Shown here one piece after another: positions 1 to 64,000 of a stretch of DNA of 64,000 nt. Below the pieces are notes generated by a model. The model saw only the letters and a list, made by a program, of their open reading frames with translations, was not told where the DNA came from and did no database searches. A program made the translations under genes and the position numbers. The stretch comes from Nostoc edaphicum CCNP1411. GTDB lineage: Bacteria > Cyanobacteriota > Cyanobacteriia > Cyanobacteriales > Nostocaceae. The DNA lies in assembly GCF_014023275.1 (NCBI RefSeq), contig NZ_CP054698.1, positions 5,603,001 to 5,667,000 on the forward strand, in the 5' to 3' direction. The first letter of the stretch is position 1. Each line of letters opens with the position of its first letter.

Positions 1-421
1 GTTACCAAAGCTTATCTATTTGTGGCAAATGCTTATGCGATCGTTACCACAGCTTAAGCAAAACTTATATATACAAATCCTATACTATTACCAGCACAAC
101 TCAGATTTACGAAAGGTTGGTACGGTGCGATGATCGGAAATACTATACCTGTATCTCAAGTGTGGAAAGGTATTGATGCCGAGTAAACCACCTTTGATTC
201 AAGTCAAAGTTATGAATATGCGATCGCTATTCGCTGCATATTGAAGCATTTCTAGCGATACGGGCAATATTTCACAGCCTTTTGAAAATTATTCAATTAC
301 ATTTTGAATCTGTTAATTATTAAAACCCGCTTTGCAAATTAAATTTAAACATTATGATGTATCTATGTAATTGTACAAGTAACTTTTTTATTCTTTGACA
401 AATTAATACCGGGAGTTTTAA
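1..421. other. Intergenic region upstream of the PEP-CTERM gene
   Basis: No convincing gene starts here. One short open stretch ends in a stop near 186 but has no plausible start, so it may be the remnant of something outside the window. The sequence is AT-rich with isolated HIP1-like GCGATCG sites and probably holds the promoter of the gene at 422. No clear -35/-10 pair stands out. Confidence 0.4.
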
Positions 422-1225
422 GTGATAAAAAACAATAGAAAAAAGGCTGTCGCTCAAGCTATTTCCACAGCCGTTGCTTTGGGCTGGGTAATAATGCAAG
501 TGGAATCAGCACGGGCTGCTACCTTGACGGTTAACAATCTCAATGACAGTGGCGTTGGCTCATTGCGAGATACGATCAACATTGCAACTAGCAATGACGT
601 AGTAGAGTTCTTATTGGGCAGTAATCCTAGTACAATTACCCTGACGAGTGGGGCACTTGCGATCGCTAAAAATCTTACTATTAATGGCCCAGGTGCTAAC
701 TTACTTACCATCAGTGGCAATAATCAATTCCCCGTGTTTGATATTAACGCCGCCGATGTTACACTTTCTGGGCTTGCGATCGCTGGTAATATCAATGCTT
801 ACAATTCTAGTAGCGTAACGTTTACCAATAGTACTGTTAGCGGCGACAATGTGAAGATAGATAACAGTACTGGTAACGTAACATTTATCAATAGCACTAT
901 CAACGGCAATAATGGGCAGATTAATGCTAATGAACTGACTTTCATAAATGATAGTAATGTAACAGTTACACATAACGGCGGCAATTCTGGGACAATTGGC
1001 AGTGCCGGCAATCTTTTAGTAGAAGGAGGTAGCATTATCATTGACAATTCTGGGGAAATGAACGCTGGTAGTAATAATGGAGGCGAGATAACTATTACAC
1101 CTGTTTCTCTTATAGTGACAACAAGAGTACCCGAACCAAGTGCGATCGCTGGTACTATACTTGCTTGTAGTCTGGCTTGGCTGGCGAAGAGAAAGCAAGC
1201 AGCATTTTGCAAGGCGAAGGTATAA
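422..1225 (+). CDS. Secreted beta-helix protein with PEP-CTERM anchor
   Basis: The 267-residue product has an N-terminal signal peptide (about residues 1-33, ending near SARAA). A repetitive segment rich in Asn, Thr, Ser and Gly follows, beginning TLTVNNLNDSGVGSLRDTI; this opening is typical of parallel beta-helix surface proteins. The C-terminus carries VPEPSAIAG, a hydrophobic stretch and the basic tail KRKQ, the PEP-CTERM sorting signal handled by exosortase systems. It is probably exported and anchored at or beyond the outer layers. The start is GTG at 422 and the gene stands alone. The ligand or role is unknown. The anchor call is firm; the beta-helix call is inferred from the repeat pattern. 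Confidence 0.85.
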   Translation: MIKNNRKKAVAQAISTAVALGWVIMQVESARAATLTVNNLNDSGVGSLRDTINIATSNDVVEFLLGSNPSTITLTSGALAIAKNLTINGPGANLLTISGNNQFPVFDINAADVTLSGLAIAGNINAYNSSSVTFTNSTVSGDNVKIDNSTGNVTFINSTINGNNGQINANELTFINDSNVTVTHNGGNSGTIGSAGNLLVEGGSIIIDNSGEMNAGSNNGGEITITPVSLIVTTRVPEPSAIAGTILACSLAWLAKRKQAAFCKAKV

Positions 1226-1263
1226 TTACGTATTAAAAAAATTCGCAAATAGTTTAAATAGTC

Positions 1264-1285
1264 AGCCCGCACAAGCGGGCTAATT
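1264..1285 (+). terminator. Intrinsic terminator after the PEP-CTERM gene
   Basis: The stem AGCCCGC/GCGGGCT with loop ACAA (1264-1281) is followed by an AT-rich tail ending in TTTT. It lies 39 bp after the stop at 1225 and just outside the 3' end of the group II intron on the other strand. The stem could also end transcripts from the minus strand. Confidence 0.7.
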
Positions 1286-1301
1286 ATTTTATGGGCAATT
1301 A

Positions 1302-1376
1302 ATTAAACTCAACGAGGTTGTCACCAACCCCGTTGGTCTTCAAAACCGTGCGTGAGACTTTCACCTCACACGGCTC
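1302..1376 (-). ncRNA. Group II intron domains V and VI
   Basis: On the minus strand domain V (1376 to about 1341) begins GAGCCGTGTGAGG, turns at a GAAA loop and returns as CTCACGCACGG, the form usual in CL-type introns. Domain VI follows as a near-perfect hairpin (1334-1311, AACGGGGTTG/CAACCTCGTT with loop GTGA). An unpaired A at 1309 is the candidate branch point. Confidence 0.8.
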
Positions 1377-1395
1377 CTCAATGGTTTGGTGCTTG

Positions 1396-3183
1396 TCACG
1401 CATACCTCATTACCCATTTATCCTTGACTTTTTCAAGTATTCTGGTGGGCTTAGGCTCGGCACTATTGCAGCCGGATTTTATGCCAGGACTACCATCGTT
1501 GGCAGTTTTTGTATCGTGGCAATGTCTGTGTAGAAGTTGCAAATTATCGTAAATATCCTTACCACCTTGCGATTTAGGGATTTTATGGTCAACTTCTAGC
1601 ACATCGCTTTCGCGGAAAAACATTTCGCAGTGGGTACACTTCCCTTTTTGCTTTTTCAGGAGTTTTGAAGTCCTATTTGGCATTTCGGGGTTTTTACCCA
1701 TTCTTGTACTCCAATAAACCAGATTTCCGTCGTATGGTGACGATTCGCCTTTAACTTTCACATGACGTACTATTGGAGTGTCGGCATGTTTTAGTAACCG
1801 AGTTGGGGTTAAACCTTCCTTCCTGGTTGCGAATATCCAGTTATCACCGCCTATAGACTGCCAATACCTTTTTGACACCCATCCCCAGTTCTTTTTGGGG
1901 TGGCGGTGTTTTGCCCAGGCATATAACTTTTGGTACGTGAGGTCATCGATATCTGAGTAAGCTACCTTACTTACCACAGTCGCGTAGTAGTTTGCCCATC
2001 CCCTAATTATTGGGTTTAAATGGCTGATTAGCGCCGCTTGCGGAGCTGCCTTATGGGTTTCAATAACATTAGCGATTTGTTCATAATGTACCTTTTGCTT
2101 CTGCTTGCTTGGGGTGATGATTGTTTTAAAACCCCGTTTCGAGTGATACTTTCCTACTGGAAATTGTTGTATCGAAAAACCAAGGAAATCGAACCCTGGT
2201 TTTTCCTGCTCATACTGGTTGAGGGTGTGAGTCAGTCTCGTTTTACTGGGCTTTAGTTCCAAACCCATGCTTTTTAACCATTCAGAGATAATCTCTTTGC
2301 ATCTTTGGACTATGGTTATGTTTTCGTGGAGAATTACGAAATCGTCGGCATAACGAATTAGACTTAGACTTCTACGGGTATCCCGTTTATTAAGACCGTC
2401 TTTACAAGGGAGGGTATTGGCGTATTGTTTAATTCGTTCTTCCATCCCATGTAGGGCAATGTTTGCCAGTAACGGAGAAATGACCCCGCCCTGTGGCGTA
2501 CCCTCAGATGTTGGAAACAACTGCTTATCATCCATCACTCCCGCTTTTAACCATGCACGTACTTGTCGGCGGATGGTGGGGAATGTATTTATTTTTCTCA
2601 GCAGTGCTTCATGGTCGATGCGGTCAAAGCATTTTGATATGTCGGCATCGAGTACAAATTTTGGCTTGAGCTTGATTGCCTTAAATATTGCTTCTACCGC
2701 ATCATGGCATGAGCGTCCGGCTCTGAACCCGTATGAGTTGGGTTCAAATCGCGCTTCCCATTCTGGCTCTAGTGCCAGTTTGACAAGTGCTTGCAAGGCT
2801 CGGTCTTTCATTGTAGGTATACCCAAAGGTCGCTTCTCTTCCGTTCCAGGCTTAGGAATCCATACGCGCCTAGTTGGGCTGACCTTTGTACCCAGGTTTA
2901 AGATATCAGTGAGTTCTAGACGTTGCTTTGGAGTCAGCGACTTAACGCCATCTACACCAGCCGTCTTTTTCCCTTGGTTGTCCTGGGTGACTCTACGAAC
3001 CGCTAAAGCTCTTGCTGACCATGACTTCATCAGTGTCTTTTGGAGTCTGCGATATGCTTTTACATCACCACGGGCAGAGGCTTGATAAATTCTCTTTTGG
3101 AGCTTATACACGCTACGCTCTAGCTTACGCCAGTTAATAGAGTGCCATTCCACCATCAGTCTTTGAGACTGTGTATTAGACAT
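1396..3183 (-). CDS. ltrA: Group II intron reverse transcriptase/maturase (LtrA-like) with HNH endonuclease
   Basis: This 595-residue intron-encoded protein helps the intron RNA fold and splice, and copies it into new DNA sites. It has an N-terminal RT-0 region, then reverse transcriptase blocks including GIPTMKDRALQ, SEGTPQGGVISPLLANI and the catalytic YADDFVIL. A maturase domain X (GWANYYATVVSK) follows. The C-terminus is an HNH endonuclease with a CTHC zinc pair, EVDHKIPKSQGG and LLHRHCHD, suited to nicking the target strand. Length and domain order are normal for a full-length enzyme and there is no frameshift. It sits in domain IV of the surrounding intron and is read on the minus strand. 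Confidence 0.95.
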   Translation of the reverse strand: MSNTQSQRLMVEWHSINWRKLERSVYKLQKRIYQASARGDVKAYRRLQKTLMKSWSARALAVRRVTQDNQGKKTAGVDGVKSLTPKQRLELTDILNLGTKVSPTRRVWIPKPGTEEKRPLGIPTMKDRALQALVKLALEPEWEARFEPNSYGFRAGRSCHDAVEAIFKAIKLKPKFVLDADISKCFDRIDHEALLRKINTFPTIRRQVRAWLKAGVMDDKQLFPTSEGTPQGGVISPLLANIALHGMEERIKQYANTLPCKDGLNKRDTRRSLSLIRYADDFVILHENITIVQRCKEIISEWLKSMGLELKPSKTRLTHTLNQYEQEKPGFDFLGFSIQQFPVGKYHSKRGFKTIITPSKQKQKVHYEQIANVIETHKAAPQAALISHLNPIIRGWANYYATVVSKVAYSDIDDLTYQKLYAWAKHRHPKKNWGWVSKRYWQSIGGDNWIFATRKEGLTPTRLLKHADTPIVRHVKVKGESSPYDGNLVYWSTRMGKNPEMPNRTSKLLKKQKGKCTHCEMFFRESDVLEVDHKIPKSQGGKDIYDNLQLLHRHCHDTKTANDGSPGIKSGCNSAEPKPTRILEKVKDKWVMRYA

Positions 3184-3838
3184 ATATACTCATTACTTGG
3201 GACTTTATCATCCAAATCACCGTAGGTCTGTCTGCATATTCTGGGCATTACCCCAGACATTCGCTTTTGACTTAATCTCCCCTACTCGCTGCATACGGTT
3301 AGCACCTACTCAGGGATTCGACCACCTGAGAGCATACGAGAGGTTATATCGTTCCGAGTGACCATACTGTGTACCTTTAGAGTGATGCTCTTCGCCGGGT
3401 TTATTGGAAGTGCTTGTTGGTCAATCCGATTCTTGCCAACTCCTTATCCTGTGCCTTTTGGCTCCAGCGCATTAAGCCTTATTTCGCTGGTTCATTGTAA
3501 CGACGACTCAATTGCATCTTCAAGCCAAAGCTTTACTCATGGGTACTTTGCTCGATGCTTACCGACTTAGGCTGTCAGTAATAACACCTTTTCACCCCGC
3601 TTCAGGCTTTGATAGCTAGTCTCAAACCTGGGGGTGATGCTTTCACCGTTGCACCTACGGGGTAGGATTTGGGGGGTTCTAGGATACTAACTCTCACCTA
3701 CATAGTCATTCAGTTGTCAAGGCATTGTACCTTGCGGCTAATCCTCCAAACCCTTATGGGTCTTAGTTTCTAGCCAACGATTCGCACGTCGGACATAATA
3801 TCAATTACCTGAAACTAAAATACTTCCAGGAACCTTTA

Positions 3839-4123
3839 TTAAGCCTCAACTTTTACACCCTTCCAGAAGGCCACATAACCTTCAATATTTTTAGCCTTCT
3901 CCTTAGCGCTGGGATAGTACCAAGCAGCATCTTTATTGATTTGCCCATCAACTTCAATACTGTAGTAACTAGCGACACCTTTCCAAGGACAAGTAGTGTG
4001 GGTGTTACTTTCTGTGAAGTACTGCTTGTTAATGGTGTCAACAGGAAAATAATGGTTGCCTTCCACAACTACAGTATTATCACTCTCAGCTAAAACAGTT
4101 CCATTCCAAATTGCTTTCGGCAT
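3839..4123 (-). CDS. DUF427 domain protein
   Basis: A small soluble protein of about 94 residues from the ATG at 4123. It opens MPKAIWNGTVLAESDNT and carries the family features VEGNHYFP, TCPWKG and the C-terminal YVAFWKGVKV, which mark the DUF427 fold. An upstream in-frame start at 4165 would add 14 residues (ending KSF) that the family normally lacks, so 4123 is preferred. The biochemical role of DUF427 is not established. A group II intron sits about 50 bp after its stop codon in the same orientation. Confidence 0.85.
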   Translation of the reverse strand: MPKAIWNGTVLAESDNTVVVEGNHYFPVDTINKQYFTESNTHTTCPWKGVASYYSIEVDGQINKDAAWYYPSAKEKAKNIEGYVAFWKGVKVEA

Positions 4124-4165
4124 AAATGACTTTGTAAATAAACTATACACATAACATTTTGACAC

Positions 4166-4602
4166 TATCAGCTTGTTTGTAGCGAATTTATGTAACCTGT
4201 AACGCTACCAAAAGAGTTTATCAGTCACGAAGAGGCAATGTGTTGTCGAGATTTTCTTTCAGTATTAATTACAATCACTTTTATTTATTAATTTGAAAAC
4301 TAAAAGCATTTGCTTCTATCGTAAAGATTTTCTAAGATATTGATATGCAAAGTTAATTAGCCAAAAAAAGTTGGATTTCGGTTTATAGGCTAAAGCAAAA
4401 AATATCTAGATATTTGAGTAAGCGATGCCTATGGCGAGCTACGCTAACGCACCTTCTAGAAATGTTTACGAACTAAGGATTTTATCTAGCATATATTTGC
4501 CTCTTTTAAGTTCTTTCTAAACCTTCTCCGAATTCCCAACTGCTCCAGTTTGGGTGAATTTGACTCACCCATTTGCACCTTGTTCTAATTGAGGATAACT
4601 CT
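4166..4602. other. Intergenic region with one dispersed repeat
   Basis: AT-rich, with no gene recognised. The only structured element is a dispersed Nostoc-type repeat at 4421-4452. The last bases hold the ribosome-binding sequence (GAGGAT) for the small gene at 4603. Confidence 0.5.
4421..4452 (+). repeat. Dispersed short Nostoc-type repeat
   Basis: The sequence AGCGATGCCTATGGCGAGCT followed by ACGCTAACGCAC matches from memory a short repeat scattered through Nostoc genomes (GCGATGCCT..GGCG..CTACGC..ACGC). Only one copy is in this window, so the call rests on recognition and not on an internal comparison. Confidence 0.5.
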
Positions 4603-4827
4603 ATGAAACTCACAAGCTTGATAAATTCTGCACATATTGTTTCTTGGTTTAATTCTATACCTAAAATCACTAGCTTTCATACAGCCAAAAATGATAATAG
4701 CCTGTCAGTAAACACAAGTGTAAACTCTGACACTTTACCTAAAGATTCTACAAATGTCAATTATCTCAAACCCTTTGATAGTGCTTTTATCGCCTATTAC
4801 ATGATGGGTCTTGGTAATTTTGAATAA
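4603..4827 (+). pseudogene. Truncated tandem copy of the secreted protein at 4915
   Basis: The product (74 residues from the ATG at 4603, behind GAGGAT) parallels the next gene. MKLTSLINSAHIV matches MKFTTLFNSALII, and the segment NSDTLPKDSTNVNYLKPFDSAF lines up with the neighbour's NSNALRKNSTEASYLQPFNTAF. The copy then diverges (IAYYMMGLGNFE) and stops, losing the last 60 or so residues. Its signal peptide is also degraded: polar and aromatic residues replace the hydrophobic core and the AGA cleavage site is gone. It is most simply a decaying duplicate, although an expressed short peptide cannot be excluded. Confidence 0.6.
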
Positions 4828-4914
4828 TCTAAATTACCTCTGTAATTTTGAGTTTTTACTTACATCATTTACAGCTTTTTCGCTAATTAATCTAGTTCTA
4901 CTTAGGATAAAATC

Positions 4915-5319
4915 ATGAAATTTACAACCTTATTCAATTCTGCACTTATCATTGCCTCTATTGCTTTTATACCTGGAATCGCTGGCGCTCAAACAACTAA
5001 TACTAACAATAGTGGCGGACAAATAAATACAGCTGTTAACTCTAATGCTTTACGCAAAAATTCTACAGAGGCCAGTTATCTGCAACCCTTCAATACTGCC
5101 TTTCTAGCTTATCAAGGTTATTTAAAAGAGCAGGGTATTCCCAGTGGAGGCGCTTTGATATCTGCATACCAAATAGGAAGCCTGACTGCGAAAGATGTGG
5201 TTCAGGCTGCTATCAGGGCTAACAAGTTACCAGCGCAAGTTTTAAATGATTCAAGTTACCTCAACGCAGTTGAATCGCAGTTGACATCATTGACCAACAC
5301 TAATGATTTATCCGAATAA
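4915..5319 (+). CDS. Small secreted protein of unknown function
   Basis: The 134-residue product has a clear signal peptide (residues 1-25, hydrophobic core, cleavage after AGA). An Asn/Thr/Ser-rich linker and a helical domain follow (YLQPFNTAFLAYQGYLKEQG, then VVQAAIRANKLP). The ATG follows AGGATAAAATC, which provides a ribosome-binding site. I do not recognise a named family. It resembles small cyanobacterial exported proteins with no assigned role. The gene before it is a truncated copy 87 bp upstream. Confidence 0.7.
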   Translation: MKFTTLFNSALIIASIAFIPGIAGAQTTNTNNSGGQINTAVNSNALRKNSTEASYLQPFNTAFLAYQGYLKEQGIPSGGALISAYQIGSLTAKDVVQAAIRANKLPAQVLNDSSYLNAVESQLTSLTNTNDLSE

Positions 5320-5715
5320 ATAGTAAGTTTCCCAAGCTCAATGCAGCCCGAATTTCCAACCCCTCGCGTCTTGCCGCCTCAATCATCCGCACTAGGTAAT
5401 TGCGAGAACATAGCGCCCAAGGACTGCCATTAAATACCATATTTCCCATTACACGAGCGTGATTAGGAAATATGGTAAAGGAGTGAAGCTAAACCAATGT
5501 GGTGTAGTAATAGGTTTCAAACCAGAAGTTATTGAGGAAGTAGCCAAATCTGATTCTTCTTGGTTGACAAGTGGACAATGGGGGTGTAATTCATTATAAA
5601 AAATCGAGATAATTTGTAAGACAAGTATACGTATCTTCACTAATTAAAGCGTCGTCTACCCTACCCGTATCACCACAACCAGCTTAGGATAGACTAGAAG
5701 CAATTTTTGGGGAAA
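5320..5715. other. Gene debris upstream of the toxin-antitoxin pair
   Basis: No intact gene is present. Two short stretches read like protein remnants: a minus-strand piece at 5329-5440 and a plus-strand piece at about 5460-5600 (containing VVIGFKPEVIEEVAKSDSSW, no start codon). This suggests the stretch collects decayed genes. Confidence 0.4.
5329..5440 (-). pseudogene. Fragment resembling a glutamine synthetase-family protein
   Basis: Read on the minus strand from 5440 this gives about 37 residues containing NGSPWALCSRNYLVRMIEAA and GLEIRAAL. This resembles from memory the N-terminal part of the catalytic domain in some glutamine synthetase-family enzymes. Nothing before or after it continues the reading, so it would be a small leftover. 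The match is short and the identification is weak. Confidence 0.3.
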
Positions 5716-5931
5716 ATGGTAGAAAAAATCACAGCTGTGTTTAATGGCAAAGTGTTCTATCCGGCTGAACCGATCGCACTGCCAATCAATACCCGCGTGC
5801 GAATCAGTATTGAAATTTTACCGCCAAGTGAACATGAAACGGTATCATTTCTGCAAACAGCGCGATCGCTAAACCTCGAAGGGCCACCTGACTGGTCTGC
5901 CAATATAGATAAATATTTATACAGTAAGTAA
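5716..5931 (+). CDS. DUF104 (AF2212-like) antitoxin
   Basis: A 71-residue protein of the AF2212/DUF104 antitoxin family. It begins MVEKITAVFNGKVFYPAEPI, a beta-strand-rich DNA-binding N-terminus. The C-terminal part (FLQTARSLNLEGPPDWSANI) is expected to occupy the toxin groove. A PIN-domain gene begins 19 bp after its stop, the standard antitoxin-toxin order, so the two form a small operon that the antitoxin probably represses. A TTG at 5707 would add three residues; the ATG is preferred because the family usually begins at this point. Confidence 0.8.
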   Translation: MVEKITAVFNGKVFYPAEPIALPINTRVRISIEILPPSEHETVSFLQTARSLNLEGPPDWSANIDKYLYSK

Positions 5932-5950
5932 ATTATTAAGTAAACTTTTC

Positions 5951-6376
5951 ATGCATTCTGAAGTCTTTCTTGATACATCATTTGCCATTGCCTTATCTGC
6001 ACCGAGCGATCGCTTGCATGACAGAGCTTTACATCTGGCTAAAATGTTACAAGCAGCAGAAACTCGTTTGGTAACAACCCAAGCTGTGATGTTGGAAATT
6101 GGCAATGCCTTATCCCAACAACCTTATCGTCAAGCAGCAATCATATTGTTAAATTCTCTAGTAGCAGACTCCAAAGTAGAAATTGTTCCCCTCTCCCAGG
6201 AACTCTACGAACGTGCTTTCGAGCTATATCGCGAACGAACAGAGAAAGAATGGGGATTTATCGATTGCGTATCTTTTATTGTGATGGAATATAGCGGAAT
6301 CACTGAAGCACTGACTGCTGATGAGCATTTTCAACAAGCAGGTTTTCGAGCATTACTGCGAGAAAATTTGCCTTAA
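5951..6376 (+). CDS. PIN-domain ribonuclease toxin (VapC-like)
   Basis: A 141-residue PIN-domain protein, predicted to be a metal-dependent endoribonuclease held inactive by the upstream antitoxin. The acidic residues expected in the active site are all visible: D8 (VFLDTSF), E49 (VMLEIGNAL), D105 (GFIDCVSF) and D124 (LTADEHF). Length is normal. The pair resembles cyanobacterial VapBC-type modules with a DUF104 antitoxin instead of an AbrB-type one. The RNA target cannot be read from the sequence. The gene contains a HIP1 site (GCGATCGC), so it has been resident long enough to look native. Confidence 0.88.
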   Translation: MHSEVFLDTSFAIALSAPSDRLHDRALHLAKMLQAAETRLVTTQAVMLEIGNALSQQPYRQAAIILLNSLVADSKVEIVPLSQELYERAFELYRERTEKEWGFIDCVSFIVMEYSGITEALTADEHFQQAGFRALLRENLP

Positions 6377-6474
6377 AAATTGGGATGGGGCATTAGTTAT
6401 TCACAAATGACTAATGACAATTAAATATTTCGTTACAATCGGTGTGTGCATTAGGCATTCAAGAGTTATCAGCC

Positions 6475-8043
6475 ATGAAATTGATTTCCGATCCACCGAT
6501 TCCTGTCAAAATTCAAAAGATGAAGGAACGGGTGCGGTGGATGCATCCAAGTTTTGTGCAACGGGGAATTGATCAAACCAGTCTAGTTATTGACGATCGC
6601 AGGCAGGATAATCCAGAATTTTCCTTTATAGTTATCGGTGATTCTGGCACTAAATCCCATTCTCGACACCACCCCCAACGACAAGTTGCCGAACTGATGC
6701 TTCCTCACCGCGATGATTGCAGTTTTGTGTTGCACACAGGCGATGTAATCTATGTGGTGGGTTCCCAAGAGTATTATTCAACAAATTTTATTGAGCCTTA
6801 CCGGGAATTTCTTGTTGGTGGTGACAACCCGAAAAGCATTCCTTATGACCGCATGGTGTTTAATCTGCCGTTCTTGCCAGTACTCGGTAATCATGATTAC
6901 TACGATGTGCCGTTGATGTACCGTTTATTGACTGGCACAACATCATCAATACGTCGCCTGTTCCGCTACAAAGATATCGAGATTGGCTGGCATGGATCGT
7001 ATCAAGGTAATGCCTATGCACGGGCATTTATGGACTACACCCAGGCGATGTCCCCACAAGAGTTAGAACGTCATTTAGATCGCCACTACACTGCTAAGAC
7101 TGATACAGGACGCTGTTTGCGTTATCAACCTGGACAGTTTACCCGCTTACCTAATCGTTATTACACCTTTCGTTACGGCGGGATTGATTTTTTTGCACTG
7201 GATTCTAACACCTTTAATACACCGTCACCTTTGCCTGCGACTCAAGAAGGGGAAATTTACCGCCGAGAATTGCAAAAGCGCCGCGATGAGATCGATCAAG
7301 AAGAATTGCAGATTTTGAAAATATGCGATCGCCTCAACCCAGATAAACCAAGCGAAGCAGAACAACTTGATGACCTTAGCGCCAAATTAGACCAAATCAA
7401 CGAGATCAAAATCGACATTGAAAAACAACTAGCATCTCATAAAATGCCTGCCATCGACTTTGAACAACTTGAATGGTTGCGAAGCAGACTAATCGAATCT
7501 TGGAATACCTCCGAAGTGCGCGGACGTGTAATATTTTTCCACCATCCACCATACGTCACCGAGGCTACAAAGTGGAATCAGGCACAAACCTTGGCGGTTC
7601 GCCATCGCTTGCGCTGGGTGTTTGAACAAGTAGCACAAACTCTTGGTTCTCTAATTAAAGAACGTCCCATAGTCGATTTGATTTTAAACGGTCACGCTCA
7701 CTGTTTGGAGCATCTTTGCACAACTGATACCGGATTTGCTGACTCTCACATTAACTGCATTATCTCTGGTGGTAGTGGTCATCGTCCCCGCTATCAACGC
7801 CGAGGAGGGACTGAATTGATGGAGACTTTTGCTGAGATTGCAGGTAAACCCACTCGGAAAGTTGCAGATTCAATGCTTTTTGTGGGTCGTCATGACTACA
7901 ATTTCCAGAACCGATTGCCTTATTCATGCGTGCGGATTGATGTTCTAGATGGTCGTCCGCCCAAGTTTATCATCAGACCGCTGATTACTGAACGGGTTGA
8001 AGAGAAGTGGCATAATAGCGAACTTGAACCTTTTGTGATTTAA
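6475..8043 (+). CDS. Calcineurin-like metallophosphoesterase
   Basis: About 522 residues from the ATG at 6475; a GTG at 6442 is an alternative adding 11. The metal-binding signature of the calcineurin-like superfamily is complete. GDSG (about 55-58) stands in for the usual GDxH, followed by HTGDV (about 87-91), GNHDYY (138-143), FFHHPP and NGHAHC. A helical insertion around residues 255-310 (DEIDQEELQILK and DDLSAKLDQINEI) is predicted coiled coil and separates the two halves of the domain. No signal peptide is seen, so it is probably cytoplasmic. The substrate is unknown. It converges with the gene at 8101. Confidence 0.85.
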   Translation: MKLISDPPIPVKIQKMKERVRWMHPSFVQRGIDQTSLVIDDRRQDNPEFSFIVIGDSGTKSHSRHHPQRQVAELMLPHRDDCSFVLHTGDVIYVVGSQEYYSTNFIEPYREFLVGGDNPKSIPYDRMVFNLPFLPVLGNHDYYDVPLMYRLLTGTTSSIRRLFRYKDIEIGWHGSYQGNAYARAFMDYTQAMSPQELERHLDRHYTAKTDTGRCLRYQPGQFTRLPNRYYTFRYGGIDFFALDSNTFNTPSPLPATQEGEIYRRELQKRRDEIDQEELQILKICDRLNPDKPSEAEQLDDLSAKLDQINEIKIDIEKQLASHKMPAIDFEQLEWLRSRLIESWNTSEVRGRVIFFHHPPYVTEATKWNQAQTLAVRHRLRWVFEQVAQTLGSLIKERPIVDLILNGHAHCLEHLCTTDTGFADSHINCIISGGSGHRPRYQRRGGTELMETFAEIAGKPTRKVADSMLFVGRHDYNFQNRLPYSCVRIDVLDGRPPKFIIRPLITERVEEKWHNSELEPFVI

Positions 8044-8064
8044 ACGGGATGCGCGATGAATCAT

Positions 8065-8084
8065 AGACGCGATGAATCGCGTCT
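8065..8084. repeat. Palindromic dispersed repeat between convergent genes
   Basis: AGACGCGATGAATCGCGTCT forms an 8-bp perfect stem and matches a short palindrome common between Nostoc genes (GAGACGCGAT..ATCGCGTCTC). It lies between two convergent stops and could also end transcription, though no long T-run follows on either strand. Confidence 0.6.
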
Positions 8085-8100
8085 CTACAAATTACCCATG

Positions 8101-9447
8101 TCACTTAAAAATCAAATCTAAGCGTTGCTGAGTTACTTTGAGTGAGTCTGCTGGCGAACTTTTACCCAACAATACAGATTCAATTGCTCGACCTACACTG
8201 TCAGAAATCCGATTGTAACCAGGAAATATCGGACGCGATCGCCCATATTTAGCTTGATCTAAAAATACCTTTACCTGTGGTATTTCATTTACAAAATCCT
8301 GATATTTTGAACTTTGACGAGACTTCAAATTCACTGGTAAATAGCCAGTTTCCAATGCTAATTCTGTCTGAAATTCTTCACTCAAAGCATATTCGACAAA
8401 CTTAAAGGCTGCTCTTTCGCGTTCTGGCGTGGTTTTGAAAAAGAAAAGATTCTCACCGCCAATAACAGTAGCAGGTTTTTCTCCAACCGGAATTGGAAAA
8501 ACATCAAAATCGACACCAGTTTCTTGAAATTGCCCCAGAGTCCAAGGGCCATTTAATTGCATTGCGACTCTACCAGTCAGCAAGTCATCCGTCTCATAAC
8601 CCCGTTCTGGACCAGATAAAATAGCGGAACCGTCCGTAATTAAATTACGCCAGAATTGCAAAGCTGCGATCGCTCCTTGATTCTCTTGCAAATCTACTGC
8701 TGCCGCATTCTGTGAATCACCACTCACCAACTCACCGCCACCACTCCACATAAATGGTAGCCAGGTGAACACTGTAAATTCTCCCTTTCCCAATGGCAGA
8801 AACATTCCATATTGATCAGTTCGTCCATCACCATTGGTATCACGAGTTAATTTCCTCGCAACTTGTCCAAACTCCTGCCAAGTGCGGGGTAATTCAGTAA
8901 TCCCCGCTGCCTTAAACAAACTCGGACGGTAAAAAATACCAACATTATTCGTAGCAAAGGGCACAGACCAAATATTACCGTTGTATTTCATCGATTCATA
9001 CAAAGCAGGGTCAATTTCGGCTTTAATTGAAGATTTTTCGAGCATTTCATCCAAAGGTAAAATTGCGTCGAGTTCCACCAATTGACCTGCGATCGTCGGG
9101 TTATACCACAACAAATCTGGGGGTGCATTTCCTACCACCGCCGCTAAAATCTTGGGCGTTTGCTGATCCTGTTGCCCAACATAAAGTGACTCAACTTGAA
9201 TATCTGGATGGGATTGATTGAATTTGTCTACCAGCTTTTGCAGTACATCCCGATTTGGCGGCGGATTTACACCTTGCCACAGGGTTAAATGAATTATTTT
9301 ATCTTCCTTAACACCAGGTAGAATACTTTGACATCCAACTAAAGCTACTATGCCCACTAATAATACAAGGAGTAAGCTCCTAAAATAGTGTGACACTTTC
9401 TTACTTTTTCGCTTGGCATGGCGAGGAGGGTAAAAAAAATCGTGCAT
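8101..9447 (-). CDS. ABC-transporter sugar-binding lipoprotein (family 1 extracellular binding protein)
   Basis: A 448-residue periplasmic binding protein. Residues 22-38 are a hydrophobic export segment ending in the lipobox LVGC (Cys39), so it is predicted to be lipid-anchored in the plasma membrane. The mature part shows the family 1 layout: HLTLWQGVNPPP, LVDKFNQSHPDIQV, APPDLLWYNP, the central GRVAMQLNGPWTLGQF and the C-terminal YALSEEFQ. Such proteins deliver sugars or glycerol phosphate to ABC permeases. No permease or ATPase gene lies beside it, so its partner is encoded elsewhere. The ligand cannot be deduced. Confidence 0.88.
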   Translation of the reverse strand: MHDFFYPPRHAKRKSKKVSHYFRSLLLVLLVGIVALVGCQSILPGVKEDKIIHLTLWQGVNPPPNRDVLQKLVDKFNQSHPDIQVESLYVGQQDQQTPKILAAVVGNAPPDLLWYNPTIAGQLVELDAILPLDEMLEKSSIKAEIDPALYESMKYNGNIWSVPFATNNVGIFYRPSLFKAAGITELPRTWQEFGQVARKLTRDTNGDGRTDQYGMFLPLGKGEFTVFTWLPFMWSGGGELVSGDSQNAAAVDLQENQGAIAALQFWRNLITDGSAILSGPERGYETDDLLTGRVAMQLNGPWTLGQFQETGVDFDVFPIPVGEKPATVIGGENLFFFKTTPERERAAFKFVEYALSEEFQTELALETGYLPVNLKSRQSSKYQDFVNEIPQVKVFLDQAKYGRSRPIFPGYNRISDSVGRAIESVLLGKSSPADSLKVTQQRLDLIFK

Positions 9448-9619
9448 GATATTAATTAAATTGGGTATTGGGCAAAACAGTTTTGAGTACTGAGTAAAGA
9501 AGTGAGACTACTCACTCAGCACTACTACTTCCCGACTCCCTTTTAGCAAATGCACCTTTGCATCGGGGCAAAAGCTAGGTATATCCTAAACTTGAATAGA
9601 GTTTTGATAATTTCAGATT

Positions 9620-10378
9620 ATGGCAGGACACAGTAAATGGGCAAATATTAAGCGCCAGAAGGCCGTAGTAGATGCAAAAAAGGGAAAAACCTTCACTCAG
9701 TTATCCAGAGCGATTATCGTTGCTGCTAGAAGCGGTGTACCAGATCCGGCGCTGAATTTTCAACTCCGGACGGCAATTGACAAGGCAAAAGCAGCGAGTA
9801 TCCCTAATGATAATATTGAACGAGCGATCGCTAAAGGTGCGGGCAATTTTGGCGGCGATAGTGCTACCTTTGAAGCAATTCGCTATGAAGGTTATGGCCC
9901 TGGTGGTGTGGCGATTTTAATCGAAGCTCTCACAGATAATCGTAATCGTACTGCTGCTGACTTGCGTGTAGCCTTTAGTAAAAATGGTGGCAATCTTGGT
10001 GAAACAGGTTGTGTTAGCTGGATGTTTGACCAAAAAGGCGTTTGTCTAGTGCAGGGTGTAGTTGACGAAGAACAGCTTTTAGAAGCATCCCTCGAAGGTG
10101 GTGCCCAGTCTTATGAGATGAATGAAGATGAGATGGCTGAGGTATTTACTGACATTGCAAATTTAGAAACCCTTAGCCAGACACTCAAAAACCAAGGCAT
10201 TAAGGTAATTGATGCCGAATTGCGCTGGATTCCTAGTAATAGTGTAGAAGTTACTGATCCCGATCAGGCGCGATCGCTTTTCAAGTTAATTGACACTCTA
10301 GAAGGCTTGGATGACGTGCAAAATGTCACAGCTAACTTTGAAATAACAGAAGAATTGATGGCTCTCAGCATTTTTTAA
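9620..10378 (+). CDS. yebC: YebC/PmpR-family protein
   Basis: A full-length 252-residue YebC-family protein. It opens MAGHSKWANIKRQKAVVDAKKG in three recognisable blocks and carries the family hallmarks IPNDNIERAIAKG, YEGYGPGG and FSKNGGNLGETGCVSWMF. Members act as DNA-binding regulators or, as reported for some, help ribosomes translate proline-rich stretches; which applies here cannot be told. It is monocistronic with no strong Shine-Dalgarno before the ATG. Directly after the stop lies a decayed duplicate of its own last 24 codons. Confidence 0.95.
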   Translation: MAGHSKWANIKRQKAVVDAKKGKTFTQLSRAIIVAARSGVPDPALNFQLRTAIDKAKAASIPNDNIERAIAKGAGNFGGDSATFEAIRYEGYGPGGVAILIEALTDNRNRTAADLRVAFSKNGGNLGETGCVSWMFDQKGVCLVQGVVDEEQLLEASLEGGAQSYEMNEDEMAEVFTDIANLETLSQTLKNQGIKVIDAELRWIPSNSVEVTDPDQARSLFKLIDTLEGLDDVQNVTANFEITEELMALSIF

Positions 10379-10417
10379 TCAAAAATCATGTCGGCATCAT
10401 ACCCAAATTGTAGTTAT

Positions 10418-10489
10418 TTGGATGATGTCAAAAATGTGACATCTAACTTTGAAATGTCAGCAAGTATTATGGTTGTGGGGATTTTTTAG
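10418..10489 (+). pseudogene. Decayed tandem copy of the yebC 3' end
   Basis: Twenty-four codons from 10418 read LDDVKNVTSNFEMSASIMVV, then GIF and a stop. The true C-terminus of yebC reads LDDVQNVTANFEITEELMAL, then SIF and a stop. Thirteen of 23 residues agree, with the same length and stop position. The stop is 111 bp after the yebC stop. No start codon or upstream continuation in this frame is convincing, so it is a partial duplication now drifting. Confidence 0.8.
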
Positions 10490-10774
10490 CCAAGTATTCC
10501 CCGTAACCTCTATATTTTACTGATGTAAAAATAAAACTCATAAATAGTTACTATTAATCGCAAAAGTTTCTAGTAGCTCTGCAATAAAGTTTAGTATTAG
10601 CTTCTCTGAAATCAAAATGTATTATTAAATAAAACTAAAAAAAATGGTTCTACCATACCTCTTATGCAAAATGGTGTTCAAGTGTTATAAAAGGAACTTT
10701 TTGTAGACCTTTCACTTGGATTAATGAGCATAAAGAAAGTTAGTAGAACCCAAAAACCTTACTACAAACCGTCG
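10490..10774. other. AT-rich spacer between convergent genes
   Basis: Nothing coding recognised between the yebC remnant and the end of the minus-strand PEP-CTERM gene. No clear terminator stem is seen. Confidence 0.4.
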
Positions 10775-11467
10775 TTAATTCCCAATATTTAACTGTTTAC
10801 GCTTACGGGTGGAAATCATACCGAATGCACCCATTGCTAAAAGACCAAGTACAGAAGCAGGTTCAGGAACTGTTTGGAAACCTTCTGGTGGTTTCTCTGC
10901 AAAGTAAACTTCATCCAAAAAGTTCCCTATTGTGGGATTACCACCAGCAGCAGCTACTGAGTCAAACTGCCAGCGTGTTGTACCACCAGTGGCAACGGTT
11001 GTGCCCTGATACTCTACCCAAGCTGTGTTATCAGTGTTGTATATTTGACTGAAGAGGGTTGAATTAGTCGCAAGGTCGATAATAGACAAGCGCATCGTAT
11101 CTACACCTTGACGACCTCGATGGAAAAACCGCCAAAACATAGTTGAACCAGATGTAGTCTCTACATCTTGATATAAGGTAGATATTTGATTAGCATTGAG
11201 TTCAGCATATTGATCTGTGCCTAATGCTCCACCGTGGAACAATCTAGGAGTTTGAATTTCAATTTTATTATCTGTAGCTGTAGTCTCCCACCCAGGAATG
11301 AGAGATTCGTCGATCGATGCCCATGACTGGTTACTAGGGACAAGAGTCTGCTCAAAACCACCATTAATTAAACCTGAAGCGTGAGCCTCTTGTCCATTTC
11401 CGACAATACCCAAAGATAGAGCTACAGATCCAATAGTTACAACAGCCAGTTTGCTAATACTTTTCAT
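10775..11467 (-). CDS. PEP-CTERM exported protein
   Basis: A 230-residue protein with a signal peptide (residues 1-31, cleavage near EAHAS). A jelly-roll-like beta-rich body begins GLINGGFEQTLVPSNQSW. The C-terminal sorting signal is VPEPASVLGLLAMGAFG followed by the basic tail TRKRKQ. The body, with GWETTATDNKIEIQ and later FLDEVYFAEK, resembles carbohydrate-binding-type domains of proteins annotated only as PEP-CTERM proteins. It is probably exported and processed by the exosortase. Function is unknown. Confidence 0.88.
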   Translation of the reverse strand: MKSISKLAVVTIGSVALSLGIVGNGQEAHASGLINGGFEQTLVPSNQSWASIDESLIPGWETTATDNKIEIQTPRLFHGGALGTDQYAELNANQISTLYQDVETTSGSTMFWRFFHRGRQGVDTMRLSIIDLATNSTLFSQIYNTDNTAWVEYQGTTVATGGTTRWQFDSVAAAGGNPTIGNFLDEVYFAEKPPEGFQTVPEPASVLGLLAMGAFGMISTRKRKQLNIGN

Positions 11468-11727
11468 GTTTACCGGTGTATGAGTGTTTTGATACTTCTC
11501 AAATATAAGTTTCAGTACTCAATGTTTGGGTTAAGACACAGTAAAATAACAGTCAAAACATATAAAGTTAGTATTTTATTTAACATCGAAAATCTAATAT
11601 TGTCTGCGTATTATTACTGAGTGTACTTTTGGATGCTTGCTGGCAAGGTGACTCAGATATTTATATATCCGGCTTGAAGGAGGTAGGAGGAGCTTTTTCA
11701 AAATTATTTAGAGTCAAATTTTTCCAT

Positions 11728-11763
11728 AGAAAAGGCTCAAGCATTTCTGCCTGAGCCTTTTCT
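11728..11763 (-). terminator. Terminator of the RRM-protein gene
   Basis: A perfect 12-bp stem, AGAAAAGGCTCA/TGAGCCTTTTCT, with a 12-nt loop lies 33 bp after the stop of the minus-strand RRM gene. A U-rich stretch follows on the minus strand. Confidence 0.75.
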
Positions 11764-11795
11764 AGATTCAATTAAGTTACTTTCGTCTATTGACC

Positions 11796-12116
11796 TTAGT
11801 AGCGGTTACGGTTGTAGCCGCCGCCACCACCGCCACGGTTACCACCACCGAAGGAACCACCACCACTTCTGTCTTCTCTGGGCTTGGCTTTATTTACTTT
11901 GAGGTCACGACCAAGCCATTCAGCACCATCAAGAGCTTCAATAGCTTTCGTTTCTTCATCTTCTGAACTCATTTCCACGAAAGCAAAGCCGCGTAAACGA
12001 CCTGTTTCACGGTCAGTAGGTAGTTGAACACGCTTTACAGCACCATATTCTGCAAATACAGCACTTAGCGCATCTTGTGTAACATCATAGGAGAGGTTAC
12101 CAACGTAAATTGACAT
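11796..12116 (-). CDS. rbp: Glycine-rich RNA-binding protein (cyanobacterial Rbp, RRM)
   Basis: A 106-residue protein made of one RRM (residues 1-80) and a glycine-rich tail (GGGSFGGGNRGGGGGGYN). RNP2 is IYVGNL (3-8) and RNP1 is RGFAFVEM (42-49), both with the aromatic residues that stack on RNA. This is the cyanobacterial Rbp family, several members of which are induced by cold and bind mRNA. Here about 230 bp of non-coding sequence upstream may carry a long 5' UTR. A strong terminator follows, so it is monocistronic. Which numbered rbp paralogue it is cannot be told. Confidence 0.93.
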   Translation of the reverse strand: MSIYVGNLSYDVTQDALSAVFAEYGAVKRVQLPTDRETGRLRGFAFVEMSSEDEETKAIEALDGAEWLGRDLKVNKAKPREDRSGGGSFGGGNRGGGGGGYNRNRY

Positions 12117-12347
12117 TAAATGTCTCCAAAATCATAAGTTTGTAGAGATTTAGATTTCGGAGAGAAGTCTGTAATACCAAAAGGAAAAAGCCTGTCAATA
12201 CTAAAAACAAACACTGTCGCCGAATTAATTCTCATTTCACTTCCCATGATGACATGGCAACTCACTTTCTGGGGAAATTTTTGAAAAACTGTTATAAAAA
12301 GTTATATAAAGTTGCTAGGCTATAGCGAACCGCATCGATGATATAAA

Positions 12348-12890
12348 CTAACTCTCCACTCTCTTTTCTAAATACTGACCAATCATCAACTGCTCACCAG
12401 CACGGGAGATAATGGTTTGTCTGGTGCGGTATTTGCTGCCAATTAGCTTTAACTCTTCCTCAAACACTGAACCGTTGTATTCAGTTCGTAAACACAGTGT
12501 TTTCGGGTTGGAGAAATAATACTGGGCGGTGACTGGTTTGGATATGGCAAAACCGCGATCGCGATACAAAATGTTTCCCACAACCCCAAATATCGTCGAA
12601 CCTTGCGACTCTTTTCTTGCTTTCAGTAGATCCGTACTTTCCCATGTAACTGCTGCACCACAGATCAAACTTCCTGTGTCAGCCAAATCGTGCATCTGAG
12701 CTAGCTTTTGCAATTCATCACTGCCCGGCTCAAGAAAATTGATCGTAACTATACTCTCCATTTCCTTGGTTTCTCCTTCAGGTAGGGTGTAGTAGCGCCG
12801 TTGCGATCGCCAATTACCCGCTGATTCTTGGAAAAATTCGGAAATCTGGGATTCGTCAGCAGTTTGTGCAATTTTTAACAGAGATGTCAC
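12348..12890 (-). CDS. CpcS/CpeS-family phycobiliprotein lyase
   Basis: A 180-residue protein of the CpcS/CpeS/CpcU lyase family, which attaches phycocyanobilin-type chromophores to a cysteine of phycobiliprotein subunits. The N-terminal block ISEFFQESAGNWRSQRRYYTL is the family signature. The beta-rich remainder (SIVTINFLEPG, TWES, LRTEYNGSVFEEELKLIGSKYRTRQTI, in separate strands) fits the lipocalin-like barrel that holds the bilin. No phycobiliprotein gene is adjacent, so the specific substrate subunit is open, and the gene could be CpcS, CpcU or a CpeS homologue. It has a long non-coding region upstream. Confidence 0.88.
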   Translation of the reverse strand: MTSLLKIAQTADESQISEFFQESAGNWRSQRRYYTLPEGETKEMESIVTINFLEPGSDELQKLAQMHDLADTGSLICGAAVTWESTDLLKARKESQGSTIFGVVGNILYRDRGFAISKPVTAQYYFSNPKTLCLRTEYNGSVFEEELKLIGSKYRTRQTIISRAGEQLMIGQYLEKRVES

Positions 12891-13485
12891 GTCTTACCTT
12901 CCTCACCTAATCCAAATATATTTCTGGCAAAAGTTAATTCTTGCTGTTGTTGCCATAACACTGATTGCCCTGTCTCTTGCCATCTTACGCAAGGGGGTAA
13001 GAAAAAATAGTGTTTGCCATTACATTATAGACATAAAAAGCAATAAATCTTTAATATTTTTAACAATTAAAATACAGTAAATACATGAAGTTGCGGTAGA
13101 ATGCAGTTCAATACTGTCAGTACTGAATATATAAAAACAAGAGTAATCATTTTTTAACACTGCCCATTATGTTAGGATGTGAAACTTTTTGGCTCATATC
13201 TTTAGAAAAAGCCAGATTTAGCCTATGGGTAGATTCCAGAAAAATGACAAATATTTATACTAAGTTTATAATTTGTTAACTGCAAGAAGATTATCTACCT
13301 CTGCGTCAGAAGTAGAGCGGTGAGAAGTTTTGGACTTTTGTGGGAAAACAGTAGTTTTTGATGCAAAAAATTACTGTCAGACAGCTTATTCATTCTCGCC
13401 GTTTTTTGTTAATGATATCTCTCAAAATTACTTGATTAAAACACGGCTGTTTAACCCCAAAAGCTCCCCAATAGGAGAAAAATAA
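12891..13485. other. Long divergent intergenic region
   Basis: About 595 bp separate the lyase gene (minus) from the RND operon (plus). The stretch is AT-rich and no gene is recognised. A short palindrome TCAGTACTGA lies in the first third, and a good ribosome-binding site (AGGAG) lies just before 13486. It should contain the promoters for both directions. Confidence 0.45.
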
Positions 13486-15015
13486 ATGATTTTGGACACA
13501 AATAAGCCGCACAAACAGGTGAAAATGACAGATCCAGTAGTCGCTAAAAAGCTAATTAATATCCAGTTAGATTCAGTTGTGAAGACTGAGGTAGCGATCG
13601 CAGATTTAAAGAGTAGACTTCTTGCAAAAAGTACTTGTGTAATAAGTAGGAAAGGTAAAGAGGGAAATTATTCCCTTTCTTCCAATTCTGTAAGAAGTTT
13701 ATTAATTCCCTGTTTGGTAGGTATAGGACTGCTGACGGCGAGTTGCGGATCACTGCCCAAGGAATCAGCCGAAGCACAATCTCAGCAACCTGGTAGTGGA
13801 GAACGTGGTGGTGGAACGCCTGTAGATGCGGCGATCGCTCGAACTGACTCCCTGCAAACACAACCAGAATATACAGGTAATACAACACCTTTTCGGATTG
13901 TATCAGTGCGATCGCAGGTAGAAGCCCGGTTGTTGGCTTTGAACTTAGATGTGGGCGATACGGTAAAGCTTGGGCAAAACGTCGGGCAGTTAGATGATGC
14001 CATCCTTTTGACCGAATTAAAGCAAGCAGAAGCAGAACTAGCAGCCCTCAAATCAGAAGTAGCTAGGGCAACTAATCAGGTCAGTAATGCCCGTGCAGAT
14101 GTTGAACGGGCGCGGCTAGAAGTGGTACAAGCTCAGTCAGACTCAAGACGGCAACAGGATCTATTCAAAGCTGGAGCGATCGCCCAACAATCAGCCGAAC
14201 AAGCACGTACCCAGGCGCAAACAGCCGCCCAGGCACTCCGGGCAGCCCAAGAACAAGTCCGTACAGAACAGCAAGCCGTCGCTGCTGCCCAAGGTAGAGT
14301 ACTTGCCCAACAAGCATTGGTTGCCCAAACCAAAGAGCGTAGGTCTTATGCTCGACTCACATCACCCATTACTGGCGTAGTCACAGAAAAGGTGACAGAA
14401 CCAGGCAACCTTCTGCAAGCAGGTAGCGAAGTTTTAAAAATTGGCGACTTTAACCGTGTCAAAGTTGTCGTGCAAGTTTCCGAATTAGAACTGGCACAAA
14501 TTCAGGTTGGGCAATCTGTACAAGTCCGCTTAGATGCCTTCCCCACCGAAACATTAATTGGCAGAGTTACGCGCATTTCCCCAGCTGCCGATGCCACATC
14601 TCGTTTGATACCTGTAGAGGTAGTGATTCCCAACAATCAAGGGAAGATTGGCAGCGGATTACTGGCGCGAGTCAATTTTGAAACTCAGACTCAACAGCGA
14701 GTAATAGTGCCACAAACAGCTATTCAAAAACAAGCCGGGGCAGCAAAAGGAGCAGGGACAGCGAAAAGAACTGGGGGAGAGCAAGAAAACCCATCTGGAA
14801 CGCTATTTGTAGTGAAAGACACGGATGGTAAGACGAAAGTAGCAGCACGTGCTGTCACTTTAGGAAAAAGGGTTGATGGCAAAGTTGAAATTCTATCTGG
14901 CTTACAAACCGGGGAGCGCTATGTTGTTCGCAGTGGTCAACCCCTAAAAGATGGAGCCTCTGTACGTTTATCAATTCTTTCCGAAACAGCAGAGTCATCC
15001 CCTAAGGGGAATTAA
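13486..15015 (+). CDS. RND efflux periplasmic adaptor (HlyD/AcrA type) lipoprotein
   Basis: The 509-residue membrane-fusion protein bridges the inner-membrane pump and an outer-membrane channel. A hydrophobic segment at 70-86 ends in a lipobox-like TASC (Cys87), so it is probably lipid-anchored. A lipoyl/barrel-sandwich half (VEARLLALNLDVGDTVKLG) comes next, then a long alpha-helical hairpin (about 180-310, rich in QA, EQ and AR heptads), the returning lipoyl half (YARLTSPITGVVTEKV) and a beta-barrel (VVVQVSELELAQIQVGQ). A 70-residue hydrophilic extension before the signal segment is unusual and raises the possibility of a later start. The pump gene follows 62 bp downstream. AGGAG lies before the ATG. 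Confidence 0.92.
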   Translation: MILDTNKPHKQVKMTDPVVAKKLINIQLDSVVKTEVAIADLKSRLLAKSTCVISRKGKEGNYSLSSNSVRSLLIPCLVGIGLLTASCGSLPKESAEAQSQQPGSGERGGGTPVDAAIARTDSLQTQPEYTGNTTPFRIVSVRSQVEARLLALNLDVGDTVKLGQNVGQLDDAILLTELKQAEAELAALKSEVARATNQVSNARADVERARLEVVQAQSDSRRQQDLFKAGAIAQQSAEQARTQAQTAAQALRAAQEQVRTEQQAVAAAQGRVLAQQALVAQTKERRSYARLTSPITGVVTEKVTEPGNLLQAGSEVLKIGDFNRVKVVVQVSELELAQIQVGQSVQVRLDAFPTETLIGRVTRISPAADATSRLIPVEVVIPNNQGKIGSGLLARVNFETQTQQRVIVPQTAIQKQAGAAKGAGTAKRTGGEQENPSGTLFVVKDTDGKTKVAARAVTLGKRVDGKVEILSGLQTGERYVVRSGQPLKDGASVRLSILSETAESSPKGN

Positions 15016-15077
15016 AAATTCAAAATGTTTTTTGAAATTTTTCATTTTGCCTTTTTAATTGGAGCGCAGCGACAGTA

Positions 15078-18000
15078 ATGCAGCAAGTAAAAAACGACGG
15101 CGGATTTAGTATCAGTGCTATATCAATCCGCCAACACATCGGCACACTCATGCTCACCCTCGCAGTGATAGTGTTGGGTGTCTTTTTTGTCGTCAAATTA
15201 CCCGTGGATTTACTACCATCAATTACCTATCCTCGGATTGGTGTGCGAATACAAGCACCTGGAGTTTCCCCAGAGGTAGCAGTTGATGAAGTTACAAGAC
15301 CCCTAGAAGAAGCCTTTGCGGCTACCGAGGGTGTAGTACAGATTTTTTCCCAAACTCGTGAGGGACAGATAAATTTGGATCTGTTCTTTCAACCAGGTGG
15401 CAATATTGACCAAGCTTTAAACGATGCCACAGCTGCTTTTAACAGAGCTAGAAGCACATTACCAGACGCCATCGAAGAACCACGCTTATTTAAAGTCGAT
15501 CCTTCCCAATTGCCAGTTTACGAATTGGCATTAACTTCGCCCTCCCTAGAAGGCGTTGATTTGCGCGTTTTTGCCGAAGAAGAACTAGCCCGCGAACTGA
15601 GTGTTGTATCCGGAGTCGCAGGGGTAGATATATCGGGAGGAGTTCAAGAAGAAGTTAGGGTAAATATTGATTTAGATCGGTTGCAAGCTTTGGGTGTCGG
15701 TTTGACCGATGTCTTAGATGAACTCAGAGATCGCAACATAGATATTTCTGGCGGTCGGATTTTAGGGCAGAATTCTGAACCATTAACCCGTACCGTTGGG
15801 CGGTTTCAAAATGCCAATGAAATCAGTAATCTTTCTTTTGAAGTCTCTTCCCCTTCTTCCCCAGTCACCAGTACCCAGTCCCCACTCGCCAGTACCCAAT
15901 CCCCAGTCCCCAACCGCCGCGTCTATTTGCGCGACTTTGCCGAAGTCATTGATGGCTCAGAACAACAACGGGTATACGTTCTACTCAACGGGGAAGAAGC
16001 TGTAAAAGTTAGCATCCAAAAACAGCCCGATGCTAACACCATCAATGTTGTCGAGGGTGTGAAAAAACGTTTAGAAGAACTCCGGCAATCTGGGGTAATT
16101 CCCGAAGGGACAATTCTTACACCCACCTTGGATGAATCACGGTTTATTAGCAATTCCATCTCGAATGTTACCAGCTCTGGGTTGATCGGCACTGCACTAG
16201 CTGCGATCGCAGTTCTCCTATTTCTTGGTTCTCTACGACAAACTTTCATTATCGTCCTAGCCATTCCCTTAGCAACCCTAGCTGCCATCATCTTGATGGG
16301 CCTATTTGGCTTATCTCTCAACGTTTTTAGTTTGGGTGGTCTAGCGTTAGGTGTGGGTATTGTGGTAGATAACTCCATCGTCATGTTGGAAAACATTGCC
16401 GAGGGGGCTGGGATGACTCCCGGTAAGGATAATAAAACCCGCTTGAATTCACAGCAACTAATTTATCAAGCAGAAAAAAGTAGCCAAGAAGTAGAATCAG
16501 CTTTAATTGCTTCTACTAGTACAAACTTGGTAGCAGTGTTACCGTTTTTGCTGATCGGCGGCTTTATCGCACTACTATTTAATGAGTTAATTCTCACCAT
16601 CACCTTTTCGGTTGCAGCTTCAATTTTGATTGCCGTAACCGTTGTGCCGATGCTTGCCTCTCGGATGTTGGCATGGAAGTTTTCTAGCCGTTTGAGCGAA
16701 TTTTGGCTTTTGCAAAAGTTTAATAACCGCTTTGATGCTTCTACGAGAGGATACGGCAGTTTTTTAGCAGGGATATTACGCTGGCGGGTGGCTACGGTAG
16801 CGATCGCTATTATCGTTTTTGGCGGCGGCAGTTTGTGGATGGCACCGCAAATTCCCCAAGAAATTCTCCCCCGCATCAACACCGGACAAGCCAACTTAAA
16901 CGCCCAATTTCCTCCCGGTACACCTTTAGAAACCAACCAAAAAGTAATGGTTGCGGTGGATGAGATTATCCGCAAGCAGCCAGAAACAGAATATGTTTTC
17001 TCTACAATTGGTGGCTCCCTGTTTGGGAACACTACCAATGCTAATGCCCTACGAGCTTCCAGCAACATTACCCTGAAGACAGGTACTAATGTCCAAGCTT
17101 ATGTAGAAAGAGTTACCCAAGAGTTAAATAAGCTAAATTTAGCAGGAATTCGCCTGCGCCTTTCCCCTGGTCAAGTACGGGGTTTGATTCTCAGCAACTC
17201 TCCGATACGTGGTGCTGATGTTGACGTGATGCTTCAGGGAAATGACGTAAATAATTTAGAAGAAGCTGGTCGTCAGGTACTAGCAGCCTTGGAAGAACAA
17301 GCTACATTAGCGAGATTTCGTCCTGATGCAGACGATCGCCAACCAGAAATTCAGATTCTTCCTGATTGGGAGAGAGTTTCAGCTTTGGGTTTAACTACCA
17401 CACAAATTGGGGAAACAATTCAGACTGCTCTTGAAGGTAGCGTACCAACTCAGTTGCAACGCGGCAACCGTTTAGTCGATGTTCGCGTAAAGTTGAATGA
17501 AAAATCATTGCAAGCAGCTTCTCAGTTGCAGAGGTTGCCGTTGTTTGTCGATAACAATCGCCAAATTCGCTTGAGTGATGTTGCCAAAATTGCTGAAGCT
17601 CAAGCTCCAGGAGAAGTTCAGCGAATTAACCAGCGTCAGGTTTTCTTAATTGCTGGCAACTTAACTGAGGGAGCTAGCCTTAGTGACGCCCTAGAACAGG
17701 TCAGTACGATCATAGACAGTATAGATTTACCTGATGGCGTTAGTCTATTGCCTAGTTCAGCAGCTGAATCTAATCAGCAACTCCAAAGCTCACTACAACT
17801 ATTAGGTGGATTAGCTGCCTTTCTAGTCTTTGTGGTCATGGCGGTACAATACAATTCGCTCATTGACCCACTAGTAATTATGTTTACAATTCCGTTGGCA
17901 TTAGCTGGGGGGATTTTTGGACTTTACATCACCAAAACTGCCATTGGGGCGACAGTGATTGTCGGTGCGGTTTTGCTAGTGGGTATTGTGGTCAATAACG

Positions 18001-18341
18001 CCATCATCATGGTTGAATTGGCGAATCAAATTCTGGAACGGGAAAAAGTTGACCGGAAAACTGCGATTTTGAAAGCGGCTCCTCAACGCCTACGACCAAT
18101 CTTAATGACAACTATTACCACCGTTTTAGGTATGTTTCCCCTAGCTTTAGGAATTGGGGAAGGCTCAGAATTTCTTCAACCATTAGGCGTAGTTGTGTTT
18201 TCGGGTTTGTCTTTGGCAACAGTGCTAACCTTGTTTATCATTCCCTGTTTTTATACTCTGTTGCACGATTTAATGGGTGGAAATTGGGCGAAGCCAGTGT
18301 TAATCCGGTTGCAGGGATTTACCAAAAAACTTACAAACTAA
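15078..18341 (+). CDS. RND multidrug/solute efflux pump (AcrB/HAE1 type)
   Basis: A full-length 1,087-residue proton-driven inner-membrane pump working with the adaptor encoded just upstream. It shows the two-fold RND layout: TM1 (IGTLMLTLAVIVLGVFFVV), the first porter domain, TM2-6 with the proton-relay Asp in GVGIVVDNSIVMLENI, TM7, the second porter domain, and TM8-12 (VGIVVNNAIIMVELANQ). The entry motif VDLLPSITYPRIGVR is typical. Around residues 261-279 the first porter domain carries a Ser/Pro/Thr/Gln linker coded by 7-bp repeats, absent from usual pumps. No outer-membrane TolC gene is nearby. Substrate unknown. Confidence 0.94.
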   Translation: MQQVKNDGGFSISAISIRQHIGTLMLTLAVIVLGVFFVVKLPVDLLPSITYPRIGVRIQAPGVSPEVAVDEVTRPLEEAFAATEGVVQIFSQTREGQINLDLFFQPGGNIDQALNDATAAFNRARSTLPDAIEEPRLFKVDPSQLPVYELALTSPSLEGVDLRVFAEEELARELSVVSGVAGVDISGGVQEEVRVNIDLDRLQALGVGLTDVLDELRDRNIDISGGRILGQNSEPLTRTVGRFQNANEISNLSFEVSSPSSPVTSTQSPLASTQSPVPNRRVYLRDFAEVIDGSEQQRVYVLLNGEEAVKVSIQKQPDANTINVVEGVKKRLEELRQSGVIPEGTILTPTLDESRFISNSISNVTSSGLIGTALAAIAVLLFLGSLRQTFIIVLAIPLATLAAIILMGLFGLSLNVFSLGGLALGVGIVVDNSIVMLENIAEGAGMTPGKDNKTRLNSQQLIYQAEKSSQEVESALIASTSTNLVAVLPFLLIGGFIALLFNELILTITFSVAASILIAVTVVPMLASRMLAWKFSSRLSEFWLLQKFNNRFDASTRGYGSFLAGILRWRVATVAIAIIVFGGGSLWMAPQIPQEILPRINTGQANLNAQFPPGTPLETNQKVMVAVDEIIRKQPETEYVFSTIGGSLFGNTTNANALRASSNITLKTGTNVQAYVERVTQELNKLNLAGIRLRLSPGQVRGLILSNSPIRGADVDVMLQGNDVNNLEEAGRQVLAALEEQATLARFRPDADDRQPEIQILPDWERVSALGLTTTQIGETIQTALEGSVPTQLQRGNRLVDVRVKLNEKSLQAASQLQRLPLFVDNNRQIRLSDVAKIAEAQAPGEVQRINQRQVFLIAGNLTEGASLSDALEQVSTIIDSIDLPDGVSLLPSSAAESNQQLQSSLQLLGGLAAFLVFVVMAVQYNSLIDPLVIMFTIPLALAGGIFGLYITKTAIGATVIVGAVLLVGIVVNNAIIMVELANQILEREKVDRKTAILKAAPQRLRPILMTTITTVLGMFPLALGIGEGSEFLQPLGVVVFSGLSLATVLTLFIIPCFYTLLHDLMGGNWAKPVLIRLQGFTKKLTN
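15859..15914 (+). repeat. Eight tandem CCCCAGT-type heptamers inside the RND pump gene
   Basis: Eight consecutive 7-bp units read CCCCAGT, CACCAGT, ACCCAGT, CCCCACT, CGCCAGT, ACCCAAT, CCCCAGT and CCCCAAC. This is the CCCCAGT class of short tandem repeats known from heterocystous cyanobacteria, where they usually lie between genes. Here the reading frame passes through them and gives a low-complexity Ser/Pro/Thr/Gln peptide. Confidence 0.9.
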
Positions 18342-18406
18342 TGAGCATTTAAGTTGCAAATAGTTCTTCTGACTTGATTCTGACCGATAATTGCCAATAT
18401 TTTGAG

Positions 18407-18443
18407 AGTGAGGAAGTTATGAGTTATAACTTCCTCACTTTTG
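18407..18443. terminator. Bidirectional terminator between the RND pump and ndhN
   Basis: AGTGAGGAAGTTAT and ATAACTTCCTCACT form a long stem with a very short loop, followed by TTTT on the plus strand. It lies between two convergent stops (18341 and 18450) and can serve both. Confidence 0.85.
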
Positions 18444-18449
18444 TAACTG

Positions 18450-18926
18450 TTAGCTAGCTAACAGAGTTTTTTCTAGAGAAGTCCAACGGAAAGCGCGATC
18501 GCCACCTATCTCAATGACTACTTTCACTCGTGGTTCTAGTTGAGGCAAATTCGTTAAATATTCAAGTTCCTCATTGGAAAGAATATGCCCTTCAATAATC
18601 CACAAGACCAGCCCCTTTGACTTTGGTGGTAACTGTTCTAGATGAGAATTGAGAATTGGGGGTAGATAGTAGACTTGACCTACTGCTGCACCGCTACCAG
18701 TACTTTTTTTACCAAGATGAGGAGGTCTGACTCCATGAACTCTTGTGAGATACGCAGCTACGTCACCCAGTCCCTTAGCGGTAATGTGAAGGGTGGTATA
18801 GCCAGCAGCCCGTAGTCGGCGCTGATATCGACCTTCATAACCCCCTTCCAGAGGTACATACACTCCAAGAGCGCCAAATTTTTCCAGATCGCGGATTAAA
18901 CCATTGCCAGTGGTAATTAGTGCCAT
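18450..18926 (-). CDS. ndhN: NAD(P)H-quinone oxidoreductase subunit N
   Basis: A 158-residue protein recognisable as NdhN from its opening MALITTGNGLIRDLEKFG, then GVYVPLEGGYEGRYQRRLRA, the GRYQRRL block and the C-terminal EIGGDRAFRWTSL. NdhN belongs to the hydrophilic arm of the cyanobacterial and chloroplast NDH-1 complex. It is found only in oxygenic phototrophs and serves cyclic electron flow, respiration and CO2 uptake at the thylakoid membrane. Length is normal and the gene is monocistronic, converging on the RND pump gene. Confidence 0.96.
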   Translation of the reverse strand: MALITTGNGLIRDLEKFGALGVYVPLEGGYEGRYQRRLRAAGYTTLHITAKGLGDVAAYLTRVHGVRPPHLGKKSTGSGAAVGQVYYLPPILNSHLEQLPPKSKGLVLWIIEGHILSNEELEYLTNLPQLEPRVKVVIEIGGDRAFRWTSLEKTLLAS

Positions 18927-18997
18927 AGATTTTCGTCTTATCCCACTTAGATATCTCTATTATTTACCCTGAACCGATAGATTAAAAGCATTTTTTT

Positions 18998-19047
18998 GGG
19001 CATTGGGCATTGGGATTAGGGGAGAGGTGACAGGTGATAGGTGATAA
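18998..19047. repeat. Short heptamer repeats (GGGCATT and GTGATAG types)
   Basis: GGGCATT, GGGCATT and GGGATTA stand in tandem at 18998-19018. GTGACAG, GTGATAG and GTGATAA follow at 19027-19047. Both are period-7 arrays of the intergenic type. They lie upstream of ndhN and of the ribosomal leader. Confidence 0.75.
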
Positions 19048-19300
19048 TCTGTACCCTCTACCTTATTCCCTGCTCCCTTACTTCTTCCCCACTCTCCAAA
19101 AATAACTCTATAAATTACTGGACAAACATAAATAAATAATTTATATTATTAGATTGTGACCAAACACGCAAATTAGACTCCCTTCTTACTCTCATTCTGA
19201 GGTAGTGTTAGCATCAAAAGCTGATGAATTAATCCAAATTGGATAATCTAACTCAGATTGATCATAGACTGGTAAACTAAGAAAGCTTTCAGGTCAACAT

Positions 19301-19790
19301 TGGAGCTTATGTAGGCTCCAGGGTAAGTTTACTCCTGTGCCTCTGAAAAAGCAGGCAAAATCTTAAACAATAGTTTAAGGTGTTTAGGGAAGTGAAAACT
19401 GAGCAGCAATGTTGGTTTCATGGCATTACATCAGTCTCAGTTAAAGGATACTGGGCGGTAAAAACCGCTTAAGTCCAACTGCAACAAGGCAGTAGCCAAC
19501 CTCCGGGAAGCCGCCCTTCGGGCGTGTATAAATCGGAAAACCCGCCGACAGCGCTGCCTCCAGAAAGTGCCAGAGCAATTGCTTGGACGAAAGCATTGCT
19601 GCACACAGCTTAAAGCTGTAGCGCCTTGCATTGATTCCAGAAGTTACTCCTTCCCAAAGGGAAGGGACTTGTGGCTGTTCTGGTGATCTATTGAGTGAAG
19701 CGAAACAGATTCACCAAGCAGTATGGACACGGTTTGTTGTGTCCCAAAGCATTTGGAGCGGTTTATTGAAGCCATTCCAAATTTCGCAGG
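19301..19790 (+). ncRNA. Highly structured leader upstream of the ribosomal operon (candidate regulatory RNA)
   Basis: The 490 nt before rplC hold a run of stem-loops, all legible on the plus strand. They include TGGAGC/GCTCCA at 19301, CTTAAAC/GTTTAAG at 19362, GCGGT/ACCGC at 19455, CTGC/GCAG at 19479, CGCCC/GGGCG at 19512, AGCAATTGCTT/AAGCATTGCT at 19573, ACAGCT/AGCTGT at 19605, CCTTCCC/GGGAAGG at 19649, GGACAC/GTGTCC at 19725 and TTTGGA/TCCAAA at 19752. No plausible protein is coded through it. It is not the signature of RNase P RNA, tmRNA or SRP RNA. The position suggests a long 5' leader controlling the operon, or a separate small RNA. Confidence 0.55.
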
Positions 19791-19876
19791 CTAACCCAGC
19801 CTAAACTGATGCGTACAAAGCGTGTCCTCTAGAGTCCAATTCCAAGGTCAGCAAGTAGAAAGGAGAACCAGTTATT

Positions 19877-20509
19877 GTGTCTGTAGGTATTCTCGGCACC
19901 AAGCTGGGCATGACCCAAATATTTGACGAAGCAGGAGTAGCTATTCCTGTGACTGTCATTCAAGCAGGGCCATGCACCGTTACACAAGTTAAAACGAAAC
20001 AAACCGACGGTTACTTTGCCATTCAAGTTGGTTATGGCGAAGTCAAACCCAAGGCACTAAACAGACCACTACTGGGTCATTTGGCTAAATCATCTGCCCC
20101 AGCATTGCGTCACTTAAATGAATATCACACCGATAGCTCTAGTGACTATGCTTTAGGTCAAGAGATTAAAGCAGATATTTTTAGTGCAGGTCAAATTGTC
20201 GATGTCATCGGCACAAGCATCGGTCGCGGCTTTGCGGGAAACCAGAAACGCAACAACTTTGCTCGTGGGCCTATGTCACACGGTTCCAAAAACCACAGAG
20301 CGCCAGGTTCTATTGGTGCTGGTACAACACCAGGTCGTGTCTATCCAGGTAAGCGGATGGCAGGGCGTTTAGGTGGTAAACGTATTACAATCCGCAAACT
20401 GACCATAGTAAGAGTTGACGCAGAACGCAACTTATTGCTAATTAAGGGAGCTATTCCTGGTAAACCAGGTGCCTTAGTAAGTGTTGTGCCTGCAAAAGTA
20501 GTGGGATAG
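19877..20509 (+). CDS. rplC: 50S ribosomal protein L3
   Basis: This 210-residue protein is an early-binding protein of 23S rRNA near the peptidyl transferase centre and the first gene of the cyanobacterial S10-type operon. [18 protein letters not shown] and the C-terminal [13 protein letters not shown] are typical, and the long loop toward the active site holds [18 protein letters not shown]. The start is GTG at 19877 behind AAAGGAGA. rpsJ, first in many bacterial S10 operons, is absent, as usual in cyanobacteria. About 490 nt of structured leader lie upstream. Confidence 0.98.
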
Positions 20510-20587
20510 TCAAAAGTCATTAGTCAAAAGTCATTAGTCAAAAGTCATTGGCTAAGGACAAATGGCAAAAGACCAATGACAAATGAC
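20510..20587. repeat. Heptamer repeat block between rplC and rplD
   Basis: A left arm of AGTCATT-type units (GTCATTAGTCAAAAGTCATT) is followed by a right arm of GACAAAT-type units (GACCAATGACAAATGAC). The two arms are roughly complementary and could fold back on each other. Confidence 0.85.
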
Positions 20588-20657
20588 GCCACATGCTTTA
20601 CTTGGGGAAACCCCAAGACCGCAGTGGCTGACAAAGGACAAAGGACAGATAACAAAG

Positions 20658-21296
20658 ATGGTTGAAAGCGTAGTTAAAAATTGGCAAGGAGAACAGGTCG
20701 GTGAGACGACCTTCGAGTTGCGCGTTGCCAAAGAAGAAACAGCGTCTCATATTGTGCACCGCGCCTTAGTACGGCAATTGACCAATGCTCGTCAAGGAAA
20801 TGCCAGTACAAAAACTCGTGCTGAAGTCAGAGGTGGCGGACGCAAACCTTGGCGACAAAAAGGTACTGGTCGCGCTCGTGCAGGGTCTATTCGTTCACCA
20901 TTGTGGCGTGGTGGTGGTGTGATCTTTGGGCCAAAACCCAGAGACTTCAACCTCAAATTGAACCGCAAAGAGCGACGTTTGGCACTGCGGACAGCATTTG
21001 TGAGCCGCATTGACGACTTGATAGTAGTAGAAGAATTTAGCACCGAGCTATCTCGCCCCAAGACTAAAGAATTAGTAGCAGCGCTTGCCCGTTGGGGAGT
21101 AGTACCAGAAAGCAAGGCACTGTTAATTTTGTCTGAGATTGCGGATACAGATAACGTTTATTTGTCAGCCCGCAACATTGAAAATTTAAAACTAATTGCA
21201 GCCGACCAGCTAAATGTTTTTGATTTACTGCACGCTGACAAAATTGTAGTTACGGCATCAGCCCTAGAAAAAATTCAGGAGGTCTACAGTGCCTAG
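20658..21296 (+). CDS. rplD: 50S ribosomal protein L4
   Basis: About 212 residues from the ATG at 20658 ([16 protein letters not shown]). An upstream in-frame start at 20583 lies in repeat DNA and would add 25 residues foreign to L4. The extended loop [20 protein letters not shown] lines the exit tunnel. In some bacteria L4 also represses its own operon by binding the leader RNA, which makes the structured leader upstream of rplC worth noting. The ribosome-binding site AAAGGA at 20640 comes from the tail of the repeat region. It overlaps rplW by 8 bp. Confidence 0.97.
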
Positions 21297-21603
21297 CTTT
21301 GACCCCCGCGACCTTGCTGACTTAGTGCGTCGCCCAATCGTCACCGAGAAAGCGACCATCTTGATGGAGCAAAATAAGTACACCTTTGAAGTAATTCCAA
21401 AGGCATCTAAGCCAGAAATCAAGGCTGCGATCGAAGACTTATTTCAGGTCAAGGTTGTAAAAGTCAACACCACACTACCACCGCGTAAAAAGCGGCGCGT
21501 TGGTAAATTTATTGGTTATAAGCCCCAATATAAGCGAGCCATTGTTACCGTCGCACCTGGGGATGAAGACAAGATTAGACAAGTTCTATTCCCAGAAGTC
21601 TAA
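21289..21603 (+). CDS. rplW: 50S ribosomal protein L23
   Basis: This 104-residue protein sits at the tunnel exit and docks trigger factor and SRP. The start is GTG at 21289, inside the last codons of rplD and behind a strong AGGAGG, so the two are translationally coupled. [21 protein letters not shown] and [15 protein letters not shown] are characteristic. The length is normal for cyanobacteria. Confidence 0.98.
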
Positions 21604-21705
21604 AAAAGTTGTGAGTTAGGAGTTATGAGTTATGAGTTACTACGCTCAAAACTCAGCACTCAAAATTTCAAACTCAACACTCAGCACTCAGCACTCAGAC
21701 ACTTA
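21604..21705. repeat. Heptamer repeat block between rplW and rplB (GAGTTAT/CAGCACT types)
   Basis: The gap holds GAGTTAT units on the left and CAACACT/CAGCACT units on the right (CTCAACACTCAGCACTCAGC), both of period 7. TGAGT on the left can pair with ACTCA on the right. The heptamer differs from the GTCATTA class used in the other gaps. Confidence 0.8.
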
Positions 21706-21710
21706 AAAAT

Positions 21711-22574
21711 ATGGGTACTCGTTCTTATCGCCCTTATACCCCCAGCACTCGCCAAGTTACAATCTCTGACTTTGCGGAAATTACTAGAGCCGAGCCAGAA
21801 AAATCCCTAACAACCTCAAAGCATCGCGCTAAAGGTCGGAATAATCACGGACGGATTACTAGTCGTCGCCGGGGTGGCGGACATAAACAGCTTTATCGGA
21901 TCATCGATTTTAAAAGGGATAAACATAATATTCCCGCCAAAGTCGCAGCAATTGAATACGATCCTAACCGGAATGCCAGAATTGCCCTTTTGTATTACCA
22001 AGACGGCGAAAAACGGTACATCCTTCACCCCAACGGGTTGAAAGTTGGAACAATAATTGTTTCTGGACCTGATTCTCCCTTTGAAGATGGTAATGCCTTA
22101 CCGCTCTGGAAGATTCCTTTAGGTACTAGTGTTCACAACGTAGAATTCACTCCTGGTAAAGGTGGTCAAATTGTCCGTGCTGCTGGTGCTAGCGCCCAAG
22201 TCGTGGCAAAAGAAGGTAATTATGTAACTCTCAAGTTGCCTTCAGGAGAAGTCCGCTTGATTCGGCGCGAGTGCTACGCCACCATTGGGCAAGTAGGCAA
22301 CACCGACGCGAGAAACCTGAGTGCAGGTAAAGCCGGACGAAATCGCTGGAAAGGTCGCCGTCCTAAGGTTAGAGGTAGCGTCATGAACCCAGTGGATCAC
22401 CCACATGGTGGTGGTGAAGGTAGAGCGCCTATCGGTAGATCAGGGCCTGTAACACCTTGGGGTAAACCCACATTGGGTGCGAAGACACGCAATCGCAAGA
22501 AACTTAGCAGCAAGTTGATTGTGCGTCGTCGTCGTAAGTCTTCTAAACGCGGTCGCGGTGGTCGTGAATCTTAA
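21711..22574 (+). CDS. rplB: 50S ribosomal protein L2
   Basis: At 287 residues this is the most conserved large-subunit protein, needed for subunit joining and peptidyl transferase assembly. It opens [17 protein letters not shown]. It has the RNA-binding core with [20 protein letters not shown] and the C-terminal [17 protein letters not shown], which contains the essential histidine near the active site. No clear Shine-Dalgarno is seen before the ATG, which follows directly on repeat DNA. Confidence 0.98.
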
Positions 22575-22660
22575 AGAGTTAGAAGTTATGAATTATGAGT
22601 TGAATCTAACTTATTAATTCCTAACTCCTCACTCATAATTCCTAAATCCTAAATCCAAAA
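22575..22660. repeat. Degenerate heptamer repeats between rplB and rpsS
   Basis: Units such as GAGTTAG, AAGTTAT, GAATTAT and GAGTTGA are followed by CTAACTC, CTCACTC, CTAAATC and CTAAATC, again of period 7 with complementary left and right arms. This block is more diverged than the GTCATTA blocks. Confidence 0.7.
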
Positions 22661-22667
22661 TTGAACT

Positions 22668-22946
22668 ATGGGTCGTTCTCTAAAAAAAGGTCCCTTCGTT
22701 GCGGATCATCTCCTAAAAAAAATTGAAAAGCTCAACGACAACAACAGAAAAGAAGTTATTAAAACTTGGTCACGAGCTTCGACAATTTTGCCCCTAATGG
22801 TAGGTCACACGATCGCTGTTCACAACGGACGCCAACACGTTCCAGTTTTTGTAAATGAACAGATGGTAGGACACAAATTGGGTGAATTTGCCCCAACACG
22901 CACCTACAGGGGTCATGGAAAAAGCGACAAAAAAGCGGGTAGGTAG
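22668..22946 (+). CDS. rpsS: 30S ribosomal protein S19
   Basis: This 92-residue protein of the small-subunit head contacts 16S rRNA together with S13. It opens [18 protein letters not shown], and [17 protein letters not shown] and [21 protein letters not shown] complete the standard sequence. It lies between rplB and rplV, with repeat blocks on both sides. Confidence 0.98.
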
Positions 22947-23016
22947 TTATTAGTTATTAGGTCATTAGTCATTAGCTAAAGACAAATGACAAATGACAAA
23001 TGACAAATGACAAAAT
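22947..23016. repeat. Heptamer repeat block between rpsS and rplV
   Basis: Left arm TTAGTTATTAGGTCATTAGT, right arm of four consecutive GACAAAT units. The arms are complementary apart from the A/T variant position. Confidence 0.88.
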
Positions 23017-23027
23017 TGGAGAAAATT

Positions 23028-23384
23028 ATGGCTACTAATACTACTGAAGTAAAAGCGATCGCTCGTTTTATCCGCATCTCGGCCTACAAGGTGCGTCGAG
23101 TACTCGATCAAATCCGCGGACGATCTTACCGAGAAGCGTTAATCATCCTGGAATTCATGCCCTATCGCGCCACTGAACCCATCTTGAAGGTTCTCAGAAG
23201 CGCTGCTGCCAATGCCGAACACAACGCTGGGTTAGATCGGGCTCAACTAGTGATTACTCAGGCTTATGCCGATCAAGGGCCGCCATTGAAGCGGTTCCAG
23301 CCAAGAGCGCAAGGTCGAGCTTACCAAATTCGCAAGCCGACGTGTCATATTACTGTGGCCGTTGCAGCCGCCCCAGAAAAATAA
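23028..23384 (+). CDS. rplV: 50S ribosomal protein L22
   Basis: About 118 residues from the ATG at 23028, which follows GGAG with proper spacing. An earlier in-frame ATG at 23007 lies in the repeat block (translating MTKLEKI) and is rejected. L22 extends a hairpin into the exit tunnel, here [37 protein letters not shown] opens the globular domain. Confidence 0.97.
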
Positions 23385-23437
23385 GCACGTTTACACGAAT
23401 AAATTGCGTAAAGTAAGAAATTTTAGAGGAAGCATTC

Positions 23438-24220
23438 GTGGGACAGAAGATTCATCCAGTTGGTTTTCGCCTGGGTATTACACATGAACATCAATCCCGT
23501 TGGTTTGCTGTTCCTGACCGCTATCCAGAACTTCTACAAGAAGATTACAAACTCCGTCAATATATAGAACAAAAGCTGGGTAGACAGGCTCAAAACAACG
23601 CCGGAATTTCCGAAGTACGGATTGAGCGCAAAGCCGACCAAATCGACTTAGAAGTACGCACAGCTAGACCTGGGGTAGTAGTGGGTCGTGGTGGACAAGG
23701 TATAGAATCCTTACGTACCGGACTCCAAGGACTGTTGGGTAGCAATCGTCAAATCCGCATTAACGTAGTTGAAGTTCAACGAGTTGATGCTGATGCCTAC
23801 CTGATTGCCGAATACATTGCTCAACAATTGGAACGTCGGGTTTCCTTTCGGCGGGTAGTGCGGCAATCGATTCAACGTGCCCAACGGGCGGGTGTCCAAG
23901 GTATTAAAATCCAAGTTAGCGGTCGCCTCAACGGTGCAGAAATTGCCCGGACAGAGTGGACTCGTGAAGGTAGAGTACCTTTACATACCTTACGGGCTGA
24001 CATTGACTACTCTTATTGCACAGCAAAAACTGTTTACGGCATTTTGGGTATCAAAGTATGGGTGTTTAAGGGAGAAATTATTCCTGGACAGGAACCAGAT
24101 CCATTACCACCAGCAAGCCGCGATCGCGAACGTGACCCCCGCGATCGCGATCGCGAACCCCGCCGCCGTCAACAACAACGTCGTCGCCAGCAATTTGAAG
24201 ACCGCTCAAATGAAGGATAA
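23438..24220 (+). CDS. rpsC: 30S ribosomal protein S3 with a HIP1-encoded tail
   Basis: The 260-residue product is S3, at the mRNA entrance of the small subunit, with a KH domain ([18 protein letters not shown]) and helicase-related basic residues. The start is GTG behind GAGGAA. The core ends near residue 225 (LPPASRD). Beyond it is a highly charged tail, [20 protein letters not shown], part of which is coded by three HIP1 palindromes within 35 bp. A tail of this kind is lineage-specific. Confidence 0.97.
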
Positions 24221-24303
24221 ATCGTCATTAGTCATTAGTCATTAGTCATTAGTAAATGGCAGATGACAAATGACAAAGGACAAATGACAAATGACAAGTA
24301 ACA
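24221..24303. repeat. Heptamer repeat block between rpsC and rplP
   Basis: Three GTCATTA units (24226-24252) face GACAAAT/GACAAAG units (24264-24295). Same design as the other spacer blocks. Confidence 0.88.
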
Positions 24304-24307
24304 AACC

Positions 24308-24733
24308 ATGTTAAGCCCTAGAAGAACTAAATTCCGCAAACAACAGCGGGGACGGATGGAAGGACTAGCCACCCGTGGTAGTACCCTCAACTTCGGTGAT
24401 TTTGCACTCCAAGCTCAAGAACCTGCTTGGATTACCTCGCGTCAAATCGAGGCTTCCCGTCGGGCAATGACTCGTTATATTCGTCGGGGTGGACAAATCT
24501 GGATTCGGATTTTCCCTGATAAACCTGTAACCATGCGTCCTGCTGAAACCCGGATGGGTTCCGGTAAAGGTAATCCAGAGTTTTGGGTAGCTGTAGTCAA
24601 GCCAGGACGAATTTTGTTTGAAATCGGTGGGGTTTCTGAAGAAATCGCCCGTGAAGCGATGCGTTTGGCTTCATTTAAACTGCCCATCAAAACTAAATTT
24701 ATTGTGCGCTCTCAACCACAGGAGCAGGAGTAG
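24308..24733 (+). CDS. rplP: 50S ribosomal protein L16
   Basis: A 141-residue protein that helps organise the A-site region of 23S r[22 protein letters not shown] and the loop [20 protein letters not shown] are diagnostic. It begins the tightly packed rplP-rpmC-rpsQ run, where spacers shrink to a few bases and contain no repeats. Confidence 0.98.
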
Positions 24734-24736
24734 CTT

Positions 24737-24964
24737 ATGCCTCTTCCCAAGATTTCAGAAGCTAGAGAATTAAGCGACGAGAAGCTCTCTGATGAAATTG
24801 TCGCGATCAAAAGACAACTATTTCAGTTGCGCTTGCAAAAAGCCACCAGACAATTAGAAAAGCCCCACCAGTTCCGACAAATGCGCCACCGCCTAGCCCA
24901 ATTGCTGACGCTAGAAACAGAACGCAAACGGGCAGCAAGTCAATCGGCTAAAGAAGAAAAGTAG
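24737..24964 (+). CDS. rpmC: 50S ribosomal protein L29
   Basis: This 75-residue two-helix protein lies near the tunnel exit. ISEARELSDEKLSDEIVAIK and FRQMRHRLAQLLT fit L29. The ATG comes 3 bp after the rplP stop, with GGAG inside the rplP 3' end. Confidence 0.97.
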   Translation: MPLPKISEARELSDEKLSDEIVAIKRQLFQLRLQKATRQLEKPHQFRQMRHRLAQLLTLETERKRAASQSAKEEK

Positions 24965-24970
24965 GAGATT

Positions 24971-25219
24971 ATGGCAGTTAAAGAACGAGTTGGCTTGGTA
25001 GTGAGCGATAAAATGCAAAAAACTGTGGTAGTTGCCATAGAAAACCGCGCTCCTCACCCCAAGTACGGCAAGATTGTGGTTAACACCCAACGATATAAAG
25101 TTCACGACGAAGAAAATAAGTGTAAAGTAGGCGATCGCGTTCGCATTCAGGAAACTAGACCCCTGAGTAAAACCAAGCGCTGGAAAATCACAGAAGTCCT
25201 GAACGTCAAGCCTGCTTAA
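24971..25219 (+). CDS. rpsQ: 30S ribosomal protein S17
   Basis: This 82-residue protein has an OB fold and is a primary 16S rRNA binder. It opens [38 protein letters not shown] is the family signature. It starts 6 bp after rpmC behind AGGAG. Confidence 0.98.
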
Positions 25220-25265
25220 ACCTCATCGTTGTTAGAAACTAACAACATTACAAGGGAGAATAATT

Positions 25266-25634
25266 GTGATTCAACCCCAGACTTACCTGAATGTCGCAGA
25301 TAATAGCGGCGCCCGCAAACTAATGTGCATCCGCATCTTAGGCGGAGGCAATCGTCGTTATGGTTTTATCGGCGATAAAATTATCGCCGTTGTCAAAGAT
25401 GCTACACCCAACATGGCTGTCAAAAAGTCTGATGTTGTGGAAGCAGTAATTGTCCGGACTCGTAAAGCTGTATCTCGTGACAGCGGTATGAGCATTCGCT
25501 TTGATGATAACGCCGCTGTGATCATCAACAAAGACGGTAATCCCAGAGGCACACGGGTTTTTGGCCCAGTTGCACGGGAACTGCGCGATAAAAACTTTAC
25601 CAAAATTGTTTCTCTGGCTCCGGAGGTGCTTTAA
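25266..25634 (+). CDS. rplN: 50S ribosomal protein L14
   Basis: This 122-residue beta-barrel protein forms an inter-subunit bridge and is also the docking site of the silencing factor RsfS, whose gene is at 61051. It opens [37 protein letters not shown] is diagnostic. The start is GTG behind GGGAGA. Its stop overlaps the rplX start as TAATG. Confidence 0.98.
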
Positions 25635-25987
25635 TGGCAAGCAAACAGGGTACGCCCAAAGTATTCCACAAAATGCATGTCAAAACTGGCGACACAGTAC
25701 AAGTGATTGCTGGCAAAGACAAAGGAAAAGTTGGTGAAATTATTCAAGCATTGCCCCAACTGAGTAAAGTCATCATCAAAGGTGTCAACATTAAAACCAA
25801 GCACGTCAAACCCCAGCAAGAAGGGGAATCAGGGCGAATTATTACCCAAGAATTCCCGATTCATAGCTCTAACGTGATGCTTTATTCCACCAAGCAAAAC
25901 GTTGCCAGTCGTGTTGGTTACACCTTTACCTCAGAAGGCAAAAAAGTCAGAAAACTCAAGAAAACTGGCGAAATTCTAGATAAATAG
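25634..25987 (+). CDS. rplX: 50S ribosomal protein L24
   Basis: This 117-residue assembly initiator contains a KOW motif ([20 protein letters not shown]). The ATG shares its A with the rplN stop (TAATG) and is preceded by GGAGG, so translation is coupled. Length is normal. Confidence 0.98.
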
Positions 25988-26066
25988 TCATTAGTCATTG
26001 GTCATTAGTCATTAGTTATTAGTAAAAAGACAAATAACAAAAGACAAAGGACAAATAACAAAGGAC
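25988..26066. repeat. Heptamer repeat block between rplX and rplE
   Basis: GTCATTA/GTCATTG units (25988-26022) face GACAAAT, AACAAAA and GACAAAG variants (26029-26066). Same design as in other gaps of the operon. Confidence 0.88.
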
Positions 26067-26112
26067 AATAAAAGTTCCCTGACCAAGCCCAGGGATATCA
26101 GGACAAAAAACT

Positions 26113-26661
26113 ATGCCGACAACAAGACTCAAAACCTTATATCAAGAGACAATCGTCCCCAAACTGATTAATCAGTTTCAATATACCAACGTTCATGAAG
26201 TACCGAAGTTGGTAAAGGTTACGATTAACCGAGGTTTGGGTGAAGCAGCTCAAAATGCGAAGTCACTAGAGGCATCCATCAACGAAATTGCCTTAGTAAC
26301 AGGTCAAAAACCAGTGGTGACACGGGCGAAAAAGGCGATCGCTGGCTTTAAGATTCGTCAGGGGATGCCTGTGGGGATCATGGTTACCCTCAGAGCCGAA
26401 CGGATGTATGCCTTTTTCGACAGACTAGTTAGCCTGTCATTACCCAGAATTCGAGATTTTCGCGGCGTTAGCCCTAAAAGCTTTGACGGACGCGGTAACT
26501 ATACTCTGGGTGTCAGAGAACAGCTAATTTTTCCAGAAGTCGAATACGACAGCATCGATCAAGTACGTGGGATGGATATTTCCATCATCACCACAGCAAA
26601 AAACGACGAAGAGGGACGCGCCTTACTTAAAGAATTAGGAATGCCCTTTCGCGATCAATAA
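26113..26661 (+). CDS. rplE: 50S ribosomal protein L5
   Basis: This 182-residue protein holds 5S rRNA and contacts P-site tRNA. It shows [39 protein letters not shown] and [21 protein letters not shown] in order. The next gene is rpsH; rpsN, often between them in other bacteria, is absent here as in other cyanobacteria. Confidence 0.98.
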
Positions 26662-26681
26662 GTTCATCTATAGAGGGAACG

Positions 26682-27083
26682 ATGGCGGCTAACGACACAA
26701 TTGCAGATATGCTGACGCGCATCCGCAATGCCAACCTGGCGCGGCATCAAACTACACAAGTGCCAGCGACAAAAATGACCCGGAGCATTGCCAAAGTGCT
26801 ACGGGAGGAAGGCTTTATTGCTGAAATCGAAGAAGCAGAAGAAGGGGTAAAACACAATCTGGTGATTTCCCTGAAATACAAGGGTAAAAACCGTCAGCCT
26901 CTGATCACCGCCTTAAAGCGGGTCAGTAAGCCTGGCTTGCGTGTTTACTCCAATAAAAAAGAATTACCAAGGGTACTAGGCGGCATTGGCATTGCCATTA
27001 TTTCTACATCCAGTGGTATTATGACTGACCGCGAAGCGCGGCGTCAGAACTTGGGTGGCGAAGTGCTTTGTTACGTTTGGTAG
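26682..27083 (+). CDS. rpsH: 30S ribosomal protein S8
   Basis: A 133-residue primary 16S binder that in some bacteria also regulates its operon. It opens [40 protein letters not shown] is the C-terminal signature. It starts 20 bp after rplE behind GAGGG. Confidence 0.98.
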
Positions 27084-27166
27084 TCATTGGTCATTAGTCA
27101 TTTGTCATTAGTCATTAGTGAAAGACAAAGGACAAAAGGCAAAGGACAAATAACAAAGGACAAAAA
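27084..27166. repeat. Heptamer repeat block between rpsH and rplF
   Basis: Units GTCATTG, GTCATTA, GTCATTT, GTCATTA and GTCATTA face GACAAAG-type units. The last right-arm unit contains AAAGGA, placed 9 nt before the rplF ATG, so the repeat also supplies the ribosome-binding site. Confidence 0.9.
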
Positions 27167-27169
27167 GTC

Positions 27170-27718
27170 ATGTCTCGTATTGGTAAACGTCCAATTACTA
27201 TTCCCGCCAAAGTTGAAGTGGCGATCGATGGTACAAAAATTGTGGTGAAAGGTCCGAAAGGAGAACTTTCTCGCACTCTCACACCTAATGTCTCAATCTC
27301 CCAAGAGGGAGAAATATTACAAGTAAATCGCCGGGATGAAACTCGTACCTCAAAGCAACTGCACGGCTTGAGCCGGACTTTAGTTGCCAACATGGTCGAG
27401 GGAGTATCCCTTGGTTTTCAGCGCCGTTTGGAAATTCAAGGTGTTGGTTACAGGGCACAACTTCAAGGGCGTAACCTAGTTTTAAATATGGGTTACAGCC
27501 ATCAAGTGCAAATTGAACCACCAGAAGGAATTCAGTTTGCTGTAGAAGGTACCACTAACGTCATTGTCAGTGGCTATGACAAAGAAATCGTAGGTAACAC
27601 AGCCGCCAAAATTCGTGCTGTTCGTCCACCAGAACCTTATAAAGGTAAAGGCATTCGCTATGCCGGTGAAGTGGTCAGACGGAAAGCTGGTAAGACTGGT
27701 AAGGGTGGTAAGAAGTAG
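27170..27718 (+). CDS. rplF: 50S ribosomal protein L6
   Basis: This 182-residue protein lies near the sarcin-ricin loop and the factor-binding site. It opens [20 protein letters not shown]. The C-terminal [20 protein letters not shown] is the L6 signature. The Shine-Dalgarno AAAGGA at 27155-27160 lies inside the preceding repeat array. Confidence 0.98.
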
Positions 27719-27720
27719 AA

Positions 27721-28083
27721 ATGAAACTTACTCGTAGAGAATCAAAAAATCGTCGTCATCGACGCGTTCGTGGCAAAGTTATTGGCTCCCCAGAACGTCC
27801 GCGTTTAGCGGTATTTCGTTCTAATGAGCATATTTATGCCCAGTTAATTGATGATACTCAGCATCAAACCATCGTGTCCGCATCGACCGTAGAACCAGAT
27901 TTGAAATCTAGTTTAGCGTCAGGTGCAAACCGCGACGCATCGGCGCAAGTTGGCAAGTTGATCGCAGTGCGATCGCTAGAAAAAGGCATCACCAAGGTAG
28001 TCTTTGATCGCGGTGGTAACTTATATCATGGTCGTGTCAAAGCACTAGCTGATGCAGCACGCGAAGCTGGTTTAGATTTCTAA
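27721..28083 (+). CDS. rplR: 50S ribosomal protein L18
   Basis: This 120-residue 5S rRNA-binding protein is basic at the N-terminus ([16 protein letters not shown]). [20 protein letters not shown] and the closing [19 protein letters not shown] are standard. It starts 2 bp after rplF, so the two are probably coupled. Confidence 0.98.
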
Positions 28084-28157
28084 AGTCATTAGTCATTAGT
28101 CATTAGTTATTGGACAAATGACAAAGGACAAATGACAAATGACAACAGACAAATGAC
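28084..28157. repeat. Heptamer repeat block between rplR and rpsE
   Basis: Three GTCATTA units and one GTTATTG unit face GACAAAT, GACAAAG, GACAAAT, GACAAAT, GACAACA and GACAAAT. The arms are complementary. Confidence 0.9.
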
Positions 28158-28176
28158 GTTCACCAGAGCATAAATT

Positions 28177-28704
28177 ATGGCAACAGAGCGTAAAAGTAGA
28201 ACAAAGCGTGCCAAAAAAGAAGAAACCACTTGGCAAGAGCGGGTTATCCAAATCCGCCGCGTAAGTAAAGTGGTCAAAGGTGGTAAAAAACTCAGCTTCC
28301 GAGCGATCGTTGTCGTTGGTAACGAGCGCGGTCAGGTTGGAGTTGGAGTAGGCAAAGCTTCAGATGTAATAGGTGCCGTCAAAAAAGGCGTAGCTGACGG
28401 CAAAAAACACCTCATTGATATCCCAATCACCAAATCCAACTCCATCCCCCATCCCATAGATGGTGTCGGTGGCGGTGCAAAAGTGATTATGCGTCCAGCC
28501 GCACCCGGTACTGGGGTAATTGCGGGTGGTGCTGTGCGAACGGTGTTGGAATTAGCAGGAGTTCGTAACGTTTTAGCCAAGCAACTAGGCTCAAACAATC
28601 CGCTCAATAATGCTAGAGCCGCAGTTAATGCCTTATCTACACTGCGTACCCTTTCTGAAGTCGCCGAAGATCGCGGTATTCCTATTCAAAATCTCTACAT
28701 CTAA
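28177..28704 (+). CDS. rpsE: 30S ribosomal protein S5
   Basis: This 175-residue protein is involved in decoding accuracy and mRNA entry. [20 protein letters not shown] and the [17 protein letters not shown] loop are diagnostic. The gene is followed directly by rplO; rpmD (L30), often between them, is absent as usual in cyanobacteria. Confidence 0.98.
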
Positions 28705-28795
28705 TTTAGTCATTAGTCATTGGTCATTAGTCATTAGTGAATAACAAAGGACAAATGACAAATGACAAACGACAAATGACAAACGACAAATGAGA
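28705..28795. repeat. Heptamer repeat block between rpsE and rplO
   Basis: GTCATTA/GTCATTG units (28710-28738) face a long right arm of GACAAAT and GACAAAC units (28747-28793). Confidence 0.9.
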
Positions 28796-28807
28796 ACTTG
28801 ATAAATT

Positions 28808-29251
28808 ATGAGACTCCATGATGTTAAGCCGCAAAAAGGCTCAAAGAAACGCAAGAAGCGTGTAGCTAGAGGTATTTCTGCCGGACAAGGTGCCAGTGCT
28901 GGTCTAGGTATGCGGGGTCAAAAATCTCGTTCTGGTAGTGGTACCCGACCAGGTTTTGAAGGTGGTCAACAGCCATTGTACCGCCGCTTACCTAAGCTGA
29001 AGGGCTTTCCGATTGTTAATCAGAAGATTTACACTACGATTAATGTAGAGAAGCTAGCTTCCCTTCCCGCTAATACGGAAGTAACTTTGACCTCATTGAA
29101 AGCCGCAGGTATCCTGACTGCTGTCAAAGGGCCATTGAAAGTTTTAGGTAACGGGGAATTGAGCATTCCGCTCAAGGTACAAGCGGCAGCTTTCACTGTT
29201 TCAGCTCGTAGCAAAATTGAGGCAGCTGGTGGTAGTTGTGAAGTCTTATGA
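28808..29251 (+). CDS. rplO: 50S ribosomal protein L15
   Basis: This 147-residue protein has a long basic, glycine-rich N-terminal extension into 23S r[23 protein letters not shown] and [20 protein letters not shown] are typical. It is followed 74 bp later by secY. Confidence 0.98.
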
Positions 29252-29325
29252 GTGAGCCGGAACAGCGCACTTAAATGCAAGCCAACTCGCTGCCAGTGCT
29301 TGGTTCACTATAAAGGTAGCACTCT

Positions 29326-30636
29326 ATGATCAGTCGAGATAAAGCCCCAACGGCTCAAGAAACTTTTATGCAGATGGCGCAGGCAGCTGGTCTCAGAGGT
29401 AGGCTGCTTGTCACCGTCGGTATTTTAATTTTGGTTCGCCTGGGTATCTTCTTACCCGTTCCAGGGATTGATAGACCAAGATTTGCCGAAGCCATATCGG
29501 GCAGTAATTCCATATTCGGCTTATTGGATATATTTTCCGGGCGAGGACTTTCGACTTTGGGAGTCTTTGCTTTAGGGATTTTGCCCTTCATTAATGCGTC
29601 TATTATCATCCAATTACTCACTGCTGCGATTCCAACTTTAGAAAATTTACAGAAAAATGAAGGCGAAGCAGGTCGGCGAAAAATATCGCAAATTACCCGC
29701 TACGTCACTGTAGTTTGGGCGATTCTGCAAAGTACAGCTTTTTCGGCATTATTCCTCCAGCAATTTGCTTTAAACCCAGGGCCAATCTTCGTAGCTGAAA
29801 CTGCGATCGCTCTGACAGCTGGTTCTATGTTCGTCATGTGGGCATCAGAATTGATTACAGAACGGGGCATTGGTAACGGTGCATCATTGTTGATTTTTGT
29901 CAATATTGTCGCGTCATTACCAAAAGCTTTAGGGGATACCATCGACTTGGTACAAGTCGGCGGTCGGGAAACAGTGGGTCGCGTGATTGTGCTGATCTTA
30001 GTTTTCCTAGCAACAATTGTTGGTATTGTGATTGTGCAAGAAGGAATGCGCCGCATCCCAATTATTTCGGCTCGTCGCCAAGTAGGTCGGAGAGTTTTAG
30101 CAGAACAGCGTAGCTATCTGCCCTTGCGGCTAAATCAAGGCGGCGTAATGCCGATTATTTTTGCTGCTGCCATCCTCAGCTTGCCACTGCTGATCGCCAA
30201 TTTTACTAAAAATGCCGAATTGGCGAATATAGTTAACACTTATTTGAGTCCAGGCGGTTCTAGCTCCTGGGTCTATGCCTTGGTCTACATGGTTTCAATC
30301 GTTTTCTTCAGCTACTTCTATTCTTCGTTGATTCTCAACCCAGTAGATGTGGCGCAGAACTTAAAGAAAATGGGTTCTAGTATTCCTGGAATTCGTCCTG
30401 GCAAGGCAACTAGCGAGTATATCGAACGCGTTTCTAACCGACTCACTTTTTTGGGTGCAATCTTTTTGGGCTTTGTTGCTATTATTCCCACCGCAGTGGA
30501 AAGCGCTTTGAATGTGAAAACTTTCCAGGGAATAGGTGCAACCTCATTGTTAATTTTAGTTGGTGTGGCAATTGAGACAGCCAAACAAGTCCAAACTTAT
30601 GTCATATCTCAGCGCTATGAAGGAATGGTGAAATAA
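29326..30636 (+). CDS. secY: Preprotein translocase subunit SecY
   Basis: A 436-residue channel subunit of the Sec translocase with ten predicted membrane helices. [13 protein letters not shown] leads into the plug region. [20 protein letters not shown] and the cytoplasmic loop [13 protein letters not shown] are diagnostic. It would serve both plasma and thylakoid membranes in a cyanobacterium. It sits in its usual place between rplO and adk, and the adk start lies 2 bp after its stop. secG is separately encoded at 49547. Confidence 0.98.
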
Positions 30637-30638
30637 TA

Positions 30639-31193
30639 GTGACGCGATTAATCTTCTTGGGGCCACCTGGAGCGGGTAAAGGAACACAAGCTCAAACTTT
30701 GGCTGAACACTTGAATATTCCTCACATTTCTACTGGTGAAATATTAAGACAAGCCATGAAAGAGCAAACTCCTTTAGGAATTAAGGCTCAAAGTTATGTT
30801 GATAGCGGCGAGTTAGTACCCGACCAGCTAGTTCAGGACTTGGTACAGGAACGCCTCGGTCAACCAGATGCCAAAAATGGTTGGATTCTTGATGGCTTTC
30901 CCCGAAAAGTGACCCAAGCAGCTTTTCTGGAGAAGTTACTAGAAGCAATACATCAAGGTGGCGAAAGAGTAGTCAATTTAGATGCACCAGATGAAATTGT
31001 CATCGCACGTTTGCTTGCTAGAGGACGAAAAGATGATACCGAAGAGGTTATTCGTCGTCGTTTAGAAGTGTACCGCGCTGAAACTGCACCCTTAATTGAT
31101 TACTATGGCGATCGCCATAAACTCCTAACAGTCAATGGCAATCAGTCCCAAGAAGATGTCACTGGTGAATTACAAAATGTAATCGCTTCGTGA
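30639..31193 (+). CDS. adk: Adenylate kinase
   Basis: A 184-residue enzyme (ATP + AMP to 2 ADP). The P-loop is [12 protein letters not shown] (about 7-18) and the AMP site includes STGEILR and [10 protein letters not shown]. The lid is the short form ([15 protein letters not shown]) without the zinc-type insertion. The GTG start comes 2 bp after secY, implying coupling. A strong stem-loop follows the gene at 31201. Confidence 0.97.
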
Positions 31194-31200
31194 AAAGAAG

Positions 31201-31233
31201 GGTAGTGGAGGGTAGAGAATTCCCTCCACTACC
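31201..31233 (+). terminator. Stem-loop after adk (partial terminator or processing site)
   Basis: GGTAGTGGAGGG and CCCTCCACTACC form a perfect 12-bp stem with a 9-nt loop, 7 bp after the adk stop. No T-run follows, so it may be a processing or attenuation point and not a full stop, since the operon continues with infA. Confidence 0.55.
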
Positions 31234-31364
31234 CCATACCAAGAAAAAGATCAATTTTAGCTAAGATATATTAATAAACTGTTGATATATTTCTTAAAGT
31301 GTGTTTATTTGCAGATGAAGCGCTGCAACTGAACACTAAATTGTTGAGTTGAGGAAAAAACAAA

Positions 31365-31589
31365 TTGTCTAAGCAAGATTTGATTGAAATGGAAGGCACG
31401 GTTACAGAGTCCTTGCCCAATGCGATGTTTCGCGTTGACTTGGACAATGGATTTAACGTGCTAGCACACATTTCCGGCAAGATTCGCCGAAATTATATCA
31501 AGATTTTGCCCGGCGATCGCGTCAAGGTAGAGTTAACCCCCTACGACTTGACCAAAGGCAGAATCACCTATCGCTTGCGTAAGAAGTAA
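31365..31589 (+). CDS. infA: Translation initiation factor IF-1
   Basis: A 74-residue OB-fold factor that blocks the A site during initiation. It opens [38 protein letters not shown] and [20 protein letters not shown] are conserved. The start codon is a rare TTG at 31365, behind GAGGA; no in-frame ATG lies at the right place. A weak start may keep IF-1 output low. Confidence 0.97.
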
Positions 31590-31668
31590 GTATATGTAGA
31601 GAATTTTACCATAAAACCATTTTTTTGACTGTTAGCTAGTCATTTAACTGGATTATTTTCCCTAGAAA

Positions 31669-31677
31669 TGCTATAAT
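31669..31677 (+). promoter_or_regulatory. Candidate extended -10 promoter before rpmJ
   Basis: TGCTATAAT is an exact extended -10 element, 30 bp before the rpmJ ATG. No good -35 is seen at 17 bp, which extended -10 promoters tolerate. It could start an rpmJ-rpsM-rpsK transcript. Confidence 0.4.
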
Positions 31678-31706
31678 TTTATATTTGGAGTCAAAAAATA
31701 AAAGGC

Positions 31707-31820
31707 ATGAAAGTTAGAGCCTCAGTCAAGAAAATTTGTGAAAAGTGTAACGTGATCAAACGTCGTGGTCGCGTGATGGTGATCTGTGTGAACCCCAAGC
31801 ACAAGCAACGTCAAGGATAA
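31707..31820 (+). CDS. rpmJ: 50S ribosomal protein L36
   Basis: A 37-residue protein, [20 protein letters not shown] followed by [17 protein letters not shown]. It keeps the zinc ligands Cys11, Cys14, Cys27 and His32, so it is the zinc-binding form. It sits in the expected place between infA and rpsM and is short enough to be missed by length cutoffs. Confidence 0.97.
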
Positions 31821-31935
31821 GGCTCTTACCAACAGAGCCAGTTGTAACACGCATATCATCATTAAAACGAAAAGACGCGATTAATCACGTTTTTCTAACC
31901 AACAGTAATTGCGAAAACAATAGGGAGAGTTCATT

Positions 31936-32316
31936 GTGGCACGTATTGCCGGAGTAGACCTTCCACGCGATAAGCGCGTCGAGATCGGTCTGACTTACAT
32001 TTACGGAATTGGGTTATCACGCTCTCAAGAAATTATAGCGGCTACTGGTGTGAACCCAGACACCCGTGTTAAGGACTTAAGTGATGCTGATGTAACAGCC
32101 CTGCGAGGGGAAATAGAAAGCAACTATCAAGTTGAAGGCGACTTGCGGCGCTTGGAGTCTTTGAACATCAAGCGCTTAGTTGACATTGGTACTTACAGAG
32201 GCCGTCGTCATCGGATGGGCTTACCAGTCAGAGGTCAAAGAACTCGCACAAATGCCAGAACCCGTCGAGGAAGAAGGCAGACAGTGGCTGGGAAGAAGAA
32301 GGCTCCAGGGAAATAA
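31936..32316 (+). CDS. rpsM: 30S ribosomal protein S13
   Basis: This 126-residue protein of the small-subunit head contacts the large subunit and P-site tRNA. It opens [40 protein letters not shown] is the C-terminal signature. The start is GTG behind GGGAGAG. Confidence 0.98.
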
Positions 32317-32370
32317 TTTTGCAACGCTTGCTAATCCGAGCAAGTTTTACCTTAAACCAACGAAACAAGT

Positions 32371-32766
32371 ATGGCGAGACAACCAACTAAAAAATCCGGG
32401 AGCAAGAAGCAGAAACGGAATGTGCCCAGTGGGATGGCCTACATCCAGTCTACTTTCAACAATAGCATTGTCACCATTACCGATCAAAATGGAGATGTCA
32501 TCTCCTGGGCCAGTGCTGGTTCTAGCGGTTTTAAGGGAGCAAAAAAGGGAACTCCCTTTGCAGCGCAAACTGCTGCTGAAAGTGCAGCCCGTCGAGCTAT
32601 TGATCAAGGAATGCGCCAAATTGAGGTAATGGTCAGTGGGCCAGGAGCAGGTAGAGAAACTGCTATTCGGGCACTTCAAGGAGCAGGACTGGAAATTACC
32701 CTGATTCGGGATATTACCCCGATTCCTCACAATGGTTGTCGTCCACCCAAGCGCCGTCGAGTTTAA
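32371..32766 (+). CDS. rpsK: 30S ribosomal protein S11
   Basis: This 131-residue platform protein lies near the E site. [39 protein letters not shown] and the closing THEME-like [18 protein letters not shown] are standard for S11. It is followed by 311 bp before rpoA. Confidence 0.98.
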
Positions 32767-33077
32767 ACACTAAGACTTGGGCAGTGAGGACGAAAAGTTA
32801 CAGCCAGCAATGACCGCTTGGGCGTCTAACGTGCAAACTGTCATTAGGTGAAAACTTGGGCGACCAGAAGCGTGTCAGATTTTCCCGCCGGGAAAGCTGT
32901 TAAGCTTCAGGATACCCAAAATATTATCAGCGCCTGCAAGCTCAATAGGGGCGTCAAACTATACCGTAATTTCATACTAGTAGTTTTGATATACCTATAA
33001 TCTACAGGACATAAATTCAATTCGGGAGGCAATTGACTTGTCTGCTAGCAGCACCTTAGAAAAAGGGAGGCTCATCC
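32767..33077 (+). other. Non-coding spacer before rpoA
   Basis: No gene is seen in these 311 bp. There are small stem-forming segments, for example CCCGCCGGG near 32884. A -10-like TATAAT sits at 32996, about 80 bp before the rpoA start. Confidence 0.5.
32996..33001 (+). promoter_or_regulatory. Candidate -10 element of an internal rpoA promoter
   Basis: TATAAT matches the -10 consensus exactly. The best upstream hexamer is TTCATA with a 19-bp spacer, so the -35 is weak. A separate promoter for rpoA-rplQ would fit the unusually long gap. Confidence 0.35.
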
Positions 33078-34025
33078 GTGGCGCAGTTTCAAATTGAATG
33101 TGTAGAGTCGAATACTGACGAAAGTCGGAACCATTACAGTAAATTTGTTCTGGAACCTCTGGAGCGTGGTCAAGGAACAACTGTTGGCAACGCACTGCGG
33201 CGGGTTTTACTATCCAATCTAGAGGGTACGGCAGTTACAGCAGTGAGGATTGCAGGCGTTTCACACGAGTTTGCCACAGTTCCGGGCGTGCGGGAAGATG
33301 TGCTGGAAATCCTCATGAAAATGAAGGAAGTTATCCTAAAAAACTATTCCTCACAGCCTCAGATTGGTAGATTACTCGTTAACGGCCCAGCAACAATCAC
33401 TGCGGCGCATTTTGATTTGCCCAGTGAAGTAGAAGTCATCGATCCGACCCAGTATGTAGCCACCATCGCTGAGGGTGGAAAGTTGGAAATGGAATTTCGG
33501 ATCGAGAAAGGCAAAGGCTATCGCACCGTAGAGCGAGGACGTGAGGAAGCCACATCGTTGGATTTTCTCCAAATTGACTCAATATTTATGCCGGTGCGAA
33601 AAGTCAACTACAGTGTTGAAGAATCTCGTGGGGAAGGCTTAATTCCAAAAGACCGACTACTGTTGGAAGTTTGGACAAATGGCAGTATTTCCCCTCAAGA
33701 AGCACTATCTTCGGCCGCTGCAATCTTGGTAGATTTATTCAACCCGTTGAAAGACATCTCCCTAGAACCAACAGACACAGGTTCGGAGATTCCAGACGAC
33801 CCAACTGCCCAGATACCCATCGAAGAGTTGCAACTTTCTGTGCGGGCGTATAACTGTCTCAAACGGGCACAAGTTAACTCTGTGGCAGATTTGTTGGATT
33901 ACACCCAAGAAGACCTCTTAGAAATTAAGAACTTTGGGCAGAAGTCAGCAGAAGAAGTCGTGGAAGCTTTGCAGCGACGCTTGGGCATCACCCTGCCAAT
34001 GGAAAGAGGCTCTAAACACCCTTAA
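33078..34025 (+). CDS. rpoA: RNA polymerase subunit alpha
   Basis: A 315-residue subunit that nucleates RNA polymerase assembly. The N-terminal dimerisation domain has FVLEPLERGQGTTVGNALRR and GVREDVLEILMKMKEV. A linker rich in acidic residues (EPTDTGSEIPDDP) leads to the C-terminal DNA-binding domain with SVRAYNCLKRAQVNSVADLL and EIKNFGQKSAEEVVEAL. The GTG start is preceded by GGGAGG. rplQ follows 31 bp later. Confidence 0.98.
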   Translation: MAQFQIECVESNTDESRNHYSKFVLEPLERGQGTTVGNALRRVLLSNLEGTAVTAVRIAGVSHEFATVPGVREDVLEILMKMKEVILKNYSSQPQIGRLLVNGPATITAAHFDLPSEVEVIDPTQYVATIAEGGKLEMEFRIEKGKGYRTVERGREEATSLDFLQIDSIFMPVRKVNYSVEESRGEGLIPKDRLLLEVWTNGSISPQEALSSAAAILVDLFNPLKDISLEPTDTGSEIPDDPTAQIPIEELQLSVRAYNCLKRAQVNSVADLLDYTQEDLLEIKNFGQKSAEEVVEALQRRLGITLPMERGSKHP

Positions 34026-34056
34026 GAAAAACCTTCATAATTCATAGTGCATAATT

Positions 34057-34407
34057 ATGCGTCACCGTTGTCGCGTCAAAAAACTCAGTAAACCAGCCGA
34101 TCAACGCCGTGCTTTACTGCGATCGCTCGCCACCGAGCTGATCCGTCATGGTAAGATCACCACCACTTTAATTAGAGCGAAAGTTCTCAGAAGTGAAGTG
34201 GAAAAAATGATTACCCTAGCCAAAAATGGCTCCTTATCAGCACGTCGGGAAGCCCTTGGCTATATCTTCGACAAACAACTGGTTCACGCTCTATTTGAAC
34301 AAGCTCCAACTCGATATGGCGATCGCCAGGGCGGTTATACCCGCATCCTGCGTACCGTACCGCGTCGGGGTGATAATGCAAAAATGGCAATAATTGAATT
34401 GGTTTAA
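34057..34407 (+). CDS. rplQ: 50S ribosomal protein L17
   Basis: A 116-residue protein at the bottom of the large subunit near the tunnel exit. It opens [39 protein letters not shown] closes it. Position after rpoA is standard. Confidence 0.98.
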
Positions 34408-34503
34408 GTCATTGGTCATTGGTCATTAGTCATTAGTCATTGGTCATTAGTGAATAACAAAGGACAAATGACAAAGGACAAATGACAAAAGACAAAGGAC
34501 AAA
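34408..34503. repeat. Heptamer repeat block between rplQ and truA
   Basis: Six GTCATTG/GTCATTA units face GACAAAG, GACAAAT, GACAAAG, GACAAAT, GACAAAA and GACAAAG. The last right-arm unit gives AAAGGA 10 nt before the truA start. Confidence 0.9.
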
Positions 34504-34509
34504 ATCTGT

Positions 34510-35358
34510 ATGTTAGAAAGCCACCAGCCTACACAAACTCATCGAGTAGCCTTGGTAATCCAATACCTGGGCACTCATTTTCATGGCTGGCAACGGCAAA
34601 AACAACACCGGACAGTCCAAGAAGAGATTGAAATTGCGATCGCTACTATTCTTGGGCATCATGTAACACTACATGGTGCTGGGCGAACCGATTCTGGAGT
34701 TCACGCTGCTGCTCAAGTAGCCCATTTTGAAGCTACAGGTTTTATTCCGCCTCATAAGTGGGCAACAATCCTCAACAGCTACCTGCCGCCAGATATATTA
34801 ATCAGGGCTTCGGCTAGTGTCGATAACCGTTGGCACGCTCGCTTTAGTGCAGCCTATCGACGGTATCGCTACACAATATATACTGAAGATCGGCTTAACT
34901 TGTTTGTAAGACCCTTCAGTTGGCATTATTATTATGCACCCCTGGATGAATCTTTAATCCAAGCTGCCTTGAAACCTCTCTTGGGAAAGCATCACTTAGC
35001 TGCTTTTCACCGTGCAGGCTCAAAGCGATCGCATTCCTGGGTAGAGGTGCAAGCAGTAGAGTGTCGTCGCAGTGGGCCATTTATCCATATTGAAATACAG
35101 GCAGATGGATTTTTGTATGGCATGGTACGGCTGTTGGTAGGGATGCTGGTAGAAGTAGGTTCTGGACAACGAACACTTTCTAGCTTCACCGAACTCTGGA
35201 AAGAAGAACGCCGGGAAGAAGTGAAATATGCCGCACCGCCTCAAGGCTTGTGTTTGTTGCGAGTCGGCTATCCCGATTTTCCCTTTCCAAAAGAGATTTG
35301 GTACGACACCTTGCCAAAGTTCGTCACTAGTCAAGAGTCATTAGTCATTGGTCAATAG
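34510..35358 (+). CDS. truA: tRNA pseudouridine synthase A
   Basis: This 282-residue enzyme makes pseudouridine at positions 38-40 of tRNA anticodon arms. The catalytic aspartate lies in GAGRTDSGVHAAAQVAHF. LVIQYLGTHFHGWQRQ opens the fold. RFSAAYRRYRYTIY and FLYGMVRLLVGMLVEVG follow as expected. The last residues (TSQESLVIGQ) run into the next repeat array, so the true C-terminus may have been extended by repeat DNA. The ribosome-binding site is repeat-derived. Confidence 0.96.
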   Translation: MLESHQPTQTHRVALVIQYLGTHFHGWQRQKQHRTVQEEIEIAIATILGHHVTLHGAGRTDSGVHAAAQVAHFEATGFIPPHKWATILNSYLPPDILIRASASVDNRWHARFSAAYRRYRYTIYTEDRLNLFVRPFSWHYYYAPLDESLIQAALKPLLGKHHLAAFHRAGSKRSHSWVEVQAVECRRSGPFIHIEIQADGFLYGMVRLLVGMLVEVGSGQRTLSSFTELWKEERREEVKYAAPPQGLCLLRVGYPDFPFPKEIWYDTLPKFVTSQESLVIGQ

Positions 35359-35497
35359 TCATTGGTCATTAGTCATTGGTCATTAGTGAATAACTAAGGA
35401 CAACTGACAAAGGACAAAGGACAAATAACAAATGACAAAAGACAAATGACTAATGACAAATTAAAAATGACAAAGGACAAATGACAAATGACAACAG
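35325..35497. repeat. Large heptamer repeat block between truA and rplM
   Basis: This is the longest block of the window. A left arm of GTCATTA/GTCATTG/GTCAATA units (35329-35385) starts inside the truA 3' end. A long right arm of GACAAAT, GACAAAG and variants (35400-35494) follows. The final units contain both the AAAGGA and the ATG used by rplM. Confidence 0.9.
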
Positions 35498-35949
35498 TTA
35501 AAACATACCTTCCTTCTCAAGCAACCCTTGAGCGTGAGTGGTACATAGTAGATGCCACCGATAAACGCCTCGGTCGCCTCGCCAGCGAAATCGCTCAGGT
35601 ATTGAGAGGCAAAAAGAAACCCGAATATACACCCCACCTAGATACAGGTGACTTCGTAATCGTCATTAATGCCGAGAAAGTAGCAGTCACAGGCAAAAAG
35701 CGCACTCAAAAGCTTTACCGCCGCCATTCTGGTCGTCCCGGTGGGATGAAAACCGAAACTTTCGCTAAACTGCAAGACCGCATACCAGAGCGAATTTTAG
35801 AACAAGCTGTTAAAGGTATGCTACCTAAAAATAGCCTCGGTAAGCAGTTGTTCACCAAGCTTAAAGTTTACGCTGGGCCTACGCATCCTCATGATGCTCA
35901 AAAACCTAAAGAACTGAAAGTTAATACAATTCCTGGAGAAGAAAATTAA
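35488..35949 (+). CDS. rplM: 50S ribosomal protein L13
   Basis: This 153-residue early assembly protein opens with [40 protein letters not shown] and [16 protein letters not shown] are diagnostic. The start ATG at 35488 is itself part of a GACAAAT-type heptamer. The Shine-Dalgarno AAAGGA (35472-35477, 10-nt spacer) is in the preceding variant unit. The stop overlaps the rpsI start as TAATG. Confidence 0.97.
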
Positions 35950-36365
35950 TGGTAGTAGCAGATGCTAATAGCGGTCGCGCCGTATACTGGGGTACTGGTC
36001 GTCGTAAGAACGCAGTAGCACGGGTACGCTTGGTTCCAGGCACAGGTCAACTGACTGTGAACGGTAAAGATGGAAACTTGTATTTCCAATTTAACCCCAA
36101 CTATCTGGGAGTGATTAAAGCGCCCCTGGAAACTCTGGGATTAGAAAACGAATATGACATTTTGGTGAAAGCAGAAGGCGGCGGCTTGACCGGACAGGCT
36201 GATTCTGTCCGTTTGGGAGTTGCTCGTGCTTTATGCCAACTCGACCCAGATAACCGCCCACCTTTGAAAACCGAAGGTTATTTGACTCGCGATCCGAGAG
36301 CAAAAGAGCGGAAGAAATATGGTTTACATAAAGCTCGGAAAGCGCCTCAGTACTCTAAGCGTTAG
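35949..36365 (+). CDS. rpsI: 30S ribosomal protein S9
   Basis: This 138-residue protein has a C-terminal tail reaching P-site tRNA, here [11 protein letters not shown], ending in the conserved [23 protein letters not shown] and [17 protein letters not shown] are typical. It is coupled to rplM through TAATG. Confidence 0.98.
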
Positions 36366-36393
36366 GAAATTGGGCATTGGTGAAGAAGGTGAT

Positions 36394-36436
36394 AGGTTAC
36401 AGGGGACAGGTGATAGTTTTCTGTTACCTGTAACCT
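36394..36436. terminator. Stem-loop between rpsI and rpmE
   Basis: AGGTTACAGG (36394-36403) and CCTGTAACCT (36427-36436) form a perfect 10-bp stem around a 23-nt loop containing GTGATAG-type repeat units. No T-run follows, so a processing or attenuation role is as likely as termination. Confidence 0.45.
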
Positions 36437-36512
36437 GTTCCATTCTCCCTTCTTCTAGCTGCAATTGAACGCTGAAAGTTATAATTTATATAGATTCATC
36501 ACAAAAAGAACA

Positions 36513-36755
36513 ATGGCTAAAGCTGATATTCACCCCAAGTGGTATCCAGATGCTAAAGTTTACTGCAACGGTCAAGTTGTTATGACCATTGGCTCTACAA
36601 AGCCAGAATTGCATGTAGACGTTTGGTCTGGAAATCACCCCTTTTACACCGGCACTCAGAAGATTATTGACACTGAGGGTCGAGTAGAGCGCTTCCTCCG
36701 CAAGTACGGTATGAGCAGCACTCAAACATCTGGTGACGAACAAGACAAAAAGTAG
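36513..36755 (+). CDS. rpmE: 50S ribosomal protein L31
   Basis: About 80 residues from the ATG at 36513 (MAKADIHPKWYPDAKVYCNG). An in-frame start at 36465 would add 16 non-homologous residues. Only one cysteine (Cys18) of the four zinc ligands is present and the second pair is replaced by VWSGNHPF, so this is the zinc-independent form. It is the last ribosomal protein gene before prfA. Confidence 0.96.
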   Translation: MAKADIHPKWYPDAKVYCNGQVVMTIGSTKPELHVDVWSGNHPFYTGTQKIIDTEGRVERFLRKYGMSSTQTSGDEQDKK

Positions 36756-36759
36756 CGAG

Positions 36760-36838
36760 TTGGCTCTGCTGTTAAGACGGCCCTGCATCAGCTGGGTCGA
36801 TTTTCATTTATATGCTCGAGCCAATTTGTTATTTTTTT
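36760..36838 (+). terminator. Possible terminator at the end of the ribosomal operon
   Basis: TTGGCTC (36760) pairs with GAGCCAA (36818) around a loop that itself contains GCTG/CAGC stems, and a T-rich tract (TTTGTTATTTTTTT) follows. It lies between rpmE and prfA. The large loop lowers certainty. Confidence 0.45.
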
Positions 36839-36858
36839 AAGGAGCGATCGCAATCGTC

Positions 36859-37956
36859 ATGGCTGAATCATACTTACTGGACAAACTAAAATCCGTTGAA
36901 CAAACTTTTAATGAATTAACACGTCGTCTTGGCGACCCCGATACCGCTAGCAATCCTGATGAGTATCAAGAAATTGCTAAGTCTCGTTCTTCTTTGGAAG
37001 AGGTAGTTAATACTTATGAAATTTGGAAAACAGCCCAAGAAGACTTAATCGGAGCGCGTCAGGTTTACAAAGAATCTGCAAGTGATCCAGAGTTGCAAGA
37101 AATGGCATCACTGGAAGTAAAAGAACTTGAAGAAAAAATAGAACATTTAGAGTCTCGCTTGAAAGTCTTGCTGCTACCACGCGACCCCAATGATGAAAAG
37201 AATATCATGTTGGAAATTCGCGCTGGTACTGGTGGCGATGAAGCAAGTATTTGGGCTGGCGATTTGATGCAGATGTACACCCGCTATGCCCAGACTCAAG
37301 GCTGGAAAGTTTCTCTAGTGAGCGAATCTCGTGGAGAAATGGGTGGCTGGAAAGAAGTCATTCTCGAAATTAAAGGTAATGACGTTTATAGCCAGTTAAA
37401 GTTTGAAGCTGGTGTGCATCGTGTGCAGCGCGTGCCGGCAACTGAATCTGGGGGACGGGTTCATACTTCCACAGCTACCGTGGCAATTATGCCAGAGGTC
37501 GATGATGTGGAAATTCATATTGACCCGAAAGATATTGAAATGACTACAGCCCGTTCTGGTGGTGCTGGTGGACAAAATGTCAACAAGGTGGAAACAGCCG
37601 TTGACTTGATGCACAAACCAACGGGAATACGCATTTTCTGTACAGAAGAACGCAGCCAGTTGCAAAACAAAGAACGGGCGATGCAAATTCTGCGGGCAAA
37701 GTTGTATGACATCAAGTTAGGCGAACAACAAGCAGCTGTAACTTCCATGCGGCGATCGCAAGTTGGTACTGGATCGCGATCGGAAAAAATTCGCACCTAT
37801 AATTATAAAGATAACCGCGCTACCGATCATCGGTTAGGTCAGAATTATTCCCTTACCCCTGTTTTGGATGGTGATTTAGAGACACTTATCCAGTCTTGTA
37901 TATCTCTAGACCAGCAAGAACGTCTCGCGGAGTTAGCGACTTCTGCCGCTAACTAA
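36859..37956 (+). CDS. prfA: Peptide chain release factor 1
   Basis: This 365-residue factor reads UAA and UAG and triggers peptide release. The catalytic GGQ lies in [20 protein letters not shown]. The codon-recognition motif is PAT in [18 protein letters not shown], typical of RF1 as opposed to RF2 (SPF). The coiled N-terminal domain ([17 protein letters not shown]) is complete. A GGAG followed immediately by a HIP1 site precedes the ATG. Confidence 0.97.
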
Positions 37957-37965
37957 TTTTTGCTG

Positions 37966-38412
37966 TTAAATATTCTGTAAAACCACTTGTTGTACTGTTA
38001 TTTTTAACACAGACAGGTGGTTTTCTAATATTGCGTGGAGTGTATCTTCTATTTCACTGGGATAATGGTAATAGGCAAATTCGTACTTCATAACGTAATT
38101 TAACTTTGCCCATTCCTTCAGAGTTTCACAGGTATAAATTAGCTTTTCCACTTCTTCTTGCCAACGCGCAAAAATCCGGTAGCTAAAAAAGCTGCTGCAT
38201 ATATTTCCTTTTGCATCCCAGTAGGAAATACACACTTGATGCTTCAGAAGGTGGATTTTTTTGATTTGCTTAACGTCGTAGCCTTTAACTTTTAAAGCTT
38301 CTTTGGTTTCTGCGTCAGAAATGTTCCACAGTTCTGGTTTAATTTTATTAGTGGCTATAAAGTTTTTACCTTTGCGGCGATATTGGTTAATTTTGCGTGG
38401 CTTGCGAAACAT
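37966..38412 (-). CDS. Hypothetical protein
   Basis: A 148-residue basic protein I do not recognise. It starts MFRKPRKINQYRRKGKNFIA and contains WNISDAETKEALKVKGYDV and a Tyr-rich segment MKYEFAYYHYPSEIEDTLHA. There is no signal peptide or membrane helix. It converges with prfA 9 bp away and marks the beginning of a lower-GC accessory stretch. The coherent codon pattern and length support a real gene. Confidence 0.6.
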   Translation of the reverse strand: MFRKPRKINQYRRKGKNFIATNKIKPELWNISDAETKEALKVKGYDVKQIKKIHLLKHQVCISYWDAKGNICSSFFSYRIFARWQEEVEKLIYTCETLKEWAKLNYVMKYEFAYYHYPSEIEDTLHAILENHLSVLKITVQQVVLQNI

Positions 38413-38592
38413 GATGCACCTTCGATATTATTTCTTCGCAGCAAAGTTGAGCTACTAGCATAAGCGCCGTAGCAAACTAAGTTTTTTGGGTTGATTAAAG
38501 ATAGATGGGTTATTCTACTAGCTTGATGCCTGTAGTTGCAGATTTACAACCAGAGATATAGTTTAGTACTAAAATACAAGGCTGTCAATATA

Positions 38593-38627
38593 AAAGTAAA
38601 CTTGTAATATTGAAAGTAGACTTGTAA
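38593..38627 (+). promoter_or_regulatory. Two palindromic operator-like sites before the XRE gene
   Basis: AAAGTAAACTTGTAA (38593) and AAAGTAGACTTGTAA (38613) are near-identical, offset by exactly 20 bp and so on the same face of the helix. Each contains the inverted repeat AAGT-N2-ACTT. They end 25 bp before the GTG at 38653, the expected place for autoregulation by the encoded repressor. Confidence 0.6.
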
Positions 38628-38652
38628 ATACAGTTGGCTAGCTATATAAGCA

Positions 38653-39015
38653 GTGAAGATCGAAAGCAAACAAAAACTGATTGAAATCATTAAACTAGCT
38701 CGCGGTTCAATGAGTCAGCGAGCATTTGGTAAGCTTTTGGGGGTATCTGCTACTGCTGTTCAGATGTGGGAAAAAGGTGTGAAGGTGCCAGATACAGAAA
38801 ATTTGGCTCGAATCGCATCGAAAGCAGGCTACACAATGGAAGAGTTAATCAGCTGCATAGATGGCAAGCCAATTCCAGAAACCTCAGATTTGAGTCTGAT
38901 TCTTAGACAAATCCAGCACATGCCTTTGGCTCAAGTAGCTCAAATTGTGCAAGCTGCGGCAGAGAGATTGGCGGCTGTGGCAGAAGCATCTGGGGATGAG
39001 GCGAAGGCTAGTTGA
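38653..39015 (+). CDS. XRE-family helix-turn-helix regulator
   Basis: A 120-residue protein. Residues 5-60 form a Cro/CI-type domain (LARGSMSQRAFGKLLGVSAT, AVQMWEKGVKVPDTENLARI). The remainder is a short helical C-terminus (LILRQIQHMPLAQVAQIVQA) probably used for dimerisation. The GTG start is preceded by two palindromic sites that may be its operators. The target genes are unknown. The DUF29 gene 84 bp downstream, in the same direction, could be co-regulated. Confidence 0.85.
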   Translation: MKIESKQKLIEIIKLARGSMSQRAFGKLLGVSATAVQMWEKGVKVPDTENLARIASKAGYTMEELISCIDGKPIPETSDLSLILRQIQHMPLAQVAQIVQAAAERLAAVAEASGDEAKAS

Positions 39016-39024
39016 ATATTAAAA

Positions 39025-39051
39025 TAATTCGTAATTCGTAATTCGTAATTA
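39025..39051 (+). repeat. TAATTCG heptamer array
   Basis: Three TAATTCG units and one TAATTAA unit stand in tandem between the XRE gene and the DUF29 gene. This is another sequence class of the same 7-bp periodicity. Confidence 0.8.
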
Positions 39052-39098
39052 AGTTTTTTTAACTAGCTCGTGGTTTCTTGCTGTCAAGATTCAACTCT

Positions 39099-39551
39099 AT
39101 GGACAAACCTTTTTTGTATGACCAAGATTTCTATGGCTGGACACAGCAGCAGGCTAAAGCGTTAGAGCAGAGGCTAGTTAAGGAACTAGACTGGCAACAC
39201 CTGCAAGAGGAAATTCAAGCTTTGGGGAGACAGGAGTATCGGGAACTTGTGAGCCGTCTGAGTGTATTACTTGGTCATCTCTTAAAGTGGGAGTTTCAAC
39301 CCGAACAACGCTCTCGCAGTTGGTTTTTAACAATTCGAGAACAGCGCCGCGCCATCAATAGGCATCTGCGGCAGAACCCTAGCTTAAAGTCTCGAATAGA
39401 AGAAGCCTTGTTAGATGGCTTTGAAGCGGGAGTCGATTTGGCGCTACGAGAAACTAACTTACCATTACGAACTTTTCCAGAGCATTGCCCTTATTTATTT
39501 GATGATGCGATCGCAGACAATTTTCTGTGCGATAAGCTGTTACGCAGCTAA
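39099..39551 (+). CDS. DUF29 protein with IS-altered C-terminus
   Basis: A DUF29-family protein of about 150 residues, from the ATG at 39099 (MDKPFLYDQDFYGWTQQQAK). A TTG at 39078 is less likely. Family features are LDWQHLQEEIQALGRQEYRE and the Trp/Arg-rich core LLKWEFQPEQRSRSW. DUF29 proteins are very numerous in cyanobacteria and have no proven function. The last codons, KLLRS and stop, are read from the end of an IS630-type element. Joining the flanks restores GAT ACT CGT CAA GAC TGG GAA GGA TAA, so the ancestral protein ended DTRQDWEG. The truncation is minimal and the protein may still work. Confidence 0.85.
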   Translation: MDKPFLYDQDFYGWTQQQAKALEQRLVKELDWQHLQEEIQALGRQEYRELVSRLSVLLGHLLKWEFQPEQRSRSWFLTIREQRRAINRHLRQNPSLKSRIEEALLDGFEAGVDLALRETNLPLRTFPEHCPYLFDDAIADNFLCDKLLRS

Positions 39552-40724
39552 ATTTAATAAACAGCATTACCTTTATTTTTAATTTTGCGTTCCCATTTAA
39601 TAATAAGACCTCCTTCATTTAACAATTTATTTAACAACTCTTCTAGCTGTGATACTGACTCGAACAATCTATGAGCTATATATTCTTTTGCTGAATGCCA
39701 AACCAATTCAATCAAATTATAATCTGGACTATAAGGTGGTAGAAATTCCAGGATAATATTTGGCATTTCTGCCTTGATACGAACTAAAATATCTTTTCTT
39801 TTATGGAAGCTGGCATTATCTAAGATAATCACTATTTTCGCAGAACATTTATTGAAAGTCTCAATTCTATTTCCTTGCTCTATCCATTCTTGCAATAGAA
39901 AATTATTCAAAGATTGAAGCTGCTCATAAAATACATCGGCATTTCCTTTTTTAATCACAAAATTCATTCTCTTCTTGTCGTGATAACGTAACCCTCCCAT
40001 AATATTTACTCTTCCTCTTCTTCTTTGACCTGTGATTTGTTTCCTTGTACCTTTCTTACCCCAGTTTTTTTCTTCTTATCACTCTTAAACTAAATCCACT
40101 CTCATCCCAAAACCATACCTGTAAACGCTCTGGGGCTTCCTTTGTTATTCTTAAGTATTCTGACAATTTTTCTTTAAATGCCTTACGCATTTCAGGATTC
40201 TGTTTGTCCTCTAGGCTGTATTTTGCCCAAAGGTAAACGTACTTTTTTTCGCTCTAATATTCTCCCAACTTGTGAACCACTTAACTTAATTCCTGTTATC
40301 TTTTCGAGGTATGTAGCTAGTCTTGCTGCTGTCCAACGACCAAATTCATACCCATACTCTAGTGGCTCTTTTTCAATTATTTCTAATAATAAATCCTCAT
40401 ATTCTTTGGTAACTTTGCGGAAGTTCCCTTCTCTTCTTCCATCTAAAAAACTTTCTAGGTTATCTGGATCGCCGTGAACTGCCCAATATGCTACTGTTGG
40501 ATATGCAATATCTAAAAACTTACTAATCTCTTGATAAGTTTTTCCATCATTCATTAATAATAAAATCAGAATCTTTTCTCTTACGTAGGGATTTTCATGC
40601 TCTTTTAGCGTTTTTAGTAGCCTTTCCTTCTGCTCTTGGGAAAGATGATTTTTTGCTGGCATAGATGGCTGATACTAAATTAATTACTTAATCTAATATT
40701 ATACAATCTAGCTGCGTAACAGCT
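39535..40724 (-). mobile_element. IS630-type insertion sequence with TA target duplication
   Basis: The 1,190-bp element has terminal inverted repeats. The left end (39535) reads AGCTGTTACGCAGCTAAATT and the right end, read inward from 40724, AGCTGTTACGCAGCTAGATT, 19 of 20 identical. Both flanks are TA (39533-39534 and 40725-40726), the duplication made by IS630/Tc1-type transposition. The interior is a minus-strand transposase gene broken into three frames. It interrupts the DUF29 gene at its eighth-last codon. Confidence 0.92.
39554..40662 (-). pseudogene. IS630-type transposase in three reading frames
   Basis: The N-terminal part (40662-40192) is a helix-turn-helix region (KTYQEISKFLDIAYPTVAYW). 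At an A7 run near 40245 the homology moves to another frame (KYVYLWAKYSLEDKQNPEMR, then WFWDESGFSL with the first catalytic Asp). At a second A7 run near 40068 it moves again to the third frame (NWGKKGTRKQITGQ, then IILDNASFHK and FLPPYSPDYNLIELVW with the other acidic residues of the DDE triad). Removing one A from each run gives one continuous protein. Either the element is dead, RNA polymerase slippage on the A7 runs restores it, or the runs are sequencing errors. Confidence 0.88.
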
Positions 40725-40801
40725 TACTCGTCAAGACTGGGAAGGATAATTCCTGCCATTTTCCTTACGAGCATTTGTTATTTAGAGACACGTTATATTT
40801 G

Positions 40802-41539
40802 TTAATAAATAATAGAAACTAGTTTTTCAAAATCTTGAAAATCACAGCTTTGCTGTTTTTTCACATCTTGAAAATATATATCGTAGTAGAGCTTATTGTC
40901 TTGAAATTTGAAGAAAGATCCTACTATGGGTAACTGCTCACCTTTTAGCCTAAAAACTATTCTGTTAAGTTTATATTTCCCATATTGATTAACAAGATAA
41001 ACAAAACTATCAAAACTTCCATTTACAGCTTTTTCAAATTCTAGTAGATTTTTATCTAATTTATTAGAACTTTGCAAGATTAAAGGTGGTATATCTTCAA
41101 GGCTATTGAGATTATTATCCGTAAATACTGTGTCTTTTTTTATATAAGCAATAATTTGATGATAATTATATAAAATACCAATTTCTGAACAAGATTTATT
41201 TAGGTATCTTTCAATCTGCTTCTCATGATTCCGCAAGTTTTCTTCTTCTCGCTTCACTTCCACAATCATTAGAGGAGGGCAATATGGTTTAAAATATTCA
41301 TTTTCCGCAGTTTTATATAATTCTATATCGTGATTATTAGATTCCACTCTTATATCAATTTCATTCGGGAATAATCCACTTTGATTTACCAAAAAGTAGA
41401 TAAACAATTGCCTAACTTTTTCTTCTGGTCGTCCATTAAGAACAATTTCCCGACCTCTAATCAAACACTTTGTATATTCTGCATAGTTTCTCTTATATAT
41501 ATTTAGTTTTTGGGATATTTCTTCACTTAAGCTAGTCAT
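40802..41539 (-). CDS. PD-(D/E)XK nuclease, HsdR-N-like, partner of the upstream GTPase
   Basis: A 245-residue protein resembling the N-terminal nuclease domain of type I restriction subunits. A helix with RPEEKVRQLFIYFLV provides Glu39/Glu40. The core strands give Asp71 (NHDIELY) and Glu94-Val-Lys96 (MIVEVKRE), the D...ExK signature. Gln107 and the RYL segment after it fit the following helix. The C-terminal 110 residues are specific to this protein. It lies 87 bp downstream of the GTPase gene on the same strand, so the two probably form an operon. No methyltransferase or helicase is adjacent, so it is not an ordinary restriction enzyme. AT-rich, possibly acquired. Confidence 0.7.
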   Translation of the reverse strand: MTSLSEEISQKLNIYKRNYAEYTKCLIRGREIVLNGRPEEKVRQLFIYFLVNQSGLFPNEIDIRVESNNHDIELYKTAENEYFKPYCPPLMIVEVKREEENLRNHEKQIERYLNKSCSEIGILYNYHQIIAYIKKDTVFTDNNLNSLEDIPPLILQSSNKLDKNLLEFEKAVNGSFDSFVYLVNQYGKYKLNRIVFRLKGEQLPIVGSFFKFQDNKLYYDIYFQDVKKQQSCDFQDFEKLVSIIY

Positions 41540-41626
41540 AGATAATCAGGTTTTTTTATCAACTGGTTCTAGGGACACAAGATTATTGCATCCCTTAGTA
41601 TTTTCTATACAATTTTAAATTGCTAT

Positions 41627-43666
41627 CTATTTTTCTCCGAAAAAGCTTAATATTTTAGCAACTAATTTCTTCCAAGACTTTACTGCTTGAATCTCTAAAA
41701 ATGTATTTAAACTTTCTTCTTTTTCAAGTTCGTGCTTCAAAGTCTGACATACATTATCTGTATAGGTTTCACCTGGAGGTCTTACCTTTCCCTTTTCCTT
41801 AATTAGAGCCGTCCAGAAATCAGAATCTTCTTTTTGAGGTGATAATTTTCTTTTAGCTTCCTTTTGAATCTCTTTTCCTACTTCACTTATAAAATTGTCA
41901 TACAAGGAGTTAAATTGTATAACTAGTTCAGGGATAAGTGTCTTTAAAGATTCATTTGCAGATGTCAGGTCATTCAGGATATTTTCTAGTTCCTGTTTTG
42001 CTTCTTTAGTAAACTTCTTTAACATTTCATCTTCATCCATTCCCTCAGCAAAAACTCTCATATCATAATATATATCTATATTCCTTGGCTCATAGGAACC
42101 AAAGTTGCGATGAATAGCGTGTTTGGTATTCCATGCTTTATAAACAGTACGATAGTATTCAATATATTTAGTAACAAAACCTTTATCTAGACCTTGATCT
42201 TTATAAACAAAACTAGGTACTCTTTTACTCAAATCCCGCAAATCCTTTATCTTCTGAATGGCTTTTTCTATTGCCTTGATTTCTGATCCTGTCAAAGCGT
42301 CACCATTTTTTATTCTCGTAAAGCTTTCTGTAATATCCTTGATTTCGTCTAATAAAATATTTCGTCTACGTTCCACTACACCCACTATGGCTTCAATGAA
42401 TTCATTCTTATCTGCTTGTACATCTTCTTCACTGTAAATATCAGTATTTAGCTTGACTATATCATCACGGTAGTATCTCAAAGCATCATAGAACAAAATA
42501 TTTTCTAGGAAAAAATCTAAATTCAAATTCCTGAATGTAGCTTGAACTTCTTCTTTTCTGATTTGAATTCCTGCATCCCAATCTCCATCACATCCATGCA
42601 CTTTTTCAGGTTGATTTTTGTGAGTCAAGACCAAAGTTACAAATCTATGATGAAAATCTTTAGATTTAGATGTAAGATGATAACCTATTAATTTTCTAAT
42701 ATTAGCTTCAGGAGCATCATTAAATGAAGTGACAAAGAGACAGATAGTATCCTGATTCTCAATATATTTCTGCAAGTCTTTACGAATTGGATTTTCATCA
42801 AGTCCTTTAGTATCTACAACTGAATCAAACTGAGACAAGTTTGAGCCAGATAAAACATCATAGCTCACATTTAGATATATTTTTCTGGGAATAGCAAATT
42901 CCTTAAATTCAACATTATTGATGGCAGCAAAGACATTTTTTATCCATTCTTTCTCATTTGTTTGATTATCAAATTCAATCTTATTCGTAGTCCTATATTC
43001 CAGCTTTGCATTATTCAACGCATTTTTTTTAACTTCCTCAAGCCCTAATAAATCAAATTTTTCCTTAGCTGGATCAATTATTTCAGTTTTCTTTTTCTCT
43101 CCCTCATAAATTGTTTTATATTGCAACTTCATTTCTATGATATTTCTAATAGCCCTTTCAATTTCTTTAGAAATAATTATCTTCTGATCTGTTTGAAGAT
43201 TGTCTTTGTCTTTATCTGCAATATAGTCACAAAATTCAAAAATCAGATTTTCCATTTCATCAACTGTATAAGGCTCTATTTCTATGTAAGTTTTTACCGC
43301 AGCTTTGATAATTACTTCACATATAGTAGTTTTACCTGCTCCGGTTGATAGTAACTCTTTAGTTTCAATTACATTTCGAGACTTGTTAGCAATAGTTTTT
43401 GAAACATTGAAGTCGCTTATTAAATTAAAAAGATGGCAAATAGCTGTGGTTTTTCCTTCTCCAATAGTACCTATAAAAACAATTTTATATTTTTCTATAC
43501 TAAGGATGTTTTCTATTTCATCTAATCGCTCTAACTTGGATTTTAGGTTATTGATGCAAATATAATTAGGTATATTAATCTCAGAATGATCTGAAATTTT
43601 ATTTATTTCCTTCCTCAAATCTTGTTTCAAAGATGCGATCTCTTCTTGCCACGTTATCGTCAACAT
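41627..43666 (-). CDS. Large P-loop GTPase (dynamin-like or GTPase-defence type)
   Basis: A 679-residue protein. Residues 66-73 (GTIGEGKT) form a Walker A motif after a short helical N-terminus. About 35 residues later STGAGKTTICEV looks like a switch I region that resembles a second P-loop. VVDTKGLDEN (Asp285, Gly288) is the G3/Walker B motif and LVLTHKNQ (about 346-352) sits where the G4 base-recognition motif belongs. A long, mostly helical C-terminal half (430-650) follows, ending in the amphipathic segment SWKKLVAKILSFFGEK. This layout recalls dynamin-like GTPases. It is the first gene of a two-gene operon with the nuclease at 40802. A role in phage defence is inferred from the pairing and the setting only. 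Confidence 0.65.
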   Translation of the reverse strand: MLTITWQEEIASLKQDLRKEINKISDHSEINIPNYICINNLKSKLERLDEIENILSIEKYKIVFIGTIGEGKTTAICHLFNLISDFNVSKTIANKSRNVIETKELLSTGAGKTTICEVIIKAAVKTYIEIEPYTVDEMENLIFEFCDYIADKDKDNLQTDQKIIISKEIERAIRNIIEMKLQYKTIYEGEKKKTEIIDPAKEKFDLLGLEEVKKNALNNAKLEYRTTNKIEFDNQTNEKEWIKNVFAAINNVEFKEFAIPRKIYLNVSYDVLSGSNLSQFDSVVDTKGLDENPIRKDLQKYIENQDTICLFVTSFNDAPEANIRKLIGYHLTSKSKDFHHRFVTLVLTHKNQPEKVHGCDGDWDAGIQIRKEEVQATFRNLNLDFFLENILFYDALRYYRDDIVKLNTDIYSEEDVQADKNEFIEAIVGVVERRRNILLDEIKDITESFTRIKNGDALTGSEIKAIEKAIQKIKDLRDLSKRVPSFVYKDQGLDKGFVTKYIEYYRTVYKAWNTKHAIHRNFGSYEPRNIDIYYDMRVFAEGMDEDEMLKKFTKEAKQELENILNDLTSANESLKTLIPELVIQFNSLYDNFISEVGKEIQKEAKRKLSPQKEDSDFWTALIKEKGKVRPPGETYTDNVCQTLKHELEKEESLNTFLEIQAVKSWKKLVAKILSFFGEK

Positions 43667-44021
43667 ACTGTTTACCCTGTTTCGATGCTTAATTACTTGA
43701 TATTTACAGTATGCCCATTATGGTTAAATATCTAACAACAGCCTCATAACACTACCACCCCCTTCTCTGGTAAGACTTTAGCCACTTGGTTATGAACAAG
43801 GCGATCGCTAATTTTGGCTGAGTTAAAGGTTCTGGTAGAAATACGTAATGGCTGCACAAACTAAGTCCGTCTGCGTGGACTCCAGCAAGTTGAAACCCAC
43901 GGAGATGGGTTTTGTCTGTATAGCTGCGATTTCTAATTGCCAGTGCTAGGGTATTTTACTGGCAGTTAAGGAATAAATGGTTTTAAAATGGTGCAATCTT
44001 AAATGATTTAGGGGTGCAGCT
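43667..44021. other. Intergenic region with gene debris and a dispersed repeat
   Basis: A minus-strand stretch ending in a stop at 43744 reads SDRLVHNQVAKVLPEKGVVV, then L, like the tail of a lost gene. It runs into the double-hairpin repeat at 43850-43941. The region separates the divergent GTPase operon and the gene at 44022 and should hold both promoters. Confidence 0.4.
43850..43941 (+). repeat. Double-hairpin dispersed element
   Basis: Two hairpins in a row, AGTCC/GGACT around GTCTGCGT and AACCCA/TGGGTT around CGGAGA, are framed by GGCTGCACAAACTAAG and TGTATAGCTGCGATTTCTAA. From memory this resembles a repeat common between Nostoc genes (hairpins flanked by TGTGTAGC..GCGATTTCTAAT). Only one copy is in the window. 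Confidence 0.5.
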
Positions 44022-44519
44022 ATGTCGCTACGCAATGAGCCTTTAGATTGGCAACTTGAAACGAATAATCCTTATATACCAGTTTATCATCAAGGTAATT
44101 TGGTGGGATTTTTTAAACCAGAATATGCCAGTGAAGTTATTAAAATTTTAAACGAAGAAGAAGTTTTAAAGAAAGCACTAAAAATGGCTTGTACTGATTT
44201 AATTAAAAAAATCGGTGGCGATACCAGAAAAGTCAATTATTTAATGGAAAAATATGTAAAAACTAGTGAACGTCCAAAGCATGGAACTAGAGCGATCGCA
44301 GTTTTACTTCAGGATAGGCAAAAAGAGCTTGATTTGAGTAATCAGGAGTTTGCTAAATTCTGCGACACCTTTAAATTATCTCCGACTGAACTGAATAATA
44401 TTTATGCTGGAGAAACATTTGATGATAGTTTGTTAGCGCCACTATCACGTATATTAGGTATGGCAAAAGAGCAATTGCTGAAAGTGCGAGATGGTTCTGA
44501 AGAATCAAGCAACACATAA
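44022..44519 (+). CDS. Hypothetical protein with HTH-like C-terminus
   Basis: A 165-residue protein not assigned to a named family. The N-terminus (YIPVYHQGNLVGFFKPEYAS) looks like a small beta domain. The C-terminal part (VLLQDRQKELDLSNQEFAKF, then LSPTELNNIYAG) looks like a degenerate XRE-type helix-turn-helix. It lies 34 bp before the Rpn-like nuclease gene and may be its regulator or a co-expressed partner. No membrane segment. Confidence 0.6.
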   Translation: MSLRNEPLDWQLETNNPYIPVYHQGNLVGFFKPEYASEVIKILNEEEVLKKALKMACTDLIKKIGGDTRKVNYLMEKYVKTSERPKHGTRAIAVLLQDRQKELDLSNQEFAKFCDTFKLSPTELNNIYAGETFDDSLLAPLSRILGMAKEQLLKVRDGSEESSNT

Positions 44520-44553
44520 ATAGCAAATCAGAATCTTCAAATCAGATAAAATT

Positions 44554-45411
44554 GTGAAAACAGACATCATTTTTTATCGGCTGTTTCAAGAATTCCCTGA
44601 TATCTTCTTTGAACTTATTGGTAATCCTCCAGAAGAAGCTAGCCTTTATCAATTTTCATCAGTTGAAATCAAACAAACAGCCTTCAGAATCGATGGTGTA
44701 TTTCTTCCTACACAAGGAAGCGAGAACCCGATTTACTTTGTTGAAGTGCAATTTCAAGCTGATGGGGAAATTTATTCACGGCTAATTGCAGAAATATGTT
44801 TATACCTCCGTCAGAATCAACCATCTAATGATTGGGGTGCTGTGGTTTTATACCCAAACAGGAATGTAGATACAGGCAATATCAAACATTACCGTGAGTT
44901 TTTCACAAGTGGGCGCGTCAGACGCATTTATTTGGATGAATTAGGTGAAGGTGCATCGCTTCCAATTGGCATTGCAACTGCTAAATTAGTAATTGCAACC
45001 GACGATATAGCGATCGCACAAGCAAGAGAGTTGATAGACAGAACTAAGTCAGAAATAAGTTCACCACCAAAACAGCAGCAATTATTACAATTTATAGAGA
45101 CTATTTTGGCTTATAAGTTTCCCACAATGAGTAGGGAGGAGATGCAGCAAATGTTTGGATTAAGCGAGTTAAAGCAAACCAGATTTTATCAGGAAGCCTT
45201 TCAGGAGGGTGTTGAACAAGGTAAGGTTCAAGGCATCGAACAAGGCATCGAACAAGGTAAGGTTCAAGGCATTGAACAAGGTAGGGTTCAAGGCATTGAA
45301 GAAGGTAAACTCAAAGCAGTACCAGCAATGTTAGCAGCCGGGTTGACTGTAGAACAAGTAGCACAGGCGCTAGATTTGAGTGTCGAAGAAGTCAGACAAG
45401 CCGTGCAGTAG
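44554..45411 (+). CDS. Rpn/PD-(D/E)XK family nuclease (DUF2887-like)
   Basis: A 285-residue member of the cyanobacterial group related to Rpn/PDDEXK transposase-like proteins. It opens DIIFYRLFQEFPDIFFELIG. Asp47 (FRIDGVFLP) and Glu64-Val-Gln66 (YFVEVQFQ) form the D...ExQ nuclease signature. After about residue 205 comes a low-complexity array of EQGKVQGI units. A closing segment LTVEQVAQALDLSVEEVRQA predicts a small helical domain. Such genes are multicopy in cyanobacteria and their function is not established. The GTG start lies 34 bp after the preceding stop. Confidence 0.82.
   Translation: MKTDIIFYRLFQEFPDIFFELIGNPPEEASLYQFSSVEIKQTAFRIDGVFLPTQGSENPIYFVEVQFQADGEIYSRLIAEICLYLRQNQPSNDWGAVVLYPNRNVDTGNIKHYREFFTSGRVRRIYLDELGEGASLPIGIATAKLVIATDDIAIAQARELIDRTKSEISSPPKQQQLLQFIETILAYKFPTMSREEMQQMFGLSELKQTRFYQEAFQEGVEQGKVQGIEQGIEQGKVQGIEQGRVQGIEEGKLKAVPAMLAAGLTVEQVAQALDLSVEEVRQAVQ
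45211..45306 (+). repeat. In-frame 24-bp tandem repeat in the Rpn-like gene
   Basis: Units of 24 bp (GAACAAGGTAAGGTTCAAGG plus CATC or CATT) coding EQGKVQGI recur with a 12-bp half unit between them. The length probably varies between strains by slippage, in whole codons. Confidence 0.85.
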
Positions 45412-45438
45412 GATTCTTCTGATCAAGGAGTAGAGGAA

Positions 45439-45774
45439 TTGGTAGACTACAACATAGGAACTAGAAGTTTCAAAGATACAAAAATTTATCAAGAAGCATT
45501 TGAAGAAGGGCGTTTGGAAGGTTTACGGCAATCAGTACCTCGTCTATTAGATTTAGCGTTAACTATTGAGCAAGTTGCGGAGGGATTAGGTTTAACTATA
45601 AACCAAGTTCAAAACGCGAAACTCTATCATGATGGCATCCAAATAGGGGAGCGTATAGCCAAATTAAAATTAATACCCACCTTATTAAAATTTGGGGTGA
45701 CAGTGGAACAAGTGGCTGAGGCATTTGATTTCAGTGTCGAAGAAGTCAGACAAGTCGCACAAAGCCAGCCTTAA
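45439..45774 (+). CDS. C-terminal fragment related to the Rpn-like protein
   Basis: A 111-residue product starting at TTG behind AAGGAG. FKDTKIYQEAFEEGRLEGLR resembles the neighbour's KQTRFYQEAFQEGVEQG. VTVEQVAEAFDFSVEEVRQV closely matches its end, and a second weaker copy (LTIEQVAEGLGLTINQVQNA) lies in the middle. The nuclease domain is missing. It is either the remnant of a duplicated gene or a small protein made only of the helical domain, which appears twice. Confidence 0.55.
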   Translation: MVDYNIGTRSFKDTKIYQEAFEEGRLEGLRQSVPRLLDLALTIEQVAEGLGLTINQVQNAKLYHDGIQIGERIAKLKLIPTLLKFGVTVEQVAEAFDFSVEEVRQVAQSQP

Positions 45775-45929
45775 GATAGATGTGGTAAATTTTATCCGTG
45801 GCTCAAGCCAAATTTGGTTTGCGGCTTCCAGACATTTTCACGACGAATTTATAGTTAATTTTTGTTAATATTAGAGGCGGTGTTAGTACTTCGTCCTCAA
45901 CCACCCACTCCCTACCTGAGAGAAACTTA

Positions 45930-47615
45930 ATGCTGCGACTAGAACATATAAGTAAAATTTATCCCACAGGCGAAGTTCTCAAAGATATCAACTGGGAAGT
46001 TAAACCAGGCGATCGCATTGGCTTAGTCGGTGTCAATGGTGCTGGAAAATCCACCCAGTTAAAGATCATTTCTGGGGAAATTGAACCCACCGCCGGCGAA
46101 ATCATTCGCCCTAATAGCTTACATATAGCTTACCTCAACCAAGAGTTTGAAGTAGACCCCACCCGCACCGTTAGAGAAGAATTTTGGACTGTCTTCCAAG
46201 AAGCCAACGAAGTCCAGTTATCTCTGGCGCACATACCACAAGAGATGGAAACGGCTAACCCAGAGGAACTGGATCGACTGATCGACAAGTTGGATCGCTT
46301 GCAGCGCAAATTTGAAGCCTTGGATGGCTACAACTTAGATGCACGCATCGGGAAAATTCTACCAGAGATGGGGTTTGGGCTAGAAGATGGCGATCGCCTC
46401 GTTAGCGCCTTCAGTGGTGGTTGGCAAATGCGGATGAGTTTAGGTAAAATCCTCCTGCAAAAACCTGACTTGTTGCTGCTGGATGAACCGACTAACCACC
46501 TAGATTTAGAAACTATTGAGTGGTTGGAAAATTACCTCAGAGGGCTGATTACGCCGATGGTAATAGTCTCCCATGACCGGGAGTTCCTTGACCGTCTCTG
46601 CACCCAAATTGTGGAAACTGAACGTGGCGTTTCTGCTAGCTACCTTGGTAACTACTCGGCATATTTGGAACAAAAAGCCGAAAGTCAATCAGCACAACTG
46701 AGTGCTTACGAACGCCAGCAGAAAGAATTAGAAAAACAGCAAACCTTTGTTGATAGATTTCGCGCCAGTGCTACCCGCAGTACCCAGGCGAAAAGCCGGG
46801 AAAAGCAACTCGACAAAATCGAGCGCATTGAAGCACCCGTTGGTGGTATGAGAACTCTCCACTTCCGTTTTCCCCCTGCACCCCGCAGTGGACGCGAGGT
46901 AGTCGAAATTAAAGATTTAACTCATCTTTATGGTGAGAAAATCCTATTTTTATCAGCAAATCTCCTAATTGAAAGGGGCGATCGCATTGCTTTTCTTGGC
47001 CCCAATGGTGCTGGAAAATCTACCCTTCTGCGTGTAATTATGGGTATGGAACCACCCACGGAAGGTAGTGTTCAACTAGGGGATCACAACGTTATCCCCG
47101 GTTACTTTGAGCAAAATCAAGCTGAAGCTTTGGATTTGAATAAAACTGTTATGGAAACTATCCATGATGAAGTTCCAGACTGGGATAACCAAGAAGTCCG
47201 CACCCTTTTGGGACGCTTCCTATTTACAGGTGATACTGTATTTAAGCCAGTTGGGGCATTAAGTGGAGGAGAAAAAGCTCGTCTGGCGTTGGCAAAAATG
47301 CTCTTACGTCCCGCGAACTTACTAATTTTAGACGAGCCGACAAACCACCTAGATATTCCAGCGAAAGAAATGCTGGAAGAAGCGCTCAAAAATTATGACG
47401 GTACGGCAATTGTAGTTTCCCACGATCGCTACTTTATTTCGCAAGTAGCTAACAAAATCGTCGAAATTCGTGATGGGGAATTCCGCGTTTACTTAGGAGA
47501 CTATCATTACTATCTCCAGAAAATTGCCGAAGAAAAAGAACAAGCAAAGTTAGCTGCGATCACTGCTGAAAAAGCTGCTAAAAAAGCTGCAAAAGCTTCT
47601 ACCAAAAAGAAATAA
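45930..47615 (+). CDS. ABC-F family ATPase
   Basis: A 561-residue protein with two ABC ATPase domains and no membrane domain. ABC-F proteins act on the ribosome, clearing stalls or tuning elongation. Domain 1 has GVNGAGKSTQLK, a signature SGGWQMRMSLG and LLLDEPTNHLD. Domain 2 has GPNGAGKSTLLR, LSGGEKARLALA and LILDEPTNHLD. The linker between them (EQKAESQSAQLSAYERQQKE, then basic residues) corresponds to the P-site tRNA interaction motif. The tail is rich in Lys and Ala. The exact subfamily cannot be fixed by eye. A stem-loop follows the stop. Confidence 0.94.
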   Translation: MLRLEHISKIYPTGEVLKDINWEVKPGDRIGLVGVNGAGKSTQLKIISGEIEPTAGEIIRPNSLHIAYLNQEFEVDPTRTVREEFWTVFQEANEVQLSLAHIPQEMETANPEELDRLIDKLDRLQRKFEALDGYNLDARIGKILPEMGFGLEDGDRLVSAFSGGWQMRMSLGKILLQKPDLLLLDEPTNHLDLETIEWLENYLRGLITPMVIVSHDREFLDRLCTQIVETERGVSASYLGNYSAYLEQKAESQSAQLSAYERQQKELEKQQTFVDRFRASATRSTQAKSREKQLDKIERIEAPVGGMRTLHFRFPPAPRSGREVVEIKDLTHLYGEKILFLSANLLIERGDRIAFLGPNGAGKSTLLRVIMGMEPPTEGSVQLGDHNVIPGYFEQNQAEALDLNKTVMETIHDEVPDWDNQEVRTLLGRFLFTGDTVFKPVGALSGGEKARLALAKMLLRPANLLILDEPTNHLDIPAKEMLEEALKNYDGTAIVVSHDRYFISQVANKIVEIRDGEFRVYLGDYHYYLQKIAEEKEQAKLAAITAEKAAKKAAKASTKKK

Positions 47616-47630
47616 GAGATTGAATACGGA

Positions 47631-47662
47631 CTTAGTAGTAGTGCTAAAAGGCTACTACTAAG
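47631..47662 (+). terminator. Stem-loop after the ABC-F gene
   Basis: CTTAGTAGTAG and CTACTACTAAG form a perfect 11-bp stem with a 10-nt loop, 16 bp after the stop. There is no pronounced T-run. Confidence 0.5.
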
Positions 47663-47836
47663 TAATCACTTATTATTAGCGCTCAACAAAATTACAGAAA
47701 AATCGCTAAAGTTTAAAAAATATTTCAAAAAGCTGCAAGTCTTTCATAAAAGAAATTAATAAGCAAAAATTCACTTGCGGCGTGGATTAGCAATGGTATC
47801 ATTCGGGTATTACAAAAAGTAAAGGGCAATTTTACT

Positions 47837-49435
47837 ATGACCAAAGCACCTGTTGCTCCTGTGGTGCTAGTCATTTTAGACGGATGGGGCTACTGCGAGG
47901 AAAAGCGAGGAAACGCTATTGTTGCTGCTAAAACTCCCATTGTGGATAGTTTATGGACAGCTTACCCGCACACTCTCATCCGCACATCAGGAAAAGCCGT
48001 AGGGTTGCCAGAAGGTCAAATGGGCAACTCGGAAGTAGGTCATTTGAATATTGGTGCTGGGCGAGTTGTACCGCAAGAACTGGTACGCATCTCTGATGCG
48101 GTTGAAGACGGTTCTATTGCCTTAAACCCAGCACTCGTCAAAATTTGCCAGGAAGTTCGCTCTCGGAATAGCAAGCTGCATCTAGTCGGGCTTTGTTCTG
48201 AGGGAGGGGTACATTCGCATATCACCCATCTATTCGGACTACTTGACTTAGCCAAAAACCAGCAAATTCCAGAAGTTTGTATTCACGCTATCACCGATGG
48301 TCGTGACACCGCCCCAACTGACGGTGTAAAAGCAATCACACTGCTGCAAGATTATATAAACCGCACAGGCATTGGACGCATAGTCACCCTCAGCGGTCGC
48401 TACTACGCGATGGATCGCGATCATCGCTGGGATCGAGTAAAACGCGCCTACGACGTGATGACCCAAGATGGTACAGGTGATAATCGCACGGCTGTGGAAA
48501 TCTTGCAAGAATCTTACGCCGAAGGGGTAAAAGATGAATTTATCAACCCCATCCGAATTGCACCAGGTGCAATAGAACCAGGGGATGGAGTGATATTTTT
48601 CAACTTCCGCCCCGATCGCTCCAGACAACTGACTCAAGCTTTGGTCAGTCCCACATTTAACGGTTTTGAAAGACAGCAAATCACACCACTGTCTTTTGTC
48701 ACGTTTACACAGTATGATTCAGACTTACCCGTGGCTGTAGCCTTTGAGCCTCAGAATCTCAGTAACATTCTGGGAGAAGTCATAGCTAATCACAGTCTGA
48801 ATCAGTTCCGCACCGCCGAAACAGAAAAATACGCCCACGTCACCTATTTCTTTAATGGTGGTCTGGAGGAACCTTTTGCTGGAGAAGATCGGGAACTGGT
48901 AAGCAGCCCGATGGTAGCGACTTACGATCACGCCCCAGCGATGTCAGCAGTAGCAGTTACAGATGTTGCGATCGCAGCGATTCAAAAGGGTATATATTCC
49001 CTAGTTGTGATTAACTATGCCAACCCAGACATGGTAGGGCATACTGGTCAAATCGACGCTACGATTACAGCAATTGAAACAGTTGATCGCTGTTTGGGAC
49101 GCTTGCTAGAGAGCGTTATCAAAGCCGGTGGTACAACAATTATTACTGCCGATCACGGCAACGCTGAGTATATGCTAGATGAAGGGGGTAATCCCTGGAC
49201 AGCTCATACTACTAACCCAGTCCCCTTAATTTTGGTAGAAGGCGAGAAAGTCAAAATCCCTGGATATGGTACAAATGTCGAACTGCGAAGCGATGGCAAG
49301 CTATCCGACATCGCTCCCACGATTCTAGAGATTTTACAGCTGCCTCAGCCACCAGAAATGACCGGGCGATCGCTGCTAAAAACAGCAGATTATGAACTGC
49401 AACGCACTCGCACGCCTGTGCAAGTAGGACTGTAA
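47837..49435 (+). CDS. gpmI: 2,3-bisphosphoglycerate-independent phosphoglycerate mutase
   Basis: A 532-residue manganese-dependent enzyme interconverting 3- and 2-phosphoglycerate in glycolysis and carbon export from the Calvin cycle. It opens with VVLVILDGWGYCEEKRGNAI. The catalytic serine lies in GQMGNSEVGHLNIGAGRVV. Metal ligands appear in NYANPDMVGHTG and TADHGNAEYM. Length is typical. Confidence 0.97.
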   Translation: MTKAPVAPVVLVILDGWGYCEEKRGNAIVAAKTPIVDSLWTAYPHTLIRTSGKAVGLPEGQMGNSEVGHLNIGAGRVVPQELVRISDAVEDGSIALNPALVKICQEVRSRNSKLHLVGLCSEGGVHSHITHLFGLLDLAKNQQIPEVCIHAITDGRDTAPTDGVKAITLLQDYINRTGIGRIVTLSGRYYAMDRDHRWDRVKRAYDVMTQDGTGDNRTAVEILQESYAEGVKDEFINPIRIAPGAIEPGDGVIFFNFRPDRSRQLTQALVSPTFNGFERQQITPLSFVTFTQYDSDLPVAVAFEPQNLSNILGEVIANHSLNQFRTAETEKYAHVTYFFNGGLEEPFAGEDRELVSSPMVATYDHAPAMSAVAVTDVAIAAIQKGIYSLVVINYANPDMVGHTGQIDATITAIETVDRCLGRLLESVIKAGGTTIITADHGNAEYMLDEGGNPWTAHTTNPVPLILVEGEKVKIPGYGTNVELRSDGKLSDIAPTILEILQLPQPPEMTGRSLLKTADYELQRTRTPVQVGL

Positions 49436-49439
49436 AATA

Positions 49440-49460
49440 GTGCTGAGTGCTGAGTGCTGA
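49440..49460 (+). repeat. GTGCTGA heptamer array
   Basis: Three tandem GTGCTGA units (period 7) stand right after the gpmI stop and run into the terminator stem. Confidence 0.8.
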
Positions 49461-49491
49461 GTTAGGAGTTTTTAGTGAACTCCTAACTTTT
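49460..49491 (+). terminator. Terminator after gpmI
   Basis: AGTTAGGAGTT and AACTCCTAACT form a perfect 11-bp stem (49460-49488), followed by TTTT. It separates gpmI from secG. Confidence 0.7.
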
Positions 49492-49546
49492 GAATTCAGA
49501 ATTCTGACTCCTGTTTTTTAAAACTTGTTATAAATGAGATTCCACC

Positions 49547-49780
49547 ATGACAGTTACTAATATCGTGCAAGGCATTTGGGCGTTTTCCGCCACTGGTTTG
49601 ATTATCTTGGTTTTACTGCATAGCCCCAAAGGTGATGGCATTGGAGCCATTGGCGGACAAGCCCAGCTATTTAGCAGCACCAAAAGTGCAGAAAACACCT
49701 TAAATCGAATTACTTGGGCATTGACAGTAATCTTTTTAGGTTTAACAGTGGTTTTAAGTGCCGGTTGGTTGCCTAAATAA
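49547..49780 (+). CDS. secG: Preprotein translocase subunit SecG
   Basis: A 77-residue protein with two membrane helices (GIWAFSATGLIILVLLHSP and ITWALTVIFLGLTVVLSAG). They are joined by the cytoplasmic loop KGDGIGAIGGQAQLFSSTKS, whose GG..LF pattern is the SecG signature. It is an accessory subunit of the SecYEG channel. The protease gene starts 10 bp after its stop. Confidence 0.93.
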   Translation: MTVTNIVQGIWAFSATGLIILVLLHSPKGDGIGAIGGQAQLFSSTKSAENTLNRITWALTVIFLGLTVVLSAGWLPK

Positions 49781-49790
49781 GGATAGGTTA

Positions 49791-50606
49791 ATGGGGAAAA
49801 TAACCCAACACCCAATACTTAAGAGCCTAATAAATTTAATTTCACGGCGGTTAATCACAGCCCTTGCCTTTTTTCTTGGCACAGGGCTGTTAATCGTTTT
49901 TACTAATCTCCAGTCAAGTGACGGGTTTACATTAATACCAAAATATATATATTCAAACTTAATAATCTCTCTATCTCCATCATCTCCTTCAAAACCCCAT
50001 CCCTTACCGCCTACACTCGCACAGTGGCAAGATAATACTAATAGTGGTGACTACTTTTCCCAAGTTACAACAACTCAAGTTGGTTATTTAGTCTGGTCGC
50101 AATTTCCGATTCGAGTTTATGTAGAATCACCAAAAGCCGTTAGCGAAAAACAAGCTCAAGCATGGGTTAATGGTGTCTTGCGGGGTGTACAAGAGTGGAG
50201 TAATTATTTACCTTTAACAATAGTTGAAAAGCCAGAAATTGCTGATATTACAATTGTAAGAAAAGCGCCACCTCTACAAATTTCGCCTGGTAGTAATATA
50301 CCCCGTGCGCGATCGGCACAAACTACTTACGAGTTATACACCAGCAACAAAGTTTTATCCCACCGCTTCACCATTTTGTTAAGTCCCAGTCAAACAGGTG
50401 AGTATCTCATTGCAGCAGCCCGCCACGAATTCGGTCATGCATTGGGAATTTGGGGTCATAGTCCGCTACAAACTGATGCGCTATATTTTTCTCAAGTTCG
50501 TAACCCGCAGCCTATTTCTCCCAGAGATGTAAATACTCTAAAGCTGGTTTATGAACAGCCAACCAGTTTAGGATGGCCTTTAGGGGATAATTCGAAAATT
50601 AATTGA
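49791..50606 (+). CDS. Membrane-anchored metzincin-type zinc protease
   Basis: About 271 residues from the ATG at 49791 (MGKITQHPILKSL) behind AGGATAGG. A start at 49758 would overlap secG and is less likely. A hydrophobic N-terminal segment (LITALAFFLGTGLLIVF) is a signal or anchor. The zinc site is HEFGHALGIWGHS (about 212-224), the HExxHxxGxxHS motif of metzincins such as matrixins. The folded part begins near WSQFPIRVYVES. Acting outside the plasma membrane is inferred. Its position right after secG suggests co-transcription. The substrate is unknown. Confidence 0.85.
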   Translation: MGKITQHPILKSLINLISRRLITALAFFLGTGLLIVFTNLQSSDGFTLIPKYIYSNLIISLSPSSPSKPHPLPPTLAQWQDNTNSGDYFSQVTTTQVGYLVWSQFPIRVYVESPKAVSEKQAQAWVNGVLRGVQEWSNYLPLTIVEKPEIADITIVRKAPPLQISPGSNIPRARSAQTTYELYTSNKVLSHRFTILLSPSQTGEYLIAAARHEFGHALGIWGHSPLQTDALYFSQVRNPQPISPRDVNTLKLVYEQPTSLGWPLGDNSKIN

Positions 50607-50665
50607 TCAATAGAAACTCGCTATAAGTTATACATATAAATATATTTTGTGCAAAGAATCAAAGA

Positions 50666-51109
50666 TTAAGGCAACCAATTTTTATCCAAAATTTGCTCTA
50701 AGGTATAAGGACATAATTCAGGTAAATTGTTTACTTTAGTCTTAGTCTTAACATAATCTAATGCATTGCTATAACTTATGCTAGAATTCTCCTCTAAATG
50801 TTTGCGTATATTGGTGCTTAAATCTTCATTTATTTGATTACGAAAACTAATAATTTCTGCTGCCCAATGATTAGCATTCCTTGGCTTTTCTAAATCCCAA
50901 TATTGATAAAGTAATAAATGTCTAATAATCTGTTCTAATAAACTTCTTATTCGCCTTTTTTCATTTTTAGCCAAATCTTCCAATTCTTCTATTAAGTTTT
51001 CATAGTCAACGTCTGCTAATTGTCGATTTTTGAGACATTTAATAGTCTCCTCTAACCATTGCAGGTAATTGGATTCATATAATGTTTTTATATCGATGAT
51101 TGCAGTCAT
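50666..51109 (-). CDS. DUF29 protein
   Basis: A 147-residue DUF29 protein, complete in contrast to the one at 39099. It shows YESNYLQWLEETIKCLKNRQ, DVDYENLIEELEDLAKNEKR and the C-terminal LPELCPYTLEQILDKNWLP. The helical core LLEQIIRHLLLYQYWD is typical. No function is known for the family. The two DUF29 proteins in this window share only the family pattern. Confidence 0.88.
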   Translation of the reverse strand: MTAIIDIKTLYESNYLQWLEETIKCLKNRQLADVDYENLIEELEDLAKNEKRRIRSLLEQIIRHLLLYQYWDLEKPRNANHWAAEIISFRNQINEDLSTNIRKHLEENSSISYSNALDYVKTKTKVNNLPELCPYTLEQILDKNWLP

Positions 51110-51282
51110 TTTTTGATTTTTTAGCTTTAATTTACTATTATTTATTATTGCATGTTAACTAATTTATTAATTTTTGCCGATAATTGCCCAGAAAAAACAT
51201 ACACAGCACTGATAAGTTAAGTCAGAAGAGATCCAGCGACTCCTAAAAGAGTAACCAACCAAAAGTTCTACCCTACCGTCAG

Positions 51283-51669
51283 TCAGTCCATCCAAGTCTC
51301 TCGCTGTTCCCCCTGAATCGACTGTACAATTCCAAACCTTTCCTCAATTTTGCGTGGCAGAGTATGTGTCCCAAAGATGTAAACGCAAACTTCTTCTGGT
51401 TGATTTGTCAAAACACGAACTCTGGCTTCGTTATCTTGTAAACGCTCTATGCAAATAAATGCACAAATTTCAACATCTTCAGGAATCTCATATACTTCCT
51501 TGGAAAAGGTGAATCTCTTCTCTAAACTATTTGCAATTTGGTCAATAACGTTTTGTTCAGGCAACGGATTTGTGAAGCAATAAACGTATGTTCGACAGCA
51601 CTTACCATCTTCTAGCTGCTCTAAGTCAGGGATATTTCTCACCTTTATCTGACTTGCGTGATACTTCAT
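51283..51669 (-). CDS. Hypothetical protein
   Basis: A 128-residue soluble protein not recognised. It opens MKYHASQIKVRNIPDLEQLE and has alternating strands (RTYVYCFTNPLPEQNVIDQI; VEICAFICIERLQDNEARVR). This gives an alpha/beta impression, with two adjacent cysteines at 24-25. No signal peptide. The codon pattern looks native. Confidence 0.6.
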   Translation of the reverse strand: MKYHASQIKVRNIPDLEQLEDGKCCRTYVYCFTNPLPEQNVIDQIANSLEKRFTFSKEVYEIPEDVEICAFICIERLQDNEARVRVLTNQPEEVCVYIFGTHTLPRKIEERFGIVQSIQGEQRETWMD

Positions 51670-51793
51670 TTCGTTAACTCTAGATAGCCTTGTAAAACTG
51701 GTAAGAGAATTGTTAGTTAGGTATTTGTATTTTACCCGATCGCACTTATTGCCATCTTAAGATTTACAGTGCGATCGCACTTCTTCACTTTCT

Positions 51794-52942
51794 CTAGGCT
51801 CTACGACTTAGCGGTAGAGGTCGCTGTGCTAAAACTTCTTTATAAAGTTCTTCCAGCAGAGTAATATTTTTACTAAGGGTATAGCGGTCTAATACACGCT
51901 GTCTGGCTTTTTGCCCCAGTAAGGTTGTTAACTCAGGATGGTCTTGCAACACTGGCAAGAGCGTTCTTAATTGCGAACGCGCTGTTTTGGTACTAATAAC
52001 TACACCTGCGCCCTTTTCCAATACTTCTCCATCAGCACCCACGTCTGTTGCTAAACAAGCCAACCCACATGACATTCCTTCTAACAGAGATAGGGATAAA
52101 CCCTCTACCAATGAAGGCAAAACAAATACATCTGCGCCCCGCAAAATTTCGATGCGTCGGTCTTCATCGGCGACAAATCCTAACCAGATAATGCCGTACT
52201 CTGAACCATAAAACGGCTCTAAAGAAGATTTCAAAGGCCCGTCGCCAACAATTAGCAACTTACTACCAGGCGCCATTGCCGACTGCTTCCAAGCGCGGAG
52301 GAGGGCTTCAACATTTTTCTCTGGGGCTATGCGACCCTGATAGACAAATAAGCGTTCGGCTTTAAATTCTGCTTTGACTTGAGAAAATCCTGGAGAATAC
52401 TTGGCGGTATCAACACCGTTGGGAATTACAGCAATATTTTCTTCCCGCACGCCCATCCGTGCCAATAATTCCCGCTGAATTTGGGAAAATACTATCACGC
52501 GATCGTAGTTAACTAAAAAAGGCGCATAGAGTTGATAAGCCAAAAGTTGTGTTCCCGATATCAGTTTTGCCCCCTTCCCAGCAAACGGTGTGTGAAAAGT
52601 GGCAATTAGGGGCAATCTCAGTTCCTCACAGATTTCTGGTAGAACAAAGTCTAGAGGAGATAATGTCAAGGAAGCATGGACTACATCTGGCTTGATTTCC
52701 CGCAGTGAATCGGTTAAAAGTTTGGTCGCTTTAAAAGTGGGAATTGTATAAACCTGTGACTTGTAAATGAAAGGCAGGGAAACCTCTCGAAGATTTGGCC
52801 AATTGTCAGGTTCAGACTCTTCCTGGGCAAAGTGAAGAAAGCTAACTTGATGTCCCCTATCTAGCAAGGCATTTGTAATTTCTCGACTGTAGGTGACATT
52901 GCCGCAAAAGGGTGATTTTTTTCCAATCCAGGCTATACGCAT
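51794..52942 (-). CDS. GT4 glycosyltransferase (possibly DgdA-like)
   Basis: A 382-residue retaining glycosyltransferase of the GT-B fold. The N-terminal acceptor domain begins MRIAWIGKKSPFCGNVTYSR. The sugar-nucleotide half has GRIAPEKNVEALLRAWK, LIVGDGPLKSSL and the EX7E segment PSLVEGLSLSLLEGMSCGLA. The opening residues resemble, from memory, the cyanobacterial digalactosyldiacylglycerol synthase DgdA, which would place it in thylakoid lipid synthesis; this is unverified. Other GT4 roles remain open. Confidence 0.85.
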   Translation of the reverse strand: MRIAWIGKKSPFCGNVTYSREITNALLDRGHQVSFLHFAQEESEPDNWPNLREVSLPFIYKSQVYTIPTFKATKLLTDSLREIKPDVVHASLTLSPLDFVLPEICEELRLPLIATFHTPFAGKGAKLISGTQLLAYQLYAPFLVNYDRVIVFSQIQRELLARMGVREENIAVIPNGVDTAKYSPGFSQVKAEFKAERLFVYQGRIAPEKNVEALLRAWKQSAMAPGSKLLIVGDGPLKSSLEPFYGSEYGIIWLGFVADEDRRIEILRGADVFVLPSLVEGLSLSLLEGMSCGLACLATDVGADGEVLEKGAGVVISTKTARSQLRTLLPVLQDHPELTTLLGQKARQRVLDRYTLSKNITLLEELYKEVLAQRPLPLSRRA

Positions 52943-53294
52943 TCTTTATTTAGCTGTAAGAAAAGCGGGTTTAATCTATTACTTGTATGATTTTTGTGAT
53001 TTTTCTTTTATCTAGCTATACTTGCTGGTTTTTATTTATTAAAAATTCCCACAATACTCTAGTTTAAAAAGCTTATTCTAAGCTGATTAAACCAATGGAT
53101 TTATGGCTTTATTTATTCTACTTATAAGTTGTTAATCTCTGATATTTAAACAACTTATTCTGACTAATGTCAGACTCATATCCGGCAAGTATGTGATAAA
53201 TTTTCACTGGACATAGTTTACCATGAACACAAAAGCTTTAAGTAAATTATTAATTACATCAAGGTAATGAATAATAACTCCTGTTAGTTGATAA
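52943..53294. other. AT-rich intergenic region
   Basis: About 350 bp with no gene, repeat array or clear terminator. It presumably carries the promoter of the glycosyltransferase gene and the end of the MFS transcript. Confidence 0.4.
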
Positions 53295-54962
53295 CTACTT
53301 GTGTGAGTTATACCAGGTTAATATACCTCCTGAAATGACGATCGCAGCTAATCCCAAAAAAACTACCTGTAATCCCAGAAAGGTTTCTGCAACACCAGCT
53401 AATGCCAAAGGTAAGGAAAGGGCAATATTAATTACATTGTTCTGCAAGCCAAAAACTTTACCACGCATTTCTGGAGGTGTTTCTGTTTGGATTGCGGTTT
53501 GCATAGGAATTCCCACTAGTGCCCCAAAGATGCCCAATAGCGCCACTAGTAACAAAACTAGCCATAGTTGGGTTGTAAATATTGATAGACCAATCAAGGA
53601 TGCTGCCATGCCCATACAACCGTACAGACTTAGTTGGGTGTATGAGAAGCGTTGACCAAATTGACCGAGAATTGTTGCTCCAGCAGCGATGCCAACACCG
53701 CCAGATGCTAGTAAAAAGCCAAACTGTGAGGCTTTCATATTGGGAATTATTTCTGCCATGCGAACAGCTAGAACTGTTAAAGCTGCAAAGACAGAAAATA
53801 AGATAATCAGTTGAAGCAAAGCATTGCGGACGCGATGATTTGCTTTGAGATAAGCAAAACCGTCCCGCAAGTCAGAGAATACGTGAGGGAATTCTGTATC
53901 GGGGTGGTGGTGTTTTTCCTTAGTTGCCAGGAGGAACAAAATTAGTCCAGCGATCGCATAACTACCACCTACTAAAAGTTCTTTGCCTAAACTACCACTA
54001 CCACCAATTTGCAGCCAAAGTCCATCTGCGATCGCTAACAACGGTTCTCCAACGGCAAACCCAATAATCACCGATGCCATCATCGTTGTTGTGTAAAGCG
54101 AATTAGCCGAGAGTAAATGCTGTTCTTCTACGATCAAGGGAATTGCAGCCTGTTCTGCCGGGGCAAAAAACTGCGTCAGTGTGGAAACTAAAAAAGTCAC
54201 ACCCAGAACGATCAAAAAACCCACTGGCAGCACTCCTATGGGTTTCCAGTCATGAGTCAACCACACCAGGAAGGGAATTGACAAAACCAGGATGCCGCGC
54301 CAAATATTCGTTGCTACCAGCACAGCTTTTTTTGACCAGCGATCGACAAACACGCCAGCAACGGAACCAAACAATACGGCTGGAATAGTAAAAGACATCA
54401 TCAAGACTGACACCCAACCACTAATACTCTGATTGCTTCCTTGAAACTGAGTATTAATCAAGGCAATCATCAGCACCAAATAAACTTTATCTGCTAATTG
54501 AGAGAAAACTTGACCGCCCCAAAGAGCCAAGAAATTAGGATTTTTTAATACAGGTAAAAATCCTAGCTGTTTTACATTCCCTGCAATACCTTCTCCACCT
54601 GAACCAGATCCATCTAATTTCGGTGGTTCTTTTTCTGAGATAGTCGCTACTGGCAAATTCTGCCCATTGCGATTACCGTTGCTATCTGCTTCAGCAGTGG
54701 TTAATTTGTTTTCAGATTGTGTTTCTGATTGACTTGGAAGATCAGTTTTTGGGATCTCCTCTGTCCAACTTTGGTCATTTTTAGAAACGTCTTTTGGAGA
54801 CATTTCTTGGCCATTTATTTGACTAGGTGTACACTTGGGAATGGCACTCAAGTGATTCCTAACTGTAGGATCTGATACCCTATTCTGTTTTTTGGCGAGG
54901 CTTGGTGACAAAGGTAGGATTTTTTTATCCAAATCAGAAGGTTGCATCATGGTTGGCAGCAA
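53295..54962 (-). CDS. MFS transporter with a long hydrophilic N-terminal extension
   Basis: A 555-residue protein. The membrane part begins at about residue 134 with [20 protein letters not shown] and has about 12 helices with the MFS loop motif [14 protein letters not shown]. This type (MFS_3-like) often exports drugs or siderophores. The first 130 residues are polar and low complexity ([20 protein letters not shown]) and are not part of the transporter fold. The start lies inside the 3' end of recO, overlapping by 29 bp, so the two genes are probably coupled. Later in-frame ATGs give only slightly shorter proteins. Confidence 0.85.
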
Positions 54963-55884
54963 AATAAGAGTCGATCAAGGTAGCAGAGCGAATAGGGCGA
55001 CCTAATTGGTACTGAGCATACTGGCGCAAAATCTGCTCAACAGATAACCAGTCATAATCTCTAGCACCATCAATTTGCATTATCTCTGGTTGTGACAGAT
55101 GTTGAAGCAAAGCCAGTTCCATAGCACCTAGACGGCAAGAAATCACAGGTATTTCTTGCCGATGCACAACAATTGTTTGGGCATTGCTGATGGGGCATGG
55201 GGCATGGGGCACAGGGAATTGGTCATTAATCTCCCCGTGCTCCTCTGCTCCTCTGCTCCTCTGCCCCTCTGCCCTCATCTCCCTCTGTCCCTCTCTTAGT
55301 AAAAGTTCCCTAGCTTCTAAGGAAACCGTTCCACCCGCAGGGATACTAAATCCTACCTGCCAGTTGGGGTTTGTAAAATCTGGCTTAATGGGGCGCCCAG
55401 ATATGCAACAGATTTGCACTTGCGGCGTCAGTCCTGCTAAGGCTAAAAGGTGAAACACACCATGAGCTAGATGAGCCAAAACACCAAATTGATTTACACT
55501 AGACACCGCCTCTAAGCGATGAAGATGTTCATTGAACAAATCATAAAGTTCTTCTTGGGGTTGTTCGCTCAAAGCTTCACACAGAACTATTTCTGCTAAA
55601 TATTGGCTGGCAGCCAGTTTTCCCAAATCTTTAGCTAAACCAGGATAAGTTTTTAACGTCTGTGCTTGAGTAATCTTATCAAGCGATCGCCCTTTCGCAA
55701 TCAATAGTTCATTCACAACGAACATCCCACTCCTACCGCCCAGGCTGGAGTTGTACTTACGTGACCCTGGAGCCACTGCTCGAATCAGACCGAATTCACG
55801 TGTCAAAATCGTGACTATTTTATCCGATTCTCCCAATGCCTGGGTTTTAAGATTAATACCAGTTGCTTTGTAGGTTCTACTCAT
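54934..55884 (-). CDS. recO: DNA repair protein RecO with a repeat-encoded insertion
   Basis: The 316-residue product is RecO, which loads RecA with RecR at gaps and breaks. The N-terminal OB fold reads [35 protein letters not shown] and [14 protein letters not shown]. The helical domain has [14 protein letters not shown]. Between about residues 198 and 234 the reading passes through low-complexity DNA ([20 protein letters not shown]), which is foreign to RecO. The start ATG lies on the edge of a GTCATTA-class repeat block. The MFS gene overlaps its end. Confidence 0.94.
55183..55300. repeat. Low-complexity repeats inside recO
   Basis: On the plus strand three GGGGCAT-type heptamers (from about 55193) are followed by a CT-rich array of period 8 (TGCTCCTC three times, then TGCCCCTC). 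Both types normally lie between genes in Nostocales. Here recO reads through them without a stop. Confidence 0.85.
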
Positions 55885-55995
55885 TAGTCATTAGTCATTA
55901 GTCACTAATCATTAGTAGTTATTAGTCATTAGTCATTAGTCAAGGGTCATTAGCTTAGGACAAATGACAAATGACAAAGGACAAAAGACAAATGA
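55885..55995. repeat. Heptamer repeat block between recO and deoC
   Basis: About nine GTCATTA-type units (55885-55952, some diverged) face GACAAAT/GACAAAG/GACAAAA units (55960-55995). On the minus strand the recO ATG is formed by the last unit of the array. Confidence 0.9.
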
Positions 55996-56676
55996 CTATT
56001 CACCTTTTCCCAGGTTATCGCGCTGGCGGATCAAATCGATACCGCGAGATGTGCCTAATCTAGTAGCACCCGCTACAATTAACTCTAGGGCTTGATTGAT
56101 AGTACGGATACTACCCGAAGCTTTAATTCCCACCCTTTCTTTTGCCAATTCCCGCAAAAGTCGTACATCTGCCACTGTTGCACCACCATTCCAACCTGTA
56201 CTAGTTTTTAAGAATGCTGCTCCCGCTTCCATAGCTATTTCAGCAGCTATTTTTTTCTCCGCATCTGTCAAAAGGTTGGTTTCCAAAATTACCTTGACCG
56301 TTTGCCCAGTCTCTTCGCAAATTTCGGCAATCTCCCGGTGGACTTCTTCAGTTTTGCCAGCTTTCAACCAGCCCAAGTTCATTACCACATCCAACTCAGT
56401 GGCCCCACTATCCACCGCTTCTTGAGCCTCATATAGTTTCACTGCTGAAGTTGTCGCACCAGAAGGAAAGCCAATCACCGTACAGACTTTCGGGTTCTTA
56501 CCGTGGAGAAGTTCAACTGCTTGCTTGACATGAGCGGGGAACAGACAAACCGCCGCAAAATTGAATCTGTATGCTTCTTCACACCATTGCTCAACCTGCT
56601 CTGGAGTAGCTGTTGACGTTAACAGAGAGTGATCGATAAATGGCGCAATATCAATGTCTGGATAGTCTGCTGCCAT
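55996..56676 (-). CDS. deoC: Deoxyribose-phosphate aldolase
   Basis: A 226-residue TIM-barrel enzyme cleaving 2-deoxyribose 5-phosphate to glyceraldehyde 3-phosphate and acetaldehyde. The Schiff-base lysine lies in [59 protein letters not shown] and [14 protein letters not shown] are standard. The other nucleoside-salvage genes are not nearby. It is upstream of recO on the same strand, separated by the repeat block. Confidence 0.97.
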
Positions 56677-56842
56677 CGTGTCTTCTGCCAGTGATTATTA
56701 AACTTTATAAAAAATTAAAACATTTCTTATATATATATTAAACCACATTTATTACGAGTTTATCCTGAAAACAAGCTGCTAATTTGTCTGAAATTTTAGC
56801 TTCATAGATATCCCGGAATTACATTAAGTATTTAAGTTGACG

Positions 56843-58021
56843 TTATGTGGTGATAAGGTTAGTAATATCAACAGTGCTTTTCACACCAATTTCTAAGAAG
56901 TTAATAATAGTTTTAGCTAACGCCTTTGATGCCAAATATGGCACGCCATTACCAATAGTTTTAAACATATTCGTTAGCGACATATTCTCTGGAAGTACAA
57001 AATTTGCAGGCAAAGATTGAATAGCTAAAGCTTCTGCTACAGAAATTCGCCGAACTTTATAAGGATGTAAATGTACTTCATTATTTCCATAGCAAGCTGT
57101 TGGAGAGTAACGCCATCTATGCAGACGCTTGAAAGACTTCCTAGAATTATCTCCTTCATCAACAGCAGCAAATTTTGTGATACCTGCCCTTGGTTGAAAA
57201 TAGTGTTCAGCATTAGGATGCTTCAGAACGTTATTTTTTCTAAACCAGTATTCAACTGTCAGTTCTTCAGGTATACCATCAGGACAAGGTATTAAAGAAT
57301 TTTCCTTGAATGGCTCACACTTACACCAGGGGTAAGCAAAAACTTTTTCTTGAGGATATATGATGTAATTATTCCAAGGAAAATATCCATCAAGTAACTT
57401 TTCACTACTGGATTTTATTCCTATATCCTTAAAAAAATTATTCTTGAAGCCAATTAGTATAATTCTTTCTCTATCCTGCGGTACACCATATTCGATAGCA
57501 TTAATTAACCGCTCTGTTAATATATATCCTGCTTCCTGTAATTGTTGCTTGAGCGATTCAAAAAATAAACGGTGTTTTGTGGTTTTCCATAAACCCTTAA
57601 CGTTCTCAAACAAAAAGAAATCTGGAAGATTGTGGCAAATTAATTCAACGTAAGAAGCGGAAAGCTTGCCATTATCTCCTAAACGTCCTCTATTTTTCCC
57701 ACCAATAGAAAAATCAGGACAGGGAGGCCCACCGATGAAACCAATTGTCTTATGAGATTTGCGGCAATCTTTGACTAATTCTTGAAGGCGTTGTGCTTCT
57801 TTTCCAGCGATAAGTTTTGTTACATCTGCTGCTTCACCGTGATGATATCCATATTCAGGCGATCGCATTTTCAGAACTTCCCGTGAATGGCGATAGGCAG
57901 CGATGAATGGGGAGAAAATTTCATTGACATAAACAATATTAAAACCGCTGGCTTCAAAACCTAAATCTAGGAAACCTGAACCAGCAAAAAAAGAGAAAAT
58001 ACAAGGGTAACTGTTAGACAT
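56843..58021 (-). CDS. DNA cytosine-5 methyltransferase
   Basis: A 392-residue C5 methyltransferase. Motif I is FSFFAGSGFLDLGFEASGF (AdoMet binding). Motif IV is GGPPCPDFS with catalytic Cys101, where Pro replaces the usual Gln of PCQ. Motif VI is ENVKG, motif VIII is QDRERIILIGF, and motif X is IGNGVPYLASKAL. The region between VIII and X (about 195-300) is the target-recognition domain. A divergent nuclease gene starts 63 bp away, which suggests a type II restriction-modification pair. The target sequence is not deducible. Confidence 0.92.
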   Translation of the reverse strand: MSNSYPCIFSFFAGSGFLDLGFEASGFNIVYVNEIFSPFIAAYRHSREVLKMRSPEYGYHHGEAADVTKLIAGKEAQRLQELVKDCRKSHKTIGFIGGPPCPDFSIGGKNRGRLGDNGKLSASYVELICHNLPDFFLFENVKGLWKTTKHRLFFESLKQQLQEAGYILTERLINAIEYGVPQDRERIILIGFKNNFFKDIGIKSSSEKLLDGYFPWNNYIIYPQEKVFAYPWCKCEPFKENSLIPCPDGIPEELTVEYWFRKNNVLKHPNAEHYFQPRAGITKFAAVDEGDNSRKSFKRLHRWRYSPTACYGNNEVHLHPYKVRRISVAEALAIQSLPANFVLPENMSLTNMFKTIGNGVPYLASKALAKTIINFLEIGVKSTVDITNLITT

Positions 58022-58084
58022 TAGTATTTCAAATAGTGTATTATATGACTTAGCTTTTATTTTTTAATTTAATTAATATTCATA
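58022..58084. promoter_or_regulatory. Divergent promoter region of the restriction-modification pair
   Basis: These 63 bp are almost pure A/T and separate the two divergent starts, so both promoters must fit here or inside the coding ends. Tight divergent spacing would allow the methyltransferase to influence both genes. Confidence 0.4.
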
Positions 58085-58705
58085 ATGTTAGAAAAGCAAA
58101 CAGATTGGAGGAAATATGAAAATTATACTAGAAAAATTCTCTCTGATGACAGGGTTCAAAAGTATCTCCAAGAATACTTTAACTTACATAATTTAAAGAT
58201 AAAGCCTAAGAGAAAGCTTATAGGTAAAAAGACTGGAACTAAATGGGAAGTAGATGCTTATGGCTATAATATTGATAATCATCTGGTGCTAATTGAATGT
58301 AAACACTATGAAAAAAGATGTGTAGTGCAAAATGTAATAGCTGCATTTGCCTACATTATTAAAGATGTAGAAGCACAACGTGGAATTCTTGTTACAACAC
58401 TTGGACTTCAGTCTGGAGCAATTAAAGTAGCAAAAAATGAAAATATAGGCTTATTAAAAGTAGACTATAATTCAACAGAGAAGAACTTTGTTGTTCATTT
58501 CAGTTCAAATGAAACAAAACCAAGTCAGGCTATTGTTGCATTTACTGAGCAACTTAGTGGATTTAGTGGAATGGATGGACAAATGGTAGTATCACAGTAT
58601 CCATTAGATGAGCTAGAAAAAGGGCTTCGACAAAGAACAGGTAGAACACAATTTTATCCAGATGAAATAAATGCAGAAATGACAAAAATATTTGAAGAAA
58701 TCTAA
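58085..58705 (+). CDS. Mrr-like PD-(D/E)XK restriction endonuclease
   Basis: A 206-residue protein. The first half holds an Mrr-type nuclease core: WRKYENYTRKIL (Glu12), WEVDAYGYN (Asp57) and LVLIECKHYEK (Glu71, Lys73), the D...ExK signature, followed by QNVIAAFAYIIKDVEAQRGI. The C-terminal part (SGFSGMDGQMVVSQYPLDEL) is not recognised. Facing a cytosine methyltransferase, it is the natural partner enzyme, cutting unmethylated DNA if the two form a type II system. It could instead be a stand-alone Mrr-like enzyme. AT-rich. Confidence 0.78.
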   Translation: MLEKQTDWRKYENYTRKILSDDRVQKYLQEYFNLHNLKIKPKRKLIGKKTGTKWEVDAYGYNIDNHLVLIECKHYEKRCVVQNVIAAFAYIIKDVEAQRGILVTTLGLQSGAIKVAKNENIGLLKVDYNSTEKNFVVHFSSNETKPSQAIVAFTEQLSGFSGMDGQMVVSQYPLDELEKGLRQRTGRTQFYPDEINAEMTKIFEEI

Positions 58706-59180
58706 CAATATTTATAGTATTTCTAAATAAGCAATTACAAAGTGATTTTCCAAAAATAATTTTATAAATATTATTATTTATGAATTACACAAAAAATCTC
58801 TCAAAGTCTTATTTCTCAGTATCATATACATACTATGTGGTAAAATTTTCAGTAGCTTGTGCTTAAGTACTGATTATTTATAGATTATCCCAGCGCCTTG
58901 CTAGTATTCTGAAACAGTCTTAATTAATATAATCAAACTTAGGGTTTATACGTAAGTACCAATCAAAAAGGAACAATTTGAAGACTGCTTAAATAGTCAA
59001 AAAAATTCACAGTTACTCTAAGTGTTTAATATCAAAGTTTACTCAATCTTTAAGGAAAATCCCTGACAGAAAAAGAGTCTGGGGTCACAATTAGATATAG
59101 GAGTTTTCAAGCTCCAGATGATGTTTAAGACAAGTATTTGTCATTAAATAAAAAACCGGGGTACTTCGGACTAACTTTTT
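58706..59180. other. AT-rich intergenic region
   Basis: About 475 bp without a recognisable gene, repeat array or strong hairpin. It probably contains the promoter of the glycosyltransferase gene at 59181. Confidence 0.4.
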
Positions 59181-60455
59181 ATGCGGATTTTAATTTACTC
59201 CTACAACTATTATCCAGAGCCAATTGGTATAGCCCCACTGATGACTGAATTAGCAGAGGGACTAGTAAAACGTGGGCATGAAGTGCGCGTAGTCACTGCT
59301 ATGCCTAACTACCCTGAGCGTCAAATTTACCAGGAATATCGGGGCAAGTGGTATCTCAACGAATACAAAAATGGCGTTCAAATTCAACGCAGTTACGTTT
59401 GGATTCGTCCACAACCCAATTTATTAGATAGGGTGTTATTAGATGCGAGTTTTGTTGTCACTAGTTTTGTGCCCGCCCTGATTGGTTGGCGTCCAGATGT
59501 GATTCTGTCAACATCCCCATCCTTACCAAGCTGTGTACCAGTTGCTCTTTTAGGATGGTTACGTGCTTGTCCTGTGATTTTAAATCTACAAGACATATTA
59601 CCAGAAGCAGCCGTCCACGTCGGTCTACTGAAAAATAAACTGCTCATCCAGTTATTTACATTATTGGAAAAATTTGCCTACCGGACTGCTAGTAAAATTA
59701 GCGTCATCGCCGATGGGTTTGTGGACAATTTGCGAGGTAAGGGCGTAGAAGCTGACAAAATTGTACAAATTCCCAACTGGGTTGATGTAAATTTTATCCG
59801 CCCTTTGCCTAAAGAAGATAACCCTTTCCGGGCAGCGCATAATCTGAATGGCAAATTTGTAGTACTTTATTCCGGTAACATAGCTCTAACCCAAGGCTTA
59901 GAAAGCGTCGTCAAAGCTGCTTCTGTGTTGCGCCATATCCCAGATATTGTTTTTGTCATCGTTGGAGAGGCAAAAGGTTTACAGCGATTGCAACAGGAAT
60001 GTCTACACTGCGGCGCAGATAATGTTTTGCTACTGCCATTTCAACCCCGCAAAGATTTGCCACAAATGTTGTCAGCAGCCGATGTAGGCTTGGTGGTGCA
60101 AAAGAAAAATGTTGTATCCTTCAATATGCCGTCAAAAATTCAAGTGCTACTTGCCAGTGGAGGGGCTTTAGTTGCCTCTGTCCCCGATAATGGTACGGCA
60201 GCAAGAGCCATCAGGCAAAGTGGTGGTGGAATTATCGTTCCTCCAGAAGATCCCCAAGCCTTAGCTATGGCAATTTTAGATTTGTACCAAAACCCCGAAA
60301 AAGTCAAAACTCTGGGTTACAAAAGTCGTCAATATGCCGTTGAGCAATATGCTTTTGAGCAAGCTTTAAATCAGTATGAGTCCTTGTGTTACTCATTGAC
60401 AGCAGATCGTCGAGCAATTCAGTCTACAGGCATAGTTACGAAACAAGAAGTTTAA
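59181..60455 (+). CDS. Family 4 glycosyltransferase (WbuB/WcaI-like)
   Basis: A 424-residue GT-B glycosyltransferase. It opens MRILIYSYNYYPEPIGIAPL, and the N-terminal half includes VRVVTAMPNYPERQIY and ILNLQDILPEAAVHVGLL, a pattern seen in exopolysaccharide and O-antigen enzymes related to WcaI/WbuB. The C-terminal half holds VVLYSGNIALTQGLESVVKA, FVIVGEAKG and QVLLASGGALVASVP. It probably adds a sugar in extracellular polysaccharide assembly. No other polysaccharide genes are near. Donor and acceptor are unknown. Confidence 0.88.
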   Translation: MRILIYSYNYYPEPIGIAPLMTELAEGLVKRGHEVRVVTAMPNYPERQIYQEYRGKWYLNEYKNGVQIQRSYVWIRPQPNLLDRVLLDASFVVTSFVPALIGWRPDVILSTSPSLPSCVPVALLGWLRACPVILNLQDILPEAAVHVGLLKNKLLIQLFTLLEKFAYRTASKISVIADGFVDNLRGKGVEADKIVQIPNWVDVNFIRPLPKEDNPFRAAHNLNGKFVVLYSGNIALTQGLESVVKAASVLRHIPDIVFVIVGEAKGLQRLQQECLHCGADNVLLLPFQPRKDLPQMLSAADVGLVVQKKNVVSFNMPSKIQVLLASGGALVASVPDNGTAARAIRQSGGGIIVPPEDPQALAMAILDLYQNPEKVKTLGYKSRQYAVEQYAFEQALNQYESLCYSLTADRRAIQSTGIVTKQEV

Positions 60456-61050
60456 TCTCCGTAGCAAAGTTACATTTAACTACCACAAGGCTAGAATCGG
60501 AGAGTGTCAAGCCCTCAAATCTAGATATAGAAGATTTTGAGGGTAGCCAAATTTTATCAGGAAATATACAGCAATAGAAAAGCTGGTTTCCAAGTACATT
60601 GTTGAACCAAAAATTCCACGGCTTCGCTTCATTCAATCCGTGGCTCAGACTCAATTAAGTATATAGAATTACATAAAATATACGTATGGGAATTGCACTT
60701 TTGGTAGACCAGTTATGAGTATGCTGTGTTGTGTCGTAATTTTTAGCAGGCAGATAGTCTAAAGGCTAGATGTGGCCTTATCTGCGAATTACTAGCTTTC
60801 CATTACATATTATGCTGTTTGATGAATCTGCGATTATTTTCGCTGGAAATTGCTATTGGTTGATTTATCGCTGCATAATAACCGTCCGCAACTGCATCGA
60901 AACAGTCAATTATCAAACTAGCCCCATAGACACCTGTTTTTTTGTTAGTATTCAAAAAAACCTATTGACACATTTGGTCAGATCAATTGTTTGTTGTTTG
61001 TAAGTAAATGTAAACAATTGTTTCAAAAGGAAGAAAGCACCTGAGGTTTA
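60456..61050. other. Long intergenic region
   Basis: About 595 bp. Near 60510-60541 CCCTCAAATCT pairs imperfectly with AGATTTTGAGGG, possibly the end of the glycosyltransferase transcript. The open stretch at 60770-61003 has no ribosome-binding site and an improbable composition. No RNA gene is recognised. Confidence 0.4.
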
Positions 61051-61509
61051 ATGACTGATTATTTCCAAGGAAATTTCCCATTGCAATCTGTCCCACTGAC
61101 AAAGAGTGCGGTAATAAGCCACGGCCAAACCGAAGAAGCGAGTGAAAAATTAGCTGCAACGATCGCTGTTGCGGCATCAGACCGCAAAGCAGGTGAGATT
61201 TTATTGCTGAAAGTAGCAGAGGTGTCTTACCTGGCTGATTACTTTGTGATGATGACTGGCTATTCTAAAGTACAGGTCAGGGCGATCGCTCAAGCAATTG
61301 AAGGAAAAGTAGAAACTGAGTTGCAACGCCGTCCCTTAAGAACAGAAGGAAAAGTTGAGGGGAGTTGGGTACTACAAGACTACGGTGATGTGATCGTTCA
61401 CATCATGATGCCCAAAGAACGGGAGTTTTATAATTTAGAAGCGTTCTGGATTCATGCAGAGCGTATTTCCCTTCCAGAATCTGATGAAGGTGAGGGTAAA
61501 CCAACATGA
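61051..61509 (+). CDS. rsfS: Ribosomal silencing factor RsfS
   Basis: A 152-residue protein of the RsfS/Iojap family, which binds L14 and keeps the two subunits apart when nutrients are scarce. The core runs KLAATIAVAASDRKAGEILL, VSYLADYFVMMTGYSKVQVR, EGSWVLQDYGDVIVHIMMP and REFYNLEAFW. An extra 30 residues precede the core. The stop overlaps the next gene by 4 bp (ATGA), so the two are coupled, an arrangement seen in other cyanobacteria. Confidence 0.95.
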   Translation: MTDYFQGNFPLQSVPLTKSAVISHGQTEEASEKLAATIAVAASDRKAGEILLLKVAEVSYLADYFVMMTGYSKVQVRAIAQAIEGKVETELQRRPLRTEGKVEGSWVLQDYGDVIVHIMMPKEREFYNLEAFWIHAERISLPESDEGEGKPT

Positions 61510-62006
61510 TTAGGTCTTCGGTTTCTAATTGCCCAGTTCCTACAGACCAACAACCGCTCAATGAATACGAAGAGTTAAAAACTTCCTGGTTGTTTCGTGA
61601 TACTACTTTAGATTTGCGCGAGTATATCACGAAACTGGTTTGGATTTGGGGTTTATCTTGGCTTTTTGCAGGGCCTATAGCTGCGGCAAGTTTTGCACCT
61701 CACAAGTATATTGCACATTTTATTCTCTGTGGTGCAGCAGGAGCGAGTGTCGGGTTAGTGCTTATACTGGTAAGGTTGTACTTAGGCTGGTTCTACGTGT
61801 GCGATCGCCTTTGTAGTCCCACAGTCTTTTATGAAGAGTCCGGCTGGTACGACGGCCAAACTTGGACAAAACCACAGGAAGTCCTCAACCGCGATCGCTT
61901 AATTGTTGCATACGAAATCAAACCCATTCTGCGGCGGTTACAATTTACCTTTGCTGGCTTGGCGGGAATGTACGTTATTGGTACTATAGTTTGGCATTTG
62001 TTTTAA
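61506..62006 (+). CDS. CGLD27/Ycf36-like DUF1230 membrane protein
   Basis: A 166-residue protein found in cyanobacteria and plastids. The N-terminus contains CPVPTDQQPLNEYEELKTSW, the DUF1230 signature. Two hydrophobic segments (WIWGLSWLFAGPIAAASF and FILCGAAGASVGLVLILVRL) and a third at the C-terminus (LAGMYVIGTIVWHLF) predict an integral membrane protein. YEESGWYDGQTWTKPQEVLN is also conserved. Related plant proteins are needed for greening or stress tolerance; the molecular role is not settled. The ATG overlaps the rsfS stop. Confidence 0.9.
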   Translation: MIRSSVSNCPVPTDQQPLNEYEELKTSWLFRDTTLDLREYITKLVWIWGLSWLFAGPIAAASFAPHKYIAHFILCGAAGASVGLVLILVRLYLGWFYVCDRLCSPTVFYEESGWYDGQTWTKPQEVLNRDRLIVAYEIKPILRRLQFTFAGLAGMYVIGTIVWHLF

Positions 62007-62065
62007 AAAGTCATTGGTCATTAGTCATTAGCTAAGGACTAATGACCAATGACCAATGACTAAAT
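62007..62065. repeat. Heptamer repeat block before the asparaginase gene
   Basis: GTCATTG, GTCATTA and GTCATTA units face GGACTAATGACCAATGACCA-type units of period 7. The arms are nearly perfectly complementary here, so a stable hairpin is expected. Confidence 0.88.
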
Positions 62066-62094
62066 TAATTAAAAAAGGTGATAAATATAAACCC

Positions 62095-63048
62095 ATGACA
62101 ATGGGAAAACGAACTCAAGCCACAGCACTGGAAGTCCGGTTGCTGCGGGAAGGTATTATTGAATCCAGGCATATAGTCCAAGCTGTTGTCTGCGACGAAC
62201 GAGGACGGGTTTTAACCGTTGCCGGAAATTCTGAAACTGCTGCATTTATCCGTTCAGCCCTCAAACCATTTCAGGCACTCGCAGTCACCACCACAGGTAC
62301 ACTGGAACGCTATAAACTCAGCGATCGCGACTTAGCAATTATTACAAGTTCCCATAAAGGCAGAATAGATCAAGTCCGACAGGTATTTAACATTCTTTGG
62401 CGGGCCGATCTTGACCCGACTATACTCCAGTGTCCAATTCCTGAAGGCAAACGGAGTCCTTTAGAATACAATTGCTCTGGAAAACACGCAGGAATGTTAG
62501 CTGTTTGTCAGCAACGCCATTGGCCCTTGAATAACTATTTGGATCGCAAGCACCCAATACAGCAGTTGATTTTGGGCAAAGTAGCAGAATTGCTGCGAAT
62601 GCCAGCGGAGGAATTTATCAGCGCTCATGATGACTGCGGCGCACCAACTTATCTGATGCAACTCGGTCACATGGCGTCTTTATATGCCCTGTTAGCCTCT
62701 AGTACTAACTTAGATATGGAGCGCATTGTCCGTGCGATGACTCATCACCCCGCTTTGGTAGCAGGAGATGGAGAATTTGATACCGAACTGATGCGCTTAA
62801 CTCCAGGGGAACTAGTCAGTAAAGCTGGTGCCGAAGGAGTGCAGTGCATTGGTAGACTCGGTGAAGGCATGGGATTGGCAATTAAAGTTATGGATGGGGC
62901 AAAACGGGCAAAACATGCCGTTGCTATTCACTTACTCCAACAAATGGGTTGGATTAGTCCCAGCGCCGCACAAAGCCTCTCAGAGAAGTTTGTCACCTTG
63001 GGAAAATACAAGCGTTTAGAAGTAATTGGAGAATTATCATTTTTGTAG
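62095..63048 (+). CDS. L-asparaginase (type II, PF06089-like)
   Basis: About 317 residues from the ATG at 62095 (MTMGKRTQATALEV), preceded by AAGGTGAT. A start at 62056 would begin inside repeat DNA. The family hallmarks are ESRHIVQAVVCDERGRVLTV, FIRSALKPFQALAVTTTG, ITSSHKGR, EYNCSGKHAGMLAVC and DDCGAPTYLMQLGHMASLYA. It hydrolyses asparagine to aspartate and ammonia in the cytoplasm. This family is unrelated to the classical bacterial asparaginases. In a nitrogen-fixing cyanobacterium it may act on recycled nitrogen stores, which is only inference. Confidence 0.92.
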   Translation: MTMGKRTQATALEVRLLREGIIESRHIVQAVVCDERGRVLTVAGNSETAAFIRSALKPFQALAVTTTGTLERYKLSDRDLAIITSSHKGRIDQVRQVFNILWRADLDPTILQCPIPEGKRSPLEYNCSGKHAGMLAVCQQRHWPLNNYLDRKHPIQQLILGKVAELLRMPAEEFISAHDDCGAPTYLMQLGHMASLYALLASSTNLDMERIVRAMTHHPALVAGDGEFDTELMRLTPGELVSKAGAEGVQCIGRLGEGMGLAIKVMDGAKRAKHAVAIHLLQQMGWISPSAAQSLSEKFVTLGKYKRLEVIGELSFL

Positions 63049-63094
63049 TTGCCAAACTCTTGACTATAGGTTATTATAAATAAGTCGAGAGCAA

Positions 63095-63171
<77 letters not shown>

Positions 63172-63186
63172 AATAAAAGATGAAAC

Positions 63187-63224
63187 AAAACCCTACAATC
63201 AGTTAAGATTGCAGGGTTTTTGTT
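63187..63224 (+). terminator. Terminator after the initiator tRNA
   Basis: AAAACCCTACAATC and GATTGCAGGGTTTT form a strong stem with a 6-nt loop (one mismatch), followed by TGTTTTATTTT. A standard intrinsic terminator. Confidence 0.88.
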
Positions 63225-63275
63225 TTATTTTGATCTATTCTGGAAGAAATAGCCATCTAAAAGGCGCGGAGAATC

Positions 63276-64000
63276 ATGGTTGTGAAGTTGCAGCGACCAA
63301 TTTTAGTGGGAGGATTGGGACTGTCCTTTTCTTTGTGGATGTTGGACAGTTGGCACGATTCTATAGTGCAGGTGGGTGAGTTTGGTTTATTGAGTGCCTT
63401 AGCTGTAGGCGGAGGTTTGTGGTTATTCCAACAAAATCGCCCGAAAGACAGTTTAGAGCAGCTAAATGGTATGGTTGTGGATCGGCCGACTGTGGAAAGT
63501 GCGATCGCTAAGACTGAGACTGTAATTAACCAACTGGCACAAGAATCAGAAAACCATCCGGCCTTACAAACACTCAGAGAACAAGTTGCCCAATTGTTGT
63601 TGGAATTAGACAGGCAAAAAATTAAAGTGGCTGTGACTGGCGGGAAATCCGTGGGTAAAAGCACTTTAATTCATGTGCTAGAGCAAAATCTAGAAACACA
63701 AAATTTTGTGTCTTTAGAAGAAACAGCACCTTTATTTAGAGAAGTCGGTGAAAATTCAGATGCGGCTATTTTGGCAGAAGTAGCAAAATCTGATTTTGTG
63801 CTATTTCTGACAAACGGTGATTTGACAGACTCAGAATTTCAAACCTTACAGCAGCTAAAAGCAGCAAATCAATCCACAATCCTGGTTTTCAACAAACAAG
63901 ATCAGTATTTAACTGATGAAAGCGCCAGCATCTTGCTGTCATTAAAACAGCGGATGCAGGGAAATGTAGTTGCAACCGCGGCCTCTCCCATTGCCATCAA
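63276..64000 (+). CDS. Membrane-associated Era-like GTPase (partial)
   Basis: The 5' 241 codons of a gene that continues past the window. The product begins MVVKLQRPILVGGLGLSFSL, with two hydrophobic segments in the first 55 residues. A helical stretch follows, then a GTPase domain with P-loop GGKSVGKST and a G4 motif NKQD. The spacing fits the TRAFAC/Era-like GTPases that cyanobacteria combine with a C-terminal DUF697 domain; that part is not visible here. It starts at the ATG behind GCGGAG. Its role is unknown. Confidence 0.82.
   Translation, partial: MVVKLQRPILVGGLGLSFSLWMLDSWHDSIVQVGEFGLLSALAVGGGLWLFQQNRPKDSLEQLNGMVVDRPTVESAIAKTETVINQLAQESENHPALQTLREQVAQLLLELDRQKIKVAVTGGKSVGKSTLIHVLEQNLETQNFVSLEETAPLFREVGENSDAAILAEVAKSDFVLFLTNGDLTDSEFQTLQQLKAANQSTILVFNKQDQYLTDESASILLSLKQRMQGNVVATAASPIAI

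Follow-up and report, generated by a model that had tools for sequence, protein, structure and literature searches.

A Cyanobacterial Gene Pair Encoding a Dynamin-Like GTPase and an HsdR-N-Type Nuclease, a Candidate Anti-Phage Module

Organization of the Locus

The window analyzed here is a stretch of 64,000 nucleotides from the genome of Nostoc edaphicum CCNP1411 (8.3 Mb, 6 contigs), which carries two consecutive minus-strand genes at a chromosomal site between prfA and an ABC-F gene/gpmI. The first one (43666 to 41627; 41627..43666) is a 679-aa ORF encoding a GTPase that is dynamin-like by predicted fold. After an intergenic gap of 87 bp on the same strand (41540..41626), it is followed by a 245-aa ORF encoding a PD-(D/E)XK nuclease (41539 to 40802; 40802..41539). 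The two ORFs, their motifs, their order, and the gap had been reported in a preliminary description of this DNA, and all of them were confirmed. The AT-richness that it noted also holds for the two genes, with a G+C content of 0.309 for the GTPase gene and 0.283 for the nuclease gene versus 0.421 for the window. The related loci follow the same pattern (GTPase gene 0.296-0.329, nuclease gene 0.229-0.285, flanks 0.388-0.439), the genes being poorer in G+C than their flanks in 27 of the 27 loci measured.

No methyltransferase, specificity subunit, or helicase was found among the 8 neighboring ORFs scanned (37966-45774), nor among 5 housekeeping ORFs scanned farther from the pair, in line with what had been claimed, and no named defense system was seen at the Nostoc site itself. 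The two neighbors described earlier, an IS element and an Rpn-like gene, lie one on either side of the pair. The IS element (39533-40726), which we take to be IS630-like, contains DDE_3 and HTH domains and 28-nt inverted ends that are 89% complementary, its split transposase occupying one ORF for the HTH part (40192-40662) and another for the DDE part (39554-40000). Since this element was found in none of the 31 related loci, a comparison in which the window served as positive control, the possibility that the pair is cargo of the IS element was dropped. The Rpn-family DUF2887 gene (44554-45411) was identified by an Rpn/DUF2887 match with an E-value of 2.4e-84.

Other genes close to the pair include a 111-aa ORF after the DUF2887 gene (region 44022-45774), which has the appearance of a truncated second Rpn tail; a 165-aa ORF (44022-44519) with no significant Pfam match and relatives in 11 loci; and an XRE/RstR-like HTH gene and a DUF29 gene (38653-39551), which adjoin the module and have relatives in 8 and 9 loci, respectively.

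The GTPase

The GTPase comprises N-terminal helices (residues 1-57), a G domain (spanning about 58-440, in which 117-258 varies more), and a stalk-like helical region (453-679). This arrangement of G domain, helical bundle, and stalk is that of the dynamin superfamily, so that the P-loop GTPase of the preliminary description is, according to its predicted fold, more specifically a dynamin-like protein. The motifs are located where they had been placed: the Walker A motif is G66-T-I-G-E-G-K72-T73, and G3 is DTKG at 285-288. Conservation was assessed in 119 GTPase sequences (the query plus the best 120 of 376 matches, minus 2 short ones), where G66, G69, G71, K72, T73, T74, D285, T286, and G288 are identical throughout. 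The dynamin-type G1 and G3 motifs and the switch threonine are all present (G66xxGxGKTT74, T108-G-x-G-x-TT114, and DTKG 285-288), and these motifs are kept in 119/119 of this best-match set, bar one S at position 113. The candidate G4 motif at 349-352 is mostly (H/R/K)-K-x-(E/Q) in the aligned relatives, rather than [NT]KxD, and because of this divergence the specificity for GTP is putative. Sequence variability peaks at residues 181-200, and within the stalk no loop stands out clearly as hypervariable.

The Pfam Dynamin_N model does not match the 679-aa Nostoc GTPase itself, and matches only 2 of the 42 family members in alignment A3 (best E 5.5e-4). Sequence searches of the PDB with the GTPase matched no dynamin; the hits to FtsY (E 0.006 with the single sequence, 9e-5 with the profile) reflect a resemblance at the P-loop level only. 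No membrane-spanning segment was detected by hydropathy, the highest 19-residue Kyte-Doolittle mean being 1.16, and the GTPase is predicted to be soluble, although it may bind membranes peripherally.

The Nuclease

The nuclease has two domains, the second of which goes beyond what had been described. The first one (residues 34-162) is predicted to adopt the HsdR N-terminal nuclease fold and carries its catalytic residues. The proposed likeness to the nuclease domain of type I restriction enzymes is borne out by a match to the HSDR_N_2 profile (E 7.3e-9), and the catalytic Asp71, Glu94, and Lys96 had been correctly assigned. D71, E94, and K96, together with Q108 and Y112, which form a QxxxY motif, are identical in 118 of 118 nuclease sequences (the query plus the best 120 of 124 matches, minus 3 short ones). 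The second domain (residues 177-245) consists of a C-terminal helix and a five-stranded barrel. Only a fold resemblance to Hfq/Sm proteins is claimed here, since Pfam and profile comparison gave no support for homology to Hfq. A Foldseek search with the nuclease returned no match at an E-value of 0.001 or better (best DrdV, E 4.5e-3), and its profile matched nothing among the PDB sequences. The nuclease alone gave a weak match, E 2.2e-5 across 39 residues, to the endonuclease phrog_4225. The idea of a decayed HsdR remnant was dropped, as the protein is conserved over its full length, has its own C-terminal domain, and keeps its active site.

Conservation of the Pair in Cyanobacteria

The preliminary description had suggested checking whether the homologues stay adjacent, and they do: the nuclease gene lies directly downstream of the GTPase gene, on the same strand, in 35 of the 36 cyanobacterial loci that encode a GTPase of this type, including one where only a 104-aa nuclease remnant is left (L042). 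The sole exception (L041) is a contig that ends 58 bp past the GTPase. These 36 loci, defined by a GTPase identity of 42% or more, belong to 40 cyanobacterial loci, which include two pairs of loci apparently from the same genomes (L012/L027 and L013/L036). The other four (L044, L045, L047, and L062) contain a distant GTPase type of about 35% identity or less, without the nuclease, and three further items stand outside the 40: a 29-residue GTPase remnant (L015, genome G199), the second piece of the L013 gene (L016), and a 24%-identical plasmid fragment (L007). In the related loci the gap between both genes, measured to the start of the longest ORF, varies between an overlap of 14 bp and a spacing of 171 bp. 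The pair spans Nostoc, Anabaena, Nodularia, Calothrix, and Aliterella and extends to Spirulina (56%), with its farthest carriers in Phormidium and Pseudanabaena at 42-43%, one of these last copies being plasmid-borne.

The pairwise distances of GTPases and nucleases are correlated (r = 0.93, 26 pairs), a co-divergence that simple linkage would also give. Both genes are under purifying selection, with dN/dS values of 0.15-0.35 for the GTPase in 12 comparisons and of 0.13-0.32 for the nuclease in 11 of 12, the outlier of 0.47 having a dS of only 0.015. A chance pair of ORFs is excluded by these values, which lie between 0.13 and 0.35 in 23 of 24 comparisons, and the GTPase and the nuclease form a real unit.

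Distribution and Decay

The distribution of the module is patchy. Searching the phylum with the GTPase matched 8 of 386 genomes, including its own genome and the one with the 29-residue remnant, and an alignment-based search recovered the same 8. Within the genus, 24 of 53 genomes were matched and 29 were not. All 14 intact GTPases of this type in the genus have an adjacent full-length nuclease, whereas 7 of the 21 full-length nucleases adjoin a broken GTPase (G419, G399, G422, G401, G167, G376, and G406), which in G167, G401, and G419 is detected as fragments only. Further remains are found in G391, G423, and G427, with GTPase fragments and no nuclease match, and in G386, G278, and G392, with nuclease remnants and no GTPase match. 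At the site of the window, defined by position relative to gpmI, the GTPase of the genus is intact in 8 copies and decayed in 6, the intact ones being 83-85% identical to the Nostoc copy versus 91-98% for gpmI from the same genomes. The module is therefore dispensable, repeatedly lost, and fairly fast-evolving.

Relation to Described Systems

No model in Pfam, NCBIfam, PADLOC, or PHROGs places the pair in a named system, as the preliminary description had anticipated. Bacterial dynamins are known in defense from Eleos/LeoBC, the Dynamins of DefenseFinder, and DynA, and the Nostoc GTPase is likewise dynamin-like. However, the PADLOC LeoBC model does not recognize it (E 0.23, 8.5 bits), and in LeoABC dynamins are reportedly paired with dynamins, instead of with a nuclease. 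DynA, whose phage protection is explained through the membrane (PMC8844932), acts at the membrane, whereas no membrane segment is predicted in the Nostoc GTPase.

Type I restriction-modification (R-M) systems share with the pair the HsdR-N nuclease fold and its catalytic residues. However, next to the Nostoc pair there is neither a translocase motor nor a methyltransferase or specificity subunit: HsdM, HsdS, and an ATP-driven motor are absent from the scanned ORFs around it, and no such cluster occurs among the neighbors common to the cyanobacterial pair loci. Furthermore, the nuclease differs from HsdR in being a free-standing 245-aa protein with a C-terminal domain of its own. Similar in gene order and working principle are the GTP-dependent type IV systems, McrBC and CoCoNuTs; in McrBC, a GTPase gene is followed by a PD-(D/E)XK nuclease gene. 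McrB is an AAA+ GTPase, whereas the Nostoc protein is dynamin-like, and neither McrB nor McrC was matched, with PADLOC at E-values up to 10 or with Pfam at E-values up to 1. In the most likely scheme, the pair would work like McrBC or like a switch-effector system, yet outside the families compared, given that neither McrB, nor LeoBC, nor a complete type I system was found.

The DO-GTPase/GAP1 conflict systems, as presented by Kaur et al. (2020, PMC7159879), are centered on a GTPase with swappable effectors. They differ by their GAP1 protein and by their placement in another TRAFAC family, and the DO-GTPase profile does not match the Nostoc GTPase. DynA (PMC8844932) and the DO-GTPase systems (PMC7159879) are the nearest themes found in print. 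Dynamins are named as a defense category in PMC12595487, PMC12629846, PMC11811056, and PMC13335696, and nothing on this pair was found in PMC11090510 and PMC5827413. A literature search limited to published papers turned up neither a description of the pair nor one of any GTPase that accompanies Gabija or type I R-M.

Distant GTPase Relatives and Their Neighbors

Distant relatives of the GTPase, with about 20-28% identity alignment-wide, come, according to their record titles, from Proteobacteria, Campylobacterota, Firmicutes, myxobacteria, Planctomycetes, Acidobacteria, Verrucomicrobia, and others. Many of them bear an N-terminal HTH domain: HTH_31 matches 11 of the 42 members of alignment A3, 20 of which are distant, and the 5 proteobacterial plasmid genes inspected are all annotated as XRE or HTH proteins. 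There was no match of the GTPase to phage records, and a scan of viral contigs yielded two distant relatives only (L096 and L097).

Of 54 non-cyanobacterial loci, at least 20 have a known or candidate defense gene next to the GTPase or fused to it, a raw count without background control. These 54 loci, near-duplicates included, were collected by a pattern scan, with matches from plasmids and viral sequences added, and comprise five plasmid loci (of the 20 plasmid matches, seven were opened, two of them cyanobacterial), the genomic loci L048-L061 and L063-L095, and the viral contigs. Of the 20, 14 were scanned directly (L004, L006, L049, L050, L053, L054, L066, L067, L071, L076, L082, L085, L088, and L091) and 6 were assigned through clustering or by resemblance (L057, L072, L080, L089, L094, and L095), leaving out the weak matches of L048 (PglW, E 8e-9) and L083 (HmaA, E 4e-11). 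The neighbors include GajA/GajB (with L057, L066, L080, and L082; upstream in L072), type I genes (L050, L053, L067, L071, and L072), PtuA of Septu (L006), HEC-02 (L049), DUF262 (L004 and L089), PD-Lambda-5_B (L076), LmuB-like proteins (L085 and L088, the latter also with PDC-M01A), and an OLD/AriA-like ATPase (L054). A C-terminal fusion to an ABC-type ATPase was scanned in L091 and is assumed for L094 and L095 from equal length and a shared partner. A PADLOC search of the downstream neighbors of L053, L055, L061, L073, and L085 found nothing.

The relatives with defense neighbors are 21-25% identical to the Nostoc GTPase over their length, and the companions beside GajAB, PtuA, or Hsd genes belong to the same GTPase family. 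An HTH domain is fused to the companions of Gabija, of Septu, and of the type I genes in L071/L072, though not to those of L050, L053, and L067; an HsdR-N nuclease gene of the family seen in the Nostoc pair accompanies none of them. In a midpoint-rooted FastTree tree, the nuclease-paired cyanobacterial GTPases form one group, whereas the type I companions fall in two distant groups, so that the GTPase appears to change partners. The nearby known defense genes that the preliminary description proposed to look for are thus found with distant GTPase relatives, which lack this nuclease, and not at the Nostoc locus.

Proposed Function and Alternatives

We propose, with somewhat better than even confidence, that the pair is an undescribed two-gene module against phages or other invaders, where a dynamin-like GTPase switch would license an HsdR-N-type nuclease. 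The defense role previously put forward gains from the conserved pairing and from the place of the pair outside named systems, but it remains an inference, and the Nostoc locus shows no named defense system. The GTPase would act as sensor and switch, binding nucleotide and dimerizing or assembling on an infection-specific cue. Once assembled, it would interact physically with the nuclease, recruiting or activating it, and the activated nuclease would cut DNA. As no methyltransferase is encoded with the pair to mark self DNA, the GTPase switch would have to supply the specificity.

Activation, rather than inhibition, is what bears on an addiction system similar to toxin-antitoxin pairs, where the GTPase would hold a toxic nuclease in check and persistence would owe nothing to defense. 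A two-gene unit with patchy distribution in an AT-rich accessory position would suit such a system, which we nevertheless regard as very unlikely. The full-length nucleases beside broken or fragmentary GTPases suggest, from gene content, that the GTPase is not needed to restrain the nuclease, and no intact GTPase of this type among the 14 lacks one; these two observations disfavor a nuclease toxin with a GTPase antitoxin, and fit the GTPase as an activator. By itself, the 7:0 direction of decay does not reach significance (0.735^7, about 0.12), because the GTPase offers mutations a target 2.8 times larger than the nuclease does.

Purifying selection, and a chromosomal site beside gpmI long occupied in the genus, could also be expected of a housekeeping pair for DNA repair, recombination, or chromosome maintenance in cyanobacteria. 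This is unlikely, in view of the lack of a match in more than half of the congeneric genomes, its frequent breakage, the lower identity of the GTPase than of gpmI in the same genomes, and the distant relatives adjoining Gabija, type I R-M, and Septu. The dynamin-like predicted fold would in turn allow a defense acting at the membrane, with the nuclease as an independent passenger, after the manner of Bacillus DynA, which delays lysis and protects B. subtilis populations against phages (PMC8844932). This is quite unlikely, since the GTPase lacks membrane-spanning hydrophobicity, is paired almost obligately with a nuclease of conserved catalytic residues, and has many distant relatives with an N-terminal HTH domain.

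A broader and more doubtful proposal, which we advance only tentatively, is that soluble dynamin-like GTPases, often with an HTH domain, form a widespread bacterial family of exchangeable switches for immunity based on nucleases. This family would include the companions of Gabija, Septu, and type I R-M in other phyla and the ABC-type ATPase fusions of myxobacteria and of a betaproteobacterium-like bin, and the cyanobacterial form would be a minimal two-protein restriction machine whose nuclease has its own Sm-like barrel. Bacterial dynamins have been studied as membrane machines, and the dynamin-nuclease pair, plus this wider family, suggests that they may control nucleases too; if true, dynamins would directly license DNA cutting rather than remodel membranes. 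In animals, Mx and other dynamin-related GTPases have an antiviral role, which such a control of nucleases would recall. The pair offers a small two-gene system for a direct test of dynamin-controlled nucleases.

Additional Observations on the GTPase Family

A second cyanobacterial GTPase type, with about 35% identity, is found in L044, L045, and L047, as well as in genomes G416, G427, and G429; the three loci have no nuclease gene alongside. Beyond cyanobacteria, a GTPase of the family lies just upstream of Gabija-type genes in L057, L066, L080, and L082 (GajA was scanned in L066 and L082, GajB in L066, and the rest were assigned by clustering), which makes it a candidate for an undescribed Gabija companion gene. 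The proteins of L091, L094, and L095 are about 1010 aa long, with the GTPase followed in a single chain by the ABC-type ATPase (as scanned in L091), and adjoin a 290-aa protein; the L095 copy had no Pfam or PADLOC match. In Vibrio metoecus (L050), the GTPase and type I R-M genes lie beside a TniQ of the type I-F CRISPR-transposon family and are possibly transposon cargo. Lastly, the closely related GTPases of about 620 aa in L058, L060, L061, L065, and L073, from gammaproteobacteria, are located amid small same-strand genes and are possibly integron cassettes.
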